Shown: positions 1 to 64,000 of the stretch, in pieces
Layout: each line of letters starts with the position of its first letter
Numbering within the stretch: position 1 is the stretch's first letter
Assembly: GCA_946558465.1 (NCBI GenBank)
Contig: CAMNTM010000008.1
Coordinates: forward strand, 62,001-126,000
DNA from: an uncultured Lachnospiraceae bacterium
Lineage (GTDB): Bacteria > Bacillota > Clostridia > Lachnospirales > Lachnospiraceae
Direction of reading: 5' to 3'
DNA length: 64,000 bases
Made by a program: the position numbers and the translations under genes
The notes under the pieces: generated by a model
The model's input: only the letters and a program-made list of their open reading frames with translations
What the model was told of the DNA's origin: nothing
The model's database searches: none

Positions 1-31
1 CCCCCCCCGGCAGGCTCCGGCTGCATCGCGC

Positions 32-68
32 AAAAACCGCCGCTTTGAGTTTTCCCCAATAGCGGCGG
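32..68 (-). terminator. Rho-independent terminator of the ABC exporter operon
   Basis: Read on the minus strand there is an 8-bp GC-rich stem (CCGCCGCT / AGCGGCGG, 16-nt loop) followed at once by TTTTT. It lies about 170 bp past the stop of the minus-strand permease gene. A second, bulged GC hairpin (about 179-211) sits closer to that stop but has no T tract. Nothing else is recognisable in bases 1-235. Confidence 0.75.
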
Positions 69-235
69 TCTGGTGCAGGCTGGCTCCATTCTTTAGGTGC
101 CGTGTTATTATTCCCTTGTCAGATACGCTAAATCATCTTATAAAACCGTATAATTCATGCGAGCAGCCCGTAATGTATGCCGCCGGCAGGGCAGGTGCGC
201 GGCCGGACGGCAAGCTATGAGCAGCGGCAGTTTTG

Positions 236-1081
236 TCAGCGGATGTCCCGCCTGCAGAAGTCGTGCATGCCGATAAGTGTGGCAGCGGCAAAAAAGACGA
301 TACCTACGCACAGACTTCGAATTACAATTGTTTTGTCAAGCCCTGACATTATGGCATTCATATTTGTGTCAATCAGGTAATTCGATAAGGTTACAGTTTT
401 ATCCAGCACCTTTTTTATAATTACTTCTCCGAGCATGACAGCTAAGGAAATAAATTCCAGAAAGCAGATATTGGCAGCTAAGGAGCCTCCATTCTGCCTC
501 ACCAGCATGCTGAACATGACAAAGACAGAGACATATGCACTACAGAGCAGAAGCTCCAGTCCGATAGAAGCGAAAGCCTCTCCCCAAAATCCGGAGGATA
601 CATCGCCGAAGCCCCACAATGCGGCGGCAGTTAAAGTGGCAGTCAGGGCAAATAAAAGCGTAAAGCAGATTGCTGTGACGACACCGGCAATCAGCTTGGA
701 CAAGTAGATTTTATTCCGGCTGTAATTTTTGGAGGCAATGTTTTTCATCGTGCCGTAATTAAATTCGCTCCCGACAAATAGGGATATTAGAACAGCGATG
801 ATGAGCGTCGTGTTGCCGGTAAAAAATGAAATCAGCTGATTGGAGGCGGACAGCTCTTCGTAGCTTGCGGGAATTCCGTCCATGGAAATATTCACACCGG
901 TTTCTTCCATATTATGCTGTTGTTCCTCCATTTGCGCAGCAAGAGTATCTCCGTTCATCTTATATGTGAAATCAAGAAGAAATACAGTACCGGCGGCAAG
1001 AACAAGATTAAGTACCAGACACACCCAGAAATATCTTGCCTTGCGCAGCTTGTAAAAATCACTTTTTAGTAAATGCTTCAT
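236..1081 (-). CDS. ABC-2 type transporter permease
   Basis: A 281-residue membrane protein, probably the membrane subunit of the exporter whose ATPase is encoded immediately upstream (1-bp gap). The sequence shows a basic N-terminus, a first hydrophobic segment at about residues 18-36, an extracytoplasmic loop to about 80, then five further hydrophobic segments. This is the ABC-2 layout of small bacitracin or lantibiotic immunity-type permeases. The substrate cannot be read from the sequence; export of an antimicrobial peptide or a stress role is an inference from the family. The gene ends before a good terminator and probably forms a two-gene operon with the ATPase. Confidence 0.8.
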   Translation of the reverse strand: MKHLLKSDFYKLRKARYFWVCLVLNLVLAAGTVFLLDFTYKMNGDTLAAQMEEQQHNMEETGVNISMDGIPASYEELSASNQLISFFTGNTTLIIAVLISLFVGSEFNYGTMKNIASKNYSRNKIYLSKLIAGVVTAICFTLLFALTATLTAAALWGFGDVSSGFWGEAFASIGLELLLCSAYVSVFVMFSMLVRQNGGSLAANICFLEFISLAVMLGEVIIKKVLDKTVTLSNYLIDTNMNAIMSGLDKTIVIRSLCVGIVFFAAATLIGMHDFCRRDIR

Positions 1082-1082
1082 G

Positions 1083-1808
1083 TTAATTTCCTCCTATTTT
1101 CTGTAAAAAGTATTCTTCTAAATCCATATCATGATCTTCGGCTTTGCTGCAGCGTTCCCACAGCTCGTTCTCTGTAAATTCCTCCAGAAGGACTCCGTGG
1201 TGGAGAATGCCGTAGCGGGTTGCAAGCTTAGAAAGTTCTCCCAATATATGACTTGAAATCAGGACGGTAATATGTCTTTCCTTGTTGAGCTTTAGTATCA
1301 GATTACGTATTTCCCGGATTCCTTCGGGGTCCAGACCGTTCGTCGGCTCATCAAGAAGGAGAAGCCTGGGGTTTCCGATGAGAGATACAGCAATTGCCAG
1401 ACGCTGCCGCATGCCCAGTGAAAAATGCTTCGCTTTCTTTGCGCCGGTATCGCCAAGTCCTACAAGGCTTAAGATAGATTCAATCTGAGCAGGGTCTGCA
1501 TCCTGCAGCTTACATTGTGTTATAAGATTTTCTCTGGCAGTCATGCCCGGGTAAAGAGCCGGAGATTCAATAACGGTTCCAATTTCTTTCCGGCCCTGGA
1601 GAAGGTCGGGTTTCCCGAAGAGCAGGATGCTGCCGTCGCTTGGAGACGCCAGTCCGGCTGCCATCCGAATCAGTGTTGTCTTCCCCGCACCATTTTTCCC
1701 GATAAGCCCATATATATCGCCTTCGTAGATGGTCATAGATAAATCACTCAGTACGGTGCGGTGCCCGTAACGTTTTGTCAGATGATTGGTTCTTAGAATC
1801 ACGCTCAT
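1083..1808 (-). CDS. ABC transporter ATP-binding protein
   Basis: A 241-residue ATPase subunit that energises the neighbouring permease. Walker A (GKNGAGKTT, about residues 38-46), a signature loop of the degenerate form FSLGMRQRL and Walker B with the following glutamate (LLLLDEPTNGLDP) are present. The spacing is normal for a single-domain export ATPase. A strong Shine-Dalgarno (AGGAGG, minus strand) precedes the ATG. The promoter just upstream contains a perfect inverted repeat over the -10, so the operon is probably under a specific repressor. In many Firmicutes that would be a YtrA/GntR-type gene next door, but none is adjacent here. Confidence 0.88.
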   Translation of the reverse strand: MSVILRTNHLTKRYGHRTVLSDLSMTIYEGDIYGLIGKNGAGKTTLIRMAAGLASPSDGSILLFGKPDLLQGRKEIGTVIESPALYPGMTARENLITQCKLQDADPAQIESILSLVGLGDTGAKKAKHFSLGMRQRLAIAVSLIGNPRLLLLDEPTNGLDPEGIREIRNLILKLNKERHITVLISSHILGELSKLATRYGILHHGVLLEEFTENELWERCSKAEDHDMDLEEYFLQKIGGN

Positions 1809-1836
1809 AGTAGTCCTCCTGTCATGTGTATTAATG

Positions 1837-1868
1837 TATTATTGTATTAACTGACTAGTACAATAATA
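1837..1868. promoter_or_regulatory. Inverted-repeat operator for the ABC exporter operon
   Basis: A perfect 10-bp inverted repeat, TATTATTGTA and TACAATAATA, separated by 12 bp. The outer arm overlaps the minus-strand -10 hexamer (1865-1870) and the rest covers the predicted start point. This is the expected position for a repressor that blocks open-complex formation. The half-site style resembles GntR/YtrA-type operators, but the regulator is not encoded in the window. Confidence 0.6.
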
Positions 1869-1892
1869 TAATAGATGCAGGTTATTTGTCAA
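1865..1892 (-). promoter_or_regulatory. Sigma-A promoter of the ABC exporter operon
   Basis: On the minus strand a perfect -35 (TTGACA, 1887-1892) lies 16 bp from TATATT (1865-1870), about 57 bp upstream of the ATPase start codon. Confidence 0.65.
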
Positions 1893-1965
1893 GTAGAATT
1901 TGGAAGGAAGCCGTAATTTTTAAAACGATGGAAGAAAAGGAGATTTTTAAGCATAAAAGCAGTAG

Positions 1966-1994
1966 TTGTGTTTTTTAATTATAGATTGTATAAT
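1966..1994 (+). promoter_or_regulatory. Sigma-A promoter for the zinc-ribbon membrane protein gene
   Basis: Perfect -10 TATAAT (1989-1994), 17 bp after a weak -35 TTGTGT (1966-1971), about 33 bp upstream of the chosen start at 2027. Confidence 0.5.
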
Positions 1995-2026
1995 AGAGAC
2001 ATAGCTTTATGGTGGAGGGAAAAAAG

Positions 2027-2965
2027 ATGGATGTACAAATTGAAAATGTTATGCCGGATGGTTTTCGTCTGGAAAGACAGTTGAATGTAATGCATGGGAT
2101 GTACAATGGAATCGTGGTTCTGGTAATACCTGAAAGGGAGAGAAATCAGTACCAGGTACAGCTTCATGTAAAAGTGGAAAACAGTCTGGCAAAACAGCAG
2201 TTTCTGGACTATCTCGGGGCGCTGAGACAGATCTATTCCTGTGTCGTCTATGCCGGCTATAATGGAATGGATACCGTTTCTCTGAGCATACAGTCCGAGG
2301 AGCAGAAAGATAAGGATAATCTGGATGAAGTTATATCTTCCGTTACTGCAAAATGTACGCAGTACGGATTGCATAGCTGCTGTACTTACTGTAAAAGTGT
2401 GGAGACCTTAAATACGGCTTCAGTAGACGGTGTTCCGGTGCTGCTTTGTCAGAATTGTCTGACACGTACGATGAGTGAGGCGAATGAACAGGCACATAAA
2501 AAGGAAAATATTCCGCTTGGTATACTGGGCGCGGCAATAGGAGTTCTGCTGGGAGCAGTGCTGTGGGTGATTATCGGACAAGTCGGCTTTATTGCCGGAA
2601 TTGCGGGCTACGTTATTGTCCTGTGCGGGATGAAGGGGTATCAGATGCTTGGAAAGGGCATGTCAAAGGCTGGGGTTGTCATTTGCGTGTTTCTCTCTGC
2701 ACTTGTGATCATAGGAGCAGAGTATGTATCATTGGGATTGATTGTATATAAGGAGCTGAAAGATGTCTCTTTGTATTCTGTGTCTATGGGGGATGCATTC
2801 GGCATGGTCCCGATGCTGCTTGAAGAGCCGGAGGTTATCGGAGGTGTAGTGAAGGATTTGGCTGTAGGCTATATTCTGGCGGTGTGGGCAAGCTTTTCCC
2901 TGGTGAGAAGCCAGTGGAAGCTGGCCGGGCAGGAGGCAAAGACAAAAACGGTTGTAAGATTTTGA
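2027..2965 (+). CDS. Membrane protein with Cys-rich (zinc-ribbon-like) segment, unknown function
   Basis: I do not recognise a named family. From the ATG at 2027 the product is 312 residues. The ORF-track start at 2009 is rejected because its ATG merges into the ribosome binding site (GGTGGAGGG, 2011-2019). The first ~115 residues look soluble. They are followed by a cluster of cysteines (CCTYC and LCQNC, about residues 116-150) that could bind zinc, then four or so hydrophobic segments from about residue 165 to the end. The layout suggests a membrane-anchored protein with a cytoplasmic sensor or binding domain. The two following unknown genes lie 41 and 73 bp downstream in the same orientation, so they may share its transcript. 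Confidence 0.6.
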   Translation: MDVQIENVMPDGFRLERQLNVMHGMYNGIVVLVIPERERNQYQVQLHVKVENSLAKQQFLDYLGALRQIYSCVVYAGYNGMDTVSLSIQSEEQKDKDNLDEVISSVTAKCTQYGLHSCCTYCKSVETLNTASVDGVPVLLCQNCLTRTMSEANEQAHKKENIPLGILGAAIGVLLGAVLWVIIGQVGFIAGIAGYVIVLCGMKGYQMLGKGMSKAGVVICVFLSALVIIGAEYVSLGLIVYKELKDVSLYSVSMGDAFGMVPMLLEEPEVIGGVVKDLAVGYILAVWASFSLVRSQWKLAGQEAKTKTVVRF

Positions 2966-3006
2966 AAAGTATAGAAAAAGTATGATAAAGCAGGAGGGAA
3001 CGTACA

Positions 3007-3300
3007 ATGAAGGTTTATGATTCAGTAAAAAAGGAAGAGCTGGAGGTTGACGGAACAAAGGGATTGATTGAGCTCATGAGAAACGGACGTCAGGTTGATT
3101 TATACCTTAAGGAAAAGAAATCCGATGCAGACGGATATATGAGCTGGGATGTAGAGCACTGGTCCAGCATTGATGTAAAGAGATTCATCCGCTGTTATTC
3201 ACTGGAAGGAAGAGTATTGGGAGAATCTACAGGACATAATATTTATGATCTGGAAAATGAGTTCAAGCCTGAGGAGGCAGAAAAGGTTGAACTGAGCTGA
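3007..3300 (+). CDS. Small conserved-looking protein of unknown function
   Basis: A 97-residue acidic/basic mixed soluble protein with no signal peptide or membrane segment. A clear ribosome binding site (AGGAGGG) precedes the ATG with 7-8 nt spacing. The coding potential is good (codon use like its neighbours, single clear start). It contains a Trp-rich stretch (MSWDVEHWSS) near the middle and ends in a Glu-rich tail. No family assignment is made. Its position between two other unknown genes suggests a shared transcript. Confidence 0.55.
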   Translation: MKVYDSVKKEELEVDGTKGLIELMRNGRQVDLYLKEKKSDADGYMSWDVEHWSSIDVKRFIRCYSLEGRVLGESTGHNIYDLENEFKPEEAEKVELS

Positions 3301-3373
3301 TGTGTTAATTTTTTTGGAAATCCTCCGATATAAAAGTTAAGAATAAAAACAGAAGGAAAACGGCGGTATCATT

Positions 3374-4333
3374 ATGAAGATATATGGGGATTACACATTT
3401 TTGCTTGACAGGCTGAATATTAAAAATTGTTCTCAGATCGAGAGCTTTAAAAATGGTACAAAGATTGTACAGTTTGCCGATGAATTTATAGAGAAGCAGA
3501 AGACGATCTCGAAGGATGAGGTTACGATCTCAAAAGACGGACTGAACTACATGAAAGATGCGCTGTCAGACATAAGTTTTCAGACAGGAATTGAGCATGG
3601 AGAGGAAAGAGCAGTACTGATGACAGGCAAAAGCATGTCACTTATGGATGGGATATGCAGAAGTTACATACTTGACCGGCTTGATGACAGCAATGCCGAC
3701 GGAATAAGCAGAAAACTTTATAATGAGCTGAGGAGCCGGTATCAGGCGGAGCTGGCGGGAAAAGAAAAGCAGGATATGACAGATCACGCTGAAAGTCTGG
3801 TAAGTGCGTTTGGTTCTATATATAAAAGTATTATTGACGGGCATGCAGACGGTTCAAGGGAGGTTTGGACTTTCGATGACAGCATCGGAGGAGATTTTGC
3901 CGGTGTAGAGTTTGAGATAGACGGTCAGCCTGTACGCTATCGGAGACTTTCAGCAGAGGAAGAGCTGGAGCATCTGAAAAAAACCTTTGACCGGCTTTCG
4001 GAGGATATCGGAAAGGAGCTTGCCGCCGCGTCCGATGCGGATACTGCGGCAGCGGCACAGGATTCTCTTAAGGAGGAAGACTTCTGGAAGGATGTAGATA
4101 CATTTCTAAAGGAGGTACGTGTATTTTTGGATAGGCTTGAGGCTGAGCTGAATAAGCTGAACAAAAAGGACGAAAAAAAGATTGATATCGGGGGGCGTAT
4201 AGCGGCGGAGTCTGAGATGCACGGCATACAGACGGCAGCCAGAGGAAAACGGGAGGCACAGTATGCGAATTACAGGAAGATGAGCAATATGATGTCAGAT
4301 GTACAGACGCTTCTGGGAAGTATCAGAGCATGA
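3374..4333 (+). CDS. Unknown soluble protein with FlgM-like N-terminal motif
   Basis: A 319-residue soluble, strongly charged protein with no signal peptide and predicted mostly helical. A short N-terminal pattern, DEVTISKDGLNYM (about residues 49-61), resembles the 'D-V-IS-G' pattern seen in FlgM-like and flagellum-associated small proteins of Clostridia. This is only a resemblance. A long Lys/Glu-rich helical region at about residues 195-275 could form a coiled coil. The gene starts with an ATG after a GAAGGAAAA-type ribosome binding site and is followed by a good terminator. The function is unknown. Confidence 0.55.
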   Translation: MKIYGDYTFLLDRLNIKNCSQIESFKNGTKIVQFADEFIEKQKTISKDEVTISKDGLNYMKDALSDISFQTGIEHGEERAVLMTGKSMSLMDGICRSYILDRLDDSNADGISRKLYNELRSRYQAELAGKEKQDMTDHAESLVSAFGSIYKSIIDGHADGSREVWTFDDSIGGDFAGVEFEIDGQPVRYRRLSAEEELEHLKKTFDRLSEDIGKELAAASDADTAAAAQDSLKEEDFWKDVDTFLKEVRVFLDRLEAELNKLNKKDEKKIDIGGRIAAESEMHGIQTAARGKREAQYANYRKMSNMMSDVQTLLGSIRA

Positions 4334-4347
4334 TTTAAGGTTAAAGG

Positions 4348-4390
4348 GCCGGAGATACAGGGCGGATTGCCGCATGTATTTCCGGCTTTT
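4348..4390 (+). terminator. Rho-independent terminator
   Basis: A 12-bp stem (GCCGGAGATACA / TGTATTTCCGGC, one G-T pair) with a 15-nt loop, ending in TTTT. It separates the unknown gene cluster from the heat-shock operon. Confidence 0.75.
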
Positions 4391-4445
4391 GCAGTATAGG
4401 CCGAAAACATCTGAAAAAACGTTCATAAAAAAAGTATAAACTATG

Positions 4446-4474
4446 TTGACAAAAGCAAATCATAGTGTTAAATT
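4446..4474 (+). promoter_or_regulatory. Sigma-A promoter of the hrcA-grpE-dnaK-dnaJ operon
   Basis: Perfect -35 TTGACA (4446-4451), 17 bp, then TAAATT (4469-4474). The expected start point is just upstream of the CIRCE element. Confidence 0.75.
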
Positions 4475-4488
4475 AGTATTCGAAGATG

Positions 4489-4515
4489 TTAGCACTCGAA
4501 TATAAAGAGTGCTAA
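4489..4515. promoter_or_regulatory. CIRCE operator (HrcA binding site)
   Basis: A perfect CIRCE: TTAGCACTC, 9-bp spacer, GAGTGCTAA. HrcA binds this element and represses class I heat-shock genes. Here it lies in the leader between the promoter and hrcA, which predicts autoregulation of the whole operon by the product of its first gene. Confidence 0.97.
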
Positions 4516-4541
4516 CAGACAAATCCGAAAGGAGGAGGCAG

Positions 4542-5582
4542 ATGGTATCAGAGCATGGTCTTAATGACAGGAAGCTGAAGATTCTTCACGCGATTATCCG
4601 AACCTATCTTGAGACAGGCGAGCCGGTGGGTTCAAGGACGATTTCCAAGTACACGGACTTGAATCTGAGTTCAGCAACAATCCGAAATGAGATGTCTGAT
4701 TTAGAGGAGCTGGGCTATATCATGCAGCCTCATACGTCGGCAGGACGTATCCCTTCGGATAAAGGTTACCGGCTTTATGTCGATATGCTGATGGAGGAGA
4801 AAGAGCAGGAATTGACTGAGCGTCAGGAACAGATGCTTGAGAAAGCGGATAAGATGGAGCATCTTCTGAAGCAGGTGGCAAAGGTGCTGGCAAGCAGCAC
4901 AAATTATGCGACGATGGTTTCTACGCCTGTGAATAATGCAAATAAATTGAAATTCATTCAGCTGTCTATGGTGGATGATGAGCAGGTTATTGCCGTGATT
5001 GTGCTTGGAGGCAATGTAATCAAAAATAAGATTATCCGTATAGATGAGCCTCTCAGCAATGAAAATCTTTTAAAGCTTAATATGCTTCTTAATACGACTC
5101 TGAACGGCATGTCGATTGAAGAGATTAATCTGGGTTTGATTGCAAGACTCAAGGAGCAGGCAGGTATACACAGTGAGGTGATTGGAAATGTGCTGGATGC
5201 AGTAGCCGATGTGATACAGGTAGATGAGGATATGCAGATATACACAAGCGGTACGACGAATATCTTCAAATATCCGGAGCTGTCTGATAAGCAGAGTGCA
5301 CAGGAGATTATCAGTGCATTTGAAGAAAAGCAGCAGCTTACCGAGCTTGTGACGCAGACATTGTCACAGGAGGATAATACCGGGATTCAAGTATATATCG
5401 GAGACGAGACGCCGGTTCAGAATATGAAGGACTGCAGCGTTGTTACGGCAACCTATGAATTGGGCGACGGCATGAAGGGAACGATAGGTATTGTAGGACC
5501 AAAAAGAATGGATTATGAGCATGTGCTGAAGTCGATGAAGCGGCTGCAAAATGAGCTGGATCAGATGTTTCATAAGAATTAA
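4542..5582 (+). CDS. hrcA: Heat-inducible transcription repressor HrcA
   Basis: The repressor of the class I heat-shock regulon binds CIRCE and depends on GroE for activity. The protein has an N-terminal winged-helix domain (about residues 1-75, with the typical GEPVGSRTISK and SSATIRNEM segments) and the C-terminal HrcA dimerisation domain. The start at 4542 gives 346 residues and sits correctly behind AAAGGAGGAGG. The ORF-track start at 4509 lies inside the right arm of CIRCE and is rejected. This first-gene position, followed by grpE, dnaK and dnaJ, is the standard Gram-positive order. Confidence 0.97.
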   Translation: MVSEHGLNDRKLKILHAIIRTYLETGEPVGSRTISKYTDLNLSSATIRNEMSDLEELGYIMQPHTSAGRIPSDKGYRLYVDMLMEEKEQELTERQEQMLEKADKMEHLLKQVAKVLASSTNYATMVSTPVNNANKLKFIQLSMVDDEQVIAVIVLGGNVIKNKIIRIDEPLSNENLLKLNMLLNTTLNGMSIEEINLGLIARLKEQAGIHSEVIGNVLDAVADVIQVDEDMQIYTSGTTNIFKYPELSDKQSAQEIISAFEEKQQLTELVTQTLSQEDNTGIQVYIGDETPVQNMKDCSVVTATYELGDGMKGTIGIVGPKRMDYEHVLKSMKRLQNELDQMFHKN

Positions 5583-5607
5583 TGAAAGAGGAAAGGTGGC
5601 ATAACTC

Positions 5608-8222
<2,615 letters not shown>

Positions 8223-8247
8223 GTCTTAAAAGATATTAGGGACTGTT

Positions 8248-8306
8248 CCGCGGAATCCGGCGGCCGGAAAACCTTAAACGGTGTTTCCAGAGGCCGGGTC
8301 CCGCGG
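8248..8306 (+). repeat. Structured intercistronic element between dnaK and dnaJ
   Basis: Nested inverted repeats fold the centre of the 149-bp gap into one long bulged hairpin. The outer pair is CCGCGG/CCGCGG, the next is CCGGC..GCC/GGCCGG, and the inner pair is GGAAAACC/GGTGTTTCC with a loop of about 6 nt. There is no T tract after it, so it is more likely an RNA stability or processing element, or a partial attenuator, than a terminator. Confidence 0.5.
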
Positions 8307-8371
8307 TGCTTTCATGCCCTGATGGTGTGCCGAGAGGTACATGTGGGTTTTGGAAAGGAAAGGGATAAATT

Positions 8372-9568
8372 ATGGCAGAATCAAAACGCGATTATTATGA
8401 GGTTCTCGGCGTCGGTAAGGATGCCGATGACGCTGCTTTAAAAAAAGCATACAGACAGGTTGCCAAAAAATATCATCCTGACATGAATCCGGGAGATGCA
8501 GAGGCCGAGAAAAAATTTAAGGAGGCCTCTGAAGCATATGCGGTGCTCAGTGATCCGGAAAAACGCCGCCAGTATGACCAATTTGGCCACGCCGCGTTTG
8601 AAGGCGGTGCCGGCGGTGCGGGAGGATTCGGAGGCTTTGATTTCAGCGGAGCGGATTTCAGCGATATTTTCGGTGATATTTTCGGTGATTTGTTCGGAGG
8701 CGGAAGAAGAGGCCGTGCAAGCCAGGGACCGATGAAGGGCATGAATATCCGGAAGAGCGTAAGAATTACGTTTGAGGAGGCTGTGTTCGGCTGTGAGAAA
8801 GAACTGGATGTTGTGCTGAAGGATTCCTGCCCGAAATGCGGCGGCACAGGAGCAAAGCCGGGGACCTCACCGGAAACCTGCCCGAAATGCGGCGGCAAGG
8901 GCCAGGTTGTGTATACGCAGCAGTCCTTTTTCGGCACGGTACAGAACGTACAGACCTGTCCGGATTGTCATGGGACTGGTAAAATTGTTCGTGAGAAATG
9001 CTCAGACTGCGGCGGAACCGGCTATGTCTCCAACAGAAAAAAGATATCTGTATCAATTCCGGCAGGAATTGACAACGGGCAGAGTGTGCGGATCCGGGAA
9101 AAGGGCGAGCCGGGAGTAAACGGAGGACCGAGAGGAGACCTTCTGGTGGAGGTTGTGGTTTCCCGTCATCCGATTTTCCAGCGCCAGGATATGCATATTT
9201 TCTCGACGGTGCCGATTTCATTTGCTCAGGCAGCTCTGGGAGCGGACATCCGAATCAAGACGGTTGACGGAGAGGTAATCTATAATGTGAAGGCAGGTAC
9301 CAAGACGGATACGAAGGTACGGCTGAAGGGAAAGGGAGTTCCTTCCGTGCGGAATTCGCAGGTACGCGGGGACCATTATGTAACGCTTGTAATCCAGACG
9401 CCGGAACGTCTGAGTGCGGATGCGAAAGAAGCTTTGAGGCGGTTCGACGAGCTGACAGGGAATACATTAAATGCCGCTTCAGGCAGCGGAAACAGTGGAG
9501 GCAGCGAGAAAAGCGGAAAAAAGAAAAAGGGATTTATGGATAAGATGAAAGAGGCCTTTGATGATTAA
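8372..9568 (+). CDS. dnaJ: Chaperone protein DnaJ (Hsp40)
   Basis: A 398-residue type I J-protein that stimulates DnaK ATPase and delivers substrates. An N-terminal J domain with the HPD motif (KKYHPDMN) is followed by a Gly/Phe-rich linker. Four zinc-binding repeats come next ([32 protein letters not shown], about residues 151-215), then the C-terminal substrate and dimerisation domains. The ribosome binding site is GGAAAGG. The stop codon lies in the loop of the operon terminator. Confidence 0.99.
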
Positions 9569-9587
9569 TCATCAGAGGTCTTTTTTT
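9552..9587 (+). terminator. Terminator of the hrcA-dnaJ operon
   Basis: A 13-bp stem (AGGCCTTTGATGA / TCATCAGAGGTCT with two G-T pairs) and a 4-nt loop, followed by a seven-T run. The left arm is the last codons of dnaJ. Confidence 0.92.
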
Positions 9588-9590
9588 CCC

Positions 9591-9619
9591 TTGTCACTTT
9601 TCATAGTTAAATGTATAAT
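9591..9619 (+). promoter_or_regulatory. Sigma-A promoter for the fapA-cheX-cheY cluster
   Basis: TTGTCA (9591-9596), 17 bp, perfect TATAAT (9614-9619), directly after the dnaJ terminator and 49 bp upstream of the next start codon. Confidence 0.75.
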
Positions 9620-9667
9620 GTAATTGTAGAAAGATTTTGAAATTTTGAGGAAGGGGAGGTGAAAAGT

Positions 9668-11500
9668 ATGAAATTTAAAAATCAGATTTTAAATCGTTTA
9701 TTCGGAGACAGACCGGAGGAAGCGGATAAAGAGAATGTGCAGCAGGCGGAAGAAGAGAAGATAAAAGAGGCTTCGGAGCCGGCAGAGGAAGTAAGTAAGC
9801 CAGAGCTGCCGCCGCTTATACCGGGAGAGATGGAATTTACAGATGAAGAGGCGGTTAATCAGCTGTATGCTGCGTGGACCGGAGCGCTGGAGGCGCCGGC
9901 AGTATTTCGTCTGAAGCTGGAGGGAGCCGGAGAACTGGGGTTTATCAGCCCGGATCAGGAGTCGGCACGGATAAAGAGGGAAATCAGTATAACAGCCAAA
10001 GCCCGTTTAAAGGAAGCTGTACCGGATGAGCCGAAGCTCATTGCGGGTGAGGAGCATCCGGAGCCTGTCAAAAATCAGGAGGACGGTGGAAATACGGAAT
10101 ATATGGAGAGCAGTGAAGCTGTTGAGAATGAAGAAACGGAAGAAATTCCACCAGTAAGTATCGATGCGCTGCCGATGGTATTTGTGTCATCGAATAAGCT
10201 GGCGGCGTGGATACTCGTATTTCCTCCGGTCGGTGAAGGGAAACCGGCGGACGGAGAGCTTCTTGAGAGAGCGCTTAAGGAAAAAGGAGTTTCTTTTGGT
10301 ACAGATGAGGAGCTTTTAAAGAAGCTTCCAGAAGAGGGCGACTGTTATTTTCGTCTGATTCTGGCAGCGAAAGGACAGCCGGCAGCAGATGGAAAGGACG
10401 GCTATGTTGAGGATTTCTTTTCACGAGCGGAGAGACGGGAGCTTGCAATGGATGAGTCGGGCCGGATAGATTATACTTCTCTGAATATTATACAGAGTGC
10501 AGAAGAGGGGCAGGTAATCTGTCAGGCTATTCCGCCGGGCGAAGGAGTGCCGGGAAGAAATGTTTTGAATCAGGAGCTTCCGGCGAAGGCCGGGAAGGCG
10601 GCGGTGCTGCCCAAAGGCCGTAACACGGAGATCAGTGAAGATGGAAGTAAGCTTCTGGCATCCCGGGCCGGCAGGGTAGAGTTCAGCGGCCGGAGTTTTA
10701 ATGTAAAATATTCGATGGATATTTCGGGAGATGTGGATTATTCTACCGGAAATATTAATTTTCTGGGAGACGTGCATATCAGCGGTGATGTCAGGAGCGG
10801 TTTTAGTGTAAGGTCCGTAGGGGATATTACTGTGGAAGGTGTAGTGGAGGCCAGCAATGTTGAGGCCGGAGGCGACTTAAGGGTAGCGAACGGTGTCCTG
10901 GGGGATACGGAGACGATTATTCGGTCGCATCATAATATTTATGCAAAATTCCTTGAAAACAGCATTATCCATGTAAGGGGAAACCTATATGCGGACAGCC
11001 TTGTCAATTGTGAGGTATATTGTGACGGAGAGGTTCATATCTGTTCCGGCAGAGGTACAATTATAGGCGGAGAGATTCGTGCCGCGCACAGTGTTAATGC
11101 CAAGATTATCGGTTCTAAATCCGAAAGCCCTACGGCAGTCTTTTTAGGAAGTCATCCGTTTATTGATTTCGAGAAGGATTTTATTCTGCGGAAGATAGAA
11201 GATATGGAAAATGAGCTGGAGCAGCTTGAACGTCAGCCGGACAGTCCGGCCAGAACACAACGGCTGGGAAAGCTTAAGCTGGATTTGTCTGTGGGCAGGA
11301 TGAAGCTGGGACAGTTTGACAAGGATTTGGAAAAAGAGAAGAAAAAAATGGAAGACGAGGGAGTAGAAAAATGCAGGTTGAAGTGTGATCTTGCATATCC
11401 CGGATTGGCGCTGACCATTGGTAAGGAGACACTTCAGCTGACACAGGAGACCAGTATGTGTAATGGACGACTGGCAGCCGGAGAGATTTATCTGCTGTAG
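9668..11500 (+). CDS. FapA family protein (DUF342)
   Basis: A 610-residue cytosolic protein from the ATG at 9668. The upstream GTG at 9659 overlaps the AAGGGGAGG ribosome binding site and is rejected. The N-terminal ~150 residues are acidic and variable. The middle part is the FapA N-domain. From about residue 320 there is a repetitive Gly/Val/Asp-rich segment (ISGDVDYSTGNINFLGDV, VRSVGDITVEGVV) typical of the DUF342 right-handed beta-helix, followed by a C-terminal coiled coil. The family has been linked to flagellar assembly or polar organisation, but no flagellar genes lie here. A CheX and a CheY gene follow directly, so a signalling-linked role is inferred. Confidence 0.85.
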   Translation: MKFKNQILNRLFGDRPEEADKENVQQAEEEKIKEASEPAEEVSKPELPPLIPGEMEFTDEEAVNQLYAAWTGALEAPAVFRLKLEGAGELGFISPDQESARIKREISITAKARLKEAVPDEPKLIAGEEHPEPVKNQEDGGNTEYMESSEAVENEETEEIPPVSIDALPMVFVSSNKLAAWILVFPPVGEGKPADGELLERALKEKGVSFGTDEELLKKLPEEGDCYFRLILAAKGQPAADGKDGYVEDFFSRAERRELAMDESGRIDYTSLNIIQSAEEGQVICQAIPPGEGVPGRNVLNQELPAKAGKAAVLPKGRNTEISEDGSKLLASRAGRVEFSGRSFNVKYSMDISGDVDYSTGNINFLGDVHISGDVRSGFSVRSVGDITVEGVVEASNVEAGGDLRVANGVLGDTETIIRSHHNIYAKFLENSIIHVRGNLYADSLVNCEVYCDGEVHICSGRGTIIGGEIRAAHSVNAKIIGSKSESPTAVFLGSHPFIDFEKDFILRKIEDMENELEQLERQPDSPARTQRLGKLKLDLSVGRMKLGQFDKDLEKEKKKMEDEGVEKCRLKCDLAYPGLALTIGKETLQLTQETSMCNGRLAAGEIYLL

Positions 11501-11525
11501 CCGGTAAGTTTATGGGGGAATCTGT

Positions 11526-11990
11526 ATGGATGTAGTAATGCACAGTAAGGGTATGGAGGATATATTTGATCAGGTAATCCGAAGAGTGACAAAGCAGACA
11601 GGCGGTATTTCTCTGTATCGGAGAGAGCTTTTACCTGCGGAAAGGGTATGTACGGTTTTTGTTGTTTTTGATAAGGGTTTTCGGATGGGTATATCACTTT
11701 GTGCAGAGGAGATTTTTTTTACCAGGCTTACACAGTATATGATGCAGGAAGATACAGCTGTCCCTCAGGACATAGAGGACTTTACTAAGGAATATTTTAA
11801 TGTATTGTGCGGAGAGATTTCCTATCGGCTGTTTCAAGCGGCTGATATAGCATCGCGTTTTAAAATACCAGAATTTCGGTACGGATTTTATAAGCCGGAA
11901 AATTATAGGGAATATTTTGCCGTCAGTTATATTAGTGACGAAAATGAACATGTACGTCTTACAATGATGCGTCATGAAAATTTGGAATGA
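11526..11990 (+). CDS. CheX-type CheY-P phosphatase
   Basis: A 154-residue protein of the CheC/CheX/FliY phosphatase fold. It carries the catalytic signature exactly: D85-x3-E89-x2-N92, then 22 residues to P115. In this family Glu and Asn position the water that removes phosphate from CheY-P. The ATG lies behind GGGGGA, 25 bp after the FapA gene. A stand-alone receiver gene follows, so the pair is likely enzyme and substrate. With no CheA, receptor or motor genes nearby it may serve a pathway other than classical chemotaxis. Confidence 0.8.
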   Translation: MDVVMHSKGMEDIFDQVIRRVTKQTGGISLYRRELLPAERVCTVFVVFDKGFRMGISLCAEEIFFTRLTQYMMQEDTAVPQDIEDFTKEYFNVLCGEISYRLFQAADIASRFKIPEFRYGFYKPENYREYFAVSYISDENEHVRLTMMRHENLE

Positions 11991-12019
11991 GCCGGCAGAG
12001 GAAGGTCTGCCGGTCTCAT
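11987..12019 (+). repeat. Intercistronic hairpin between cheX-like and cheY-like genes
   Basis: A 13-bp stem with one bulged T (ATGAGCCGGCAGA / TCTGCCGGTCTCAT) and a 6-nt GGAAGG loop, beginning inside the cheX-like stop codon. It lacks a T tract. It may set the ratio of the two products by mRNA stability or partial termination. Confidence 0.5.
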
Positions 12020-12062
12020 AAACAGTGAAGATACAGCTACATTGTGGAAAGGAGGGATTCTT

Positions 12063-12431
12063 ATGGGAAAACGGCTTATGGTGGTAGATGATTCCCGGGT
12101 AGTGCTGCTCCAGATGCAGAAGCTTTTGGAGGGCACGGAATTTGAAGTGGCAGGCTACTGCCGGGATGGGGAAGAAGCACTTGACCTGTATGGTAAGATT
12201 CAGCCGGATATCGTGACGATGGATATCATTATGCCCGGAATGGACGGGCTGGAGACTGCTGAGGCAATTTTAGAGGATGACCCGGAAGCAAAAATTGTCA
12301 TGGTATCTTCTCTGGCCTATGACGGTACGATCCGCGAGGCTGAGGGGCTTGGAGTTAAGGCCTTTGTCTACAAGCCAATTGAAAAATCGGATTTGCTTGA
12401 CGCACTGGAAAAAGCGTCTGAAGAGTCATAG
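12063..12431 (+). CDS. Stand-alone CheY-like response regulator receiver
   Basis: A 122-residue single-domain receiver. It has the acidic pair D9-D10, phospho-acceptor D54 (TMDIIMPGMDG), switch Ser82/83 (MVSS) and K104 (YKPI), all at canonical positions. No output domain is present, so it should act by protein-protein contact. I chose the ATG at 12063, 7 nt after GAAAGGAGGG, over the earlier TTG at 12042, which would include the ribosome binding site in the coding region. It is probably dephosphorylated by the CheX-type protein encoded upstream. The kinase is not in the window. Confidence 0.88.
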   Translation: MGKRLMVVDDSRVVLLQMQKLLEGTEFEVAGYCRDGEEALDLYGKIQPDIVTMDIIMPGMDGLETAEAILEDDPEAKIVMVSSLAYDGTIREAEGLGVKAFVYKPIEKSDLLDALEKASEES

Positions 12432-12479
12432 CTTCCACAAAAGAGATGACGGAAGAAAAGACTGTCACAATGTAAAAAT

Positions 12480-12532
12480 AAAGGATATTGTAAAGGGTTC
12501 TGTACATATCGGTCAGCTTTACAATATCCTTT
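12480..12532. terminator. Probable bidirectional terminator between convergent genes
   Basis: A perfect 16-bp inverted repeat (AAAGGATATTGTAAAG / CTTTACAATATCCTTT, 21-nt loop). On the minus strand it is followed by TTTATTTTTAC. On the plus strand a looser T-rich stretch follows. It lies between the cheY-like gene and the converging ABC permease gene. Confidence 0.7.
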
Positions 12533-12600
12533 GTTATCTCCTGTTATTTTTGTGCAGGTGCCGAGTCAGACGGACATGCCAGTACATTTGAGCGGATGTT

Positions 12601-13761
12601 TCAGCTGTCAGCCTGCCGCCGGGTGTGACGTATTACAAGTGTTATACCGATAAATGCTGCTGCAAAAAGCAGCTGGATGGCATATCCGGTGTAAAGACCA
12701 GTAAGCTGTGACGGTGAGAAGCTGCGGTTTCCCGATATTAAGGTGTTGTTGATTTCATACCAGTAAACCGGAAGAAAATGCGCTATGGCTTTCAATCCTT
12801 TTCCGATAATGTCCAGAGGTACAAATACGCCGCAGGAAAATGACATTCCGAGGGTAATTACATTTACTACTGCGCTGACTACTTCTGCACTATGGACTAG
12901 AGTTCCGATAAGGAAGGCTATCGAAAGACCGACAAGCGTCAGAAGGAGGCTGTTTACCAGATAATACGGAAGATGCGGGTCGGATAAAAAGCTTTTGTGG
13001 TACAAAAGAACCGGCATGAGTGAGCAGATTCCCCATACGGCGAGGCCGATAACGCCATAGCCGAGTATCAGCTGCAGATTCATACTGCGGGCAGATACGG
13101 AAGAAATAAGCATCCGTTTGCGTACTTCCGGATTCCCGAAGGCGATCATAATGTAGCTCAGTGTATAGCACAAAATGGAAAGAATGATATAAGGCATATA
13201 CTGATACATAAAGGCGTGCTCTGGTGTCTGGCTTCCATATCCGTTTTTATCAAAAAGTGTAACCTCGGAGGAGGCTTCTGTGTTTTCCTGTACATATGCT
13301 ATCGCCTCTGGAAGTGAGAAGCCGCCGGCAGTCATGACTCTTACATTTGATAAGAAGGTGTTAATCTGCTGGTCTACATAGTAGCCGCTTGTACTTCCGG
13401 GAACCTTTGTGACGGAAAGAGATGCATCTTCGGTAAGGTACTTTTCCTCAAAATCATCAGGAATGGTTACAATATAGTAGATCTCCCGATAGAAGAGACG
13501 GTCCTGAAGGATACTTTTGTCATCGGGAATATCCTTAATTGTATGCCAGGTTTTGAGATAATCTGCAAGGCCGCGGGCGAGCTGTCCTCCATCCCGGTCT
13601 ATTACTGCAATATTCAGACTTTGCTGTTCAAATGCTTCGTCAGTTTCCGGAAGCAGCATTTTCTGAATGATCAGGCATATGGACAGGAAAATAACAAGAT
13701 ACATAATCATCGTATTCAAGTTCCGCTTGGTAATAGTCAAAAATCCTCTAAATACTGTCAT
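12601..13761 (-). CDS. ABC-2 type exporter permease (LnrN/LnrM-like, second permease)
   Basis: A 386-residue ABC-2 permease with one N-terminal transmembrane helix (about 17-35), a large extracytoplasmic domain to about residue 180, then five membrane segments. This is the arrangement of YhgE/LnrMN-type drug exporters. It is the last gene of a three-gene minus-strand operon (ATPase, permease, permease) and overlaps the preceding permease by 14 bp, which implies translational coupling. With the divergent NarL-type two-component system the locus has the same composition as Bacillus LnrLMN/LnrJK (polyene linearmycin resistance). The substrate here is unknown. Confidence 0.85.
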   Translation of the reverse strand: MTVFRGFLTITKRNLNTMIMYLVIFLSICLIIQKMLLPETDEAFEQQSLNIAVIDRDGGQLARGLADYLKTWHTIKDIPDDKSILQDRLFYREIYYIVTIPDDFEEKYLTEDASLSVTKVPGSTSGYYVDQQINTFLSNVRVMTAGGFSLPEAIAYVQENTEASSEVTLFDKNGYGSQTPEHAFMYQYMPYIILSILCYTLSYIMIAFGNPEVRKRMLISSVSARSMNLQLILGYGVIGLAVWGICSLMPVLLYHKSFLSDPHLPYYLVNSLLLTLVGLSIAFLIGTLVHSAEVVSAVVNVITLGMSFSCGVFVPLDIIGKGLKAIAHFLPVYWYEINNTLISGNRSFSPSQLTGLYTGYAIQLLFAAAFIGITLVIRHTRRQADS

Positions 13762-14890
13762 AACAATCCCTCCTTATACCTAAAAATGCAAGAAAAACAA
13801 GCAGAATACTCATAGCAGCCAGTATAATGATACACCGGACGAATCTTTCCATATCGTTGTAGATGCTCATGCAGTAGAAGGCGTCGCTTAGTACGGCGGC
13901 CGGATTAATCCGATTGATAATCGGGCAGTGCAGCTCGATAATATTTTTCATATTTCCAAACATGAGTCCGGCAAGGAATCCAGGAACCAGCGTGATTGCC
14001 ACAGTTGCATTAAGCTTTGTTCCGAGGGAAAATTTGCTGATGCAGCCAAGCGCAAGTCCGATGGCGATACCGATAGTGCTGCCCATAAAATCAACGAGAA
14101 GGAGGGAGCTGATATCGCTGCCGAGACTGATCCCGAGAGCCTGTGTAATATAAAGATTAAGAATCAGAATATTGATAAAATGTATTGTAACAAGTACAGT
14201 CATATCAACAAGCACCAGTTTAAGCTTATGGGTAGGAGTGATGCTCCGTCTTGCGCCCAGAGAGGATAGGTTTGCCTGGCTGTCAAAGCTTGAATGGACG
14301 CCAAGGAAAGCCCCGGAGAGGCAGGCATAGGCAATAAGTGCGAAAAAATACTGTACATTTGGATCCAGAGAATTTCCGCCGAGTGACTCCTCGCGCAGCA
14401 GTGTACGATAGTTTTCCAAGGCCGATGAGGCCTCTTTAAGCTTCTCCGGATGTGTTTCGGCAATCTCCCGGAACATAGCGGTATTCTGGTTGTAATTATC
14501 CAGAAGTGAGGTGAGAATACTTTCCGGAATTCCATTTTCGGCAACTGTGAGGGACGGTGTTTCTTTTACATAGAAGATTCCCCGCACTTTTTCGTTTGTC
14601 AGAGCTTTAAGCGCCTCTGATTCGGAGGAAACCCTTTTAAGATCGAGGATGTCGCCGTCAAGACGATTCAGGAACTCAAGAAATATCTGAGCGTTTTCTG
14701 AGGCCGAATCTTCTTCAATAACAGCTGTCTTTACAGATTCCCATTCTGTCTCGCCCCATCCTTCGGCCCCGGAGGTGCCGAAGGAAAAATAGAAAAATGT
14801 CCCAAGTATAATGGGAAAAACCAGAGCCCAGAACATCATAGAATAGTTCCGCAGTGTCTGTAGAAAACGGTATTTAAGTAAATGCAGCAT
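13748..14890 (-). CDS. ABC-2 type exporter permease (LnrM-like, first permease)
   Basis: A 380-residue permease with an N-terminal membrane helix (about 15-35), an extracytoplasmic loop of about 150 residues and a cluster of hydrophobic segments in the C-terminal half (about 185-375). It is homologous in plan to the following permease, with which it probably forms a heterodimer. A Shine-Dalgarno (GGAGGC, minus strand) precedes the ATG, which lies 14 bp after the ATPase stop. Role and regulation are as for the rest of the exporter operon. Confidence 0.85.
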   Translation of the reverse strand: MLHLLKYRFLQTLRNYSMMFWALVFPIILGTFFYFSFGTSGAEGWGETEWESVKTAVIEEDSASENAQIFLEFLNRLDGDILDLKRVSSESEALKALTNEKVRGIFYVKETPSLTVAENGIPESILTSLLDNYNQNTAMFREIAETHPEKLKEASSALENYRTLLREESLGGNSLDPNVQYFFALIAYACLSGAFLGVHSSFDSQANLSSLGARRSITPTHKLKLVLVDMTVLVTIHFINILILNLYITQALGISLGSDISSLLLVDFMGSTIGIAIGLALGCISKFSLGTKLNATVAITLVPGFLAGLMFGNMKNIIELHCPIINRINPAAVLSDAFYCMSIYNDMERFVRCIIILAAMSILLVFLAFLGIRRDCYDSI

Positions 14891-14904
14891 AATTGTGCCT
14901 CCTG

Positions 14905-15834
14905 TCAGTCTCTTAATTCTTTTCCGGTAATTTCAAGGAATACGTCATTTAATGTGGGAAGCTCGGAAAATACCCGTCCGAAGGAAATGTCATGTTCCTG
15001 AAGATAATTCAGGATACGCACCAGATTATGCCTGGCTCCGTTCAGACGGATTTTCAGTACCTGTTCCTCATAATTTATGTCGAATACATGAGGAAGAGCC
15101 AATATATCCTTCAGTGCGCCTTCGTCGAGAGCAATTGCCTCTATGGTTATAGTTTCACCGGTCTTAATCATTTTTTTCAATTCCTCCGTTGTTCCGGTTG
15201 CGAGTACATGACCATGGTCAATAATAGCGATGCGGGAACAAATCTGCTCTACCTCCTCCATATAGTGGGAGGTGTAGATAATGGTTGAACCCTGGCGGTT
15301 CAACTCCAAAATTCCTTCTAGAATTCGGTTCCGGCTCTGGGGATCAACAGCGACAGTAGGTTCATCCAGAATAATAAGCTTAGGTTTATGGACGATTCCG
15401 CAGGCAATATTGAGTCTTCTTAAGAGTCCTCCGGACAGCTTTTTCGGCCGCATCTTTCGGAAATCCTCCAGGCCGGAAAAGATGATTGCATCTTCCACAA
15501 GGGCTCTGCGCTCGGCTTTATTTTTTACATACAAGCCACAGAAATAATCAATATTTTCATATACAGACATCTGATCAAAGACAGCTACATTCTGCATGAC
15601 AACGCCAATATCCCGCTTGATGTCATAGCTGTCCGGGCGCATAGGCTTTCCGAAAATGGTAATGGTTCCCTTTTCGTATTTTAAGAGTGCCAGCAGACAG
15701 TTGATGGCAGTAGTTTTACCTGACCCGTTAGGTCCCAGCAGGCCGAAAACTTCACCCTTTTGTATGTCGAGATTCAGATGGTCCAAAGCTGTCAGATTCC
15801 CGTAGCGTTTGACCAGATTTTCAATGTGTATCAT
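14905..15834 (-). CDS. ABC exporter ATP-binding protein (LnrL/DrrA-like)
   Basis: A 309-residue ATPase with Walker A (GPNGSGKTT, about 35-43), Q-loop, signature KLSGGLLRRLNIA and Walker B LIILDEPTVAVDP. The ~90-residue C-terminal extension is typical of DrrA-type multidrug ATPases. It is the first gene of the exporter operon and is transcribed away from the histidine kinase gene, leaving a 162-bp shared control region. The arrangement suggests that the two-component system senses the exported compound or the membrane damage it causes and turns this operon on. Confidence 0.88.
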   Translation of the reverse strand: MIHIENLVKRYGNLTALDHLNLDIQKGEVFGLLGPNGSGKTTAINCLLALLKYEKGTITIFGKPMRPDSYDIKRDIGVVMQNVAVFDQMSVYENIDYFCGLYVKNKAERRALVEDAIIFSGLEDFRKMRPKKLSGGLLRRLNIACGIVHKPKLIILDEPTVAVDPQSRNRILEGILELNRQGSTIIYTSHYMEEVEQICSRIAIIDHGHVLATGTTEELKKMIKTGETITIEAIALDEGALKDILALPHVFDINYEEQVLKIRLNGARHNLVRILNYLQEHDISFGRVFSELPTLNDVFLEITGKELRD

Positions 15835-15905
15835 ATGAGTCCTCCATTTCCAGTTGATTTAAAATTTATAAGCTCAATATTTATAAACAGTTTTTAAACT
15901 GCTGC

Positions 15906-15934
15906 TTGTAGTATAAAGCCTGCGCATTTATAAT
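15906..15934 (+). promoter_or_regulatory. Promoter of the histidine kinase/response regulator operon
   Basis: Perfect TATAAT (15929-15934) 17 bp after a weak TTGTAG (15906-15911). Just downstream, TGTCA occurs three times (15940, 15947, 15970), and a short palindrome CAGTTT-TT-AAACTG (15888-15901) lies upstream. These are candidate binding sites for the NarL-type regulator but are unproven. Confidence 0.5.
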
Positions 15935-15996
15935 AGTAGTGTCAGGTGTCACAAGGTCAGGGTGATAAATGTCATATTTTTCAGGAGAGAGGATTT

Positions 15997-17100
15997 ATGA
16001 GATCGGTTGCAGGTCAATGTATTGTGCTTTTATATTGTCTTTTAGCAGTGCTTTTAGTTCCCGTGGATACGTGGCTTGTTATTGCTTTTTTAAGTGTGAT
16101 AGTTTATGTCTCGTCAATAGAATTAAGGCAGTCTGAGAAAATGTATTTTACTTTCACAATTTTTTATCTTATACTGTCACTTATCAGACCGCAGTTTCTT
16201 TTGTTCTCTCCTCTGGTGTTTTATCATGTGCTGGAGTACGGCAGATATCTGCCGGGGTTTTTTCTGGGAGGTATGTGCGTGTTTTTTTATCTTAAGGAGA
16301 ATCCGCGGCTTTTTGTGGTGCTGGCCTTGGGATATTTATTTTCCGGATTCATCTGGTATGAGACAAGCTCCTACAGAGGGCTTTGGGAGCAGTTCTGGAA
16401 GATGCGTGATGCAGGGACAGAGCTGAATTTGCTTCTTGAGGAAAAAAACCGGGCATTGTTAAAGAAACAGGATGACGATATATATACAGCGACATTAAAG
16501 GAGAGGAACCGGATTGCAAGAGAAATCCACGATAACGTAGGACATATGCTGTCACGCTCCATTTTGATGGTAGGAGCTATGAGGGCAGTAGATTCTGAGA
16601 AAAATTTCGGGGAGGCGCTGGGCCAGCTTGAGGATACATTGAATCTGGCGATGACAAATGTACGTGAAAGCGTTCATGACCTCTATGACGATTCGGTAAA
16701 TCTTAGAGAGGTTTTGGAAACGCTGGCCAGAGAATATGTTTTTTGTGAAGTACAGCTTAAATTCGACATGAGCCGTCAGACGCCCCGCGAGATAAAATAC
16801 AGTTTTATTTCTATTGTAAAGGAAGCTTTGAATAATGCAGCAAAGCATAGTGACGCCACGAGAGTAAAGATTACAGCAAGAGAGCATCCGAAGCTGTATC
16901 AGCTGGTGATAGAGGATAACGGAAGCCAGAAGAGTGAGGAAAATACGGAAAGTCTGGAAAATATAATTTCTGTTTCCGGAGGGATCGGAATCTGCAATAT
17001 GAAGGACAGAGTACGCACGCTGGGCGGTACGATTCAGATACAGAAGAAACAGGGATTTCAAATCTATATTACGGTGCCGAAGAAGGAGGAGACAGCATGA
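15997..17100 (+). CDS. NarL-family sensor histidine kinase (HisKA_3)
   Basis: A 367-residue membrane kinase from the ATG at 15997 (ribosome binding site AGGAGAGAGG). The upstream GTG start in the ORF track has no such site. About five hydrophobic segments fill residues 5-125, with almost no extracytoplasmic loop, so it probably senses in the membrane. A dimerisation helix follows with the phospho-acceptor H178 in ERNRIAREIHDNVGH, then an HATPase domain with the N box (EALNNAAKHS), IEDNG and GGIGICNM. The stop overlaps the start of the response regulator (ATGA), so the two are coupled. Confidence 0.92.
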   Translation: MRSVAGQCIVLLYCLLAVLLVPVDTWLVIAFLSVIVYVSSIELRQSEKMYFTFTIFYLILSLIRPQFLLFSPLVFYHVLEYGRYLPGFFLGGMCVFFYLKENPRLFVVLALGYLFSGFIWYETSSYRGLWEQFWKMRDAGTELNLLLEEKNRALLKKQDDDIYTATLKERNRIAREIHDNVGHMLSRSILMVGAMRAVDSEKNFGEALGQLEDTLNLAMTNVRESVHDLYDDSVNLREVLETLAREYVFCEVQLKFDMSRQTPREIKYSFISIVKEALNNAAKHSDATRVKITAREHPKLYQLVIEDNGSQKSEENTESLENIISVSGGIGICNMKDRVRTLGGTIQIQKKQGFQIYITVPKKEETA

Positions 17101-17726
17101 GAATTGTAATTGTAGATGATGACGTGCTCGTGGCCAGTGCGCTTAAAACGATACTGGAGGCAGAAGGGGATGTTAAAGTGGCTGCTTCCGGGACAGACGG
17201 AAAAGAAGCGGTCAGGCTCTACCGGGAGCACCGGCCGGATGTGCTGCTGATGGATATTCGTATGAGGGAGGTAAGCGGTCTCGCTGCGGCAGAAGAAATT
17301 CTGAAAGAGGATCCGGAAGCGAGGATACTGTTTCTTACGACATTTTCGGACGATGAATATATCGTGAAGGCATTAAAATACGGGGTAAAGGGGTATCTTT
17401 TGAAGCAGGATTACAAAAGTATCCTTCCGGCTGTACGGGCCGTCTGTACCGGACAGACGGTATTTGGAACAGAGATTACTTCCAAACTGCCGGAGCTTCT
17501 TAAGGAAAAACAAAGCTTTGATTACAGGGCACATGGACTGAGCGAGAAGGAGTACCAGGTAGTTTCTCTCGTAGCAGAGGGATTGAGTAATAAAGAGATT
17601 GCCGGGGAGTTGTTTTTAAGCGAGGGAACGGTAAGAAATTATATCAGCGATATACTGGATAAGCTGAGGCTTAGAGACAGAACTCAGCTGGCGGTGTATT
17701 ATTTGACACATACGCAGAATATATAA
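17097..17726 (+). CDS. NarL/LuxR-family response regulator
   Basis: A 209-residue regulator. It has a receiver domain with D7-D9, phospho-acceptor D53 (LLMDIRM), Thr81/82 and K103, and a C-terminal LuxR-type helix-turn-helix from about residue 143 (GLSEKEYQVVSLVAEGLSNKEI). It is the partner of the kinase it overlaps by 4 bp. The likely target is the divergent LnrLMN-like exporter operon. The aminotransferase gene follows after only 24 bp, so read-through into that metabolic cluster is possible. Confidence 0.93.
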   Translation: MRIVIVDDDVLVASALKTILEAEGDVKVAASGTDGKEAVRLYREHRPDVLLMDIRMREVSGLAAAEEILKEDPEARILFLTTFSDDEYIVKALKYGVKGYLLKQDYKSILPAVRAVCTGQTVFGTEITSKLPELLKEKQSFDYRAHGLSEKEYQVVSLVAEGLSNKEIAGELFLSEGTVRNYISDILDKLRLRDRTQLAVYYLTHTQNI

Positions 17727-17750
17727 AAAGAAGAAAAAGGAGAAAAAGAT

Positions 17751-18920
17751 ATGTACAGTTTTGATAAAGGAATTGAGAGGCGAAACACGAATTGTGAGAA
17801 GTGGGATGCGCCCTTTGTAGGAGAAAATGTACTTCCTATGTGGGTAGCCGACATGGATTTTGAGATTGCGCCTGCAATTACAAGGAGGCTTGTGAAGGCG
17901 GCGGGAAAAGGAGCATTCGGATATCAGTTTTTGTCTGATCAGTACTATGAGGCCGTGCAGAGCTTCATGAGTAAAAAGCATGATTATCCGGTGGAACGGG
18001 ATTGGATCTGTTATGTGGAAAATGTAGTTCAGGGTCTCTTTTTAGCATTGGAGGCCGTCTCGGAAAAAGGGGATGAAGTAATCATTCAGACACCGGTCTA
18101 CGGTCCGTTCTTCAGGGTAGCAAAGGAATCGGGGAGAAAGATAGTAGAGAGCAGGCTGAGAAATGAGGATGGATATTATACCATGGATTTTGAGGGGCTT
18201 GAAGCCTGTATTACAGACAGGACAAAAGCGCTTTTATTATGCAATCCGCATAATCCCTCCGGCCGGGTATGGACAAAAGAGGAGCTTACCAGGCTGGCGG
18301 GAATCTGTGCAGAGCATCATATCTGCATTATCTCAGATGACATACATAGCGATATCATAGGAAGAGAAAGCAGGCATACTGTAATCGCGCCGATATGCCG
18401 GGAGTTTGGAGGAAGCTGTATTGTCTGCACGTCTCCTTCTAAGCCGTTTAATATTGCCAGTGTTCATGTGGCAAATTGTCTCATTGAGGATGAGGTAATT
18501 CGGAAAGAATTTCAGAGACTTCAGGGCATTTACCATATGAAGGACTGTAATGCATTTGCCGAAGAAGCATTAATCGGGGCTTATGAAGAGTCGGATGAGT
18601 GGCTTAAGGAGGTAAATGAGTATATAGAAGGAAACATAGATGTTTTTGTAGACTATATTCAAAAAAATATTCCTGCTCTTAAGGTAAGGAAGCCGGAAGG
18701 AACCTATCTTGTGTGGGTAGATTTTTCACAGACAAATATTCCGGCAGAGGATATCAAGGAGGAGCTGAAGGAAAAATGCCGGATATTGGTTAATGAGGGA
18801 ACCTTTTTTGGAGAGGCGGGAAAGGGCTTTGCCAGGTTCAATCTTGCGTGTCCAAGAAGCTATGTGGAGCAGGCGTTTGAAAGATTAGGGGAATATTTTG
18901 CGCGGGCGGAACACTTTTAG
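17751..18920 (+). CDS. MalY/PatB family PLP-dependent aminotransferase or C-S lyase
   Basis: A 389-residue fold-type I PLP enzyme of the MalY/PatB group. It has the N-terminal family signature LPMWVADMDFEIAP, CNPHNPSGRVW in the cofactor region, ISDDIHSDI for the ring-stacking Asp, and the Schiff-base lysine in SPSKPFNIAS. Members act as cystathionine beta-lyases or aminotransferases, and the exact substrate cannot be read off. It starts behind AAAAAGGAG. An alcohol dehydrogenase, exporter, cyclodeaminase-like protein and RidA follow in the same direction, consistent with amino-acid breakdown generating imine or enamine intermediates. Confidence 0.88.
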   Translation: MYSFDKGIERRNTNCEKWDAPFVGENVLPMWVADMDFEIAPAITRRLVKAAGKGAFGYQFLSDQYYEAVQSFMSKKHDYPVERDWICYVENVVQGLFLALEAVSEKGDEVIIQTPVYGPFFRVAKESGRKIVESRLRNEDGYYTMDFEGLEACITDRTKALLLCNPHNPSGRVWTKEELTRLAGICAEHHICIISDDIHSDIIGRESRHTVIAPICREFGGSCIVCTSPSKPFNIASVHVANCLIEDEVIRKEFQRLQGIYHMKDCNAFAEEALIGAYEESDEWLKEVNEYIEGNIDVFVDYIQKNIPALKVRKPEGTYLVWVDFSQTNIPAEDIKEELKEKCRILVNEGTFFGEAGKGFARFNLACPRSYVEQAFERLGEYFARAEHF

Positions 18921-18940
18921 TATTGAAGGAGGAGATAGTT

Positions 18941-20125
18941 ATGCAGAGTTTTGAACAATATATGCCTACGAGAGTGGTATTTGGAAGGGATACGGAAAAG
19001 GAATGTGCAAGACTGGTTAAGAAATGCGGCGCTTCCAGAGTTATGCTGGTTTATGGAGGCGGGAGCGTCGTAAAAAGCGGACTTTTAAATACAATTAAAG
19101 AATCTCTTGAGGAAGAAGAAATTGCTTATACGGAGTTTGGAGGGGTAAAGCCGAATCCAAGGCTGTCTTTTGCAAGAGAGGGAGTGAAAAGGGCAGTTTC
19201 CTTTGACGCGGATATGATTCTGGGTGTGGGCGGCGGAAGTGTAATTGATACAGCGAAAGCAGTGGCCCTGGGGGCCGCCTCGCCGGAGACGGATATATGG
19301 GAATTCTGGAACGGAGACGAGAAGATTACAAAGGCACTGCCCGTAGGTGTGGTGCTGACTTTGGCGGCGGCCGGAAGTGAGATGAGCGATGCCGCGGTAC
19401 TGACGAATGAGGAGACTAAAGTAAAAGCAGGCGCTCACGACGACGTCCTGCGGCCCAGCTTTGCAGTTATGAATCCTAAGCTTGCTTATACACTGCCGAA
19501 ATATACGCTTGCCTGCGGAATTGTAGATATTCTTATGCATACACTGGAGCGGTATTTCACTCCGGTGAAGGGGAATGAGCTGACAGATGAGATTGCAGAA
19601 GGAGTGATGCGCACCATTATCCGAAACGGAAGAGCTGTCTATCAGAATCCGGCAGATTATGATGCTATGAGTGAGGTTATGTGGTGCGGAAGTGTGTCGC
19701 ATAATAATCTTACCGGATTGGGGCGGCCTAAAGATTTTGCGGCTCATAAGCTCGGACATGAGCTCGGCGGAATGTTTGACGAGGCTCACGGCGCTACTCT
19801 TTCGGCTGTCTGGGGAAGCTGGGCGAGGTATGTGTACCGGCTTGATATAGATAGATTTGCAGATTACGGGAAAAAAGTATGGGAAATTAATTTAGAGGAT
19901 AAGGAGGAAGCCGCGCTGGCTTCAATTGAAAGGACGGAAGCGTTCTTTCGTGAGCTTAACATGCCGACGTGTATCGGTGAGCTTGGCATCGGCGTACAGC
20001 CGGATGAGGTGCTTAAAAAGATGGCGTACAGTGCGACAAAGCAGGATACCGTGAGCGTAGCCTGCTTCAAGAAGCTGACAGCGCGTGATATGTATGAAAT
20101 ATATAAAGCAGCAAACCACAAATAA
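18941..20125 (+). CDS. Iron-containing alcohol dehydrogenase (BdhA/YqhD-like)
   Basis: A 394-residue group III alcohol dehydrogenase from the ATG at 18941 (AAGGAGGAG 6 nt upstream). The TTG at 18923 in the track lies before that site. It has a nucleotide-binding loop (GVGGGSVIDTAKAVALG, about 90-106) and metal ligands in the usual positions, including the HKLGHELGGMFDEAHG stretch. Such enzymes reduce aldehydes or ketones with NAD(P)H. Its position after the PatB-like gene suggests reduction of an aldehyde made from an amino acid, but this is an inference. Confidence 0.9.
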   Translation: MQSFEQYMPTRVVFGRDTEKECARLVKKCGASRVMLVYGGGSVVKSGLLNTIKESLEEEEIAYTEFGGVKPNPRLSFAREGVKRAVSFDADMILGVGGGSVIDTAKAVALGAASPETDIWEFWNGDEKITKALPVGVVLTLAAAGSEMSDAAVLTNEETKVKAGAHDDVLRPSFAVMNPKLAYTLPKYTLACGIVDILMHTLERYFTPVKGNELTDEIAEGVMRTIIRNGRAVYQNPADYDAMSEVMWCGSVSHNNLTGLGRPKDFAAHKLGHELGGMFDEAHGATLSAVWGSWARYVYRLDIDRFADYGKKVWEINLEDKEEAALASIERTEAFFRELNMPTCIGELGIGVQPDEVLKKMAYSATKQDTVSVACFKKLTARDMYEIYKAANHK

Positions 20126-21494
20126 TTTGAATATTGACTGGAAAAATTTTTACAGAAATGTATTTGCTCTTGTCATTCCGATGGCGATCCAGAATCTGAT
20201 TAACGTAGGTGTTACGGCGACCGATGTGTTCATGCTGGGGCGTGTAGGAGAGAAGGTTCTCTCAGGGGCTTCCCTTGCCGGGCAGATCCAGTTTATTATG
20301 ATGCTGATTTTTTTCGGCATTACGGCAGGAGCGACTGTACTTACCGCTCAGTACTGGGGAAAACGGGATACCGATACGATTGAAAAGATTCTTGGCATGG
20401 GACTGACAGCAGGAATTGTAGTTGCAGCGGTTTTTACGGTGCTTGCATATGTGATGCCGGAAGCTTTGATGCATATTTTCACCTCAGATGAAGAGGTGAT
20501 TAAAGAAGGGGCAAAATACCTTCGGATTGTGGGGATGTCCTATGTGTTTACGGCGGTTACGCAGGTATATCTTAATATTATGCGCAGTATTGAGCGGGTA
20601 GTAGTGGCGACGGTAGTATATTTTGTGTCGCTGATTGTCAATATCTGTATCAATGCAGTGCTGATTTTCGGACTTTTCGGGGCGCCGAGACTGGAGATTG
20701 CCGGCGCGGCTATAGGAACTCTCTGTGCGCGGATTGCAGAGACGGCTCTGGTGCTGTTATATGCAAGATTTCAGAACAAGCTGGTAAGCATTCGTCTCAC
20801 GTATTTAATCCGGATTGATAAAGTGTTATTCTCAGATTACATCCGGTATTCCATGCCGGTTGTGCTGAATGAGCTTATGTGGGGGCTTGGAGCGTCCTGC
20901 AATACAGCCATTATCGGTCATCTGGGAAGTGAGGCAGTAGCGGCAAACTCCGTGGCACAGGTAGCCAGACAGCTGGCGCAGGTAGTTGTATTCGGGATCT
21001 CCAATGCGACGGCAATCTGGCTTGGCAAGACACTGGGTGAACGAAAAAAGGAGCATGCAAAGGCTTATGCAAACCGGTTTGTAATACTGTCACTTCTGCT
21101 GGGTGCGCTCGGCGGAGGCTTGATCTTGATCGGAGGTCCGATTGTGAGCGGGATGCTGACATTGTCTGCGAAATCGCAGGAGTATCTGGGCTTTATGTTT
21201 TTTGTTATGTCTTATTTTGTTATCGGGCAGGCATTTAATACGACGATGGTGTGCGGAGTATTCCGTTCAGGAGGAGACACCAGATTCGGGCTTTTCATGG
21301 ATGTGCTTACGATGTGGGGTGGTTCGATTCTCCTGGGAGCAGTTGCGGCATTTGTATTTCATGCAGGCGTGCCGGTGGTTTATGCGATATTGATGAGTGA
21401 TGAGCTGATAAAGGTGCCTATCTGTATCTGGCGGTATAGAAAACAAAAATGGCTGAATGATGTGACAAGAGAAAAAGCAGAGCTGGAGGGATAA
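20094..21494 (+). CDS. MATE family multidrug/metabolite exporter
   Basis: A 466-residue, 12-helix MATE protein. The two symmetrical halves start near the VIPMAIQNLINVG and SMPVVLNELMWGLG segments, which are the typical membrane-entry motifs of the family. The start is uncertain. GTG 20085 or ATG 20094 both lie inside the end of the alcohol dehydrogenase gene with no clear Shine-Dalgarno, so translation is probably coupled to that gene. Later starts would cut the first helix. It probably exports a cation or small metabolite using H+ or Na+. Confidence 0.88.
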   Translation: MKYIKQQTTNNLNIDWKNFYRNVFALVIPMAIQNLINVGVTATDVFMLGRVGEKVLSGASLAGQIQFIMMLIFFGITAGATVLTAQYWGKRDTDTIEKILGMGLTAGIVVAAVFTVLAYVMPEALMHIFTSDEEVIKEGAKYLRIVGMSYVFTAVTQVYLNIMRSIERVVVATVVYFVSLIVNICINAVLIFGLFGAPRLEIAGAAIGTLCARIAETALVLLYARFQNKLVSIRLTYLIRIDKVLFSDYIRYSMPVVLNELMWGLGASCNTAIIGHLGSEAVAANSVAQVARQLAQVVVFGISNATAIWLGKTLGERKKEHAKAYANRFVILSLLLGALGGGLILIGGPIVSGMLTLSAKSQEYLGFMFFVMSYFVIGQAFNTTMVCGVFRSGGDTRFGLFMDVLTMWGGSILLGAVAAFVFHAGVPVVYAILMSDELIKVPICIWRYRKQKWLNDVTREKAELEG

Positions 21495-21499
21495 GAGGA

Positions 21500-22450
21500 A
21501 TGATTGTTTTAGGAAAGAAAGAGATTGAAGAGCTGGTGGATCTAAATGAAATGATGGATCAGATTGAGGAGGCCTATAGAATCTTTGGAGCAGGGGCGTA
21601 CTTTATGCCGCCGAGGCCGACAGTGGAGCATGAGAACAAGACATTAATGTACATGCCCTGCTATACAAAGGAGATAATCGGGACGAAGATTCTTACGATA
21701 TTTCCGGAAAATGCGAAGCTTGGTCTGCCGCCCATTGATGGGATTGTACTGCTGAATGATGCCGTAACGGGTGCTCCGAGGGCGGTGCTTGACGGACAGA
21801 GCGTGACAGCCTACCGGACCGGCGCAGTCGGAGGAGTTGCGGTTCGTCATCTGTCAAGAAAGGACTGTCATACGGCGGGTATTATAGGAGCGGGGACACA
21901 GGGATTTTATCTGGCGCTCTATGCCTGTGCAGCCAGGAAGATCCATACAGTGTATGTCTATAATCACGGCAGTCGGGACTTGACAGAATATTTGTCGAGG
22001 CTTGAAAAAACTATTGATAACCCTCATACAAAGGTAGTACAATGTAAAACAGTGGAAGAACTGGCAGGAAACAGTGAAATTATCTGTACTGCCACTCCTT
22101 CCGCAGAGCCTGTGCTTCCAAATGATAAGGAGCTTCTTCGCGGGAAATGCATCGTGGCAGTGGGATCCTATACTCCGCAGATGAGGGAGATCCCGGATGT
22201 AATCTGGGATTTGGTTAAGAATGTCTATATTGAGCTTCCCTATGCCTGTGAGGAGAGCGGGGATTTAAGCCAGCCGTTAGAGGAGGGGCGCATTACCAGA
22301 GAGAGAACGATTCTGATGAATGAATTTCTGGCATCGAGGGCTTCCTGTGAAGAATTACCGGAAGAGACTACATATTTTAAGTCTGTAGGAATGGGTCTCT
22401 TTGATGTATGTGCTGCACAGAAATTATTAGAAAAAGCAAAGGAGAGGTAA
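21500..22450 (+). CDS. Ornithine cyclodeaminase / mu-crystallin family protein
   Basis: A 316-residue NAD(P)-dependent protein. It has an N-terminal segment with PPRPTVEH and the conserved AYRTGAVGGVA motif, and a Rossmann fold with the fingerprint GIIGAGTQG at about residue 130. Family members include ornithine cyclodeaminase, alanine dehydrogenase, ketimine reductase and N-(carboxyethyl)ornithine-type synthases. The sequence does not separate these. It starts 5 bp after the MATE stop behind AAGAGGA and is followed 7 bp later by RidA, which removes reactive imines, so imine chemistry is a reasonable guess. Confidence 0.85.
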   Translation: MIVLGKKEIEELVDLNEMMDQIEEAYRIFGAGAYFMPPRPTVEHENKTLMYMPCYTKEIIGTKILTIFPENAKLGLPPIDGIVLLNDAVTGAPRAVLDGQSVTAYRTGAVGGVAVRHLSRKDCHTAGIIGAGTQGFYLALYACAARKIHTVYVYNHGSRDLTEYLSRLEKTIDNPHTKVVQCKTVEELAGNSEIICTATPSAEPVLPNDKELLRGKCIVAVGSYTPQMREIPDVIWDLVKNVYIELPYACEESGDLSQPLEEGRITRERTILMNEFLASRASCEELPEETTYFKSVGMGLFDVCAAQKLLEKAKER

Positions 22451-22457
22451 AAAAATT

Positions 22458-22832
22458 ATGAAAGTAGTAGCAACAGAGAAGGCACCGAAGGCACTGGGGC
22501 CATATTCACAAGGGTATGTACACGGCGGAGTTTTGTATTCTGCAGGACAGCTGGGAATCAATCCGGAGGTTAATGATATTGACTCCGATACGATTGAGGG
22601 GCAGACAGAGCAGGCATGTAAAAACATCGGAGAGGTATTAAGAGAAGCAGGAACAGATTTTGACCATGTATTAAAAACTACCTGTTTCCTGTCAGATATG
22701 GCGGATTTTGGGGCATTCAATGAAGTTTACGGCAGATACTTCACTTCAAAGCCGGCGAGAAGCTGCTTTGCAGTAAAAGAGCTTCCCAAAGGAGCTCTCT
22801 GCGAAATCGAGGTTGTCGCTGCCGTTGAGTAG
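22458..22832 (+). CDS. ridA: RidA family enamine/imine deaminase
   Basis: A 124-residue RidA (YjgF/YER057c/UK114) protein that hydrolyses reactive enamines and imines released by PLP enzymes. Family features are the N-terminal APKALGPYSQG, the central GILR-type QTEQACKNIGEVL helix, and the catalytic arginine in KPARSCFAVKELPKGALCEIEVVA. It acts as a cytosolic trimer. It closes the PLP/cyclodeaminase gene cluster and probably protects it from 2-aminoacrylate-like by-products. Confidence 0.95.
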   Translation: MKVVATEKAPKALGPYSQGYVHGGVLYSAGQLGINPEVNDIDSDTIEGQTEQACKNIGEVLREAGTDFDHVLKTTCFLSDMADFGAFNEVYGRYFTSKPARSCFAVKELPKGALCEIEVVAAVE

Positions 22833-22936
22833 AGCACTTGGCGAGGTATTGTCGAGCCTAGAGCGAACCATATCGATGCCCTTGATAAGGTATTAAACGA
22901 ATCTAGTGCATCGATACGAGTAGAGTACTTGGCGGG
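22827..22936. repeat. Intergenic unit with imperfect direct repeats and an inverted repeat
   Basis: Two 19-bp direct repeats, GAGTAGAGCACTTGGCGAG-type (22827-22845) and GAGTAGAGTACTTGGCGGG (22918-22936), differ at two positions and are each followed by GAGCC a few bases on. Between them lies a 9-bp inverted repeat (TATCGATGC 22871-22879 / GCATCGATA 22908-22916). The unit fills the gap between ridA and the Mrp gene. The left copy starts over the ridA stop codon. It resembles a small dispersed intergenic repeat; copy number elsewhere is unknown. Confidence 0.55.
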
Positions 22937-22968
22937 CAGAGCCTTTGGTATAGAAAGGAGTTGACAGT

Positions 22969-23799
22969 ATGACAGAGGAAAGGAATGGCTGCAGTCCTTC
23001 CGACTGCGCCGGCTGTGCACATGCAGATTCCTGCGGCAGTAAACCTCAGGATTTTAGAAAACCGGCGAATCCGCATTCGAAAATTAAACATGTATTTGCG
23101 GTAGTGAGCGGGAAGGGCGGCGTAGGGAAATCTATGGTGGCTGCATCACTTGCAAGGCTGATGCGTGAGCACGGCTTTTCGGCAGGCATCATGGATGCGG
23201 ATATAATAGGGCCTTCGATTCCCAAAATGTACGGAATCCACAGCCAGGCCGTAGGAAGCGAGAAAGGCATTCTTCCGTGCGAGGCAGAGGACGGGACGAA
23301 GATTATGTCTGTCAACCTGCTTCTGGAGAACGAGTCTGATCCGGTTATCTGGAGAGGACCGGTGATTGCAGGAGTGGTAACGCAGTTCTGGACGGATGTT
23401 ATCTGGGGAGAGCTGGATTATCTCTTTGTGGATATGCCTCCGGGAACCGGAGATGTACCTCTTACCGTGTTCCAGTCGCTTCCGGTGGATGGAGTCGTAA
23501 TTGTGACGTCTCCGCAGGATTTGGTGCAGATGATTGTGAAGAAGGCTTATCATATGGCGCGCCAGATGAATATACCGGTAGTCGGAATTGTGGAAAACTA
23601 CAGCTATCTGGTATGTCCGGACTGCGGGAAAAGGATTTCTGTATTTGGTGAAAGCCGCGTTGATGAGACGGCAGAGGAGCTGGGGGTTCCGGTGCTTGGA
23701 AAGATGCCTGTAGATACGGCGCTTGCAGAGGCTGTGGAAAAGGAAAGATTTTTTGAGGTCAGCAACGAGTATCTGGCGGGGGCTGTAAATAAGATATGA
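22969..23799 (+). CDS. Mrp/NBP35 family ATP-binding iron-sulfur carrier protein
   Basis: A 276-residue P-loop ATPase with the deviant Walker A GKGGVGKS at about residue 47, used for iron-sulfur cluster assembly and transfer. The N-terminus carries a NBP35-like Cys cluster (C8-x4-C-x2-C-x5-C). A second CPDCGK pair lies near residue 210 and probably bridges a cluster in the dimer. The ATG at 22969 follows AAAGGAG. The next gene encodes an oxygen-sensitive glycyl radical enzyme, but a functional link is not shown. Confidence 0.9.
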   Translation: MTEERNGCSPSDCAGCAHADSCGSKPQDFRKPANPHSKIKHVFAVVSGKGGVGKSMVAASLARLMREHGFSAGIMDADIIGPSIPKMYGIHSQAVGSEKGILPCEAEDGTKIMSVNLLLENESDPVIWRGPVIAGVVTQFWTDVIWGELDYLFVDMPPGTGDVPLTVFQSLPVDGVVIVTSPQDLVQMIVKKAYHMARQMNIPVVGIVENYSYLVCPDCGKRISVFGESRVDETAEELGVPVLGKMPVDTALAEAVEKERFFEVSNEYLAGAVNKI

Positions 23800-23844
23800 C
23801 CTTTGTGAGCTTGTAACCAGGAAAACATTAGGAGGATAAATAAG

Positions 23845-26100
23845 GTGACAGAGCGGATTCGTATATTATCGGAAAACAGAGCCAGGATGGTGAAGAAAGA
23901 AGAGATACCCGTCCTGGACAGGGCTTACCGGCGCGCGCAGGAGGTATATGCAGCTTGTCCGGTGAAGCTTCAGCGGGCATACGGGTTCGCCTGGACCTTG
24001 AAGGAAAAGTCGATTCTGATTCAAAAGGAGGATGTGCTGGCCGGCTTTTTGTACCAGTATTCCTATAATGTGAATTTTCCTATGTCTGTAGATGAGAAGT
24101 TTGACCCGGCGGGCCGGGCTTCTTTTCATATGGATGTGAGAAGAGAGGTAAGGGAGGCATTCTCCCTTTTTTCTATACCGCCGCAGTCTGAGGAAGCGAC
24201 ACAGCTTTTGGAGTTTGCAGACGGAGTGGAGAGCCGGCTTTATAAGCACTGGCATTCCGGCCACGTACTGGCGGGATACCCGATGCTTTTAAAAAAGGGA
24301 TTCGGCGGACTGCTGTCTGAGGCAGCCGAAGAAAGAAGAAGCTGCAGGACAGAACAGGAGAGTGTGACGTTGGAAGCATTTCAAATTGTGCTGGAGGCAT
24401 GCATAAGCTATATCGGACGTTATGAGCAGCTTGCCGGAACTCTGGAAGCGGCAGGGGAGACAGAGGATGAGAGAGAACGGATGAAAAGGATGCGAAAAGC
24501 GCTTGCCTGGATAAAGACGAAGCCGCCGGAAACTTTTTTTCAGGCCCTTCAGCTTGTGTGGCTTGCTCATGAGATGATGTACTGTGAAAATGTACCCTCG
24601 GCCATATCTATCGGACGTCTGGATTACTATCTGTACCCATACTATAAAAAGGATGTGGAACTGGGACAACTTACAGAGGAAGAGGCACAGGAGTATGTGG
24701 AGGCATTTTTTGTGAAATGCAGCTCACAGAGAAAAGCATATCAAAATCTTACGATCGGAGGCTGTGACGCGCAGGGGAAGTGTTCTGTAAATGCTCTTAC
24801 TTATATGTGTCTGAGAGCTTCTAAGGAGCTTAAATTTGATCAGCCTTCTCTGGTGTTCCGCTGGACAGACGACATGCCGGAACATGCATGGCGGGAGGTG
24901 TTAAGTCTTATCCGGGAAGGAATGGGATTTCCTGCACTTATGTATGATCCGTGCTGTATGAAGGCGAGAAGGCTCAGCGGGATTTTAGAGGAGGAATGCT
25001 TTAATTACAGTCTTCTTGGCTGTGTAGAATTCGCCGCGCAGGGCCAGGAGAACAGCTTAACCGAGCTGCTTCGGTTAAATCTCCCAAAGATTTTAAATCT
25101 GATACTTCACGGGGGAAGAGATGTAAAGAATCATAAAAGCTTTTCCATGAAGTATAAGAGAAATCTAAGCGAAATAAAAAGCTATGAGGAGCTGTCAGGA
25201 TGGTATCTTGAGGAGATTGAGCATTTTGTGGATGTCACAATTCGATGTATCCAGAGAATGGAGGAGCTGTATGAGAAGAAATATCCGCTGCCCTATCTGT
25301 CTGTGCTGACTGAGGATTGTATCCGAAAAAGGAAGGACGCGGCAGAGGGAGGGGCCAGATATAACAGCGCCGGCTATAATCTCTGCGGGATTGCGACGGC
25401 AGCAGATTCACTGGCAGCAATCAAAAAGCTGGTATTTGAGAAAAAGCTTCTGACACTTGATGCATATGCAGAAATCCTGAAATGTGACTTTGAGGGCGCA
25501 GATGCGGTACGGTCTAAGGCGCTGTATCACTGTCCGAAGTTCGGAAATGATCTGGAGGAGCCGGATCTTATTGCAAAGGAGCTGATTGACTGTGTCCGGA
25601 GACGGATAGACAGATACCGTACCCGGCATGGAGGCAGGTATCGTCTGGGACTTTATTCGGTAGAGGACCATGCAATTATGGGAGCTTTTACAGGAGCTAC
25701 GGCAGATGGCAGAAAAAGCGGCGAGGCATTGTCGAATTCTATGGGAGCGGTTCAGGGGATGGACCGGAAAGGGCCGACAGCGCTTCTGAATGCGGTAAAC
25801 CGTGTAGAGCTGTGTCATGCTGAAAACGGAATGGTATTAGATATTCGATTTATTCCCTCCTTTTTGGAGCAGGAGACCGGGCAGCGGGCACTTAAGAAAC
25901 TGATTCAGACGTATTTTCATCAGGGAGGAATGGAGCTTCAAGTCAGTGTTGTTTCAAGAGAAAAGCTTCTGGCTGCACAAAAGGAGCCGGAGAAATACCA
26001 GAATCTGATTGTAAGAGTATCCGGTTTCAGTGCTTATTTTGTAACCCTTGGCAAAGTGACACAGGACGAAATCATACAACGTACAGAATGTGGTCTGTAA
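23845..26100 (+). CDS. Glycyl radical enzyme, dehydratase/lyase-like subgroup
   Basis: A 751-residue pyruvate formate-lyase superfamily enzyme. The active-site cysteine C393 lies in LLGCVEFAAQGQ. A single Cys followed by V-E is the pattern of GRE dehydratases and C-N lyases rather than the Cys-Cys pair of PFL. The glycyl radical site G727 lies in RVSGFSAYFVTLGKVTQDEII, 25 residues from the C-terminus as expected. GTG start behind AGGAGG. No radical SAM activase is encoded beside it, which is unusual. It has its own terminator, so it is not clearly part of the next operon. The substrate is unknown. Confidence 0.88.
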   Translation: MTERIRILSENRARMVKKEEIPVLDRAYRRAQEVYAACPVKLQRAYGFAWTLKEKSILIQKEDVLAGFLYQYSYNVNFPMSVDEKFDPAGRASFHMDVRREVREAFSLFSIPPQSEEATQLLEFADGVESRLYKHWHSGHVLAGYPMLLKKGFGGLLSEAAEERRSCRTEQESVTLEAFQIVLEACISYIGRYEQLAGTLEAAGETEDERERMKRMRKALAWIKTKPPETFFQALQLVWLAHEMMYCENVPSAISIGRLDYYLYPYYKKDVELGQLTEEEAQEYVEAFFVKCSSQRKAYQNLTIGGCDAQGKCSVNALTYMCLRASKELKFDQPSLVFRWTDDMPEHAWREVLSLIREGMGFPALMYDPCCMKARRLSGILEEECFNYSLLGCVEFAAQGQENSLTELLRLNLPKILNLILHGGRDVKNHKSFSMKYKRNLSEIKSYEELSGWYLEEIEHFVDVTIRCIQRMEELYEKKYPLPYLSVLTEDCIRKRKDAAEGGARYNSAGYNLCGIATAADSLAAIKKLVFEKKLLTLDAYAEILKCDFEGADAVRSKALYHCPKFGNDLEEPDLIAKELIDCVRRRIDRYRTRHGGRYRLGLYSVEDHAIMGAFTGATADGRKSGEALSNSMGAVQGMDRKGPTALLNAVNRVELCHAENGMVLDIRFIPSFLEQETGQRALKKLIQTYFHQGGMELQVSVVSREKLLAAQKEPEKYQNLIVRVSGFSAYFVTLGKVTQDEIIQRTECGL

Positions 26101-26136
26101 AGCAGCCGGCAGGCAGCTTTACAGGCCGCATGTTTT
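26092..26136 (+). terminator. Terminator of the glycyl radical enzyme gene
   Basis: A 12-bp stem (GGTCTGTAAAGC / GCTTTACAGGCC, one G-T pair) with a 12-nt loop, then GCATGTTTTT. The left arm contains the stop codon. The following 165 bp to the ABC operon are AT-rich and presumably hold its promoter, which I cannot fix with confidence. Confidence 0.78.
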
Positions 26137-26300
26137 TATGAAGAGCCGTAAGCCGGGTAAAGGCTGTAAGTTTTTAATTATAGATAAAATAAATAAACTT
26201 ATAATAATAATCAATTTTACTTGCGGTTTTTCCAGTGCTAACATGTCATATGTAGGAAATTATATACAGCACTAGAATGATATAGTTATGAGGAAGATAT

Positions 26301-27059
26301 ATGGGTGATGAGAAAGCTCCTTTTTTAGAAGTGGAAAATATAAAAAAAGTCTTCGGACATGTCCAGGCGCTGCGGGGAGTTTCCATGAATGCCTACGAGG
26401 GTGAGGTCTTGGCAATCGTGGGGGATAACGGAGCGGGAAAGTCTACGTTGATTAAGATTCTTTCCGGAGTTGTGCATCCTGACAGCGGGAGTATTCGAAT
26501 CAGCGGAAAAGAATACCGGGACTTAACGCCTAAGAAGGCGATCGAAGCCGGAGTATCTACAGTATATCAGGATCTGGCATTAGGGAATACAATGGATACC
26601 GCCTCGAATCTGTTTCTTGGGACAGAGCTTACTAAGGGAGGCTTCCTTAAGAAAAAGCAGATGCAGGAGGAGGCACGGAGACTGATAGACAGTCTGGATA
26701 TCCAGATTCCAGATGTAACGGTTCCGGCGGGCGACCTAAGCGGAGGACAGAGACAGGGCATTGCAGTGGCAAGACTGGTGCATAACGGCGGCCGGCTTCT
26801 GATTTTTGATGAGCCTACGGCAGCCATGGGGTTAAATGAATCTAATGCAGTTTTAAAGCTTATAAAAAAGCTTTCCGGCCAGGGCTATGCAGTAATTATC
26901 ATCAGTCATAACCTGCCGCATGTATTTCTTATCTCGGACAGAATCTGTGTGATGAGACAGGGACAGGTGATTCAGGAGCTTAAGACGCAGGAAACCAACA
27001 TGGACGAGATAGTATCTATGATAACCGGTGCGGTTACAGCGGATATAACGGGAGATTGA
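26301..27059 (+). CDS. Ribose/sugar-type ABC importer ATP-binding protein (single domain)
   Basis: A 252-residue ATPase with Walker A GDNGAGKST, signature LSGGQRQGIAVARL and Walker B LLIFDEPTAAMG, most like one half of RbsA/XylG-type proteins. Unlike RbsA it has only one nucleotide-binding domain, so the importer should use a homodimer. It is the first gene of a tight operon (permease 1 bp later, PfkB kinase 2 bp after that, then the lipoprotein). It powers import of a sugar or nucleoside-like solute. Confidence 0.9.
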   Translation: MGDEKAPFLEVENIKKVFGHVQALRGVSMNAYEGEVLAIVGDNGAGKSTLIKILSGVVHPDSGSIRISGKEYRDLTPKKAIEAGVSTVYQDLALGNTMDTASNLFLGTELTKGGFLKKKQMQEEARRLIDSLDIQIPDVTVPAGDLSGGQRQGIAVARLVHNGGRLLIFDEPTAAMGLNESNAVLKLIKKLSGQGYAVIIISHNLPHVFLISDRICVMRQGQVIQELKTQETNMDEIVSMITGAVTADITGD

Positions 27060-27060
27060 C

Positions 27061-28011
27061 GTGAAGAACAAAAGATTACATAATTATGCATATACGTTTA
27101 TACTGCTGGGAGTTTTGGTGCTTTTGACTGTCGTGATGGCAGCCGCCTCTCCCTATTTTTTTTCGTGGAAAAACTGCAGGAATATTTTGAACCAATCGGC
27201 GATATATCTGGTGCTTTCCATAGGAATGACCTTTGTTATCAGCGCAGGGCAGATTGATTTGTCTGTAGGTGCGTTGATCGGGTTTTCCGGTATGACAATG
27301 GGGCTTTTATGTCAGGCAGGAGCGTCGGCATTTACCGCCGTTTTTGCGGGACTGGCCGTGTCGGCGGTGATAGGAGCAGTAAATGGTCTTCTTATCGCAT
27401 ATGGCAGGATCAATTCCTTTATTGTTACATTAAGCGTGATGACAATACTTAGAGGAATTATATTAATACGAATGAAATCCAAGTCTATTTTCGGATTTGG
27501 ACCTGCATTTACCTTTATCGGGAGCGGGAAGGTGGGTCCGGTAAATATGCCGATTGTAATTTCTCTTGGTATAGCTGCTGTCGGGGCTGTGATACTGCAT
27601 ATGACGCGGTTTGGAAATTACTGTCTTTTTATCGGGGCAAATGAGGCGGCGCTGAACCGTTCCGGTGTGAATGTGAAAAAATATAAGGTGCTTTTGTTTT
27701 CCCTGTGCGGGCTGTGTGCCGGGGTTGCCGGTATGATTGTAACGGCAAGACTTAATTCGGCGGAGCCTCTGGCCGGCCAGGGCTATGAGATGGATGCCAT
27801 AGCAGCGACGATACTGGGCGGCACAAGCATGCAGGGCGGAAAGGGAAGTGTGATAGGGACGGTTATTGCCTGTTTTATCCTGAATGTTATGAAGAACGGA
27901 CTTACACTGCTTGCAATTTCCCCTCATTATCAGCAGATTTTGACGGGGCTTATATTGCTTTTATCTGTTCTTTTATCAGAAAGTAAGCAGAGAAAGAAAA
28001 GTGAGGTATAG
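27061..28011 (+). CDS. Ribose/sugar-type ABC importer permease (RbsC-like)
   Basis: A 316-residue polytopic protein of the branched-chain/ribose permease family (BPD_transp_2). It has 8-10 hydrophobic segments, the family signature GQIDLSVGALIGFSGM near residue 60, and the C-terminal ATILGGTSMQGGKGSVIG motif. The GTG start is 1 bp after the ATPase stop, with GGGAGA as ribosome binding site. It works with the adjacent ATPase and the lipoprotein encoded two genes downstream. Confidence 0.92.
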   Translation: MKNKRLHNYAYTFILLGVLVLLTVVMAAASPYFFSWKNCRNILNQSAIYLVLSIGMTFVISAGQIDLSVGALIGFSGMTMGLLCQAGASAFTAVFAGLAVSAVIGAVNGLLIAYGRINSFIVTLSVMTILRGIILIRMKSKSIFGFGPAFTFIGSGKVGPVNMPIVISLGIAAVGAVILHMTRFGNYCLFIGANEAALNRSGVNVKKYKVLLFSLCGLCAGVAGMIVTARLNSAEPLAGQGYEMDAIAATILGGTSMQGGKGSVIGTVIACFILNVMKNGLTLLAISPHYQQILTGLILLLSVLLSESKQRKKSEV

Positions 28012-28013
28012 GT

Positions 28014-28949
28014 ATGAAGAGATTATTATCACTAGGAGCGGTTGCGATGGATATTGTGATTGACAGCCATGAGCTTCCAAAGGATGACGGATTTGCATTG
28101 ATTAATCGTGAGGAGATGCTTCCGGGAGGCAGCGCTTCCAATGTATCTGTGTCTGCGGCTCATCTGGGGCTTGAGGTGTACCAGACGGGAAAAATCGGAG
28201 ACGACAGTATTGGAGAAGAATTCAGGAGAACTCTGACAGCGGACGGGGTGGATGACAGGTATGTTGTTACGAAAAAACAAGGGACAACTCTCCATACCTA
28301 TATACTGACTGCACCAGGCGGGCGGCACTGTATTTTTGCCAATAAGGGAGATTCGGTGTGTACGCTGGCGCCGGAGGAGCTTCCGGAGAATCTTATGGAT
28401 TCGATGGATATATTTTATAATGATATGTTTTCTCCGAAGGCGGCGCTGTGGCTGGCAAAGAGGGCGGCGGCTCAAGGGAAACCGATTGTATATAATATGC
28501 AGTGTGTTCCGTCATTTATGGAGCTGTGCGGAACCTCCAGAGAGGAAATCGACGAGATGCTTGGCACCTGTACTTTATTTGTAAGCGGGAGAGACGGCTA
28601 TTATGAGCTGACCGGTGAAACAGATTACCGGAAGGCGATGAGAATCGTACAGGAACGTTATCAGGTAAAAGAAGGAGTGATCTGTACGGCCGGGGGGGAA
28701 GGAGCTTTCTGGTATGACGGACAGGAATATGCGGCTCCTGCCTGCAAGATAGAGCCGGTGGATACAACAGGAGCCGGAGACTGCTTTTTAGGCGGTCTGA
28801 TCTATGCTTATTTTACCGAAGGGCAGAGTAAGCCAGAGGCACTTGAATTTGCCAATGCTTCTGCAGCGGTAAAATGCCTGCAGGCAGGACCGAGGAGCAG
28901 GGCGGATGTGAAAAAGATTCAGGAGTTTAAGGATACTCATAAAGAGTAA
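28014..28949 (+). CDS. PfkB family carbohydrate kinase
   Basis: A 311-residue ribokinase-fold kinase. It has the N-terminal GGSASNVSVSAAHLG substrate/Gly-rich motif and the C-terminal PfkB signature DTTGAGDCFLGGL with the catalytic Asp. It phosphorylates a sugar or nucleoside with ATP. It lies between the permease and the binding protein genes of a ribose-type importer, and ADP-ribosylglycohydrolase genes follow, so ribose or a ribosyl compound is the most natural substrate (inference). Confidence 0.9.
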   Translation: MKRLLSLGAVAMDIVIDSHELPKDDGFALINREEMLPGGSASNVSVSAAHLGLEVYQTGKIGDDSIGEEFRRTLTADGVDDRYVVTKKQGTTLHTYILTAPGGRHCIFANKGDSVCTLAPEELPENLMDSMDIFYNDMFSPKAALWLAKRAAAQGKPIVYNMQCVPSFMELCGTSREEIDEMLGTCTLFVSGRDGYYELTGETDYRKAMRIVQERYQVKEGVICTAGGEGAFWYDGQEYAAPACKIEPVDTTGAGDCFLGGLIYAYFTEGQSKPEALEFANASAAVKCLQAGPRSRADVKKIQEFKDTHKE

Positions 28950-28989
28950 TCTTTAAATAAATACAAAAGTTTATTAAGGAGGCATTATT

Positions 28990-30081
28990 ATGAAAAAAAG
29001 ACTTGTAAGTGTGCTGCTGTGTGTGACTATGGCGGCAGCGATGGCAGCCGGATGCGGTTCATCCTCAGAGGAACCGAAGGAGGAGCCGAAGAAAGAGACC
29101 TCAGAGGAGCCGAAGGAAGAGACAGAGGAAGCAGGTGGAGATACTTTATTTCAGCAGGCTCTTGCACAGGTAGACGAAGACCTGGCACCGCTTCCGAAGA
29201 AGGATGCGGGGGTTGAGCTTGGGGCTATTGAGAGTACCTTGACAAATTCCTTCTGGGTAACAATGCAGGAAGGCTATGAGGATGCGGCAGAGGAGTACGG
29301 TGTGAAGATTGACGTACAGGCAACGGATTCAGATACAGACACGGCAGGACAGCTGGATATTCTGAATAACATGCTGGTTAAGAATTATTCCGCAATTGCG
29401 GTATCTCCTCTTACAGAGGACTGCCTGATCTCTGGTATTGTGACGGCAAATCAAAGTGATGTCAAGATTATCACAACAGGAAATCAGGTAAATGAGGATG
29501 CTCTTGCTCAGGCAGGAGGCAAAATAGATGCGAAGATTACGGTAGATTTTTACAATCAGGGAGTTCTCGGCGCGCAGTATATTATTGACAATACAGACGG
29601 CGGAAAGGTAGCTGTCATCGCCGGAAATGAAGGCGGAACGCAGGCAGATGCCCGCAGAGACGGTGCAAAGGAAACCTTTGAGAAGGCAGGAATGGAAGTT
29701 GTAGCAGTTGAGCAGTGTGATTTTGATGCACAGAAGGCATACGATGCGGCAGCAGCAATCGTAGAAGCAAATCCAGATCTGGTAGGTATTGCATGCGGCA
29801 ACGACGATATGGCACTTGGTGTTGTACGTGCTCTGCAGGAGAAGGAGATGAAGGACAAGGTAAAGGTTGTAGGTGTTGACTTTACCGAGGAAGCAAAGGC
29901 AGCTATCGAAGAGGGAACCTATGATGCAAGTGTTGCGATGTCTCCGTATCTGATGGGAAGAGAAGGCGTGATTATTATGCTGAAGGCTCTGGAAGGACAG
30001 GATGTGTCTGAGGTCGGTGACAGTACTCCGATGGCAGTTGTAGATGCATCTAATGTTGGACAGATGTCTGACTGGCATTAA
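28990..30081 (+). CDS. Sugar-binding lipoprotein of the ribose-type ABC importer
   Basis: A 363-residue substrate-binding protein (Peripla_BP_4, RbsB group). A lipoprotein signal peptide ends in AMAAGC with the acylated C22. A Glu/Lys/Pro-rich linker to about residue 45 and two Rossmann-like lobes follow (ESTLTNSFWVTMQEGYEDAA; VAVIAGNEGGTQADARRDG). Anchored outside the membrane, it captures the solute for the adjacent permease. AAGGAGG precedes the ATG. A hairpin terminator follows, which would leave the downstream ADP-ribosylglycohydrolases partly uncoupled. Confidence 0.93.
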   Translation: MKKRLVSVLLCVTMAAAMAAGCGSSSEEPKEEPKKETSEEPKEETEEAGGDTLFQQALAQVDEDLAPLPKKDAGVELGAIESTLTNSFWVTMQEGYEDAAEEYGVKIDVQATDSDTDTAGQLDILNNMLVKNYSAIAVSPLTEDCLISGIVTANQSDVKIITTGNQVNEDALAQAGGKIDAKITVDFYNQGVLGAQYIIDNTDGGKVAVIAGNEGGTQADARRDGAKETFEKAGMEVVAVEQCDFDAQKAYDAAAAIVEANPDLVGIACGNDDMALGVVRALQEKEMKDKVKVVGVDFTEEAKAAIEEGTYDASVAMSPYLMGREGVIIMLKALEGQDVSEVGDSTPMAVVDASNVGQMSDWH

Positions 30082-30140
30082 TTTTTTAAATTGCTGCTGT
30101 GTGCGGCAAAAATGCCGGATTTTGATTTTAGGAAGAAACA

Positions 30141-30174
30141 GGGGAGATGCTCCGAGAGAGCGTTTCCCTTTTTT
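30141..30174 (+). terminator. Terminator or attenuator after the binding-protein gene
   Basis: An imperfect GC-rich hairpin (GGGGAGATGCTC / GAGCGTTTCCC) followed by TTTTTT, 55 bp before the next start codon. It probably reduces rather than abolishes transcription into the ADP-ribosylglycohydrolase genes, for which no other promoter is obvious. Confidence 0.6.
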
Positions 30175-30228
30175 GCAGAAAAATTCAGACAAAAGATGAA
30201 TGTCTGTATATTTGGAAAAGGAGGGTCT

Positions 30229-31278
30229 ATGTATAATAGGATTTTAGGAGGTCTCATCGGAGCCGGAGCCGGAGATGCGATGGGAGCGGCGACAGAGGCA
30301 AGGACGACAGAGCAGATTCTGGAAACTTTCGGACACGAGGTTACGGATTTTGAGATACCGCCGGCCGATACATTCGGAGCAGGAAATATTGCCGGTCAGC
30401 TTACAGATGATTTCAGCTCCGCTTATTTTGTGGCGAAGCATATTGTCGGAAACCAAGGTGAGGTTACAAGGAAGGCAGTGCAGGATGCCTTAATTGAGTG
30501 GTCGGAGCATCCGGAGTTTTTTGACCGGTTTGCAGGGCCGACCACAAGGCTTGCGATTCGAAGGTATAAGGGAGAAGAGATTGAGAAGCCGAAGGGAGTG
30601 AAGCTTTTGTCCAGACAGGCGACCAATGGAGCAGCTATGAAGATTTCTCCGGTGGGTTTGTTAAATGCCGGAAATGTGGACCAGGCGGTGCGGGATGCCG
30701 TGACGGTTACGATGGTGACTCATGATAACTATCTTGCCATATCAGGAGGCTGTGCCGTGGCGGCGGCAGTCAGCCGTGCGGTTATGCCGGATGCGGATGT
30801 ATACAATGTTCTTCAAGCCGGTTTATATGGCGCAAGGGAGGGCGAGCGTATCGGAAGAGAGGCAGGAAGAGACGTGGCGGGTCCTTCTGTGGTAAGGCGT
30901 ATGGAGATGGCCATTGATATCGGACTTGGGCGCGGGACGGCAAAAGAAAAGATGGCGGAGATCGGGCACCGCATCGGTGCGGGGCTTCACATATCCGAAG
31001 CAGTCCCCTGTGCTTTTGGATTTTTCGCGGCAAATGAGGGAGATGCCATGGGAAGCATCATAGGCGCAGTGAATGTGGGCTATGATACGGATACAATTGC
31101 GACGATGGCCGGAGCAATGGCCGGAGCGTTTCAGGGTGCGGAAAGCTTTCCGAAACATTTTCTTCCAATTTTGGAGCGGGTGAATCATCTGGAAATCGAA
31201 AAGCTTGCGCGAGATTTAACTATGCTTGCGAAGCAGAGGCTGACTGTCTGGAAGAGTCAGAACAAAGAAGATATATAA
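30229..31278 (+). CDS. ADP-ribosylglycohydrolase family protein, intact metal site
   Basis: A 349-residue all-alpha protein of the DraG/ARH family (PF03747), which cleaves N- or O-glycosidic ADP-ribose bonds using two divalent metals. The metal ligands are all present: GDAMGA-T/E at the N-terminus, T59-D60-D61 (QLTDDFSS), and D286-T-D288-T289 (GYDTDTIA). I chose ATG 30229 behind AAAAGGAGGG over the long N-terminal extension in the ORF track. The gene context (ribose-type importer and PfkB kinase) suggests a catabolic glycosidase for an imported ribosyl compound rather than reversal of protein ADP-ribosylation. Confidence 0.88.
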   Translation: MYNRILGGLIGAGAGDAMGAATEARTTEQILETFGHEVTDFEIPPADTFGAGNIAGQLTDDFSSAYFVAKHIVGNQGEVTRKAVQDALIEWSEHPEFFDRFAGPTTRLAIRRYKGEEIEKPKGVKLLSRQATNGAAMKISPVGLLNAGNVDQAVRDAVTVTMVTHDNYLAISGGCAVAAAVSRAVMPDADVYNVLQAGLYGAREGERIGREAGRDVAGPSVVRRMEMAIDIGLGRGTAKEKMAEIGHRIGAGLHISEAVPCAFGFFAANEGDAMGSIIGAVNVGYDTDTIATMAGAMAGAFQGAESFPKHFLPILERVNHLEIEKLARDLTMLAKQRLTVWKSQNKEDI

Positions 31279-31296
31279 GGGAAGGAGGAAGACAGC

Positions 31297-32334
31297 ATGA
31301 ATCAGAAAATATTAGGATGTATTTTAGGAGCGGCAGCAGGAGATGCGATGGGAGCGGCGACAGAGACAAAATCTGCAAGACAGATTCAAGAAACTTTTGG
31401 CGGCAGAGTGGAAGAATTCAAGATACCTCCCGATGATGTGCTGGCGCATGGAAGGAAAGCAGGACAGGTGACAGATGCTTTCAGCATTCCCTATATTCTG
31501 ACGGAGTATTTGCTGAAGGAAGGGGGAAAAGCTTCAAAAGAGCTGGGAGAGCGTGCTTTGATGGAGTGGGGAAGGACAGAATATTTTGCTCCGTTTGCCG
31601 GTATGACTACCAGGAATGTGGTAAACCGCCTGAATCAGGAAGAGCATATGGATATGTGGTCCTATATCGGACATCTGGGAAATAAGCTGTATAAGGGCCA
31701 TTATTATGCGCTTTCTTCCAACGGAGCAGCAAGTAAGGCATACCCGGCAGGGCTTCTAAACGGTGGAGATATAGAGAAAGCAATTCAGGATGCGGTGGAG
31801 CTTACCATGACTTCCCACGATGATCCTTACAGCATATCCGGAGCCTGTGCAGTGGCGGCGGCGGTCAGTGAGGCGCTGAAGGAGAATACATCTGTCTATA
31901 AAATTATAAAGGCTGCACATTATGGGAGCATACAAGGAGAAAGGCTAGCGAGAGCCAGAGCAGATATCTGGACCTATCCGGGACCGTCGGTAACAAAACG
32001 AATAGAGATGGCCGAAGAGATAGCTGTGCAGAGTGGAAACAGAGAGGATATTATCACAGAGCTGAGTGAAAAAATCGGCTGTGGTCCTGCTGTTGCCGAG
32101 ACAGTGCCTGCAGCGCTTGGAATTCTGATTGTAAATCAGGGAAACACAATGGAGAGTATCTACGATGCGGTAAATATCGGCGACGAGACGGCTGCAGCAG
32201 CCTGTATCACGGGGGCTGTTGCAGGGGCATTTAACGGTGCGGACAGCATCACGGAAGGGTATCTGGAACTGCTGGAGGAGCAAAATCAGATGAAGCTTCG
32301 GAGACAGGCAGAAGAAATTGAGAGAATTTGCTGA
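31297..32334 (+). CDS. ADP-ribosylglycohydrolase paralogue with degenerate metal site
   Basis: A 345-residue tandem paralogue of the preceding gene, which starts 18 bp upstream behind AAGGAGG. The fold motifs align end to end (GDAMGAATE, NGAASKAYPAGLL, SHDDPYSISGACAVAAAVS). Key metal ligands are changed: TDD becomes T59-D60-A61, and the GYDTDTIA motif becomes GDETAAAA, so D286 becomes E and D288 and T289 become A. The protein is full-length with no frameshift, so it is probably a maintained pseudoenzyme or an enzyme with altered chemistry, perhaps a partner subunit of the intact paralogue (inference). Confidence 0.82.
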   Translation: MNQKILGCILGAAAGDAMGAATETKSARQIQETFGGRVEEFKIPPDDVLAHGRKAGQVTDAFSIPYILTEYLLKEGGKASKELGERALMEWGRTEYFAPFAGMTTRNVVNRLNQEEHMDMWSYIGHLGNKLYKGHYYALSSNGAASKAYPAGLLNGGDIEKAIQDAVELTMTSHDDPYSISGACAVAAAVSEALKENTSVYKIIKAAHYGSIQGERLARARADIWTYPGPSVTKRIEMAEEIAVQSGNREDIITELSEKIGCGPAVAETVPAALGILIVNQGNTMESIYDAVNIGDETAAAACITGAVAGAFNGADSITEGYLELLEEQNQMKLRRQAEEIERIC

Positions 32335-32376
32335 TTTTATTTGACAGACTTTTTCAACGGACAGTCTTACCTTCAT

Positions 32377-32417
32377 AAGGAAGGATTCGAAAGCGTTTGC
32401 CTGGAATCCTTCCTTTT
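32377..32417 (+). terminator. Terminator after the ADP-ribosylglycohydrolase genes
   Basis: A perfect 12-bp stem (AAGGAAGGATTC / GAATCCTTCCTT) with a 15-nt loop followed by TT and, a few bases on, more T-rich sequence. It lies between converging genes. Confidence 0.65.
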
Positions 32418-32444
32418 ACGAATTCTTTTAGGTATCTTTACTTT

Positions 32445-33208
32445 TTATAAAAACAATTCATTACTTTTACGCTTACTGCAGGCGTTTTTCAGCTTCAGGC
32501 TGCCTGCAGCCAGAAGTATCCTGCTGACTTTTCTTGCCCTTGACGGACATACGGCGATACAGCGCATGCAGGAAATGCACAGCCGTGCATCTGTTTTGGC
32601 CGGATTGGAGATGTGGATGGCTCCGGCAGGACATTGCTCTGCACAAAGACCGCATCTGGTACAGGCCTTTCCTGCCTGGGGTTTCATGGGAACACCGCCG
32701 TATTCCCGGTAGGGCTGGCTGCCGGGCAGATCTAGTTCTGCCGGAATCTTTCCGGACTGCAGCCGGGAGCGTATGGTTTCTGCGAAAGCAGCAAGTTCTT
32801 GCGCATCCTGTGCGTCAGGACGTCCTGCGGCAAACCGGCGCATAATAGAGTGCTCGGCGACAGCAGCAACGGCGGCTGTGCAGGAAAATCCGGCATCTGT
32901 TAAGGTATCCTTGAGTTCGGCTAATGTGTCTTCATAAGCCCGGTTTCCATACACTGTAATAAGGACTGCCTGCGCTTTGTTTCCTCTCATCTGGCGCAGT
33001 CTTACTGCAGCGGTATCCGGGACTCTTCCACCATAAGAAGGGACTGATATAATACAAATATCTTCCGAGTGAAAAGAATAGGCGGAAAATCGCTGGTGCG
33101 GCAGCACAGGTCAATATAAATGCTTTCCGTGCAGAATGTTTTTGTGAATAATTCAGATACTTTTTTTGTGCCTCCGGTGGGGCTGAATACGATTTGAAAT
33201 ACAGACAT
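32445..33208 (-). pseudogene. EFR1-type flavodoxin/ferredoxin fusion, frameshifted
   Basis: Two overlapping reading frames together encode one protein. The N-terminal flavodoxin-like part (MSVFQIVFSPTGGTKKV, ATG at 33208 behind AAGGAAGGAG) runs to about 33090. The rest continues in another frame with VPSYGGRVP and a C-terminal 2x[4Fe-4S] ferredoxin (CTRCGLCAEQCPAGA, CISCMRCIAVCP). Adding one base to the AAAA run at 33086-33089 (TTTT in the coding strand) restores ...RTSDF-SAYSFHSEDIC... The lesion is either a real mutation or a homopolymer sequencing error. The intact family member is a small electron-transfer protein of anaerobes. Confidence 0.8.
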
Positions 33209-33570
33209 CGTCAAGCTCCTTCCTTCTGTTTGATATAGAAAATTATAGCATAAGGATTTTTTAACCTCAATTATTTATTTTATCTATATAAGTATATAAA
33301 TTATCGATTAGTAGTGCTTTTTTTTCTATGTTACTATGAATATACAACAGCAGATATAGCAGCGGTTCGTATGGATAAAGAAAGATGTTGTATATGGAAA
33401 ATATTTTCGGCGGGAAAGGACGGTGCGGCGCTGTCTTCTTCCTGTCTTTTTCATATTCATACGAGTATCCCGTAATACATGCTCTGTACGATGACGGCGG
33501 ACGGTTGTCTGATAATGCATGCGATGACGATAAAAAGATAAAGGACAATAAAAGAAAAGGAAGTTTTTCT
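33209..33570. other. Divergent intergenic region with a spaced inverted repeat
   Basis: The 362 bp between the ferredoxin gene and the methyltransferase gene are AT-rich on the left side. They contain a 10-bp inverted repeat, ATATACAACA (33340-33349) and TGTTGTATAT (33386-33395), 36 bp apart, which could be a two-half-site operator. The open frame from 33385 upstream of the methyltransferase ATG has atypical composition and no ribosome binding site, and I do not consider it coding. Confidence 0.4.
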
Positions 33571-34440
33571 ATGGCAGAGATAAAAGATTTTAACTGTACC
33601 TATGACAATTCGGTCGGGATAAGCAAAGAGGTGACGGCCGGACTTAGCCTTACATTTCCGGATGCCTATATGCATGCGGATACGATGGCGGTGCTTGCGA
33701 AGGCCTTAAAGGCGCATGACGGTGCGGATTTTTGCGGGCTTCCGTTCTGTCATACAGTGGAGGCAGAGGCGATGGGAGGCAGTATTAATTTTGGAAATGA
33801 TAAGGCTGGTCCCAGAGCGAAGGAGTATATCTATACCTCTCCAGAGGAGCTTTTAGAGCTTCCGGAGATTGACTTTACGAAAGGCCGGGTTTATGAGACG
33901 CTTTTGGCCTGCCAGATACTTAAGAAACAGGGGGAACAGGTAGTTTTGGAGGTGTCAGGCCCATTTACCATACTGAATGTGTTGATAGATGCAAGGCATG
34001 TGTTTAAGGCGGTGCGTAAGAAGCCGGAGCTTATGAAGGAGGTATTCTGGAAGCTTGGGAAAGAGCTTCAGCGCTACGTGAAGGAGGCAGAGAAATACGG
34101 AGTGGAGATGATAAGCTATGCAGATTCGTCAGGGGGTGTAAATATCCTGGGGCCGAAGACAGCGGAGCAGGTGGTCAGTGATTTTACATATGAATTTTTG
34201 AAAGAGCTGGAAGAGGCTGCAGGAGAAGGAACCCTGATTCTGCTCTGTCCGAAAACTACGTTTGCCCTGCTTGGTACGGGGAAGGCGGAGCTTAAGGAGA
34301 TAGAGCTTCCGGGGCCGATGCGTTATGGGGAGGCCTGTATCTACATGAAAGGAAGAATACACTTTGCAGGCCAGATGTGTATTAAGAATATTAATTACCG
34401 GCTGGAAAACGGAAGGTTTAAAGCGTTAGTTCTCAAATGA
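33571..34440 (+). CDS. URO-D/MtaA-family methyltransferase, variant metal site
   Basis: A 289-residue member of the uroporphyrinogen decarboxylase superfamily, in the MtaA/MtbA-like group that moves methyl groups between a corrinoid protein and a thiol or folate. The start at 33571 follows AAAAGGAAG. Shared features are the PFCHTVEAEAMGG segment and ADSSGGVNILGPK. The zinc signature H-x-C of MtaA is changed: the aligned position reads LLCPK, so His is replaced by Leu, although a second Cys (GQMC) is kept. It is about 50 residues shorter than the paralogue at 35309, chiefly at the N-terminus. The corrinoid protein gene follows. Confidence 0.75.
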   Translation: MAEIKDFNCTYDNSVGISKEVTAGLSLTFPDAYMHADTMAVLAKALKAHDGADFCGLPFCHTVEAEAMGGSINFGNDKAGPRAKEYIYTSPEELLELPEIDFTKGRVYETLLACQILKKQGEQVVLEVSGPFTILNVLIDARHVFKAVRKKPELMKEVFWKLGKELQRYVKEAEKYGVEMISYADSSGGVNILGPKTAEQVVSDFTYEFLKELEEAAGEGTLILLCPKTTFALLGTGKAELKEIELPGPMRYGEACIYMKGRIHFAGQMCIKNINYRLENGRFKALVLK

Positions 34441-34559
34441 CAGAAAACGAGGAAGGATGGAAGCAGAAGTTTCCAAATGGCAGGAAATAGGAGGATTCAG
34501 AAAAGCAAGAAAATTAAATCAATGAAGTGTACAGAGATATAAAAAGGGAGGAGAAGCAT

Positions 34560-35210
34560 ATGAGCGTGAAGGAGGAATTATTGAAACGTTTGTCTGACGG
34601 TGTTGTGAATATGGAGGAGGACGACGTTGCAGAGGCGGCACAGGAATATCTAGAAGCAGGGTATCCGGCATTTGACGGGATTATGAAAGGACTTATAGAC
34701 GGCATGAACCGGGCAGGTCAGTTATATGAGGAGGAAGAGTATTTTGTAACAGATGTACTTCTCTGTTCGGATGCCATGTATGCGGGGCTGGATGTTCTGA
34801 GACCCTGTCTCCCGGATGAGGAAGACAAAGCAAAGAGAAAGGGTGTTATCGGCGTAGTGGAAGGAGATACCCACGACATCGGAAAGAATCTTGTGAAAAT
34901 TATGATGGAGACAGCGGGATTTGACATGATAGACTTAGGAAGAGATGTTCCGCTTCAGAAATTTGTGGATACAGCAAGGGAGGAAGGCGCAGAGCTTATC
35001 TGTATGTCCACCTTGATGACAACAACGATGGGCGGTATGGAAACGGTAATTCATCTGCTGGAGGAGAACGGGCTTCGGGATAAGGTTAAGGTTATGATAG
35101 GCGGAGGCCCCATTTCTCAAAGGTATGCAGATAAAATCGGGGCAGACGGCTATTCTCAGAATGCAGTAGAGGCTGTGAAGCTTGCGAAGCGCCTGCTGGA
35201 TATTGCATAG
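34560..35210 (+). CDS. Methyltransferase cognate corrinoid protein (MtaC/MtbC-like)
   Basis: A 216-residue B12-binding protein from ATG 34560 (AAGGGAGGAG upstream). The N-terminal helical cap (about 1-85) is followed by a Rossmann-like cobalamin domain. The lower-ligand motif GDTHDIGKN (D-x-H-x-x-G, His ligates cobalt) and the downstream GGGPIS loop are intact. It carries the methyl group between the two methyltransferases encoded on either side. The product of the ferredoxin/ASKHA gene probably keeps its cobalt in the Co(I) state. Confidence 0.92.
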   Translation: MSVKEELLKRLSDGVVNMEEDDVAEAAQEYLEAGYPAFDGIMKGLIDGMNRAGQLYEEEEYFVTDVLLCSDAMYAGLDVLRPCLPDEEDKAKRKGVIGVVEGDTHDIGKNLVKIMMETAGFDMIDLGRDVPLQKFVDTAREEGAELICMSTLMTTTMGGMETVIHLLEENGLRDKVKVMIGGGPISQRYADKIGADGYSQNAVEAVKLAKRLLDIA

Positions 35211-35308
35211 AGTCTTGACAGCGGTATGGCAGACAGAAATAATAATAATGTGGATGGTATTTAAGCTGCCGGAGATGAAAGTACAACAATGAGTAATGGA
35301 GAACAGGT

Positions 35309-36322
35309 ATGTTGACACCAAAGGAACGATTGAAAATGATAATGGAGGGGAAGACGGCAGACAGGCCGGCATGTATCTGTCCGGGCGGTATGATGAATAT
35401 GGTGACGGCGGATCTGATGAGGGAAGCAGATGTGTATCTGCCGGAGGCCCACACAGATGCCCGGAAGATGGCAGAGCTTGCGAAAGCAGTGTATGAAAGG
35501 GACTGTTTTGAGAATTACGGAGTTCCTTTTTGCATGACTGTGGAGGCGGAAAGTATGGGCGCCGGAATAGATATGGGCTCTGACATATATGAGCCGCATG
35601 TTGTCCGGTATGTGACAGACTCTGTCAGTAGATTTTCCGCCCTTTCTCCGATAGATGTATCGAAGGGAAGAGCAAGGGTTGTATTAGACGCCATAAGAAT
35701 TTTAAAGGAAGAGACAGAAGATGTCCCAATCGTAGGAAATCTTACAGGTCCAATTAGTACGGCAGGCTCTCTGATGGAGCCGGTTATTTTTTATAAGGAG
35801 CTTCGGAAGAAAAACCGTGAGGCTCACGCATATATGGAATTCATTACGGAGCAACTGATTCGTTTCGGCAGGGCGCAGATAGACGCAGGTGCAGATGTGA
35901 TTGCAATTTCTGATCCGAGCGGCACGGGAGAGATACTGGGCCCAAAATATTTTAAGGAATTTGTAGTTATGTATATCAATAAGCTTTTAGATGGACTTCA
36001 AGCGGAAAAGATGGGAACGATTGTACATATCTGCGGGCAGATGAGTCCGGTCTACCGGGAGGTGGACGAGCTTCACAGCAGCGTGCTGAGCTTTGATTCT
36101 GTCGTTCCTATGAAGGAGGCCAGGGAGCACTTAAAGGAGCGTGTGCTTATGGGAAATGTGAGTACCTATGTGCTGGAGTTCGGAAGTCCTGAGAGGGTGG
36201 GCTCTTTGACAAAGAGCTGTGTAAAAAACGGCTCGGATATTATCTCTCCTGCATGCGGTCTGGGGATGAAATCGCCTCTTGTGAATATACAGGCGGTTCT
36301 TTCGAGTCTTAAGGAGGCATAA
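35309..36322 (+). CDS. URO-D/MtaA-family corrinoid methyltransferase
   Basis: A 337-residue uroporphyrinogen decarboxylase superfamily protein starting at ATG 35309 behind GGAGAACAGG. It retains the MtaA-type zinc motif H-x-C (IVHICGQM, about residues 246-253) and a C-terminal Cys (SPACGLGM). The conserved GVPFCMTVEAESMGAGI and ISDPSGTGEILGP segments match the shorter paralogue. It probably transfers a methyl group to or from the corrinoid protein. The substrate is not evident, because no MtaB, MtmB or MttB-type gene lies in the cluster. Confidence 0.85.
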   Translation: MLTPKERLKMIMEGKTADRPACICPGGMMNMVTADLMREADVYLPEAHTDARKMAELAKAVYERDCFENYGVPFCMTVEAESMGAGIDMGSDIYEPHVVRYVTDSVSRFSALSPIDVSKGRARVVLDAIRILKEETEDVPIVGNLTGPISTAGSLMEPVIFYKELRKKNREAHAYMEFITEQLIRFGRAQIDAGADVIAISDPSGTGEILGPKYFKEFVVMYINKLLDGLQAEKMGTIVHICGQMSPVYREVDELHSSVLSFDSVVPMKEAREHLKERVLMGNVSTYVLEFGSPERVGSLTKSCVKNGSDIISPACGLGMKSPLVNIQAVLSSLKEA

Positions 36323-36323
36323 G

Positions 36324-37901
36324 ATGAAAGGGTATGGTAAAATCTCCTGTAAAAAAGGAAATCTCTTAAGTGTGCTTCTCAAGGAAGGCATCTATGTAGA
36401 GAATCCCTGCAGCGGGACAGGAATATGCGGGAAATGTAAAGTACGCATCTTAGCTGGAGAATGCTCCCCCGTGACCGAAACAGAGCGGCGTCTGTTAAAG
36501 CCGGAGGAAATCAGGGCGGGGATTCGTCTGTCCTGTATGACCGAAATAGACGGAGATATAGAATATGAGACGCTTCAGAGGGAACGCAGGGCAAGGGTGT
36601 TGACAAGGGGATATATGCCGGAATTCGAGAGAGATGTATTTCAAGGCGGTTATGGAGTTGTCATTGATATCGGGACGACGACGGTAGTCATGGCATTGAT
36701 TGAGCTGGCTTCGGGGGAAGAGCGCGGGGCCGTATCTATGATAAATGCCCAGAAGTATTTTGGCCTGGATGTACTGACGAGAATCACCTATGAATATGAG
36801 CATCCGGAGACTGGCATGCGCAGACTCCAGGAGGCAGTCGTACAGTCTGTCAATGCTATGATGAGAGAGGTCTGCAGGGAGGCAGGCTGCGAAAGGGCAG
36901 GTATCAGGCAGATTACTGTTGCGGCAAACTGTACGATGATGCATATGCTTCTTGGAGTGGATGCCCGGTCTATCGGCCGTTCTCCTTATAACCCCGCATT
37001 TCTGGAGGCGAAGAGTATTCCGGCAGGAGAGATTGGCATAGAGGCGGGAAAGGATACTATGCTTTATTGTCTGCCTCAGGTGTCCGCCTATATCGGGGCG
37101 GATATTGTGGCGGGAGCTTATGTATGTGAGCTTCAGAGGACGAAGGGAAATATTCTTTTTATTGATATCGGCACCAACGGTGAGATTGTACTGGCATGCG
37201 GCGGCAGGCTTCTGTGCTGCTCCTGTGCGGCAGGTCCGGCTCTGGAAGGAATGAATATCAGCTCCGGGATGCGGGCGGAAGAGGGTGCTGTCGAGGATGT
37301 GAGAATCACGGAGCAGGGGATAGAGCTTACAACGATTGATGATAAGGAGCCTGCGGGAATCTGCGGAAGTGGAATTCTGGCGGTTGTAAAGGAGCTTCTT
37401 CGTACCGGTATAGTGAAGAAAACAGGAGTATTTATAAAGAAGGAAAAGCTGGCAGAGACGGACTACCGCTGTCCGATGATACGACTGAACGGTTCAAAGC
37501 GTGAATTCCTTCTGCATGAAGATCCGCCGCTTGTCGTCACTCAGGGAGATGTCCGGCAGGTGCAGCTTGCGAAGGGGGCACTTCTGTCCGGGTTCACCGT
37601 GCTTCTTGAAAAAGCAGGCATCACAACGAATGATCTTGATAAGGTAATGATTGCAGGACAGTTCGGCGCACATCTTCCGGCAGATTCATTGACAGGAACA
37701 GGAATTCTGCCGGAAGATGTGAAGGAGAAGCTGGTATATGTAGGAAATTCCTCTAAAACCGGAGCCTATATGGCGCTGATGTCAAAGGCGGTCAGACATG
37801 AGATGGAAGAGCTGGCGGATAAAATGGAATATGTGGAGCTGGCAGAGACAGACAATTATGAAAGGATATTTACAGAGAGTATGATATTTCCGGAATTTTA
37901 A
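36324..37901 (+). CDS. Corrinoid activation protein: [2Fe-2S] ferredoxin plus ASKHA ATPase (RACE/RamA-like)
   Basis: A 525-residue reductive activator of corrinoid proteins. The N-terminal plant-type [2Fe-2S] ferredoxin domain has CSGTGICGKC (C-x5-C-x2-C) and a later Cys in RLSCMTEI (to about residue 75). A linker and an actin/Hsp70-like ATPase of the DUF4445 group follow (IDIGTTTVVMALI near 110; FIDIGTNGEIVLACGG near 275; MIAGQFGAHLP near 445). It uses ATP to drive electron transfer onto inactive Co(II) corrinoid. It starts 1 bp after the methyltransferase stop, so it is co-translated with the cluster. Confidence 0.92.
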   Translation: MKGYGKISCKKGNLLSVLLKEGIYVENPCSGTGICGKCKVRILAGECSPVTETERRLLKPEEIRAGIRLSCMTEIDGDIEYETLQRERRARVLTRGYMPEFERDVFQGGYGVVIDIGTTTVVMALIELASGEERGAVSMINAQKYFGLDVLTRITYEYEHPETGMRRLQEAVVQSVNAMMREVCREAGCERAGIRQITVAANCTMMHMLLGVDARSIGRSPYNPAFLEAKSIPAGEIGIEAGKDTMLYCLPQVSAYIGADIVAGAYVCELQRTKGNILFIDIGTNGEIVLACGGRLLCCSCAAGPALEGMNISSGMRAEEGAVEDVRITEQGIELTTIDDKEPAGICGSGILAVVKELLRTGIVKKTGVFIKKEKLAETDYRCPMIRLNGSKREFLLHEDPPLVVTQGDVRQVQLAKGALLSGFTVLLEKAGITTNDLDKVMIAGQFGAHLPADSLTGTGILPEDVKEKLVYVGNSSKTGAYMALMSKAVRHEMEELADKMEYVELAETDNYERIFTESMIFPEF

Positions 37902-37991
37902 CTGTTGTCATCCGAAAGAAGCTGCCGGCAGCAGATCCTCTGGATGTCTTGCAGCGGTATGTAGTTAAGAAAAATTATATGGAAGAATAAA

Positions 37992-38020
37992 TTGAAATGA
38001 CTGATATAATACGATATAAT
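37992..38020 (+). promoter_or_regulatory. Sigma-A promoter for the ECF S component gene
   Basis: TTGAAA (37992-37997), 17 bp, TATAAT (38015-38020). A second TATAAT lies 10 bp upstream in a tandem GATATAATAC repeat. I looked for a cobalamin riboswitch in the ~70-nt leader and upstream and found none. A 12-bp palindrome GCTGCCGGCAGC lies further upstream, near 37920. Confidence 0.65.
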
Positions 38021-38097
38021 ACAATGATGACGGTTGTCCGTACATGTATTTCAAAATTTGTGCGGGAGAAAAAGAGATTTGGATAATAACATGAGTT

Positions 38098-38616
38098 ATG
38101 AAGCTTACGAGTAGAGAAATTGTCATATTTGGAATGCTGGGCGGTATTATGTATGTTTCCAAGATTATTATGGAAGCGGCGCCCAACATTCATCTTTTAG
38201 GTACGTTTATCGTTGCTTTTACAGTAGTTTACCGAAAAAAGGCATTGTACCCTATCTATATATATGTGCTGCTGAATGGGATGTTCAGCGGTTTTTCCGT
38301 GTGGTGGATTCCCTATCTTTATGTGTGGACCGTGCTGTGGGGGGCGGTGATGCTTCTTCCGCAGAAGCTGCCCAAGAAGCTGCAGCCACTTGTGTATATG
38401 TCGGTGTGTTCGGCACATGGATTTTTATTTGGTACATTATATGCTCCGGCCCAGGCCCTTTTATTTGGACTGAATTTTAAGGGGATGCTTGCGTGGATTA
38501 TCGCAGGCTTTCCTTTTGACTGTATTCATGGCGTCAGTAATTTTTTCTGCGGAATTCTGATTGTTCCGCTTATCTCTCTTCTTAGACTTGCAGAAAGGGC
38601 CGCCGGTGAAATATAA
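38098..38616 (+). CDS. ECF transporter S component-like membrane protein
   Basis: A 172-residue protein with five or six hydrophobic segments and the small size and aromatic loop pattern (WWIPYLYVWTVLWG) of substrate-binding S components of energy-coupling factor vitamin importers. There is no ATPase or T subunit nearby, so it would share a common ECF module. The corrinoid genes beside it make cobalamin or a precursor a plausible cargo, but this is inference. The start is uncertain: no close Shine-Dalgarno precedes ATG 38098, but a 7-codon mini-ORF (ATG 38091) overlaps it and could couple initiation. Confidence 0.72.
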   Translation: MKLTSREIVIFGMLGGIMYVSKIIMEAAPNIHLLGTFIVAFTVVYRKKALYPIYIYVLLNGMFSGFSVWWIPYLYVWTVLWGAVMLLPQKLPKKLQPLVYMSVCSAHGFLFGTLYAPAQALLFGLNFKGMLAWIIAGFPFDCIHGVSNFFCGILIVPLISLLRLAERAAGEI

Positions 38617-38623
38617 GCTTTAG

Positions 38624-40426
38624 TTATTCAATCAGATAGTATACTGCTGAGTATGGTGCAAGTGTGATATCTGCAGAGTGGGTTTCGGGGTTCAGCGTGA
38701 TGACCGTATCCTTGTTATAATGTGTTTTTCCGGCATATTTATCCATATCGCTGGAAATCAGAACCTCCAGTGAGCCGGCTTCCCTGATCGTGAGGGTGTA
38801 ATTTTTCTGTACCTCATTCGAGAAATTGAAGACTGCGGCGATTCTTTCAGACCTGCACCGCCTTTCGAAGGCATAGATGCAGCGGGTTTCCTGATGGCAG
38901 TCTATCCACTCGAAGCCGTCACGGGAATAGTCCCTTTGGAAAAACGCCGGGTGATTCAAATAAAGGTGGTTTAAATCCTTCATAAACCGGTGAAAGGCAT
39001 CGTGGAGAGGGTATTTCAGAATATCCCAGTCCTGGCCGCGTTTCTCATCCCATTCCCGCAGCTGTCCCAGCTCATTTCCCATAAAGTTAAGTTTTTTGCC
39101 GGGATGGGCATACATATACATATAGAGCGCCCGTGCCTGCGGGAACTTTTCTTCATATTCACCGCTCATTTTCTGAAGAATGGATGCCTTGCCATGTACG
39201 GTTTCGTCATGGGAGAAGGGCAGAAGATAGGCATCGTTATAATAGTACATCATAGAAAAGGTAAGTTTGTGGTAATCCTTGCTTCGATACTGCGGCCCGG
39301 TGCGGAAATAATCCAGTGTATCGTTCATCCATCCCATATCCCATTTGTAGTCAAAACCAAGTCCGTTTTCCCATACGGGACGTGTAACACCGGGGTAGGA
39401 GGTAGAATCCTCTGCCGAGAGTATGGCATAAGGATGCAACTCCTTAAGCCCGCGGTTCATGTCGCGTATGAAGGCAACAGCGTTGTTGTTGACGCCTCTT
39501 GCCGGATCGCCCTGCCAGTAGATGATGCGGCTGATGGCATCCATGCGCAGGCCGTCTATGTGATATTCGCTGAGCCAGTAGCTGGCGGCAGACTGCAGGA
39601 AGCTTCGCACCTCACCGCGGGAATGCATGAAGTTGCAGCTGCCCCATTCACTTACTCCCACATCTGAATGGGGATATTCATAAAGAGGTGTCCCGTCGTA
39701 ATTGGCCAGTGCATAGCCGTCTACTGCAAAGTGCACAGGAACAAAATCTAAGATGACGCCGATATCATTTTGATGACAGATATCAACAAATTCCATCAGT
39801 TCACGTGCGGTACCGTAGCGGGAGGTAGGACTGAAAAAGCCGGTATTCTGATATCCCCAGGATTCGTCACAAGGGTGTTCAGAGAGCGGCATCAGCTCAA
39901 GATAATTGTAGCCGTATTCCTTCAGATAAGGAATCAGGATATCAGAAAGCTCCGTATAGCTGTACCAGTCGTCTGCTTTATCTGAGGGTTTCTTAAAAGA
40001 GCCGAAATGAAGCTCATAGATGTTAAGCGGCCGGACTTTGCTGTCTGAACGGTTTTTCATCCACTTTTTGTCTTGAAAGGTGTATTCGGATAAATCTCGT
40101 ATGATAGATGCGGTGTTGGGACGCAGCTCCATCCCAAAGCCATAAGGGTCGCAGTGGTCCGTAAAAGAACCGTCTCGTTTATAGATGCGGTATTTGTACA
40201 TTTGTCCGGGCTCTGCATTTTCTGCGGAGCATTCCCAGAAGTTTCTGTCATATACTCGGTTCATAGTCTGTTCCTGCCAGCTGTTAAATTCTCCGATCAG
40301 TGAAATCCGGGAAGCTCCGGGTGCAAAAGTGCGGAAAATAACTCCTGGCTGCTCTTTATCCAGGTGTGCTCCCAGAAATTGATGCGCGTCAAATACTTTT
40401 CCTGTATAAAATCCATAAAAATCCAT
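38624..40426 (-). CDS. glgB: 1,4-alpha-glucan branching enzyme GlgB
   Basis: A 600-residue GH13 branching enzyme that makes alpha-1,6 branches in glycogen. A short N-terminal CBM48-like domain (LIGEFNSWQE, near 45) precedes the catalytic barrel. The GH13 residues are visible: nucleophile Asp in DGLRMDAI, acid/base Glu in ILSAEDST and the third carboxylate in PFSHDETVHGK. It is shorter than the ~730-residue enterobacterial enzyme because the extra N-terminal module is missing. AGGAGG precedes the start. It is a single gene with its own promoter and no other glycogen gene nearby. Confidence 0.95.
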   Translation of the reverse strand: MDFYGFYTGKVFDAHQFLGAHLDKEQPGVIFRTFAPGASRISLIGEFNSWQEQTMNRVYDRNFWECSAENAEPGQMYKYRIYKRDGSFTDHCDPYGFGMELRPNTASIIRDLSEYTFQDKKWMKNRSDSKVRPLNIYELHFGSFKKPSDKADDWYSYTELSDILIPYLKEYGYNYLELMPLSEHPCDESWGYQNTGFFSPTSRYGTARELMEFVDICHQNDIGVILDFVPVHFAVDGYALANYDGTPLYEYPHSDVGVSEWGSCNFMHSRGEVRSFLQSAASYWLSEYHIDGLRMDAISRIIYWQGDPARGVNNNAVAFIRDMNRGLKELHPYAILSAEDSTSYPGVTRPVWENGLGFDYKWDMGWMNDTLDYFRTGPQYRSKDYHKLTFSMMYYYNDAYLLPFSHDETVHGKASILQKMSGEYEEKFPQARALYMYMYAHPGKKLNFMGNELGQLREWDEKRGQDWDILKYPLHDAFHRFMKDLNHLYLNHPAFFQRDYSRDGFEWIDCHQETRCIYAFERRCRSERIAAVFNFSNEVQKNYTLTIREAGSLEVLISSDMDKYAGKTHYNKDTVITLNPETHSADITLAPYSAVYYLIE

Positions 40427-40477
40427 AAAGACCTCCTAATATATTACAGAGCCGTTTTAAGACTGGTGATACAGATG

Positions 40478-40507
40478 ATTATATAGATGAATATAGGGCC
40501 GTGTCTA
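40478..40507 (-). promoter_or_regulatory. Sigma-A promoter of glgB
   Basis: On the minus strand TAGACA (40502-40507), 18 bp, perfect TATAAT (40478-40483), about 52 bp upstream of the glgB start codon. Confidence 0.6.
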
Positions 40508-40748
40508 CCGACAATCTAGGTAAAAGGAGGTTTAAACAACGATATAAAAAATATGTCTGGAAAACATATATAATTTACTATATTTAAAATTATTCTGAAA
40601 ATATTATGAGAGGCGCAAAAAAAATAAAATATTGAAAATAATTATAAATATATAGTAAAAATGAATAAAAAACAAAGAGCAATACAGATAAAATTATTCA
40701 ATACGTTGTAAAATATAAATGAAAATACCTATAAATAGTGTTTTATTA

Positions 40749-40777
40749 TTGACAATCAAAATAAATAGGTCTAATAT
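40749..40777 (+). promoter_or_regulatory. Candidate sigma-A promoter of the XRE-cupin regulator
   Basis: Perfect TTGACA (40749-40754), 17 bp, TAATAT (40772-40777). It would give an unusually long leader of about 170 nt before the ATG at 40954. Confidence 0.6.
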
Positions 40778-40791
40778 TTAGATATAAAAAT

Positions 40792-40807
40792 ATTCTATAT
40801 ATAGAAT
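40792..40807. promoter_or_regulatory. 16-bp perfect palindrome at the transcription start region
   Basis: ATTCTATATATAGAAT is a perfect palindrome beginning 15 bp after the -10 of the candidate promoter. This is where an autorepressor such as the encoded XRE protein might bind. It could also fold as a weak hairpin in the leader RNA. Confidence 0.45.
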
Positions 40808-40953
40808 TTTAATAAGAAAAGGAGTGGTATAAAACCACCGGAAGGCCGATAAAAATTTTCATTATTTATTTACTTTTATACAGATAATCGGTTATGATTA
40901 AATGGTAAGAGTTTACAGAAGTTTGCTGAAATGAAAACAGGGAGTGGCCAAAG

Positions 40954-41544
40954 ATGGAAAAAGAAAATAACGGTATTGAATTTAATATTGGAGAGAAGAT
41001 ACGTAAGCTGCGGAAAATCCGAGGTATTACTCTTAAGAAAATGGCAGAAGATACAGGGATGAGTTATTCTTATCTGTCAGAGCTTGAGAATAATAAGCAT
41101 TCGGTTACTATTGATAATCTGCAGAAGCTTGCGTTGTATTTTCAGATTGACATGATTCATTTTCTGGAGAAGACAGAGAGAAAGAGTGTTCTGATTCGAA
41201 AGGAGAGCAGAAACAGCCTGACGACGGATGACGGAATTATATTTCAGGCAATTTCAACAGAGGATTCAAAAAGTATGCAGATAACCTTTGTTGTTCTTCC
41301 TCCGAATTCCCCTGAAAAGGAACAGAGAATCATACATAAGCACCCTCAGGGTGAGGAATTTATTACTGTTACGAAGGGTGAAGTGACTGTAGCAATTGAA
41401 GAAGAGAAGTATCTCCTTAAGGAAGGGGATTCCGTTATCTTTCCTTCCAGCAGGGAGCATGTGATATACAGCGGGGATAAGGGCGGTGAATTTATTATTG
41501 TCGGTGCACCGCCATACGGGCGTGAATATTTGAAACGGCTGTGA
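40954..41544 (+). CDS. XRE-family regulator with C-terminal cupin domain
   Basis: A 196-residue transcription factor. The N-terminal helix-turn-helix (about residues 13-67, KIRKLRKIRGITLKKMAEDTGMSYSYLSELE) is followed by a cupin_2 sensor barrel (about 105-190, with HKHPQGEEFITVTKGEVTV). Related proteins control amino-acid, polyamine or one-carbon metabolism and sense a small ligand in the cupin. The neighbouring APC permease gene is the most likely target. The gene starts with ATG behind AGGGAGTGG. Confidence 0.88.
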   Translation: MEKENNGIEFNIGEKIRKLRKIRGITLKKMAEDTGMSYSYLSELENNKHSVTIDNLQKLALYFQIDMIHFLEKTERKSVLIRKESRNSLTTDDGIIFQAISTEDSKSMQITFVVLPPNSPEKEQRIIHKHPQGEEFITVTKGEVTVAIEEEKYLLKEGDSVIFPSSREHVIYSGDKGGEFIIVGAPPYGREYLKRL

Positions 41545-41551
41545 CGTATAT

Positions 41552-41590
41552 GATGCCGGGAGTATGAAATGCGGAGTAATCCGCGGCATC
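41552..41590 (+). repeat. Compound hairpin between the regulator and permease genes
   Basis: An outer 6-bp pair (GATGCC / GGCATC) encloses an inner hairpin GCGGA-GTAA-TCCGC. No T tract follows. It may be a weak attenuator or an mRNA end. Confidence 0.4.
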
Positions 41591-41749
41591 CTATATTATG
41601 AATCCCTTTTGTAAGCTTCCCTCTGCCTGGAGACACAGCTTTTGTGTGCGGTATGTGCGGCGCGGTGTATGATTTAGTTCCTGTATCATGTGATGTAATG
41701 TAATTGTAGTGTCAGCGCAGAACTAAAATGAATGGGTAGGAGGTTTTTT

Positions 41750-43108
41750 ATGAGCGGCAGCAATAACACAAAAGGGTTATCACCAAAAGCCTGTATTATG
41801 ATGGCGATTGGCGGTATGGTAGGAAGTTCTATATTTACGCTTTCCGGAGTGACATACAGTATGGCAGGGCCGGCGGCTATTGTTACCTGGTTTCTGGCAG
41901 GTGTGATTCTGCTTCTTTACGCACTGAATATTGCAGAGCTGGCGACGACATTTCCAAAGTCGGGCGGTGTCTATGTATATCCGCATGCAGTTCTTGGATC
42001 TACTGAGAAAGGGAAGAATTTTGCAGGCTGGATTGCAGCCTGGTCATGGCTGAACGTAAGTGTTTTTGGTACAACGTTTTCCGCTATCTGCGTAAGTACT
42101 TATCTGGGAAGCTTTTTCCCGGCTGTAGCAAGCAGCAGGGCGCTGCAGGTTGTTATTCCGATTGCATGGATTTTACTTACCTGGTTTTTGAATGCCAGAA
42201 GTGCCAATGCGTTTGGAAAGATTCATAATAAAATTACATTTGCGTTGTTATTTGTGCTGTGTGTATATATTGTACTTGGTCTTATCAACGGCGACAGTGC
42301 GAATATGCAGCCCTTTGTATCCGGCGGAATGGGATCTACAGGCATTGTTGCAGGAATTCCGATTGCGATGCTTGGCTATGGCTCCATTATCGCGGTTGCA
42401 TCCTTCGGAGGTGAGATTGAGAATCCGAAGAAGAATATTCCGAAGATTATTTTTACGGCGGTTGCAGGTACCGTTGTTGTGTACTGTATGATTTTGTTCT
42501 CAACCTTCCGCATGGCTCCGGTGGATGAGCTGGTGGCGGCAAATGCACAATATTATCCGCTGGCCTTTGCCCTGGGACGGGTTATGACCGGAAAAGCCGG
42601 CTGGATTGTATCAATTGTTCCGCTGGCAGCGCTTCTGGCCCTTACGACGAACATGAGTATTATGATTATGGATGCAAGCCGTACCGTTATGGCAACTGCG
42701 CAGTCAGGCTTTCTTCCTAAGAAATTAGGAGAGATTCATCCGGAAAAACGTACGCCGATATGGGCGTTGTCTACTGTTGCAGTCATCTGTATCTTAATGT
42801 CTTTAAGACCGGACTGGATAAATGTAATTATTAATGCAGGTTCTATCTGCTCTGCAATCACGGTGGCAATCATCTCGATTACCCTGATGACGCTGCGCAA
42901 AAAGCAGAAATCCGGCGTGATTACCGAAAAGGGAGAATTCAACGTTCCGGGCGGAAGTCTGATGCCGATTATAACACTTGTGGTGATTGTAATTACATTA
43001 GTACTTTTGTACTTTGGAGACGGCGGAACGACTGCTTATGTCGTGGCAGGGGTATGGTATATTATTGGTATCGTATTGTTCTTTATTAAGGAAATGACGA
43101 AGAAATAG
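41750..43108 (+). CDS. APC family amino acid permease
   Basis: A 452-residue, 12-helix amino acid/polyamine/cation secondary transporter. The first helix carries the family substrate-binding glycine motif (MAIGGMVGSSIF), and helix 6 has the AMLGYGSIIAVASFGGEIENPKKNIP signature. ATG 41750 is used because TAGGAGG lies just upstream. The ATG at 41732 precedes that site. The substrate is unknown. Control by the XRE-cupin regulator upstream is likely from position. Confidence 0.9.
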   Translation: MSGSNNTKGLSPKACIMMAIGGMVGSSIFTLSGVTYSMAGPAAIVTWFLAGVILLLYALNIAELATTFPKSGGVYVYPHAVLGSTEKGKNFAGWIAAWSWLNVSVFGTTFSAICVSTYLGSFFPAVASSRALQVVIPIAWILLTWFLNARSANAFGKIHNKITFALLFVLCVYIVLGLINGDSANMQPFVSGGMGSTGIVAGIPIAMLGYGSIIAVASFGGEIENPKKNIPKIIFTAVAGTVVVYCMILFSTFRMAPVDELVAANAQYYPLAFALGRVMTGKAGWIVSIVPLAALLALTTNMSIMIMDASRTVMATAQSGFLPKKLGEIHPEKRTPIWALSTVAVICILMSLRPDWINVIINAGSICSAITVAIISITLMTLRKKQKSGVITEKGEFNVPGGSLMPIITLVVIVITLVLLYFGDGGTTAYVVAGVWYIIGIVLFFIKEMTKK

Positions 43109-43161
43109 GGTGGAAGCTGTTGTTTCATAGAAACGGCAGGAAACTGAAATATTAGGGTAAA

Positions 43162-43200
43162 AAGCTGCGGTTTTATTTGTAAGAACCGCAGCTTCTTTTT
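43162..43200 (+). terminator. Rho-independent terminator of the APC permease gene
   Basis: An 11-bp stem (AAGCTGCGGTT / AACCGCAGCTT) with an 11-nt loop, then CTTTTT. Confidence 0.9.
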
Positions 43201-43277
43201 ATGCAGCTATGCATTCGAAAGATAAAAATGTTTTTTCCGCGGGAAACAGGCCAAGCAGCCGTGTCTGTACGGATATT

Positions 43278-44333
43278 TCACTTTGAATATGGGATACAGC
43301 TTTCGCGTTTTACGAGATCATAGGGTACCTTTATTGAAGGAATTTCTGTGATGCCGTTTATAATAGAAAGAAGTACTTGAATAATATATTTACCGAATAA
43401 TCCTGTATGACGGTCTATGCTGGTAAGACGGGGGGTTAAATAATCTGCGGTATGAAACTGGTCACAGCTGATTAGAGAAATATCGCCGGGAACTTTTATT
43501 TTTCTGTCGGCAAAAGCTCTGAGAACACCGATTGCCACATTGTCATTTGCTGTAAGAGCAGCGCTGAAAGGAATGTTTTTATCTAACAGATTCATGGCAG
43601 CGGAATAACCGTCAGGGGTATAATAATCGGAAAGCTCTATAAGCTCAGAATGGAAGGGCAGCCCCAGTTTCAACAAAGTTTCTTTATACATTTGAATTCT
43701 TTCCTGCGTGATGACGACTCCGTCCTCCCCGCCGATAAAAGCGATGTTCTTATGCCCCAGCGATGCAAGGTAATTAAGTGCGGTGGCAATGCCGCCCGTG
43801 TCTTCTCTGTTGAGGTAAAAGCAGTCAATACCGTCAATCGGTTTACCTATGATGACCAGGGGGAGCGCCTGAGAGAGATGCTTTAATGCGTTAAGGTAGG
43901 ATTGACTGAGATGAACCAGGTCCAGTTGCCCGCCGGCAATTAAAACGCCGTCTACTTTTTTATCTATCATCATCTGAAAATAGGTTTCCTCATTATGCAG
44001 GTTCTGTTTTGCATGTGATGAAGCACTGAAAAGTGTATTGCATAGAAACACAGAATAATTTGCTTCATGAGCGGCCTGCTCGATTTCATTAAAAATAGTG
44101 TAAAAATACGGGTTTGAAATGTCGGGCACAATCATTCCTATTGTCATGGACTGTTTTGATATCAGTCCGCGTGCCAATGCATTCGGGGAATAATTATATT
44201 TTTTTATGACTTTTTCCACGCGGCGTTTGGTATCTTCGGTGACGTGAGGATTATGATTGATAACTCGTGAGACTGTCGAGATGGAAACGCCGCATTCCTT
44301 TGCGATATCAGTAATGGTCTTTACAGATTTCAT
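43278..44333 (-). CDS. LacI-family transcriptional regulator of the sugar locus
   Basis: A 351-residue regulator from ATG 44333 (AAGGAGGG upstream). It has an N-terminal LacI helix-turn-helix (TITDIAKECGVSISTVSRVINHN, residues 4-26), a hinge helix (NALARGLISKQS) and a periplasmic-binding-like effector domain to the end. It is the only LacI-type protein in the window. The divergent control region 1.9 kb away carries two LacI-type palindromes, so it very probably represses both arms of the locus. The inducer would be a sugar or sugar phosphate from the pathway (inference). Confidence 0.9.
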   Translation of the reverse strand: MKSVKTITDIAKECGVSISTVSRVINHNPHVTEDTKRRVEKVIKKYNYSPNALARGLISKQSMTIGMIVPDISNPYFYTIFNEIEQAAHEANYSVFLCNTLFSASSHAKQNLHNEETYFQMMIDKKVDGVLIAGGQLDLVHLSQSYLNALKHLSQALPLVIIGKPIDGIDCFYLNREDTGGIATALNYLASLGHKNIAFIGGEDGVVITQERIQMYKETLLKLGLPFHSELIELSDYYTPDGYSAAMNLLDKNIPFSAALTANDNVAIGVLRAFADRKIKVPGDISLISCDQFHTADYLTPRLTSIDRHTGLFGKYIIQVLLSIINGITEIPSIKVPYDLVKRESCIPYSK

Positions 44334-44457
44334 GATAACCCTCCTTATATTAATTATTATATCCGAATAAAAAAATACCTTCAAGTATTATCCGGGGAAA
44401 GATGCTTTGTGTATAAAGTTGGGATAGATAAATAGGAGCCTCAGCGGATAGAAAGGC

Positions 44458-44928
44458 TCAATTTTCAATTTCAAGCAAGACCTCTATCTCGCAGGCAATG
44501 CCGCCCGGCAGAGAATTTGTGCCGATGGCAGAGCGTGCCGGGCAGCCGGTTTCATTTCCGAAAAGTTCCAGCAGAAGGCTTGAGCCGCCGTTTATTACCT
44601 GAGGCTGCTGATTAAAATCATCGGTGCTGTTCACAAATGCCAGTATTTTTATAAACCGTTTGATTTTGTTCAAATCGCCGATGGAAGCCTCGATGTTGGC
44701 AAGAAGATTTAAAATACAGTTAAAAGCTGCCTTTTGTCCCTCTTCCAGCGATAAGTCGCGGCCTAATTTACCAATTACGGTATTGCCGTTTCCCAGGTCA
44801 GGGCCGCAGCCGGAGCAATAGAGCAGACTCGAAGAGAATGCCTGAACCGGAGTGTATATCCCGCCCTTAGGCGGCGGTGCGGGAAGAGTAATTCCTTTTT
44901 CTGATAGTTTTTCATATACATTTGCCAT
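44458..44928 (-). CDS. RidA-like protein (YjgF-like long form)
   Basis: A 156-residue member of the RidA superfamily, longer than the canonical 124-residue form at 22458. It has GGIYTPVQAFSSSLLYCSG in the first strand region, the central KAAFNCILNLLANIEASIG helix and a C-terminal CPARSAIGTNSLPGGIACEIEVLL with the conserved arginine. AAAGGAGG precedes the ATG. It follows the D-threonine-aldolase-like gene, so it may clear enamine/imine products of that PLP enzyme. Confidence 0.88.
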   Translation of the reverse strand: MANVYEKLSEKGITLPAPPPKGGIYTPVQAFSSSLLYCSGCGPDLGNGNTVIGKLGRDLSLEEGQKAAFNCILNLLANIEASIGDLNKIKRFIKILAFVNSTDDFNQQPQVINGGSSLLLELFGNETGCPARSAIGTNSLPGGIACEIEVLLEIEN

Positions 44929-44996
44929 AGTTTTTATTCCTCCTTTGTATTTATTAAAAATAGCAGTATATGTATTCGTTCCTGCAGGCAGTGTTA

Positions 44997-46133
44997 CTAA
45001 TAGGTAATCTTCCGGTTTCTGGCGGTTACGTGCCAGGTATCACAGAGTCTTTTATTCGACACAACAGGGACAAAAGGGTATAAAGCGCTGGTTGGACAGA
45101 TGTGGGCGGGTATCACGAAAAGCGTGTCACCAATTTGAGGACACAGATGCTCATAGCCTTCTTCCATGACAAAGGTCCAATGTTCCTCATTTTGAAAAAG
45201 CTCCCTTGCGTGAGGAAGAGAGACAATCACTCCGCGCGCTCCGGGAGGGTCGGCGGCGACAGCCTTATATCCCAAATCCAATGTGAAATATCCTTTTGCA
45301 GGACGGCTGATTACCCGCGTAAGAATCGCTGCGCCGGGTCTAAAATCTAAATCCGGATATTTGTGGGAGTATCCATAATCATTGATTAGTATCGTGCCGG
45401 GGGAAAGATAGATGGATATCCCTGGAAGGGCATAATCTGTATAGCAGGGCATTGACGGAGAACCGCCTAATATTAGTGTTTTAAAGCAGAATTTATCTTT
45501 ACCTAGAAGAGCGGCAAGCCTGGAAATCTGATATTTTACATCTTCGGTTTGTCTGCAGCGCTCAGAGAAATCCTGTTCCGTCCTGTGACCGTCATAGCAG
45601 TGCAGACCCTCCATAGAAATGCCGGGCATAGCATGGCAGTCCTTAAAAAAGTGTGCGGTTTCTTCGAATGATATACCGGTCCGGTTCATTCCGGGATTTA
45701 TATCTGCCAATATCCTTGCTTTGAGATTATTTTTGTAAAAAAGTTCTCCGAGTCTGTGGATTTGTTCTCTATTATCACCGATTGTCAGGAAATCTACGGT
45801 TGGAAAGGCTGTAACGAGCCGGAAATAACGTATCATATTAGGTCCCACTGGCGGGTAGGCAAGAAGTACGGAAGCTGCGCCGCTTGCAGCGGCCATTTCG
45901 GCTTCTGCAATTGTTGAACATTTGAAACGGGTAATACCGGCTTTTAACTGAAGACGGACTACCTGTTCCATCTTATGAGATTTCACATGGGGCCAAAGCC
46001 TGCCGGGAGTACCAGCCATTGCAATTGTTTTACGGATATTTTCCTGTATGATGTCTTTGTAATAAATCAGAGAGGGTGAAATTAAGTCATTGGCCCCTTC
46101 AAATTCATAAGTAGTATCATAAATATTTATCAT
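44997..46133 (-). CDS. D-threonine aldolase / D-serine dehydratase-like PLP enzyme
   Basis: A 378-residue fold-type III PLP enzyme with an alanine-racemase-like N-terminal barrel. The Schiff-base lysine lies in RLWPHVKSHK (near residue 48). The C-terminal domain has the metal-binding H-x-C of this group (VIPAHICPTSAL). Members split D-threonine or 3-hydroxy-D-amino acids or dehydrate D-serine. I start at ATG 46133 (AAGGAGGAG upstream) rather than at 46250, which lies inside the operator. It is the first gene of the left arm of the LacI-controlled locus, which is an odd partner for a sugar pathway. Confidence 0.85.
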   Translation of the reverse strand: MINIYDTTYEFEGANDLISPSLIYYKDIIQENIRKTIAMAGTPGRLWPHVKSHKMEQVVRLQLKAGITRFKCSTIAEAEMAAASGAASVLLAYPPVGPNMIRYFRLVTAFPTVDFLTIGDNREQIHRLGELFYKNNLKARILADINPGMNRTGISFEETAHFFKDCHAMPGISMEGLHCYDGHRTEQDFSERCRQTEDVKYQISRLAALLGKDKFCFKTLILGGSPSMPCYTDYALPGISIYLSPGTILINDYGYSHKYPDLDFRPGAAILTRVISRPAKGYFTLDLGYKAVAADPPGARGVIVSLPHARELFQNEEHWTFVMEEGYEHLCPQIGDTLFVIPAHICPTSALYPFVPVVSNKRLCDTWHVTARNRKITY

Positions 46134-46228
46134 GGTCTCCTCCTTGTATCTGTAATGAGAATTTAAGTCAGTGTATTTGCGAGTATTAAAGATAAAATAT
46201 AAAAATATTAATGAATTTATATAAAATG

Positions 46229-46286
46229 ATTGACATGAAAACCTTTTCATAGTATTATCATATCATGAAAAGGTTTTCATGTCAAT
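46229..46286. promoter_or_regulatory. Dual LacI operator with overlapping divergent promoters
   Basis: A perfect 22-bp inverted repeat (46229-46250 / 46265-46286, 14-bp centre). Each arm contains a 16-bp LacI-type palindrome, ATGAAAACCTTTTCAT (46235-46250) and ATGAAAAGGTTTTCAT (46265-46280), with centres 30 bp apart. Each arm also carries a perfect TTGACA. The rightward promoter is TTGACA 46230-46235, 17 bp, TATTAT 46253-46258. The leftward promoter is TTGACA 46280-46285, 17 bp, TATGAT 46257-46262. The two -10 boxes overlap by 2 bp, and each -35 lies in the other's start region. Both operators fill a -35/-10 spacer, so one repressor should silence both directions. Confidence 0.88.
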
Positions 46287-46308
46287 AAAGCTTGAAAGGA
46301 AAATATCC

Positions 46309-47253
46309 ATGAGGACATATTTAGGAATGGATTTCGGAGGAACGAAACTATTAATTGGAGAGGTTGCAATTGATGGAAAAATTTTACGCAGCAAAAGCTA
46401 TAGAACCAACTGCAGAACACAGGATGAGGCAGTCAGAAAACTTATAGAAAGTCTTGAAGATTATAAACATACAGTGAGTTTTGTGGGAGATATTACTGCA
46501 GGAGGAGTTGGAATTGTGGGGGTGACAGATCATGAAAAGGGTCTGTGGATTTCAATGAATCATGAAATTCAGGGGCCTCCGATTCCATTAGGAAAGTTAT
46601 TGACAGAACAGATGGGGGTTGGCGTAGCTGTTGATAACGATGTCAGAAGCGCTACTACAGCAGAATGGCTCTGGGGTCATGGGAGGATGTCGGATAATTT
46701 TGTATATATAAATATCGGGACCGGACTGGCGGCAGGATTTGTGACAGGAGGCAGGCTGATAAGAGGAGCTAATAATAATTCTGGCGAGATAGGACATATG
46801 GTAGTCAATCTTACAGACGAGGATGAATGCATATGTGGGAGAAAAGGCTGTGCGGAAAATATTATTTCGGGAAGCGGCTTCTTAAGACAGGCGTTAAAGC
46901 ATGATCTGCAGGAAATAATTGTAAGTAACGGCGCGCAGGCAGCAGACGTGCCAAGATTGATAAGACTTGTAGAAGAAGGGAATCCTGTAAGCAGGCAGAT
47001 TGTTGACTATGCAGTAGACACGCTGGCATGCATTATTATGAATCTGGTGAGAGTGACAGATCCGGATACTATAATATTAGGCGGCGGAGTTGTCAGCGAC
47101 GGATGGCTGCTGCATAAGGTAAAGGGTAAATTGAATGCGAATACGATGAGAGGTGTTGTAAACGGCGTTGTGTTGTCCCAGCTTGATCCTCAGAGTATCG
47201 GGTTGTTGGGGGCAGCTGCAGTAGGTTTGGTTTCAGTAGAAAAAAGAGAGTGA
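46309..47253 (+). CDS. ROK family sugar kinase or regulator-like kinase
   Basis: A 314-residue ROK protein from ATG 46309 behind GAAAGGAAA. The ATG at 46279 lies inside the operator and is rejected. It has the phosphate loop MDFGGTKLLIGEV, catalytic Asp in VDNDVRSATTAEW, adenosine loop NIGTGLAAGF, and the ROK zinc motif GEIGHM...CICGRKGCAE. There is no helix-turn-helix, so it is an enzyme rather than a repressor. It is likely to phosphorylate glucose, GlcNAc, ManNAc or a related hexose released by the GH9 enzyme encoded next. Confidence 0.9.
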   Translation: MRTYLGMDFGGTKLLIGEVAIDGKILRSKSYRTNCRTQDEAVRKLIESLEDYKHTVSFVGDITAGGVGIVGVTDHEKGLWISMNHEIQGPPIPLGKLLTEQMGVGVAVDNDVRSATTAEWLWGHGRMSDNFVYINIGTGLAAGFVTGGRLIRGANNNSGEIGHMVVNLTDEDECICGRKGCAENIISGSGFLRQALKHDLQEIIVSNGAQAADVPRLIRLVEEGNPVSRQIVDYAVDTLACIIMNLVRVTDPDTIILGGGVVSDGWLLHKVKGKLNANTMRGVVNGVVLSQLDPQSIGLLGAAAVGLVSVEKRE

Positions 47254-47265
47254 GGAAGAAGCAGG

Positions 47266-49638
47266 ATGAGACAAAAATTCCAGAATGAACTGGTAAACAC
47301 ACTTTATATTCATAAGCCTTTAGCCGTTCACAGAGAAAGTGAATTAGAAGCAGAGGCAGGAATGAAAGAAGTACAAAGGAAAAAAGTTATATGGGATGGT
47401 GAAAGTAAAGATTATACGCCGGAAATGACAGGTACAGGTGTTATGTCTGTAGATTACGAGAGCAGGGTTATCCGGCTGGAGGCTCCGAGCCGGACTGACA
47501 AGTGGCCTAAAGGGGCACCGGAAGACGGTGATTACAGTGCTTTTGGGATTACAGGAGTCAGGTTTGTATTTCAGAATGAAGATTGGAGGAGGTATAACCG
47601 CCTTCATTTCAGATGGAAGCCTATGGTGGATGGCGGCCGGATTATATATGGAAGAACTGCTGTTGAGAATGTGGGCGAGGTTAGAGTTCCGGATAAATAT
47701 CTCAGAGAAGGACATACAACGTTTGATTTAAAGAATTATGAATGGAACGAATGTTACTGGGAATTTCCGTCAATGGGCCGGGATTCTGTAAGAGAACTGA
47801 AAATATATTTTGATATTTCCGGACAGGACATACCGCAGAATGATGTCATCCGATATGAATTGTCTGATATACGGATAGAAACGATAGCAGAACCGGAATT
47901 GGAGAAAGGCTGGGAATGCCGGAAGAATAAGATTGTATTTTCTACACAGGGATATTTTGTGAAAGGAAAGAAAACAGCATTGGCAAATGTATCGGCAGAT
48001 ACTTTTTCTGTATTCAATTCAGAGACAAACGAGAAGGTATTTGACGGAGACATTCAGTGTGTAGTAAACGAGAATGGAAGCTTTCAGGTGCTGGATTTTA
48101 CGGAGCTTAAAAAAGAAGGCCGGTATTATCTTCAGGCGGAAGGTATAAAAAGTGAGTCCTTTGAAATTTCATCAGTCTTATTAGAAGAGCCGGTGTGGAA
48201 GATTATTAACTTTTTGTACTGTCAGCGCTGCGGAATGCCGATAGCAAAGAGGCATGGGACATGTCATGAAGATATATATGCCGAGCATAATGGAGTTATT
48301 ATATCCTATTCAGGCGGATGGCATGATGCCGGAGATCTGTCGCAGCAGACACTCCAGACAGGAGAAATTGTACATGCGCTGCTGGAGACAGCGGAACAAT
48401 ATAAAGACAACAGAGTATTGTATGAAAGGCTTTTGGAGGAAGCACAGTGGGGGCTTGATTTTATACTGAAAACCAGATTCGGCGACGGCTACCGTGCCAC
48501 GAGTGCACCGTGCGTACGTGTTACCAATAATAAGCTTGGCGATATGGATGACATTAAAGCCAGAGTGCATAATCATTCTTTTGAAAATTTTACCTTTGCC
48601 GGTATAGAAGCATATGCGGCATATGTACTGAAAGAAGAGGACCCGGCATATGCTTTTGGCTGTCTGAAGGCTGCCAGAGAGGATTTCGCATTTGCAGAGG
48701 AAAAATTCGCAGAAACAAAGGTAGATCCATTTTTTCTGTATGAGCATACCTTTAATTGCGGCCTGTCCCAGTACTATGCAGCAATCGTATGGGCAGCGTC
48801 TAATCTTTATATGGCGTCAGGGAAAGAGGAGTACGCTGAGAAAGCAAGACAATGGGGAGATATGCTGTTAAAGTGTCAGGAAGAGGGAGGAAGCAGCGTA
48901 CCGCTTCGGGGCTTTTTCTATCGGGACGAGTCGCATAAAAGTATCGTTCATTTTAATCATCAGTCAAGAGAGCAGCAGTTTATACAGGCGTTGGAGCTTT
49001 TGTGCCGTACACAGCACGATTCTCCTGACAGATTAAAATGGGAGGAAGGACTGAGAGGCTATGGGGAGTATCTTAAAGCAATTGCGCCATATACGGCTCC
49101 GTACGGTATGATTCCGGCAGGAATCCATCACTTTGACGAGACAGAGGACGAAGAGCTGTTTCCGTATATGCATCTTCTGGCAGATTATCATGAGCAGAAG
49201 AAGGATTACAAAAAACAATTAGAGTCCGGAGTATTGCTTGGTAATGGGTATGCAATCCGAAAGTTTCCTGTATGGTTTTCATTCCGCGGAAATAATGCGG
49301 TGCTTTTGTCTATGGGAAAAGCAGCCTCCTTAATCGGAAAATATTTTAAAGACGATACATTGATTCAGATTGCAAAAGAGCAGCTTTACTGGATATGGGG
49401 AAAGAATCCCTTTGGGCAGTCTATGCAGTATGGAGCGGGAACAAGGTATTGCCGTCAATTTGCCGCACTGTGCGGAGAAAGTACAGGCGAAATACCGGTC
49501 GGCATAGAGACCTATGAAAATGAGGATGTGCCGTATTGGCCTCAGAATAACAATGCAACCTATAAAGAGATATGGACAACCTCAGCAGGAAGGTGGCTGT
49601 GGGTGGCAGCGGACATAGAAGAAACGGAAAGATTATAA
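47266..49638 (+). CDS. Glycoside hydrolase family 9, cytosolic; probable exo-glucosaminidase-like
   Basis: A 790-residue protein with an N-terminal beta domain, an Ig-like CelD_N-type domain (about 215-305) and an (alpha/alpha)6 GH9 domain from about 315. Catalytic signatures: YSGGWHDAGDLSQQ with the two catalytic Asp, and a C-terminal Glu in NNNATYKEIW. There is no signal peptide, so it works on imported oligosaccharides. GH9 members in chitobiose/glucosaminide operons of marine bacteria are exo-beta-glucosaminidases. The neighbouring NagB and BadF kinase genes support that reading over cellulase. The specificity is inference. Confidence 0.88.
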   Translation: MRQKFQNELVNTLYIHKPLAVHRESELEAEAGMKEVQRKKVIWDGESKDYTPEMTGTGVMSVDYESRVIRLEAPSRTDKWPKGAPEDGDYSAFGITGVRFVFQNEDWRRYNRLHFRWKPMVDGGRIIYGRTAVENVGEVRVPDKYLREGHTTFDLKNYEWNECYWEFPSMGRDSVRELKIYFDISGQDIPQNDVIRYELSDIRIETIAEPELEKGWECRKNKIVFSTQGYFVKGKKTALANVSADTFSVFNSETNEKVFDGDIQCVVNENGSFQVLDFTELKKEGRYYLQAEGIKSESFEISSVLLEEPVWKIINFLYCQRCGMPIAKRHGTCHEDIYAEHNGVIISYSGGWHDAGDLSQQTLQTGEIVHALLETAEQYKDNRVLYERLLEEAQWGLDFILKTRFGDGYRATSAPCVRVTNNKLGDMDDIKARVHNHSFENFTFAGIEAYAAYVLKEEDPAYAFGCLKAAREDFAFAEEKFAETKVDPFFLYEHTFNCGLSQYYAAIVWAASNLYMASGKEEYAEKARQWGDMLLKCQEEGGSSVPLRGFFYRDESHKSIVHFNHQSREQQFIQALELLCRTQHDSPDRLKWEEGLRGYGEYLKAIAPYTAPYGMIPAGIHHFDETEDEELFPYMHLLADYHEQKKDYKKQLESGVLLGNGYAIRKFPVWFSFRGNNAVLLSMGKAASLIGKYFKDDTLIQIAKEQLYWIWGKNPFGQSMQYGAGTRYCRQFAALCGESTGEIPVGIETYENEDVPYWPQNNNATYKEIWTTSAGRWLWVAADIEETERL

Positions 49639-49686
49639 TCCGGCACGTGACGGATTTTAATAGAGTAACTCATTTAATACAATAAC

Positions 49687-49713
49687 AGGAGGAAGAATAT
49701 GAGAAAAAAGTAA
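49687..49713 (+). other. Shine-Dalgarno, ATG and A AAA AAG slippery site with immediate stop
   Basis: AGGAGG (49687-49692) precedes ATG 49699, which reads ATG AGA AAA AAG TAA. The zero-frame A AAA AAG (49704-49710) is the classical -1 slippery heptamer. A -1 shift gives MRKKVKQGMSVLLAAFL, a perfect lipoprotein N-terminus joined in frame to the binding protein. The Shine-Dalgarno lies 11 nt before the heptamer, similar to the spacing of the frameshift-stimulating element in dnaX. One missing A in the run would look identical. Confidence 0.6.
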
Positions 49714-49721
49714 AACAAGGT

Positions 49722-50990
49722 ATGAGCGTACTGCTGGCGGCATTTCTGGTAACCGGCCTCGCAGCATGCAGTGGAAGTGATTCAAAAAGCGGCAAGTCAA
49801 AAGAGGGGGTAACAATTTCTGTAGTAAGCTGTATCGGAGCTGAAAATGGAAGTCGTCAGACATATTTGGAGTATATTGATAAGTATGAAGAGGAGACGGG
49901 AAATGAGGTAAAAGAATCTGCAGGAGTAGCAGACGAGACATGGAAAGCGCAGGTGCTGGCGGATTTTGAGGCAGGAGCAGAGCCGGATGTACTTTATTAT
50001 TTTAAGGGAGTTGATGCAAATCCTTTGATTGAAGGAGAAAAGGTTGTATCGATTGATGAGATACGAGAAGAGTATCCGGAGTATGCAGATAATATGAAAG
50101 AGGAACTTATAGGAGCCTCTCCGTATGATAATAAGAACTATGCGATACCTGTAGTCGGTTACTGGGAGGCAATGTTTTGTAATAAAACAGTACTTGCCGA
50201 AGCCGGTGTAGAAGTACCGGGAGAGGACTATACGTGGGAACAGTTCATGGAAGACTGCAAAAAAATTAAAGAGGCAGGATATACGCCGGTGGCAATGTCA
50301 CTGCAGCAGACCCCGCATTACTGGTTCGAATTTTTAGTTTTAAATCAGGGAGGCCCCAAGCTTCACGCAGAGCTTCCGGAATCGGCAGACGACGGGGCAA
50401 GCCAGAGATGGCAGGCGGCGCTGAATGATTTTAAGGAGATGTATGAGGCGGGACTGCTGCCGGAAAATACGCTGACCTGTACGGACGAAGAGGCATTTCA
50501 ATTGTTATTTAATGACGAGGCGGCTTTTGCGATTGACGGCTCCTGGAAGGTAGGAACCTTTGAAGATATGGCAGACCCGGATAATTTTGCAGTTGCGTTC
50601 CCGCCGGCAAAAGGAGACCGGCTCACCACGGATTATATCGGAGGTATTTCAGACGGATATTATATTACACGGAAAGCATGGGAAGACCCGGAGAAGAGAG
50701 AGGCGTGTGTTAAGTTTGTAGAGATGCTTACCGGCGATGATGTGGTGGCCGAATTTGCGAATACCAGCTTTGGAATTACAGCGCTTAAGGAGGCAGTGCC
50801 GCCGGTGGAGGATGCGAATCAGTTAGAAGTATCTGTGCTGGAAATGAATGCAAAGGTCACGAGTTTTTCACCGGCAGTGCAGGATTCCCTTACCGGCGCC
50901 AGACGCGACAACTTATTCAGTAATGTCAAGAATGTAGCAGACGGACAGATGAGTGCGAAAGAAGCACTCGAAGAAATGCTGAAAAAGTAA
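49722..50990 (+). CDS. Sugar ABC importer substrate-binding lipoprotein (start frameshifted)
   Basis: An extracellular solute-binding protein of the family 1 (UgpB/MalE-like) type. The open frame from ATG 49722 gives 422 residues with a truncated signal peptide and lipobox TGLAAC (C16). The natural start is almost certainly ATG 49699, which has the only good ribosome binding site. Its frame stops after four codons unless a -1 shift or an extra A occurs. Internal start 49722 has no proper site, and its signal peptide lacks the basic n-region. The product would bind an oligosaccharide for the two permeases that follow. Confidence 0.85.
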   Translation: MSVLLAAFLVTGLAACSGSDSKSGKSKEGVTISVVSCIGAENGSRQTYLEYIDKYEEETGNEVKESAGVADETWKAQVLADFEAGAEPDVLYYFKGVDANPLIEGEKVVSIDEIREEYPEYADNMKEELIGASPYDNKNYAIPVVGYWEAMFCNKTVLAEAGVEVPGEDYTWEQFMEDCKKIKEAGYTPVAMSLQQTPHYWFEFLVLNQGGPKLHAELPESADDGASQRWQAALNDFKEMYEAGLLPENTLTCTDEEAFQLLFNDEAAFAIDGSWKVGTFEDMADPDNFAVAFPPAKGDRLTTDYIGGISDGYYITRKAWEDPEKREACVKFVEMLTGDDVVAEFANTSFGITALKEAVPPVEDANQLEVSVLEMNAKVTSFSPAVQDSLTGARRDNLFSNVKNVADGQMSAKEALEEMLKK

Positions 50991-51003
50991 GCGCTGATGG
51001 ATG

Positions 51004-51035
51004 TTACAGAGAACAGGGCATTCTGTTCTCTGTAA
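51004..51035 (+). repeat. Perfect intercistronic hairpin in the sugar importer operon
   Basis: A 13-bp perfect stem (TTACAGAGAACAG / CTGTTCTCTGTAA) with a 6-nt loop between the binding-protein and permease genes, no T tract. Such hairpins commonly protect the 5' mRNA from 3' decay and raise binding-protein yield over permease. The right arm ends 4 bp before the permease ribosome binding site. Confidence 0.7.
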
Positions 51036-51051
51036 TACAGGAGGTAGGACA

Positions 51052-51938
51052 ATGTCATCAATGTTTAGAAAAAAGAAGCCGCTGCTCTTATTTTTACTCC
51101 CGACGTTAATCTATATGGGATTGTTTTTATATTATCCGTTTGTGATGAATATCAGCAACAGTATCCATGAGATTAAGGGGCTGGGCCAGGCGGCGGAAGC
51201 AGTAAATTCCCCGTGGTTTCTGAATTACAGGCAGATATTTGAGGACCCAAAGATATGGACTGCGTTGAGGAATACCTTAATCTTTACCGTCTGTACGGTA
51301 GTATTTCAGGTGGGAATCGGATTGGTTCTGGCTTTAATCGTGGATAATATAAGGAGAGGAGCAAAATTTTTTCAGACGGTTTATTTTTCCCAATTGTTAT
51401 CAGCGCCACAGCTTTGGGATTGATGTTTAATCTGATCTTTCTTTATAAGGGAGGCATGATAAATCATATCCTGCTGAATGTATTTCATCAAAAGGAGCTG
51501 ATTGACTGGAAGGGAGATAAATATTGGCTGGTTACCATGCTGATTCCGACTATGTGGCAGTATGTCGGGTATTATTTTGTTATTTTAATGACAGGACTTA
51601 ATAATATTTCGTCAGATATTTATGAGGCTGCAGTCATTGACGGGGTAACAAAGTGGCAGAAAATCAGATATATCTCCTGGCCGTTATTGCATAACACACT
51701 TTGTACGTGTGTTATACTTGCCATTACTGGTTCATTAAAAATATTTGACCTTCCGTGGACAATGTTTCCAAATGGGCTGCCGATGGAGAAATCATGGCTG
51801 TTAAGCACCTATATGTATAAACAGACATTTATAGCAAGTGATGTTGATTACGGCTCGACAATTGCAATCTTAATTGTTGTTATCGGCATTATTATGGCTC
51901 AGATTGCAAATAAAGTCTTTAAAGAAAAGGATTATTAG
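51052..51938 (+). pseudogene. Sugar ABC importer permease (MalF/UgpA-like), frameshifted
   Basis: Two overlapping frames form one six-helix permease. The first (ATG 51052 behind AGGAGGT) runs through KFFQTVYF and leaves the family sequence at about 51385. The second carries ...PIVISATALGLMFN onward, including the EAAVIDGVTKWQKIRYISWP EAA loop that contacts the ATPase. One extra T in the TTTTT run at 51384-51388 restores VYFFPIVISATALGLMF. The lesion is a true mutation, a homopolymer sequencing error, or less likely recoding. If real, the importer is dead or leaky. No ATPase gene is present; a shared MsmK-type ATPase would be needed. Confidence 0.85.
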
Positions 51939-51949
51939 GAGGGCGGCGT

Positions 51950-52828
51950 ATGAAAAGGGAACAAGAGCTTAGAGGAAAAAAGAAATATTCTCCTGGCACA
52001 ATATGCTTTTATATCGTGCTGTGCGGCTGGGCCGTTACTACAATTTATCCCTTTTTGTGGGTATTTATGAATTCTTTTAAACCTCGGGGAGAGATTCGGA
52101 ATAATTCCTTTTCACTTCCCGTAGGTGATTTGTTTACGACAGAAAATTATGCGGAAGTATTTAATCGTATGAAGATGGGAAATGCGTATATAAACAGTAT
52201 TGTCATTTCAGCAGCTGTGACAGTAATTGTACTCCTGCTGGCAGGATTTACTGCATATGGACTGAGCAGATACCGTTTTAAAGGAAGAGGGTTAGTCCGC
52301 TATCTGATTATCGGAAGCATGATGTTTCCAATGTTTGCAGTTGTCATTCCTGTGTTCCGCATGGAACATGCCTGGGGAATTGTTAATACGGATAATCTGC
52401 TGTTAAACTGGATAAGTGTTATATTTCCGCAGGCAGCAGGGAATATTGCGTTTGGTATTATCGTACTGATGGGATTTATCAACAGCATTCCCCTTGATTT
52501 AGAGGAAGCAGCGTATATAGAGGGGTATAATGTATATCAGATTTACTGGAAGGTTGTCATGCCGCTTATTAAGCCAAGTCTTGCCACGGTAGGAATTTTT
52601 TCTTTTCTGTGGAGTTATAATGATTTGTTTACACAGATGTTTTTCCTGCGTTATGAAGAGTATCAGACGGTTACTCTTGTTCTGAATAAGGTTACCAGTA
52701 AGGCAGGGACGAATTACGGAGTGATGGCCGCGGCTGTCGTATTAGTAGTTATACCGGTATTTATCATGTATCTGCTGATGCAGAAAAATATAGTGAAGGG
52801 CCTTACAGCAGGAGCGGTTAAAGGATAG
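51950..52828 (+). CDS. Sugar ABC importer permease (MalG/UgpE-like)
   Basis: A 292-residue inner-membrane permease of the CUT1 family with six hydrophobic segments. The EAA motif near residue 185 (DLEEAAYIEGYNVYQIYWKVVMP) docks the ATPase. The ATG lies behind GGAGGG, 11 bp after the first permease. It is intact, unlike its partner, and should form a heterodimer with it. The sugar is inferred to be a glucosamine-containing oligosaccharide from the adjacent GH9, NagB and kinase genes. Confidence 0.93.
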   Translation: MKREQELRGKKKYSPGTICFYIVLCGWAVTTIYPFLWVFMNSFKPRGEIRNNSFSLPVGDLFTTENYAEVFNRMKMGNAYINSIVISAAVTVIVLLLAGFTAYGLSRYRFKGRGLVRYLIIGSMMFPMFAVVIPVFRMEHAWGIVNTDNLLLNWISVIFPQAAGNIAFGIIVLMGFINSIPLDLEEAAYIEGYNVYQIYWKVVMPLIKPSLATVGIFSFLWSYNDLFTQMFFLRYEEYQTVTLVLNKVTSKAGTNYGVMAAAVVLVVIPVFIMYLLMQKNIVKGLTAGAVKG

Positions 52829-52843
52829 AGGAGGGGGAAAGCA

Positions 52844-53581
52844 GTGAAGATAACAATAGAAAATACGGAACATGATTTTGACGTGGCGGCGGCATGGCGC
52901 ATTATTGGACAGATACTGGCAAAGAAGGATTCGGTTATCGGTCTTTCAACGGGGAAGACGACAGGAAATATGCATAAGATAGTGAGTGATATTTACCAAA
53001 AATATCCCTTTGATACGTCGAAAGTCACAATATTTAATGTAGATGAGCTGACAAATCTGGACAGAAGCTATTCCGGAAGCTGCTATAGTATGATTTATAA
53101 CGAGCTGATTAAAAATATCCATATTCCGGAGAAAAATTTTATTATGCCGCAGACATTTGCAGAAGATTTTACAGAAGAGTGCAGAAAATTTGAAGCAGAG
53201 CTGGAAAAAAGAGGAGGGGCGGACCTTCAGATGCTTGGGATTGGCTGGAACGGGCATATCGGCATTAACCAGCCCGGAACGCCGTTTGAAAAAACGACCT
53301 GGGTATCTCCGATGGATCCGGTTTTTGAAAAAAAAGTCCGGCAGGAGACGAATGTATCGGATGATTATGAGCTGGGCGGCCTGACAAGAGGTATTGTGAA
53401 TATTATGCATACCCGGAAAATTGTGCTGATTGCAAAAGGGAAAGAAAAGGCCTCTATTATCAGACAGGCTTTACTGGGGCCTGTTACGACAGACATACCG
53501 GCATCGGTTGTGCAGCTTCATCCGGATTGTGAGGTTCTTCTGGATTCTGATGCGGCTGGAGAAATCCGGCCATATCTTTAG
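52844..53581 (+). CDS. nagB: Glucosamine-6-phosphate deaminase
   Basis: A 245-residue NagB-type aldose-ketose isomerase/deaminase that converts GlcN-6-P to fructose-6-P and ammonia. Features: GLSTGKTTGNMHKI near residue 35, FNVDELTNLDRSYSGSCY with the catalytic Asp/Glu, and LGIGWNGHIGINQPGTPF with the active-site His. GTG start behind GGAGGGGGAAAG. It links the sugar locus to glycolysis and is the strongest clue that the imported glycan contains amino sugar. Confidence 0.9.
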   Translation: MKITIENTEHDFDVAAAWRIIGQILAKKDSVIGLSTGKTTGNMHKIVSDIYQKYPFDTSKVTIFNVDELTNLDRSYSGSCYSMIYNELIKNIHIPEKNFIMPQTFAEDFTEECRKFEAELEKRGGADLQMLGIGWNGHIGINQPGTPFEKTTWVSPMDPVFEKKVRQETNVSDDYELGGLTRGIVNIMHTRKIVLIAKGKEKASIIRQALLGPVTTDIPASVVQLHPDCEVLLDSDAAGEIRPYL

Positions 53582-53593
53582 TGAGGACGGAAC

Positions 53594-54523
53594 ATGGGAT
53601 ACATATTATCGGTAGACGGAGGTGGAACAAAAACAGAGTTTCTTTTATGCCGTTCAGAAGGAGAGGTTATTACGTCCTTTAAGGCAGGCGCCGGTAACTA
53701 TAGGAATATAGGCAGAAAAAAAGCGTTTGACAATTTCCGTGAAGGACTTGACAGAGTCTTAAAGGAAGCGGACATAACAAAAGAGGAAATAGACTACAGC
53801 GTATGGGGAATTTCAGGCTGTGATACAAAAAAGGATTATGCTATTCTCTGTCACATGATACAGGAATTAGGGATTCCGTATGGCAGATATGAGGTTTGTA
53901 ATGACGCTGTTCTGGGATATTATGCGCAGGCGGACGGGTCGGGCATGGCGGTAGTGGCAGGAACAGGCTCTATCGTCTGGGGAATTGGCAGAAAGGGTGA
54001 ATACTGCAGAAAAGGAGGCTGGGGGCATCTGCTTAGTGACGGCGGCTCCGGATATTGGATTGGCAGTATGGCGCTGCAAAAAACAATTTTGTATTGCGAG
54101 GGCTGTTATCCCCATTCTCAATTGTTCGACTCTGTTCAGGCACAGTTTCAGGCCGGGTCTGTGGAAGAATTACTTGCATCGCTTGCCGGGCTCAGGGACA
54201 TTCAAAGAATCGCGTCTGTCGCAAGGATTGTAACCGAACTTGGCCGGCAGGGGGATAAGGAATCCCGGAAAATTCTGGAAAAAGGAGCAGAATTGCTGAC
54301 GGATATGCTTCAGGCAGTATATGAAACCTTAGATTTCAGGCGGGAAAGCCGGATAAATCTTGTAATGTCAGGCGGTGTACTAAAAAGCGAAGAATATATC
54401 CGGGTATTAAAGAAGGAAATCGCATGCAGAAATTTCCGGAAAAATATAAAGTACGTAGAACAAATAAATGCACCTGTTCAGGGAGGAATTTGTCTTGCAG
54501 AAAAACGAATCACGAAAGCATAA
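53594..54523 (+). CDS. BadF/BadG-type glucosamine/N-acetylglucosamine kinase
   Basis: A 309-residue ASKHA ATPase of the BadF/BadG/BcrA/BcrD family, to which eukaryotic GlcNAc kinase and bacterial glucosamine kinases belong. It has phosphate loop VDGGGTKTEFLL at the N-terminus, AGTGSIVWGIG with KGGWGHLLSDGGSGYWIG in the middle, and VMSGGVLKS near the C-terminus. It starts 12 bp after nagB. It would supply GlcN-6-P for NagB, the same kinase-deaminase pairing seen in bacterial chitobiose/glucosaminide operons. Confidence 0.88.
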   Translation: MGYILSVDGGGTKTEFLLCRSEGEVITSFKAGAGNYRNIGRKKAFDNFREGLDRVLKEADITKEEIDYSVWGISGCDTKKDYAILCHMIQELGIPYGRYEVCNDAVLGYYAQADGSGMAVVAGTGSIVWGIGRKGEYCRKGGWGHLLSDGGSGYWIGSMALQKTILYCEGCYPHSQLFDSVQAQFQAGSVEELLASLAGLRDIQRIASVARIVTELGRQGDKESRKILEKGAELLTDMLQAVYETLDFRRESRINLVMSGGVLKSEEYIRVLKKEIACRNFRKNIKYVEQINAPVQGGICLAEKRITKA

Positions 54524-55709
54524 GATAATAGTCCAGATATTTACCGGCGGCTATCTAGAGGAGAAAGATGTTTATCCTCAGATAGAGAGTGTTTTGACTC
54601 CATTATTGCAGGAAAATAAAATCGACAAAATTATTATTGGATGATCGCTTGAAAAAAATGTGTATGTTCGAACATTGGATTTAGCTAAGGAATATCATGT
54701 AGAATGTTATTTGTGGCTTCCCGTTTTTTCCGAAACAGGAATTTTAAAGCCTGTATTCCCGGTAAAAAATCGAAATGGAAGAAGTGAGAAAAAATATCAT
54801 CTGCAGGAAGGAGAAAATTTTGAGTTTTACTGTCCCTCTGATACAGAGAATTTAGAAAAATTTATACAAATATATGAAGAGTATTATAAGGACCTGCCTT
54901 TTCAGGGAGTATTTCTTGACAAAATACGCTATGGTTCATTTGCAAATGGGATAGAAAGTATCTGCACATGTTTTTGTGACAAATGTAGAGACACATATAT
55001 AAAAAATCAAATCAATGTAAAAGAGCTGGCAGAAGAAATAAGTAGACTGATTGACGGAGACATAGAGTATAAGAGAAGTCCGTTTACAGTAAAATCATAT
55101 AAAAATGGAGGGTATGAATTTCAGCGCTCGATATGGAAGGATTTTTTTCATATAAAACAAATAATAGTGAAAGATGCAGTCACGCGTCTGGCAGATTATT
55201 TTCACAAAATGGGACTGAAAGTAGGACTTGATGTTTTTGCACCGTTTCTGGCATATTTTGTTGGACAGGAAATAAAAGGGTTAAGTAAATCGGCAGATTT
55301 TATAAAGCCTATGATGTATCGAATCACCCAGGCTCCAGGCGGACTTCCTTTTGAAACAGACTGTATGTTGAGAGAGACGGCAGGTGAGAATATAAAGTTA
55401 TCCCGGAAAGCTTTCCGTGAGATTTTAGGATGCAGGAGCTGGACAGACACAGGCTTTGACGTGGAGTTTGTAAAAAAGGAATTGGAATATTTGTGTGGTT
55501 TTGGCGCGCCTGTATATTGCGGTATTGAAGTAAATCGAATCGATTCCGTGGCGGCGTCGGCGCCAGAATATATCAGGGAAAATATAAAGATATTAGGAGA
55601 AACCGGGATTGAGGGATTTGTATTGTCCTGGAATCTTCTCTCGGCGCCGAAAGAAAATATTCAGACGGTGTTTGAAGAAGATTCCAGGTACAATAACATG
55701 ATATTATGA
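54495..55709 (+). pseudogene. Putative TIM-barrel glycosidase-like protein interrupted by in-frame TGA
   Basis: The coherent frame starts at TTG 54495 (GGGAGGA upstream, overlapping the kinase gene by 29 bp). It reads MQKNESRKHKIIVQIFTGGY..., meets TGA at 54642-54644 in KIIIG-stop-SLEKNVYVRTL, and continues open to 55709. The sequence on both sides is one domain, so TGA most simply replaces a TGG Trp codon. The downstream part has LPFQGVFLDKIRYG, a CTCFCDKC cysteine cluster and GLKVGLDVFAPFL...DFIKPMMYR, reminiscent of barrel-type GH-like proteins. I cannot name the family. The shorter ORF from GTG 54660 would lack the first strand. Confidence 0.7.
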
Positions 55710-55711
55710 TG

Positions 55712-56185
55712 TTAGACTACATTGATTTCCCGAATCAGATTGACCATTTCTATGGCGCCGATTGCGCAGTCATATCCTTTGTTTCCGGCCTTTGTGCCTG
55801 CTCTTTCAATTGCCTGCTCGATATTTTCCGTGGTGAGAACTCCGAACATAACCGGAATCCCGCTGTCCAGCGACACGGAAGCAATTCCCTTTGATACTTC
55901 ATTGCAGACATAGTCGTAGTGGGTAGTTGAGCCTCGTATTACGGCTCCCAGGCAGATGACAGCGTCGTATTTGCCGCTTTTGGCCATCTTAGAGGCAATG
56001 AGAGGTATTTCAAAAGCTCCCGGAACCCAGGCTACATGGATGTCTTCTTCAGGTATATCATGTCGAAGCAGGCCGTCCATTGCGCCGCTTAGAAGCTTTG
56101 AGGTAATGAATTCATTGAACCGGGCGGCTACAATGCCGATTCTAATTTTGTCTGCCGTTAATTTTCCTTCAAATGTTTTCATCAT
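55712..56185 (-). CDS. ribH: 6,7-dimethyl-8-ribityllumazine synthase
   Basis: A 157-residue lumazine synthase, the penultimate enzyme of riboflavin synthesis, condensing the ribityl-aminopyrimidine with 3,4-dihydroxybutanone phosphate. It has [14 protein letters not shown] for substrate binding, PGAFEIP, and [13 protein letters not shown] with the catalytic His. It is the last gene of the rib operon, 60 bp after ribBA, and ends 2 bp from the converging TIM-barrel-like gene with no terminator between them. It should assemble as a pentamer or 60-mer shell. Confidence 0.97.
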
Positions 56186-56245
56186 ATTTTTGTTTCCTTT
56201 CTTTTATAAATGTATAGTTCAGAATCTCTGCATCAGGTTTATATT

Positions 56246-57442
56246 TTAATATTGCAGAATATGCCCCATGCGTTTCTGTTTTGTTTTCAAATAGAACAAG
56301 TCATGCAGGGTAGCCTCCATTTGAATCGGTACACGCTCTGTAATTTTCAGGTTGAATTCTGACAGCTGGTATACCTTGTCCGGATTATTGGTTAAAAGGC
56401 GCATACTTTTCACCCCTAATTCGCGCAAAATCTGTGCGCCAATGTAGTATTCGCGCTGGTCGCCCTCAAAGCCGAGCGCCAGATTTGCTTCCAGCGTATC
56501 CATGCCCTGTTCCTGCAGTTCGTAAGCCTTAAGCTTATTAATCAGGCCGATTCCTCTTCCTTCCTGGCGCATATAGAGCAGAATTCCCCGTCCCTCTTCT
56601 TCAATCTGAGTCATGGCGGCGGCAAACTGCTGGCCGCAGTCGCACCTGAGAGAGCCGAAGGTATCGCCTGTCAGGCATTCGGAATGGACGCGGCACAGGA
56701 CATTTTCCCCGTTGCCGATTTCACCTTTCACCAGTGCGACATGATGCTCGCCGTTTAGTCTGTTGACGAAGCCATATGCCGTGAATTCTCCGTATTTTGT
56801 AGGCATATCTGTAACAGTCACCTGGTCCACCAGCTTTTCATGATGCTTGCGGTAATTCTGCAGATCCCGGATAGTGATGAATTTTATGTTCCAGCGTCTG
56901 GCAAGCTCCATAAGCTCCGGGGTGCGCATCATGGTTCCGTCCTCCCGCATGATTTCACAGCACAGACCGCACTCTTTAAGTCCGGCCAGGCGGCACAGAT
57001 CTACGGTCGCCTCCGTGTGGCCGTTCCTTTCTAACACTCCGTGTGGCTTCGGAAGAAGCGGAAACATGTGTCCCGGACGGCGGAAATCCTCCGGCCTGGC
57101 ATCCTCTGACACGCAGGCAAGCGCTGTGACGGAGCGTTCGGCGGCAGAGATGCCGGTGGTGGTTGCTATATGGTCCACGGAGACGGTAAATGCAGTCTCA
57201 TGATTGTCGGTATTTTGTTGTACCATCTGAGGAAATTTAAGCCTTTTGATATATTCCTCTGACATAGGCATACAGATTAAGCCTTTTCCATAAGTTGCCA
57301 TAAAATTAATATTTTTTGTAGTGGCAAATTCTGCCGCACAGATAAAATCGCCTTCATTTTCACGCTCCGGGTCGTCTGTAACCAGAATGATTTTTCCGTT
57401 TTTTAAGTCCTCAAGAGCTTCTTCTATTGTGTTAAACTGCAT
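56246..57442 (-). CDS. ribBA: Bifunctional DHBP synthase / GTP cyclohydrolase II
   Basis: A 398-residue fusion supplying both riboflavin precursors. The N-terminal RibB half (about 1-200) has the [11 protein letters not shown] metal motif and makes dihydroxybutanone phosphate from ribulose-5-P. The C-terminal RibA half has the zinc signature C-x10-C-x-C ([15 protein letters not shown]) and [12 protein letters not shown], and opens GTP. The size is normal for the fusion. It starts behind GGAGGAATG (minus strand), 14 bp after ribE. Confidence 0.98.
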
Positions 57443-57456
57443 ATGATCATTCCTCC

Positions 57457-58116
57457 TTAAAATTCATAGCGGGATAAAAATTCTTTTGTTATCTGACTTT
57501 TCGTCTGGTTCTCCTTTTGCCGGAGCGAGACGGGAAGCAGAAGTTTTTCTACATATTTTCCTACGATGTCTGTCTCCAGATTGATAAGGTCCCCTTTCGT
57601 CCGCTCCTTTAATATCGTATGGCTTACTGTATGGGGGATGGCTGAGACAGAGAAATGCGTCTGAGAAACGGCTGCCACGGTCAGACTGATGCCGTCTACA
57701 GTAACGGAACCCTTCTCTACAATATAGCGCATAACCTCCGGTTTTGCCTCTATGGTATACCAGACTGCTGTGTCATCGCGTCGGATACGGATAATTTTTC
57801 CTACATCGTCCACATGTCCGGCTACAATATGTCCTCCAAAACGCCCGTCTGCCGGCATGGCCCGTTCCAGATTGACGTATGCCCCGCGGGACAGTGATGT
57901 AAGAGAGGAGCGGTTCAGCGTTTCATGCATGACATCCGCTGTAAAGCTGCCGGAGGTAAGGGCAGTGACGGTCAGACAAATGCCGTTTACCGCGATGCTG
58001 TCGCCGGTCTTTGTACCCTTAAGTACTTTGTCTGCGCGGATTGTGAGCACTGCAGAATGCTGTCCGCGCCGGATACTCTCAATGATTCCGAGCTCTTCAA
58101 CAATTCCTGTGAACAT
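57457..58116 (-). CDS. ribE: Riboflavin synthase alpha chain
   Basis: A 219-residue riboflavin synthase that dismutates two lumazines to riboflavin. It has two tandem lumazine-binding barrels, the first starting [10 protein letters not shown] and containing VNGICLTV, the second containing VDGISLTV. A polar C-terminal tail of about 25 residues follows the usual trimerisation helix. The start overlaps the ribD stop by 20 bp, so the two are translationally coupled. Confidence 0.97.
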
Positions 58117-59233
58117 GATTTTCCACCTCGCTTTCTATCAGAAAATCTTCTCCCAGACGGATAATAGTACTGTTTTTCAGGCAAAATGCATCTGACGGGG
58201 AGAAGACACCGATTCCTTCTACGGGGGTTTTGGCATTTTGTCCGCCGAAGAGCTTTGGAGCGATGTAGGCCTGCACCTTCTGGACAATTCCGGCTTCCAG
58301 AGCGGCCCAGTTTAAGACGCCGCCTCCTTCCAGCAGGATGCTGTCAATCTGTTCTGCGCCGAGTTTCTCCATAAGCTGTGGAAGATTAATATGCCCGTTT
58401 TCTTCATCTACAGACAGAATACGGCAGCCGGACCTTTCATAGATACGGCAGCGCTCCGGGTCAGTATGGCAGGATGCGATAATGGTCGGTATCTGCCTGG
58501 CAGTCGTGACGATCTGTGAGGCGGGCGGGGTTCGAAGGTGCGTGTCGCATATAATGCGGACAGGCTGTTTTCCTTTCGGCATGCGGCAGGTTAAAAGAGG
58601 ATCGTCAGTCAGTACCGTACCGATTCCCGCCATGATTGCCGTATATCGGTGCCGCTGTGTCTGTACATGATTTCTTGCTTCCTTTCCGGTAATCCATTTG
58701 GAAGCTCCTGTGCGGGAAGCAATCTTTCCATCCATCGTCATGGCGTATTTCATAACGACAAAGGGACGCCTCGTTTGAATGTAATGGAAGAAGACCTCAT
58801 TCAGCTTTTCACAGTCTTTCTGCAAGACATTTTCCGTCACCTCGACGCCGTTATTTCTCAGGATTTGGATCCCTTTTCCGGCTACAAGCGGATTTGGGTC
58901 GCCAGAGCCTGTTACAACGCGCCTGATGCCGGCCTTAAGGACAGCGTCCACACAGGGCGGCTGTTTTCCGTGATGACAGCAGGGCTCTAATGTGACATAC
59001 ATTACCGCGCCCTTCGGTGATTCGCTGCAGGAAGCCAGGGCAGATCGTTCAGCGTGAGGCTGTCCGTATTTTTCGTGCCATCCCTGTCCGATGATGCGTC
59101 CATCTTTTACGATAACAGCGCCCACCATAGGATTCGGCGCTGTAAAGCCGCGGCCCCTTTCAGCGAGCTTGAGGGCAGTTTTCATATATTTGATGTCATA
59201 TTTCGTGATTTTATTTATAGCAGTGTTGTTCAT
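58097..59233 (-). CDS. ribD: Bifunctional deaminase/reductase RibD
   Basis: A 378-residue enzyme for the second and third steps of the pyrimidine branch of riboflavin synthesis. The N-terminal deaminase domain has the zinc site HAERSAL and EPCCHHGKQPPC. The C-terminal reductase domain begins near residue 150 (RPFVVMKYAMTMDGKIA). The start at 59233 (AGAAAGG upstream on the minus strand) replaces the track start, which runs through the leader terminator. First gene of the operon controlled by the FMN riboswitch. Confidence 0.97.
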   Translation of the reverse strand: MNNTAINKITKYDIKYMKTALKLAERGRGFTAPNPMVGAVIVKDGRIIGQGWHEKYGQPHAERSALASCSESPKGAVMYVTLEPCCHHGKQPPCVDAVLKAGIRRVVTGSGDPNPLVAGKGIQILRNNGVEVTENVLQKDCEKLNEVFFHYIQTRRPFVVMKYAMTMDGKIASRTGASKWITGKEARNHVQTQRHRYTAIMAGIGTVLTDDPLLTCRMPKGKQPVRIICDTHLRTPPASQIVTTARQIPTIIASCHTDPERCRIYERSGCRILSVDEENGHINLPQLMEKLGAEQIDSILLEGGGVLNWAALEAGIVQKVQAYIAPKLFGGQNAKTPVEGIGVFSPSDAFCLKNSTIIRLGEDFLIESEVENHVHRNC

Positions 59234-59283
59234 AATGGCGCCTTTCTCAATGTTTATCTGCTGCATTTTTACTAATAGAAAAT

Positions 59284-59307
59284 GCCCCGAACGGATAAGT
59301 CCGGGGC
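59284..59307 (-). repeat. Leader hairpin between attenuator and ribD
   Basis: An 8-bp stem (GCCCCGGA / TTCGGGGC in the minus direction, one G-T pair) followed by CATTTTCT. It lies downstream of the riboswitch terminator. It might be a second weak terminator or a stabilising element. Confidence 0.35.
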
Positions 59308-59383
59308 AGAACAGGAGAAAGCATAGACCGGTGAATCCTCTGCCGAGTCGGTAGAAAAATGCGGGCTGTGCCGAAAATTTTGT

Positions 59384-59420
59384 AAAAAAAAACTCTGGAA
59401 TGTGTAAAAACAATCCAGAG
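59384..59420 (-). terminator. Attenuator terminator of the FMN riboswitch
   Basis: In the minus direction a 7-bp stem (CTCTGGA / TCCAGAG, 14-nt loop) is followed by nine T. It lies 25 nt after the aptamer, in the expression-platform position, and should form when FMN is bound. Confidence 0.88.
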
Positions 59421-59444
59421 CAGTCAACCTGTATGCATTTTGCA

Positions 59445-59551
59445 ATCTTCTTTCATCCAGACTGTACTGTCGGCTTCGGAATCACACCGAATCATGCCTT
59501 GCGGCTCGTGGGCTTTACCACCGGTAGGGAATTACACCCTGCCCTGAAGAT
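59445..59551 (-). promoter_or_regulatory. FMN riboswitch (RFN element)
   Basis: The minus strand contains the RFN signature blocks in order: CTTCAGGGCAGGGTG, ATTCCCTACCGG, a P3-P4 region with CCCACGAGCC, GATTCCGAAGCCGACAG, and AGTCTGGATGAAAGAAGA closing the P1 helix (ATCTTC / GAAGAT). It senses FMN and controls the ribD-ribE-ribBA-ribH operon through the following terminator. Confidence 0.97.
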
Positions 59552-59571
59552 AATGTTCAATTTACAAAAAG

Positions 59572-59600
59572 AGTATACAGGATGAATAGAAATGTGTCAA
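59572..59600 (-). promoter_or_regulatory. Sigma-A promoter of the riboflavin operon
   Basis: On the minus strand a perfect TTGACA (59595-59600), 17 bp, TATACT (59572-59577), about 20 nt before the aptamer. Confidence 0.8.
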
Positions 59601-59633
59601 GAATTTTGTGAAAGCAGTATTTGGCAATATTAA

Positions 59634-59663
59634 TGGACAGTAGTCGATTTTTTGTTTTATAAT
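59634..59663 (+). promoter_or_regulatory. Sigma-A promoter of the TetR-type regulator gene
   Basis: TGGACA (59634-59639), 18 bp, perfect TATAAT (59658-59663), 51 bp before the start codon. Confidence 0.6.
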
Positions 59664-59714
59664 AACATTAAGAAATATAATAGACGGCAGAAAAATTGGA
59701 AAGGACAAAGGAGT

Positions 59715-60248
59715 ATGGATCTTCGGACTTTTAAGACGGAACAGGCAATTAAAAATGCGTTTACACTGCTGCGTTCAAAAAAGGAATTGGAAAAGATAAC
59801 GGTAAAGGAGCTGTGCCAGTCTGCCTGCATCAACAAATCCACTTTTTATGCGCATTACAGAGATATCTATGAATTGTCGGATACATTGGAGGAAGAGGTG
59901 GTATCCTCCATTATAAAAAATATTCGGCATCCGGAGTATTTTACAGAAAATCCGGCAGAGTTTACACGGGAGCTTTTTCTGGCGTATTTTGCACAGAATT
60001 CCCTGATTATGATATTGTTTTCGGGAAAACAGAGAAATCATCTGGCGGAGCGTATTGAAAAGAGCCTGAAGGAACTGATTTTTGAAAAATATCCGGAATA
60101 TCGGAATGATGTGGAGAAAAATGTAGTTTTGTCCTACTGTATTCAGGGCGGATATCATGCTTATGCAGGGAATCCGCAATGTGATATGAACCAGCTGGTG
60201 GAGATTATCGGTAAGGTGACCAGACGGGCGGTTATGGAGCAGGAATAA
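59715..60248 (+). CDS. TetR/AcrR family transcriptional regulator
   Basis: A 177-residue regulator from ATG 59715 (AAAGGAG upstream). The N-terminal helix-turn-helix covers about residues 8-55 (FKTEQAIKNAFTLLRSKKELEKITVKELC...INKSTFYAHYRDIYELSD) in the DhaS-like subgroup with the STFYxHYxD motif. The C-terminal ligand domain is all-helical and unassigned. Its target is not obvious. It lies between the divergent rib operon and the LexA-controlled repair genes, whose promoter carries its own operators. Confidence 0.87.
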   Translation: MDLRTFKTEQAIKNAFTLLRSKKELEKITVKELCQSACINKSTFYAHYRDIYELSDTLEEEVVSSIIKNIRHPEYFTENPAEFTRELFLAYFAQNSLIMILFSGKQRNHLAERIEKSLKELIFEKYPEYRNDVEKNVVLSYCIQGGYHAYAGNPQCDMNQLVEIIGKVTRRAVMEQE

Positions 60249-60300
60249 TGCAGGGCATATTTTACAGGAATTAAAAAGCTGCAGATTTTATGGAATCTAC

Positions 60301-60351
60301 TTGACAGAACAAATGTTTGCAGATATAATAAAACTATCGAACAAATGTTTT
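60301..60351 (+). promoter_or_regulatory. SOS promoter: perfect -35/-10 with two LexA boxes
   Basis: TTGACA (60301-60306), 17 bp, TATAAT (60324-60329). Box 1 GAACAAATGTTT (60307-60318) lies inside the spacer. Box 2 CGAACAAATGTTTT (60338-60351) covers the start site. Both match the Gram-positive LexA/DinR pattern GAACNNNNGTT(T/C), and the 12-nt cores are identical, spaced 32 bp (about three helical turns). Strong repression by LexA and induction by DNA damage are predicted. Confidence 0.85.
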
Positions 60352-60371
60352 TGGACTGTGAGGGGATACAG

Positions 60372-61706
60372 ATGGATATGCGGATAACAGAAGCTATGAC
60401 TGTGTATGATAAATTAAATATTCTGACAGATGCTGCCAAGTATGATGTCGCCTGTACTTCGAGCGGAACCTCTAGAAAAAGTGACGGTACGGGGATGGGC
60501 AGCTGTGAAAAGTCCGGGATATGTCACAGCTTTTCAGCAGACGGAAGGTGTATTTCTCTGCTTAAGATACTTTTTACGAATGAATGTATCTATGACTGTA
60601 AATATTGTATTAATCGAAGAAGCAACGATGTGGCAAGAGCCTCCTTTACTCCGGATGAGATATGTACGCTTACGATGGAATTTTACCGGAGGAATTACAT
60701 TGAGGGCTTGTTTTTAAGCTCCGGTATTCTGAAAAGCCCGGATTACACGATGGAGCTTATCTATGCAGCGCTCTATAAGCTGCGCATAGAGCATCATTTT
60801 CAAGGATATATCCATGTAAAGACGATTCCGGGAGCAAGTCCGGAGCTGGTGCACAAGACCGGATTTCTGGCGGATAGGATGAGTGTAAATCTGGAGCTTC
60901 CGACAGCAGAGAGTTTGAAGCTTCTGGCGCCCCACAAAACAAGAAAAAGTATTCTGGCTCCGATGCGTCTTGTACAGAACCGAAGAACTGAAAACCAGCA
61001 GGAGCTGGTATTGTACCGCAATGCGCCGAGGTTTGTCCCGGCGGGACAGAGCACGCAGATGATTATCGGGGCTACGCCGGAGACAGATTACCAGATTATA
61101 CAGGTGGCGGAGTCTCTCTATCAGAAGTTCGAACTAAAAAGAGTGTTTTATTCGGCATTTGTTCATGTCAATGAAGACAAGGCACTGCCGGCAAGAACAG
61201 ATGAGGGGCCGCCGCTTTTAAGGGAACACAGACTCTATCAGGCAGACTGGCTGCTCCGGTACTATCATTTTCAGGCGGACGAGCTTTTGTCGGAGGAGAA
61301 TCCTAATTTTAATGTTCTGCTGGACCCTAAATGTAACTGGGCGCTTAAGCATCTGGAGGAGTTTCCGGTGGAGATTAACCGGGCGGATTATAAGATGCTT
61401 CTTAGGGTTCCGGGGCTTGGCTATAAGTCGGCTGTCCGGATTGTAAAAGCGAGAAGGCTGGGCGTTTTGAATTTTGAGGATTTGAAAAAGATGGGAGTTG
61501 TATTGAAAAGGGCGATGTATTTTATCACCTGCAGCGGGAGGATGCTCTATCCGACAAAGATTGAGGAGGATTATATTACGAGAAATCTTTTGAATGTAAG
61601 AGAGAGGTTTCCGGAAGAGGTGCGGAATATGGGTTATAGGCAGCTGTCTCTTTTTGATGACGTAAGCTTTGGAGAAAATTTGAAAAAGGCTGTATCAGCA
61701 CACTAG
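60372..61706 (+). CDS. Putative DNA modification/repair radical SAM protein (TIGR03916-like)
   Basis: A 444-residue radical SAM protein. An N-terminal Cys-rich segment precedes the SAM/[4Fe-4S] motif CIYDCKYC (C-x3-C-x2-C, near residue 77), a partial TIM barrel and a C-terminal helix-hairpin-helix region (KMLLRVPGLGYKSAVRIV) of the DNA-binding type. ATG 60372 (GAGGGGA upstream) is used because the track start at 60345 lies inside LexA box 2. The adjacent partner gene and the SOS promoter support a role in DNA repair. The reaction is unknown. Confidence 0.9.
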   Translation: MDMRITEAMTVYDKLNILTDAAKYDVACTSSGTSRKSDGTGMGSCEKSGICHSFSADGRCISLLKILFTNECIYDCKYCINRRSNDVARASFTPDEICTLTMEFYRRNYIEGLFLSSGILKSPDYTMELIYAALYKLRIEHHFQGYIHVKTIPGASPELVHKTGFLADRMSVNLELPTAESLKLLAPHKTRKSILAPMRLVQNRRTENQQELVLYRNAPRFVPAGQSTQMIIGATPETDYQIIQVAESLYQKFELKRVFYSAFVHVNEDKALPARTDEGPPLLREHRLYQADWLLRYYHFQADELLSEENPNFNVLLDPKCNWALKHLEEFPVEINRADYKMLLRVPGLGYKSAVRIVKARRLGVLNFEDLKKMGVVLKRAMYFITCSGRMLYPTKIEEDYITRNLLNVRERFPEEVRNMGYRQLSLFDDVSFGENLKKAVSAH

Positions 61707-61754
61707 CGTGGTGTACCAGATATTGGCTTCAAGATTGGAAACGGGAGGGAGCAT

Positions 61755-62543
61755 GTGAAGACGATTTATGTGTGCAGTGATACTATAACAGGTATTTTTT
61801 CGGCTGTGTATGATGCGTGGAGGCAGGAGAAAAGTGAAGAGGAATGCAAAATTGCGGTCAAAGGCATGTTGGAGCAGGAATTATTCTGTGAGTATGAGGA
61901 GGTGGAGGAGACACAGAAGAAGGCGCAGGCGGTGGAGGTCCTTATTAAAAAGCATTTAGGGCGGAAAGCATACTGGGATATCTATCATGCTGCGCTTTCA
62001 GAAGCGCCGGAAAAGGGAACGGTGATTCTCGGAACAATGCTTGCAGCGAAGCAGCTTTCGGACAGCACAAGGATTATGGAGCATTTGAGTCATAAAAAGG
62101 TGGAGAGGGTATTTGAGCTGAGCAGAAGCGTGGGAGGCGAGGCGCACAGCTACAAAGGCTTTTTAAGATTTCGGGAGCTTGTAAATGGAGTGCTGTATTC
62201 GGAGATCGCACCTAAAAATCAGATACTTACCTGCCTGGCGCCTCATTTTGCAGACAGACTCCCGCTTGAAAATTGGATGATTTATGACAGAACCCACGGT
62301 GCGTTTGTGGTACATGAGGCAGAAAAGAAATGGGTGCTGGTCTTAGACGAGGGCTTTGACCGGTCAATGTCGCAGAATGTGTCTTTTAAGGAGCCGGAAT
62401 ATGCAAGGCTGTGGAAGAGCTTCTGCAGAACGATTGCCATAGAATCCAGAAAGAATTCTGCTTGTCAGCTTCAGCATCTGCCGCTCAGATATCGGAAAGA
62501 TATGCTGGAGTTTGGGACGAAGGAGGATACAGGGCATTGGTAA
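61755..62543 (+). CDS. Radical SAM-associated DNA metabolism protein (TIGR03915/DUF4130-like)
   Basis: A 262-residue protein with GTG start behind GGGAGGG. It has the family opening YVCSDTITGIFSAVYDAW and the conserved DRLPLENWMIYDRTHGAFVVHEA and KSFCRTIAIESRKN segments. Its homologues are almost always encoded next to the TIGR03916 radical SAM protein, as here (48-bp gap). Some homologues are fused to uracil-DNA-glycosylase-like domains, which suggests work on damaged DNA, but that fusion is absent here. It is probably co-induced from the LexA promoter. Confidence 0.88.
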   Translation: MKTIYVCSDTITGIFSAVYDAWRQEKSEEECKIAVKGMLEQELFCEYEEVEETQKKAQAVEVLIKKHLGRKAYWDIYHAALSEAPEKGTVILGTMLAAKQLSDSTRIMEHLSHKKVERVFELSRSVGGEAHSYKGFLRFRELVNGVLYSEIAPKNQILTCLAPHFADRLPLENWMIYDRTHGAFVVHEAEKKWVLVLDEGFDRSMSQNVSFKEPEYARLWKSFCRTIAIESRKNSACQLQHLPLRYRKDMLEFGTKEDTGHW

Positions 62544-62640
62544 AGAGTCATCCTGTTCACAATTTTTATATATTTTATGTTATACTTGTATTGTGATTTG
62601 CCGGATTGAAGGACTGAAATTAACAGGAGATCATGATGAA

Positions 62641-62745
62641 ATGAATAACTGTAAAATAATACGGCTTACAGATAAGCCGGAGATAAAGGGGAAGGCAGTG
62701 CATTGGTTTCATGATTTGGGAATAAAAAATGTTGTGAAGGGATAA
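62641..62745 (+). pseudogene. Remnant of a GNAT acetyltransferase N-terminus
   Basis: A 34-residue frame (ATG 62641, AGGAGA upstream) reads MNNCKIIRLTDKPEIKGKAVHWFHDLGI and stops. The opening resembles the first strand and helix of small GNAT acetyltransferases, but the catalytic fold is missing. It is probably a deletion relic between the repair genes. A short real peptide cannot be excluded. Confidence 0.4.
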
Positions 62746-62754
62746 AGCTGAGTA

Positions 62755-64000
62755 ATGAATATAGAACAGCCTGTAGTCAGGATATCTGTACGAACTCTTG
62801 TAGAATTTGTACTTCGTGAGGGTGATATTGACAACCGGACAGCGGGGGCAGATAAGGATGCCATGCAGCTTGGAAGCAGGATACATCGGAGAATTCAGCG
62901 GCAGATGGGCGCAGATTACCAGGCAGAGGTTCCTTTAGGATATGAGCTTTTCTGCCGGGGCTTTACTCTCAGACTGGAAGGACGTGCGGACGGTATTATC
63001 CATGCGCCGGAGGGGATTGTTATTGATGAGATTAAGGGAGTGTTTAAGGAGCTTGAGACGCTTAGAGAGCCGGCAGCCGTTCATCTTGCCCAGGCGAGGT
63101 GCTATGCTTATATGTATGCTTCTAAGGAGGCGCTTGAGGAAATCGGAGTTCAGATGACCTACTGTAATATGGAGACAGAGGAAATAAAGCGTTTTCAGAG
63201 TGTTTATACTTTTAAGGAGCTGGAAGCCTGGTTTCTTGAGCTGGCAGGAAGATATGAAAAATGGGCGAGATATCAAATTGAGTGGAAGAAAAAGCGCAAC
63301 ATCTCGATTAAGGGAGTTGAGTTTCCTTTTTCGTATCGCGAAGGGCAGAAAGAGCTGGCCGCCTCGGTTTACCGGACAATTCTCAGGAAGAAGAAGCTTT
63401 TTATCCAGGCTCCGACCGGAGTGGGAAAGACGATCGCGACACTGTTCCCGGCGGTAAAGGCAGTGGGAGAGGGGCTTGGAGATAAGATATTTTATTTGAC
63501 TGCGAAGACGATTACCCGGACTGCGGCTTGTCAGGCATTTGATATTTTAAGGAAGCAGGCTCTGCGTATGAAGGTAATTATGCTGACTGCAAAGGAAAAA
63601 ATCTGCTTTTGCGAGGAGACAAACTGTAATCCGGATTACTGTCCGTATGCGAAGGGACATTATGACAGAGTGAATGATGCAGTCTATGAGCTTCTCACGA
63701 CATCAGATGAGATGAGCCGGCAGATTTTGGAGGAGCAGGCAGAAAAGTGGAAGGTCTGTCCTCATGAAATGAGCTTAGATGTGTCTTCCTGGGTAGATGC
63801 GGTCATCTGTGATTATAATTATGTGTTTGATCCAAATGCGCATCTGCGGAGATTTTTTGGAGAAGGAATAAAAGGAGAATATTTGTTTCTAGTCGATGAG
63901 GCACATAATCTGGTGGAGCGGGGAAGAGAGATGTACAGTGCGGATATCTGCAAGGAGGATTTTTTGAAGCTGAAACGGCGTGTACAGACTGAGGACAGGA
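62755..64000 (+). CDS. XPD/DinG-type Fe-S DNA helicase with N-terminal PD-(D/E)XK-like domain (partial)
   Basis: Open to the end of the window (415 codons seen). It is not in the ORF track because the stop lies outside. An N-terminal Cas4/RecB-like nuclease region has GRADGI (D79) and VIDEIKG (D91/E92-x-K94). A superfamily 2 helicase follows: QAPTGVGKT Walker A near 217-226, four cysteines of an XPD-type [4Fe-4S] domain (C284, C286, C291, C296) and a DEAH box (D381-H384). It starts at ATG 62755 behind AAGGGA. It fits a DNA-repair module with the two preceding genes. The C-terminal motor domain is cut off. Confidence 0.9.
   Translation, partial: MNIEQPVVRISVRTLVEFVLREGDIDNRTAGADKDAMQLGSRIHRRIQRQMGADYQAEVPLGYELFCRGFTLRLEGRADGIIHAPEGIVIDEIKGVFKELETLREPAAVHLAQARCYAYMYASKEALEEIGVQMTYCNMETEEIKRFQSVYTFKELEAWFLELAGRYEKWARYQIEWKKKRNISIKGVEFPFSYREGQKELAASVYRTILRKKKLFIQAPTGVGKTIATLFPAVKAVGEGLGDKIFYLTAKTITRTAACQAFDILRKQALRMKVIMLTAKEKICFCEETNCNPDYCPYAKGHYDRVNDAVYELLTTSDEMSRQILEEQAEKWKVCPHEMSLDVSSWVDAVICDYNYVFDPNAHLRRFFGEGIKGEYLFLVDEAHNLVERGREMYSADICKEDFLKLKRRVQTEDR

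Follow-up and report, generated by a model that had tools for sequence, protein, structure and literature searches.

The window analysed here is a stretch of 64,000 nucleotides from the genome of an uncultured Lachnospiraceae bacterium. Near its end lie a radical SAM/helix-hairpin-helix (HhH) gene of the TIGR03916 family, a TIGR03915 (DUF4130) gene and a helicase gene (Table 1). The locus raises the question whether the first two genes form an operon of the SOS response, and what the products of such an operon would do to DNA.

TIGR03916 is presumably the same family as COG4277. A UDG-COG4277 (COG1573-COG4277) operon is under LexA in Bacteroidetes (PMC8565304), and the same paper cites this SOS operon from Verrucomicrobia and Alphaproteobacteria. 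Regulation of splB by the SOS response is described in several species (PMC8565304), and DUF4130, the Pfam counterpart of TIGR03915, was associated with SplB-like radical SAM proteins and UDGs (PMC3765255). SOS control of the family is already known and is not first reported here, so the clostridial case adds a lineage. New in this work are the clostridial form free of UdgX, the near-perfect co-occurrence of the two genes, the QLSLF motif and three extra invariant cysteines. A literature search on TIGR03915 and TIGR03916 found nothing, and the main text of the C. difficile LexA paper contained none of the words "radical", "uracil" and "photolyase".

Table 1. Features of the locus, with positions in the window.
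Feature	Position	Strand	Evidence or remark
Sigma-A promoter TTGACA-N17-TATAAT	60301..60329	+	12/12 match to consensus; -35 TTGACA 60301-60306, -10 TATAAT 60324-60329, spacer 17 nt
Predicted LexA box 1, GAACAAATGTTT	60307..60318	+	Within promoter spacer; recA and lexA boxes of same genome alike
Predicted LexA box 2, GAACAAATGTTT	60339..60350	+	Immediately 3' of expected transcription start
Ribosome-binding site GAGGGG	60360..60365	+	Precedes likely start codon 60372; read from sequence
TIGR03916 radical SAM/HhH protein, 444 aa	60372..61706	+	NCBIfam 702 bits; PF04055, HHH_3; AlphaFold
Extra invariant cysteines C28, C51, C60 (and H52)	60453..60551	+	188/188 sequences having the region
CX3CX2C radical SAM cluster motif (C72, C76, C79)	60585..60608	+	Invariant in alignments
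Helix-hairpin-helix DNA-binding motif	61365..61493	+	PF12836
QLSLF, candidate beta sliding clamp binding motif	61641..61655	+	Low-confidence tail
TIGR03915/DUF4130 partner, GTG start	61755..62543	+	245 bits; PF13566
DinG/XPD-like helicase, Cas4-like N-terminal region (phrog_1706)	62755..64000, runs off window	+	Linked neighbour

Promoter and SOS control in the host genome

A sequence-only reading had described two identical 12-nt LexA-box cores in a perfect sigma-A promoter before the radical SAM gene, and we confirmed both the cores and the promoter. With transcription starting near 60336, box 2 spans about +4 to +15. Including their flanks, box 1 reads AGAACAAATGTTTG and box 2 reads CGAACAAATGTTTT, each with one mismatch to CGAAC-N4-GTTYG. 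The list of open reading frames also offers a start at ATG 60345; because this codon falls within box 2 and GAGGGG precedes ATG 60372, the gene probably starts at the latter.

The two sites might be coincidental and the operon outside LexA control, which we consider extremely improbable. Copies of the loose core GAACNNNNGTTY are to be expected by chance: the window has 3, against an expectation of 2.6. The exact 12-mer, in contrast, was present twice in the window and never in 100 shuffles, and both copies lie within one promoter at a spacing of 32 nt. In addition, the sites are kept across Clostridia and are replaced by lineage-matched ones in Proteobacteria, as described below.

The host's own regulon was sampled from pattern matches. 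The lexA gene is located at G000:C7:4307-4900 (G000 is the host genome), CGAACAAAAGTTCG lies between it and a divergent gene for a LysM protein, by our reading YneA-like, and recA has CGAACATTAGTTCG 35 nt upstream. Boxes of the CGAAC-N4-GTTCG type at recA and lexA indicate that the host LexA should see that type, and the operon promoter thus contains a box of the organism's own type. Judged from sequence, LexA control of the operon is close to certain, with LexA predicted to bind at the two boxes. The host genome also encodes a second LexA-like protein (G000:C5:70458-70823), a partial match under the LexA cut-off.

Conservation of LexA-type sites

The same reading had proposed a scan for LexA boxes upstream of TIGR03916 homologues, and the scan revealed them in most loci. 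TIGR03916 was above cut-off in 67 of 120 genomes of the same family. Searching from -250 to +60 relative to the assigned start, and counting related sequences that are not independent events, we found a box at 54 of 66 same-family loci (at least two boxes at 31; shuffle mean 1.1, maximum 5) and at 22 of 29 loci from other Clostridia (shuffles 0.4). Within the same-family set, 20,460 nt of upstream sequence gave 86 matches, whereas 80,565 nt from inside the genes gave 4. In a scan of every 4-nt gapped inverted repeat, with no prior choice of motif, AACA-2-TGTT ranked first and GAAC-4-GTTC second in the same-family set; AACA-2-TGTT also ranked first in the class set, where GAAC-4-GTTC was below the six-locus reporting limit. 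Named genome contigs, mostly of Clostridia, carried a box at 54 of 79 evaluable loci, including Paenibacillus and Desulfosporosinus. Roughly 20-30% of the sampled orthologues had no recognised box, and wrong start calls perhaps account for some of them.

Outside these lineages the site changes its form. Upstream of all 12 plasmid-borne orthologues from Alphaproteobacteria, 17 to 118 nt from the start (annotated or matched), lay GAAC-N7-GAAC, the reverse complement of the alphaproteobacterial LexA repeat GTTC-N7-GTTC (PMC8565304). The betaproteobacterium Caballeronia had CTGTATAAATATACAG, of the CTGT-N8-ACAG type, at -29. The type of site tracks the local LexA, and this is hard to explain unless SOS control is selected for. 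The boxes kept across Clostridia and the lineage-specific LexA sites in Proteobacteria together support the proposal that the pair is under damage-response control.

An Acinetobacter plasmid locus (L135) was also inspected; no LexA-type site was found in its upstream region, and an inverted repeat AAACGA...TCGTTT is situated just ahead of the start (in the 50 bases before 2989). To our knowledge, Acinetobacter has no LexA.

A role of the pair in the DNA damage response is likely. SOS control does not prove repair, since the SOS response also governs mutagenesis, the arrest of division and functions of mobile elements.

The radical SAM enzyme and its C-terminal motif

The first protein matched TIGR03916 over its full length (701.8 bits, cut-off 343.5). 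The PF04055 domain, the invariant CX3CX2C cysteines and the barrel fold of the AlphaFold model (pLDDT 81) place it in the radical SAM superfamily, and the folds nearest to the model were HydE, BioB, LipA and viperin. Because C28, C51, C60 and H52 are invariant besides C72, C76 and C79, the alignment makes a second cluster or a zinc site likely. Spore photoproduct lyase (SPL) was rejected as an identity: NCBIfam reported TIGR03916 alone, and no SPL was among the 50 best fold matches. SPL (SplB, COG1533) is likewise a radical SAM enzyme with a CX3CX2C cluster and acts on DNA, whereas TIGR03916 has the extra cysteines, the HhH domain, a clamp-type tail and a near-obligate partner, and matches no SPL model.

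Three genomes contained divergent TIGR03916-like proteins of about 310 bits, under the cut-off (G156:C1:164991-166058, G184:C27:1156-2223 and G212:C30:35230-36297), and no TIGR03915 match; these proteins are possibly a paralogous subfamily. In a Gemmatirosa protein (L229), the match had 38% identity across the core and left out the N-terminal cysteine region, and the tail contained a QLSLW motif.

QL[SD]LF is the classical beta-clamp motif. In the aligned TIGR03916 proteins the Q was invariant (195/195), and the following positions were mostly L/M/I, S, L/F/M and F. Of 183 tails, 126 had the strict motif, which did not occur outside the tails in 70,912 aa of these proteins. The tail around QLSLF had a pLDDT of about 44 in the AlphaFold model, which fits a Q-L-S/D-L-F type peptide that is disordered and accessible, and in Alphaproteobacteria the motif is usually the very C-terminus of the protein. 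From this motif, recruitment of TIGR03916 to the clamp is likely; a limited literature search found no earlier paper making the point. The clamp-binding Y-family polymerases and MutS share such a peptide in a flexible tail, whereas the catalytic domain of TIGR03916 is unrelated to theirs and its clamp binding is predicted from the motif.

The clamp motif, together with the label "predicted mutagenesis-related enzyme" given to DUF4130 (PMC3765255), would also fit an accessory of SOS mutagenesis, in which the pair aids translesion polymerases at the clamp and the radical SAM domain is structural or sensing. We regard this as very unlikely, as the radical SAM cluster cysteines and many polar residues are all invariant, which argues for catalysis.

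The partner protein and linked genes

The second protein matched TIGR03915 with 245.1 bits (cut-off 112.25) and DUF4130 with 3.6e-46. The two genes are adjacent with a gap of 48 nt, and no plus-strand terminator was found between them. Among 196 clostridial genomes, 62 had both genes, 5 and 1 had one of them alone, and 128 had neither (Fisher 7e-44, on four counts taken manually from two tables). Several of the genomes with one gene had it at a contig end, or had the partner under the cut-off.

Five residues (R138, F139, R168, R232 and E252) were kept in 52 of 52 TIGR03915 proteins, including the fusions with UdgX, and the conserved residues showed no metal-site pattern, which suggests that they bind DNA or the lesion. 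No recognisable PDB relative and no solved structure were found for TIGR03915. A DHH phosphoesterase fold was considered and rejected, the Foldseek matches being weak (best TM 0.28-0.31), with no DHH family found by Pfam in 40 members and no invariant Asp/His set.

Several side observations concern this family. TIGR03915-like proteins of about 60 bits, under the cut-off, were present in G177, G204, G254 and G277 (family f44), genomes in which TIGR03916 had no match. The N-terminal part of the partner (aa 3-93) matched the phage family phrog_6306, of unknown function, at 1.8e-9. A protein search of a phage collection matched 10 records, mostly unannotated faecal contigs, with two Acinetobacter records. 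As an anti-phage defence system the pair was rejected, PADLOC giving no match for either protein.

In 16 of 27 close loci, the DinG/XPD-like helicase gene follows the pair in the same orientation. From this recurring gene order, the helicase may belong to the repair set as its third component. We saw no separate LexA box for the helicase gene.

UdgX fusions and related systems

Among the partners examined, TIGR03915 stands alone in Clostridia, Bacteroidota and Acinetobacter, and is fused to UdgX in Alpha- and Betaproteobacteria. This locus does not have the fused version: the partner has no UdgX domain, and the best match in the host genome reached 130 bits against a cut-off of 189.95, by our reading a family-4-like UDG. 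TIGR03914 (UdgX) was above cut-off in none of the 196 clostridial genomes. A KRRIH, KRRLH or RKRLH loop was kept in 7 of 9 fusions; according to PMC10359453, a loop of that type holds the crosslinking histidine in UdgX, a protein whose role is given there as unknown.

These fusions, most of them with a KRRIH-type loop, and the unassigned role of UdgX raise the possibility that the pair removes or processes protein-DNA or abasic-site adducts, such as the covalent adducts of UdgX with abasic sites. We think it unlikely, as none of the clostridial genomes sampled has UdgX above cut-off beside the pair, and the partners examined from Bacteroidota and Acinetobacter lack the fusion.

Equally doubtful is a DNA modification function, by which the enzyme would add or alter a group on normal or new DNA under stress, for example to mark or protect it. 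The database name of TIGR03916, putative DNA modification/repair, leaves both options, PMC3765255 suggests that the associated enzymes might modify thymines, and a clamp tether would equally suit replication-coupled modification. However, a permanent modification would be less in keeping with LexA-type repression across lineages than a need conditional on damage. The linked helicase and UdgX point to damage handling, and the pair matched no defence model.

Compared with known systems, the COG1573-COG4277 operon is, like the one described here, a LexA-controlled two-gene operon with apparently the same radical SAM family; the clostridial form differs in its stand-alone TIGR03915, the lack of UdgX and the CGAAC-N4-GTTCG box type. 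The TIGR03915-UdgX systems, for example those of Thioclava, Azospirillum and Caballeronia, have the same enzyme, partner domain, upstream LexA-type site and clamp-type C-terminus, but their partner carries the additional UdgX domain.

Proposed function

We favour, as the probable reading, an SOS-induced operon for DNA repair or damage processing through clamp-tethered radical chemistry on a nucleotide. The sequences themselves show the promoter with its boxes, the LexA-type sites conserved across lineages, the coupling of the two genes, the invariant clamp-type motif and the radical SAM and HhH domains; LexA binding, clamp binding, a repair function, radical attack on DNA and a pyrimidine substrate are inferred.

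In such an operon, LexA on the two boxes would cover the promoter until RecA bound to single-stranded DNA prompts the repressor to cleave itself, and TIGR03916 and TIGR03915 would then be made together. The QLSLF peptide would tether TIGR03916 to the replication clamp while the HhH domain holds the DNA, and TIGR03915, via its invariant arginines, may recognise or present the damaged nucleotide at stalled forks; in Alpha- and Betaproteobacteria the uracil-capturing UdgX, fused to TIGR03915, would be part of this step. A 5'-deoxyadenosyl radical would take a hydrogen from the nucleotide, so that the lesion is reversed or made fit for excision repair or bypass. Radical repair of a nucleotide is our guess at the best chemical reading, and a pyrimidine-derived lesion our best guess at the substrate. 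The more specific proposal, that the pair performs clamp-tethered radical SAM lesion repair at stalled forks, outside the SPL family and with UdgX as an optional lesion-capture domain, is put forward tentatively.

If this proposal is true, UdgX would gain a cellular role. The pair is widespread and belongs to a small group of radical SAM systems for which DNA is the likely target. Three kinds of LexA-type site, near-obligate pairing and an invariant clamp-type motif make a vague annotation specifically testable.
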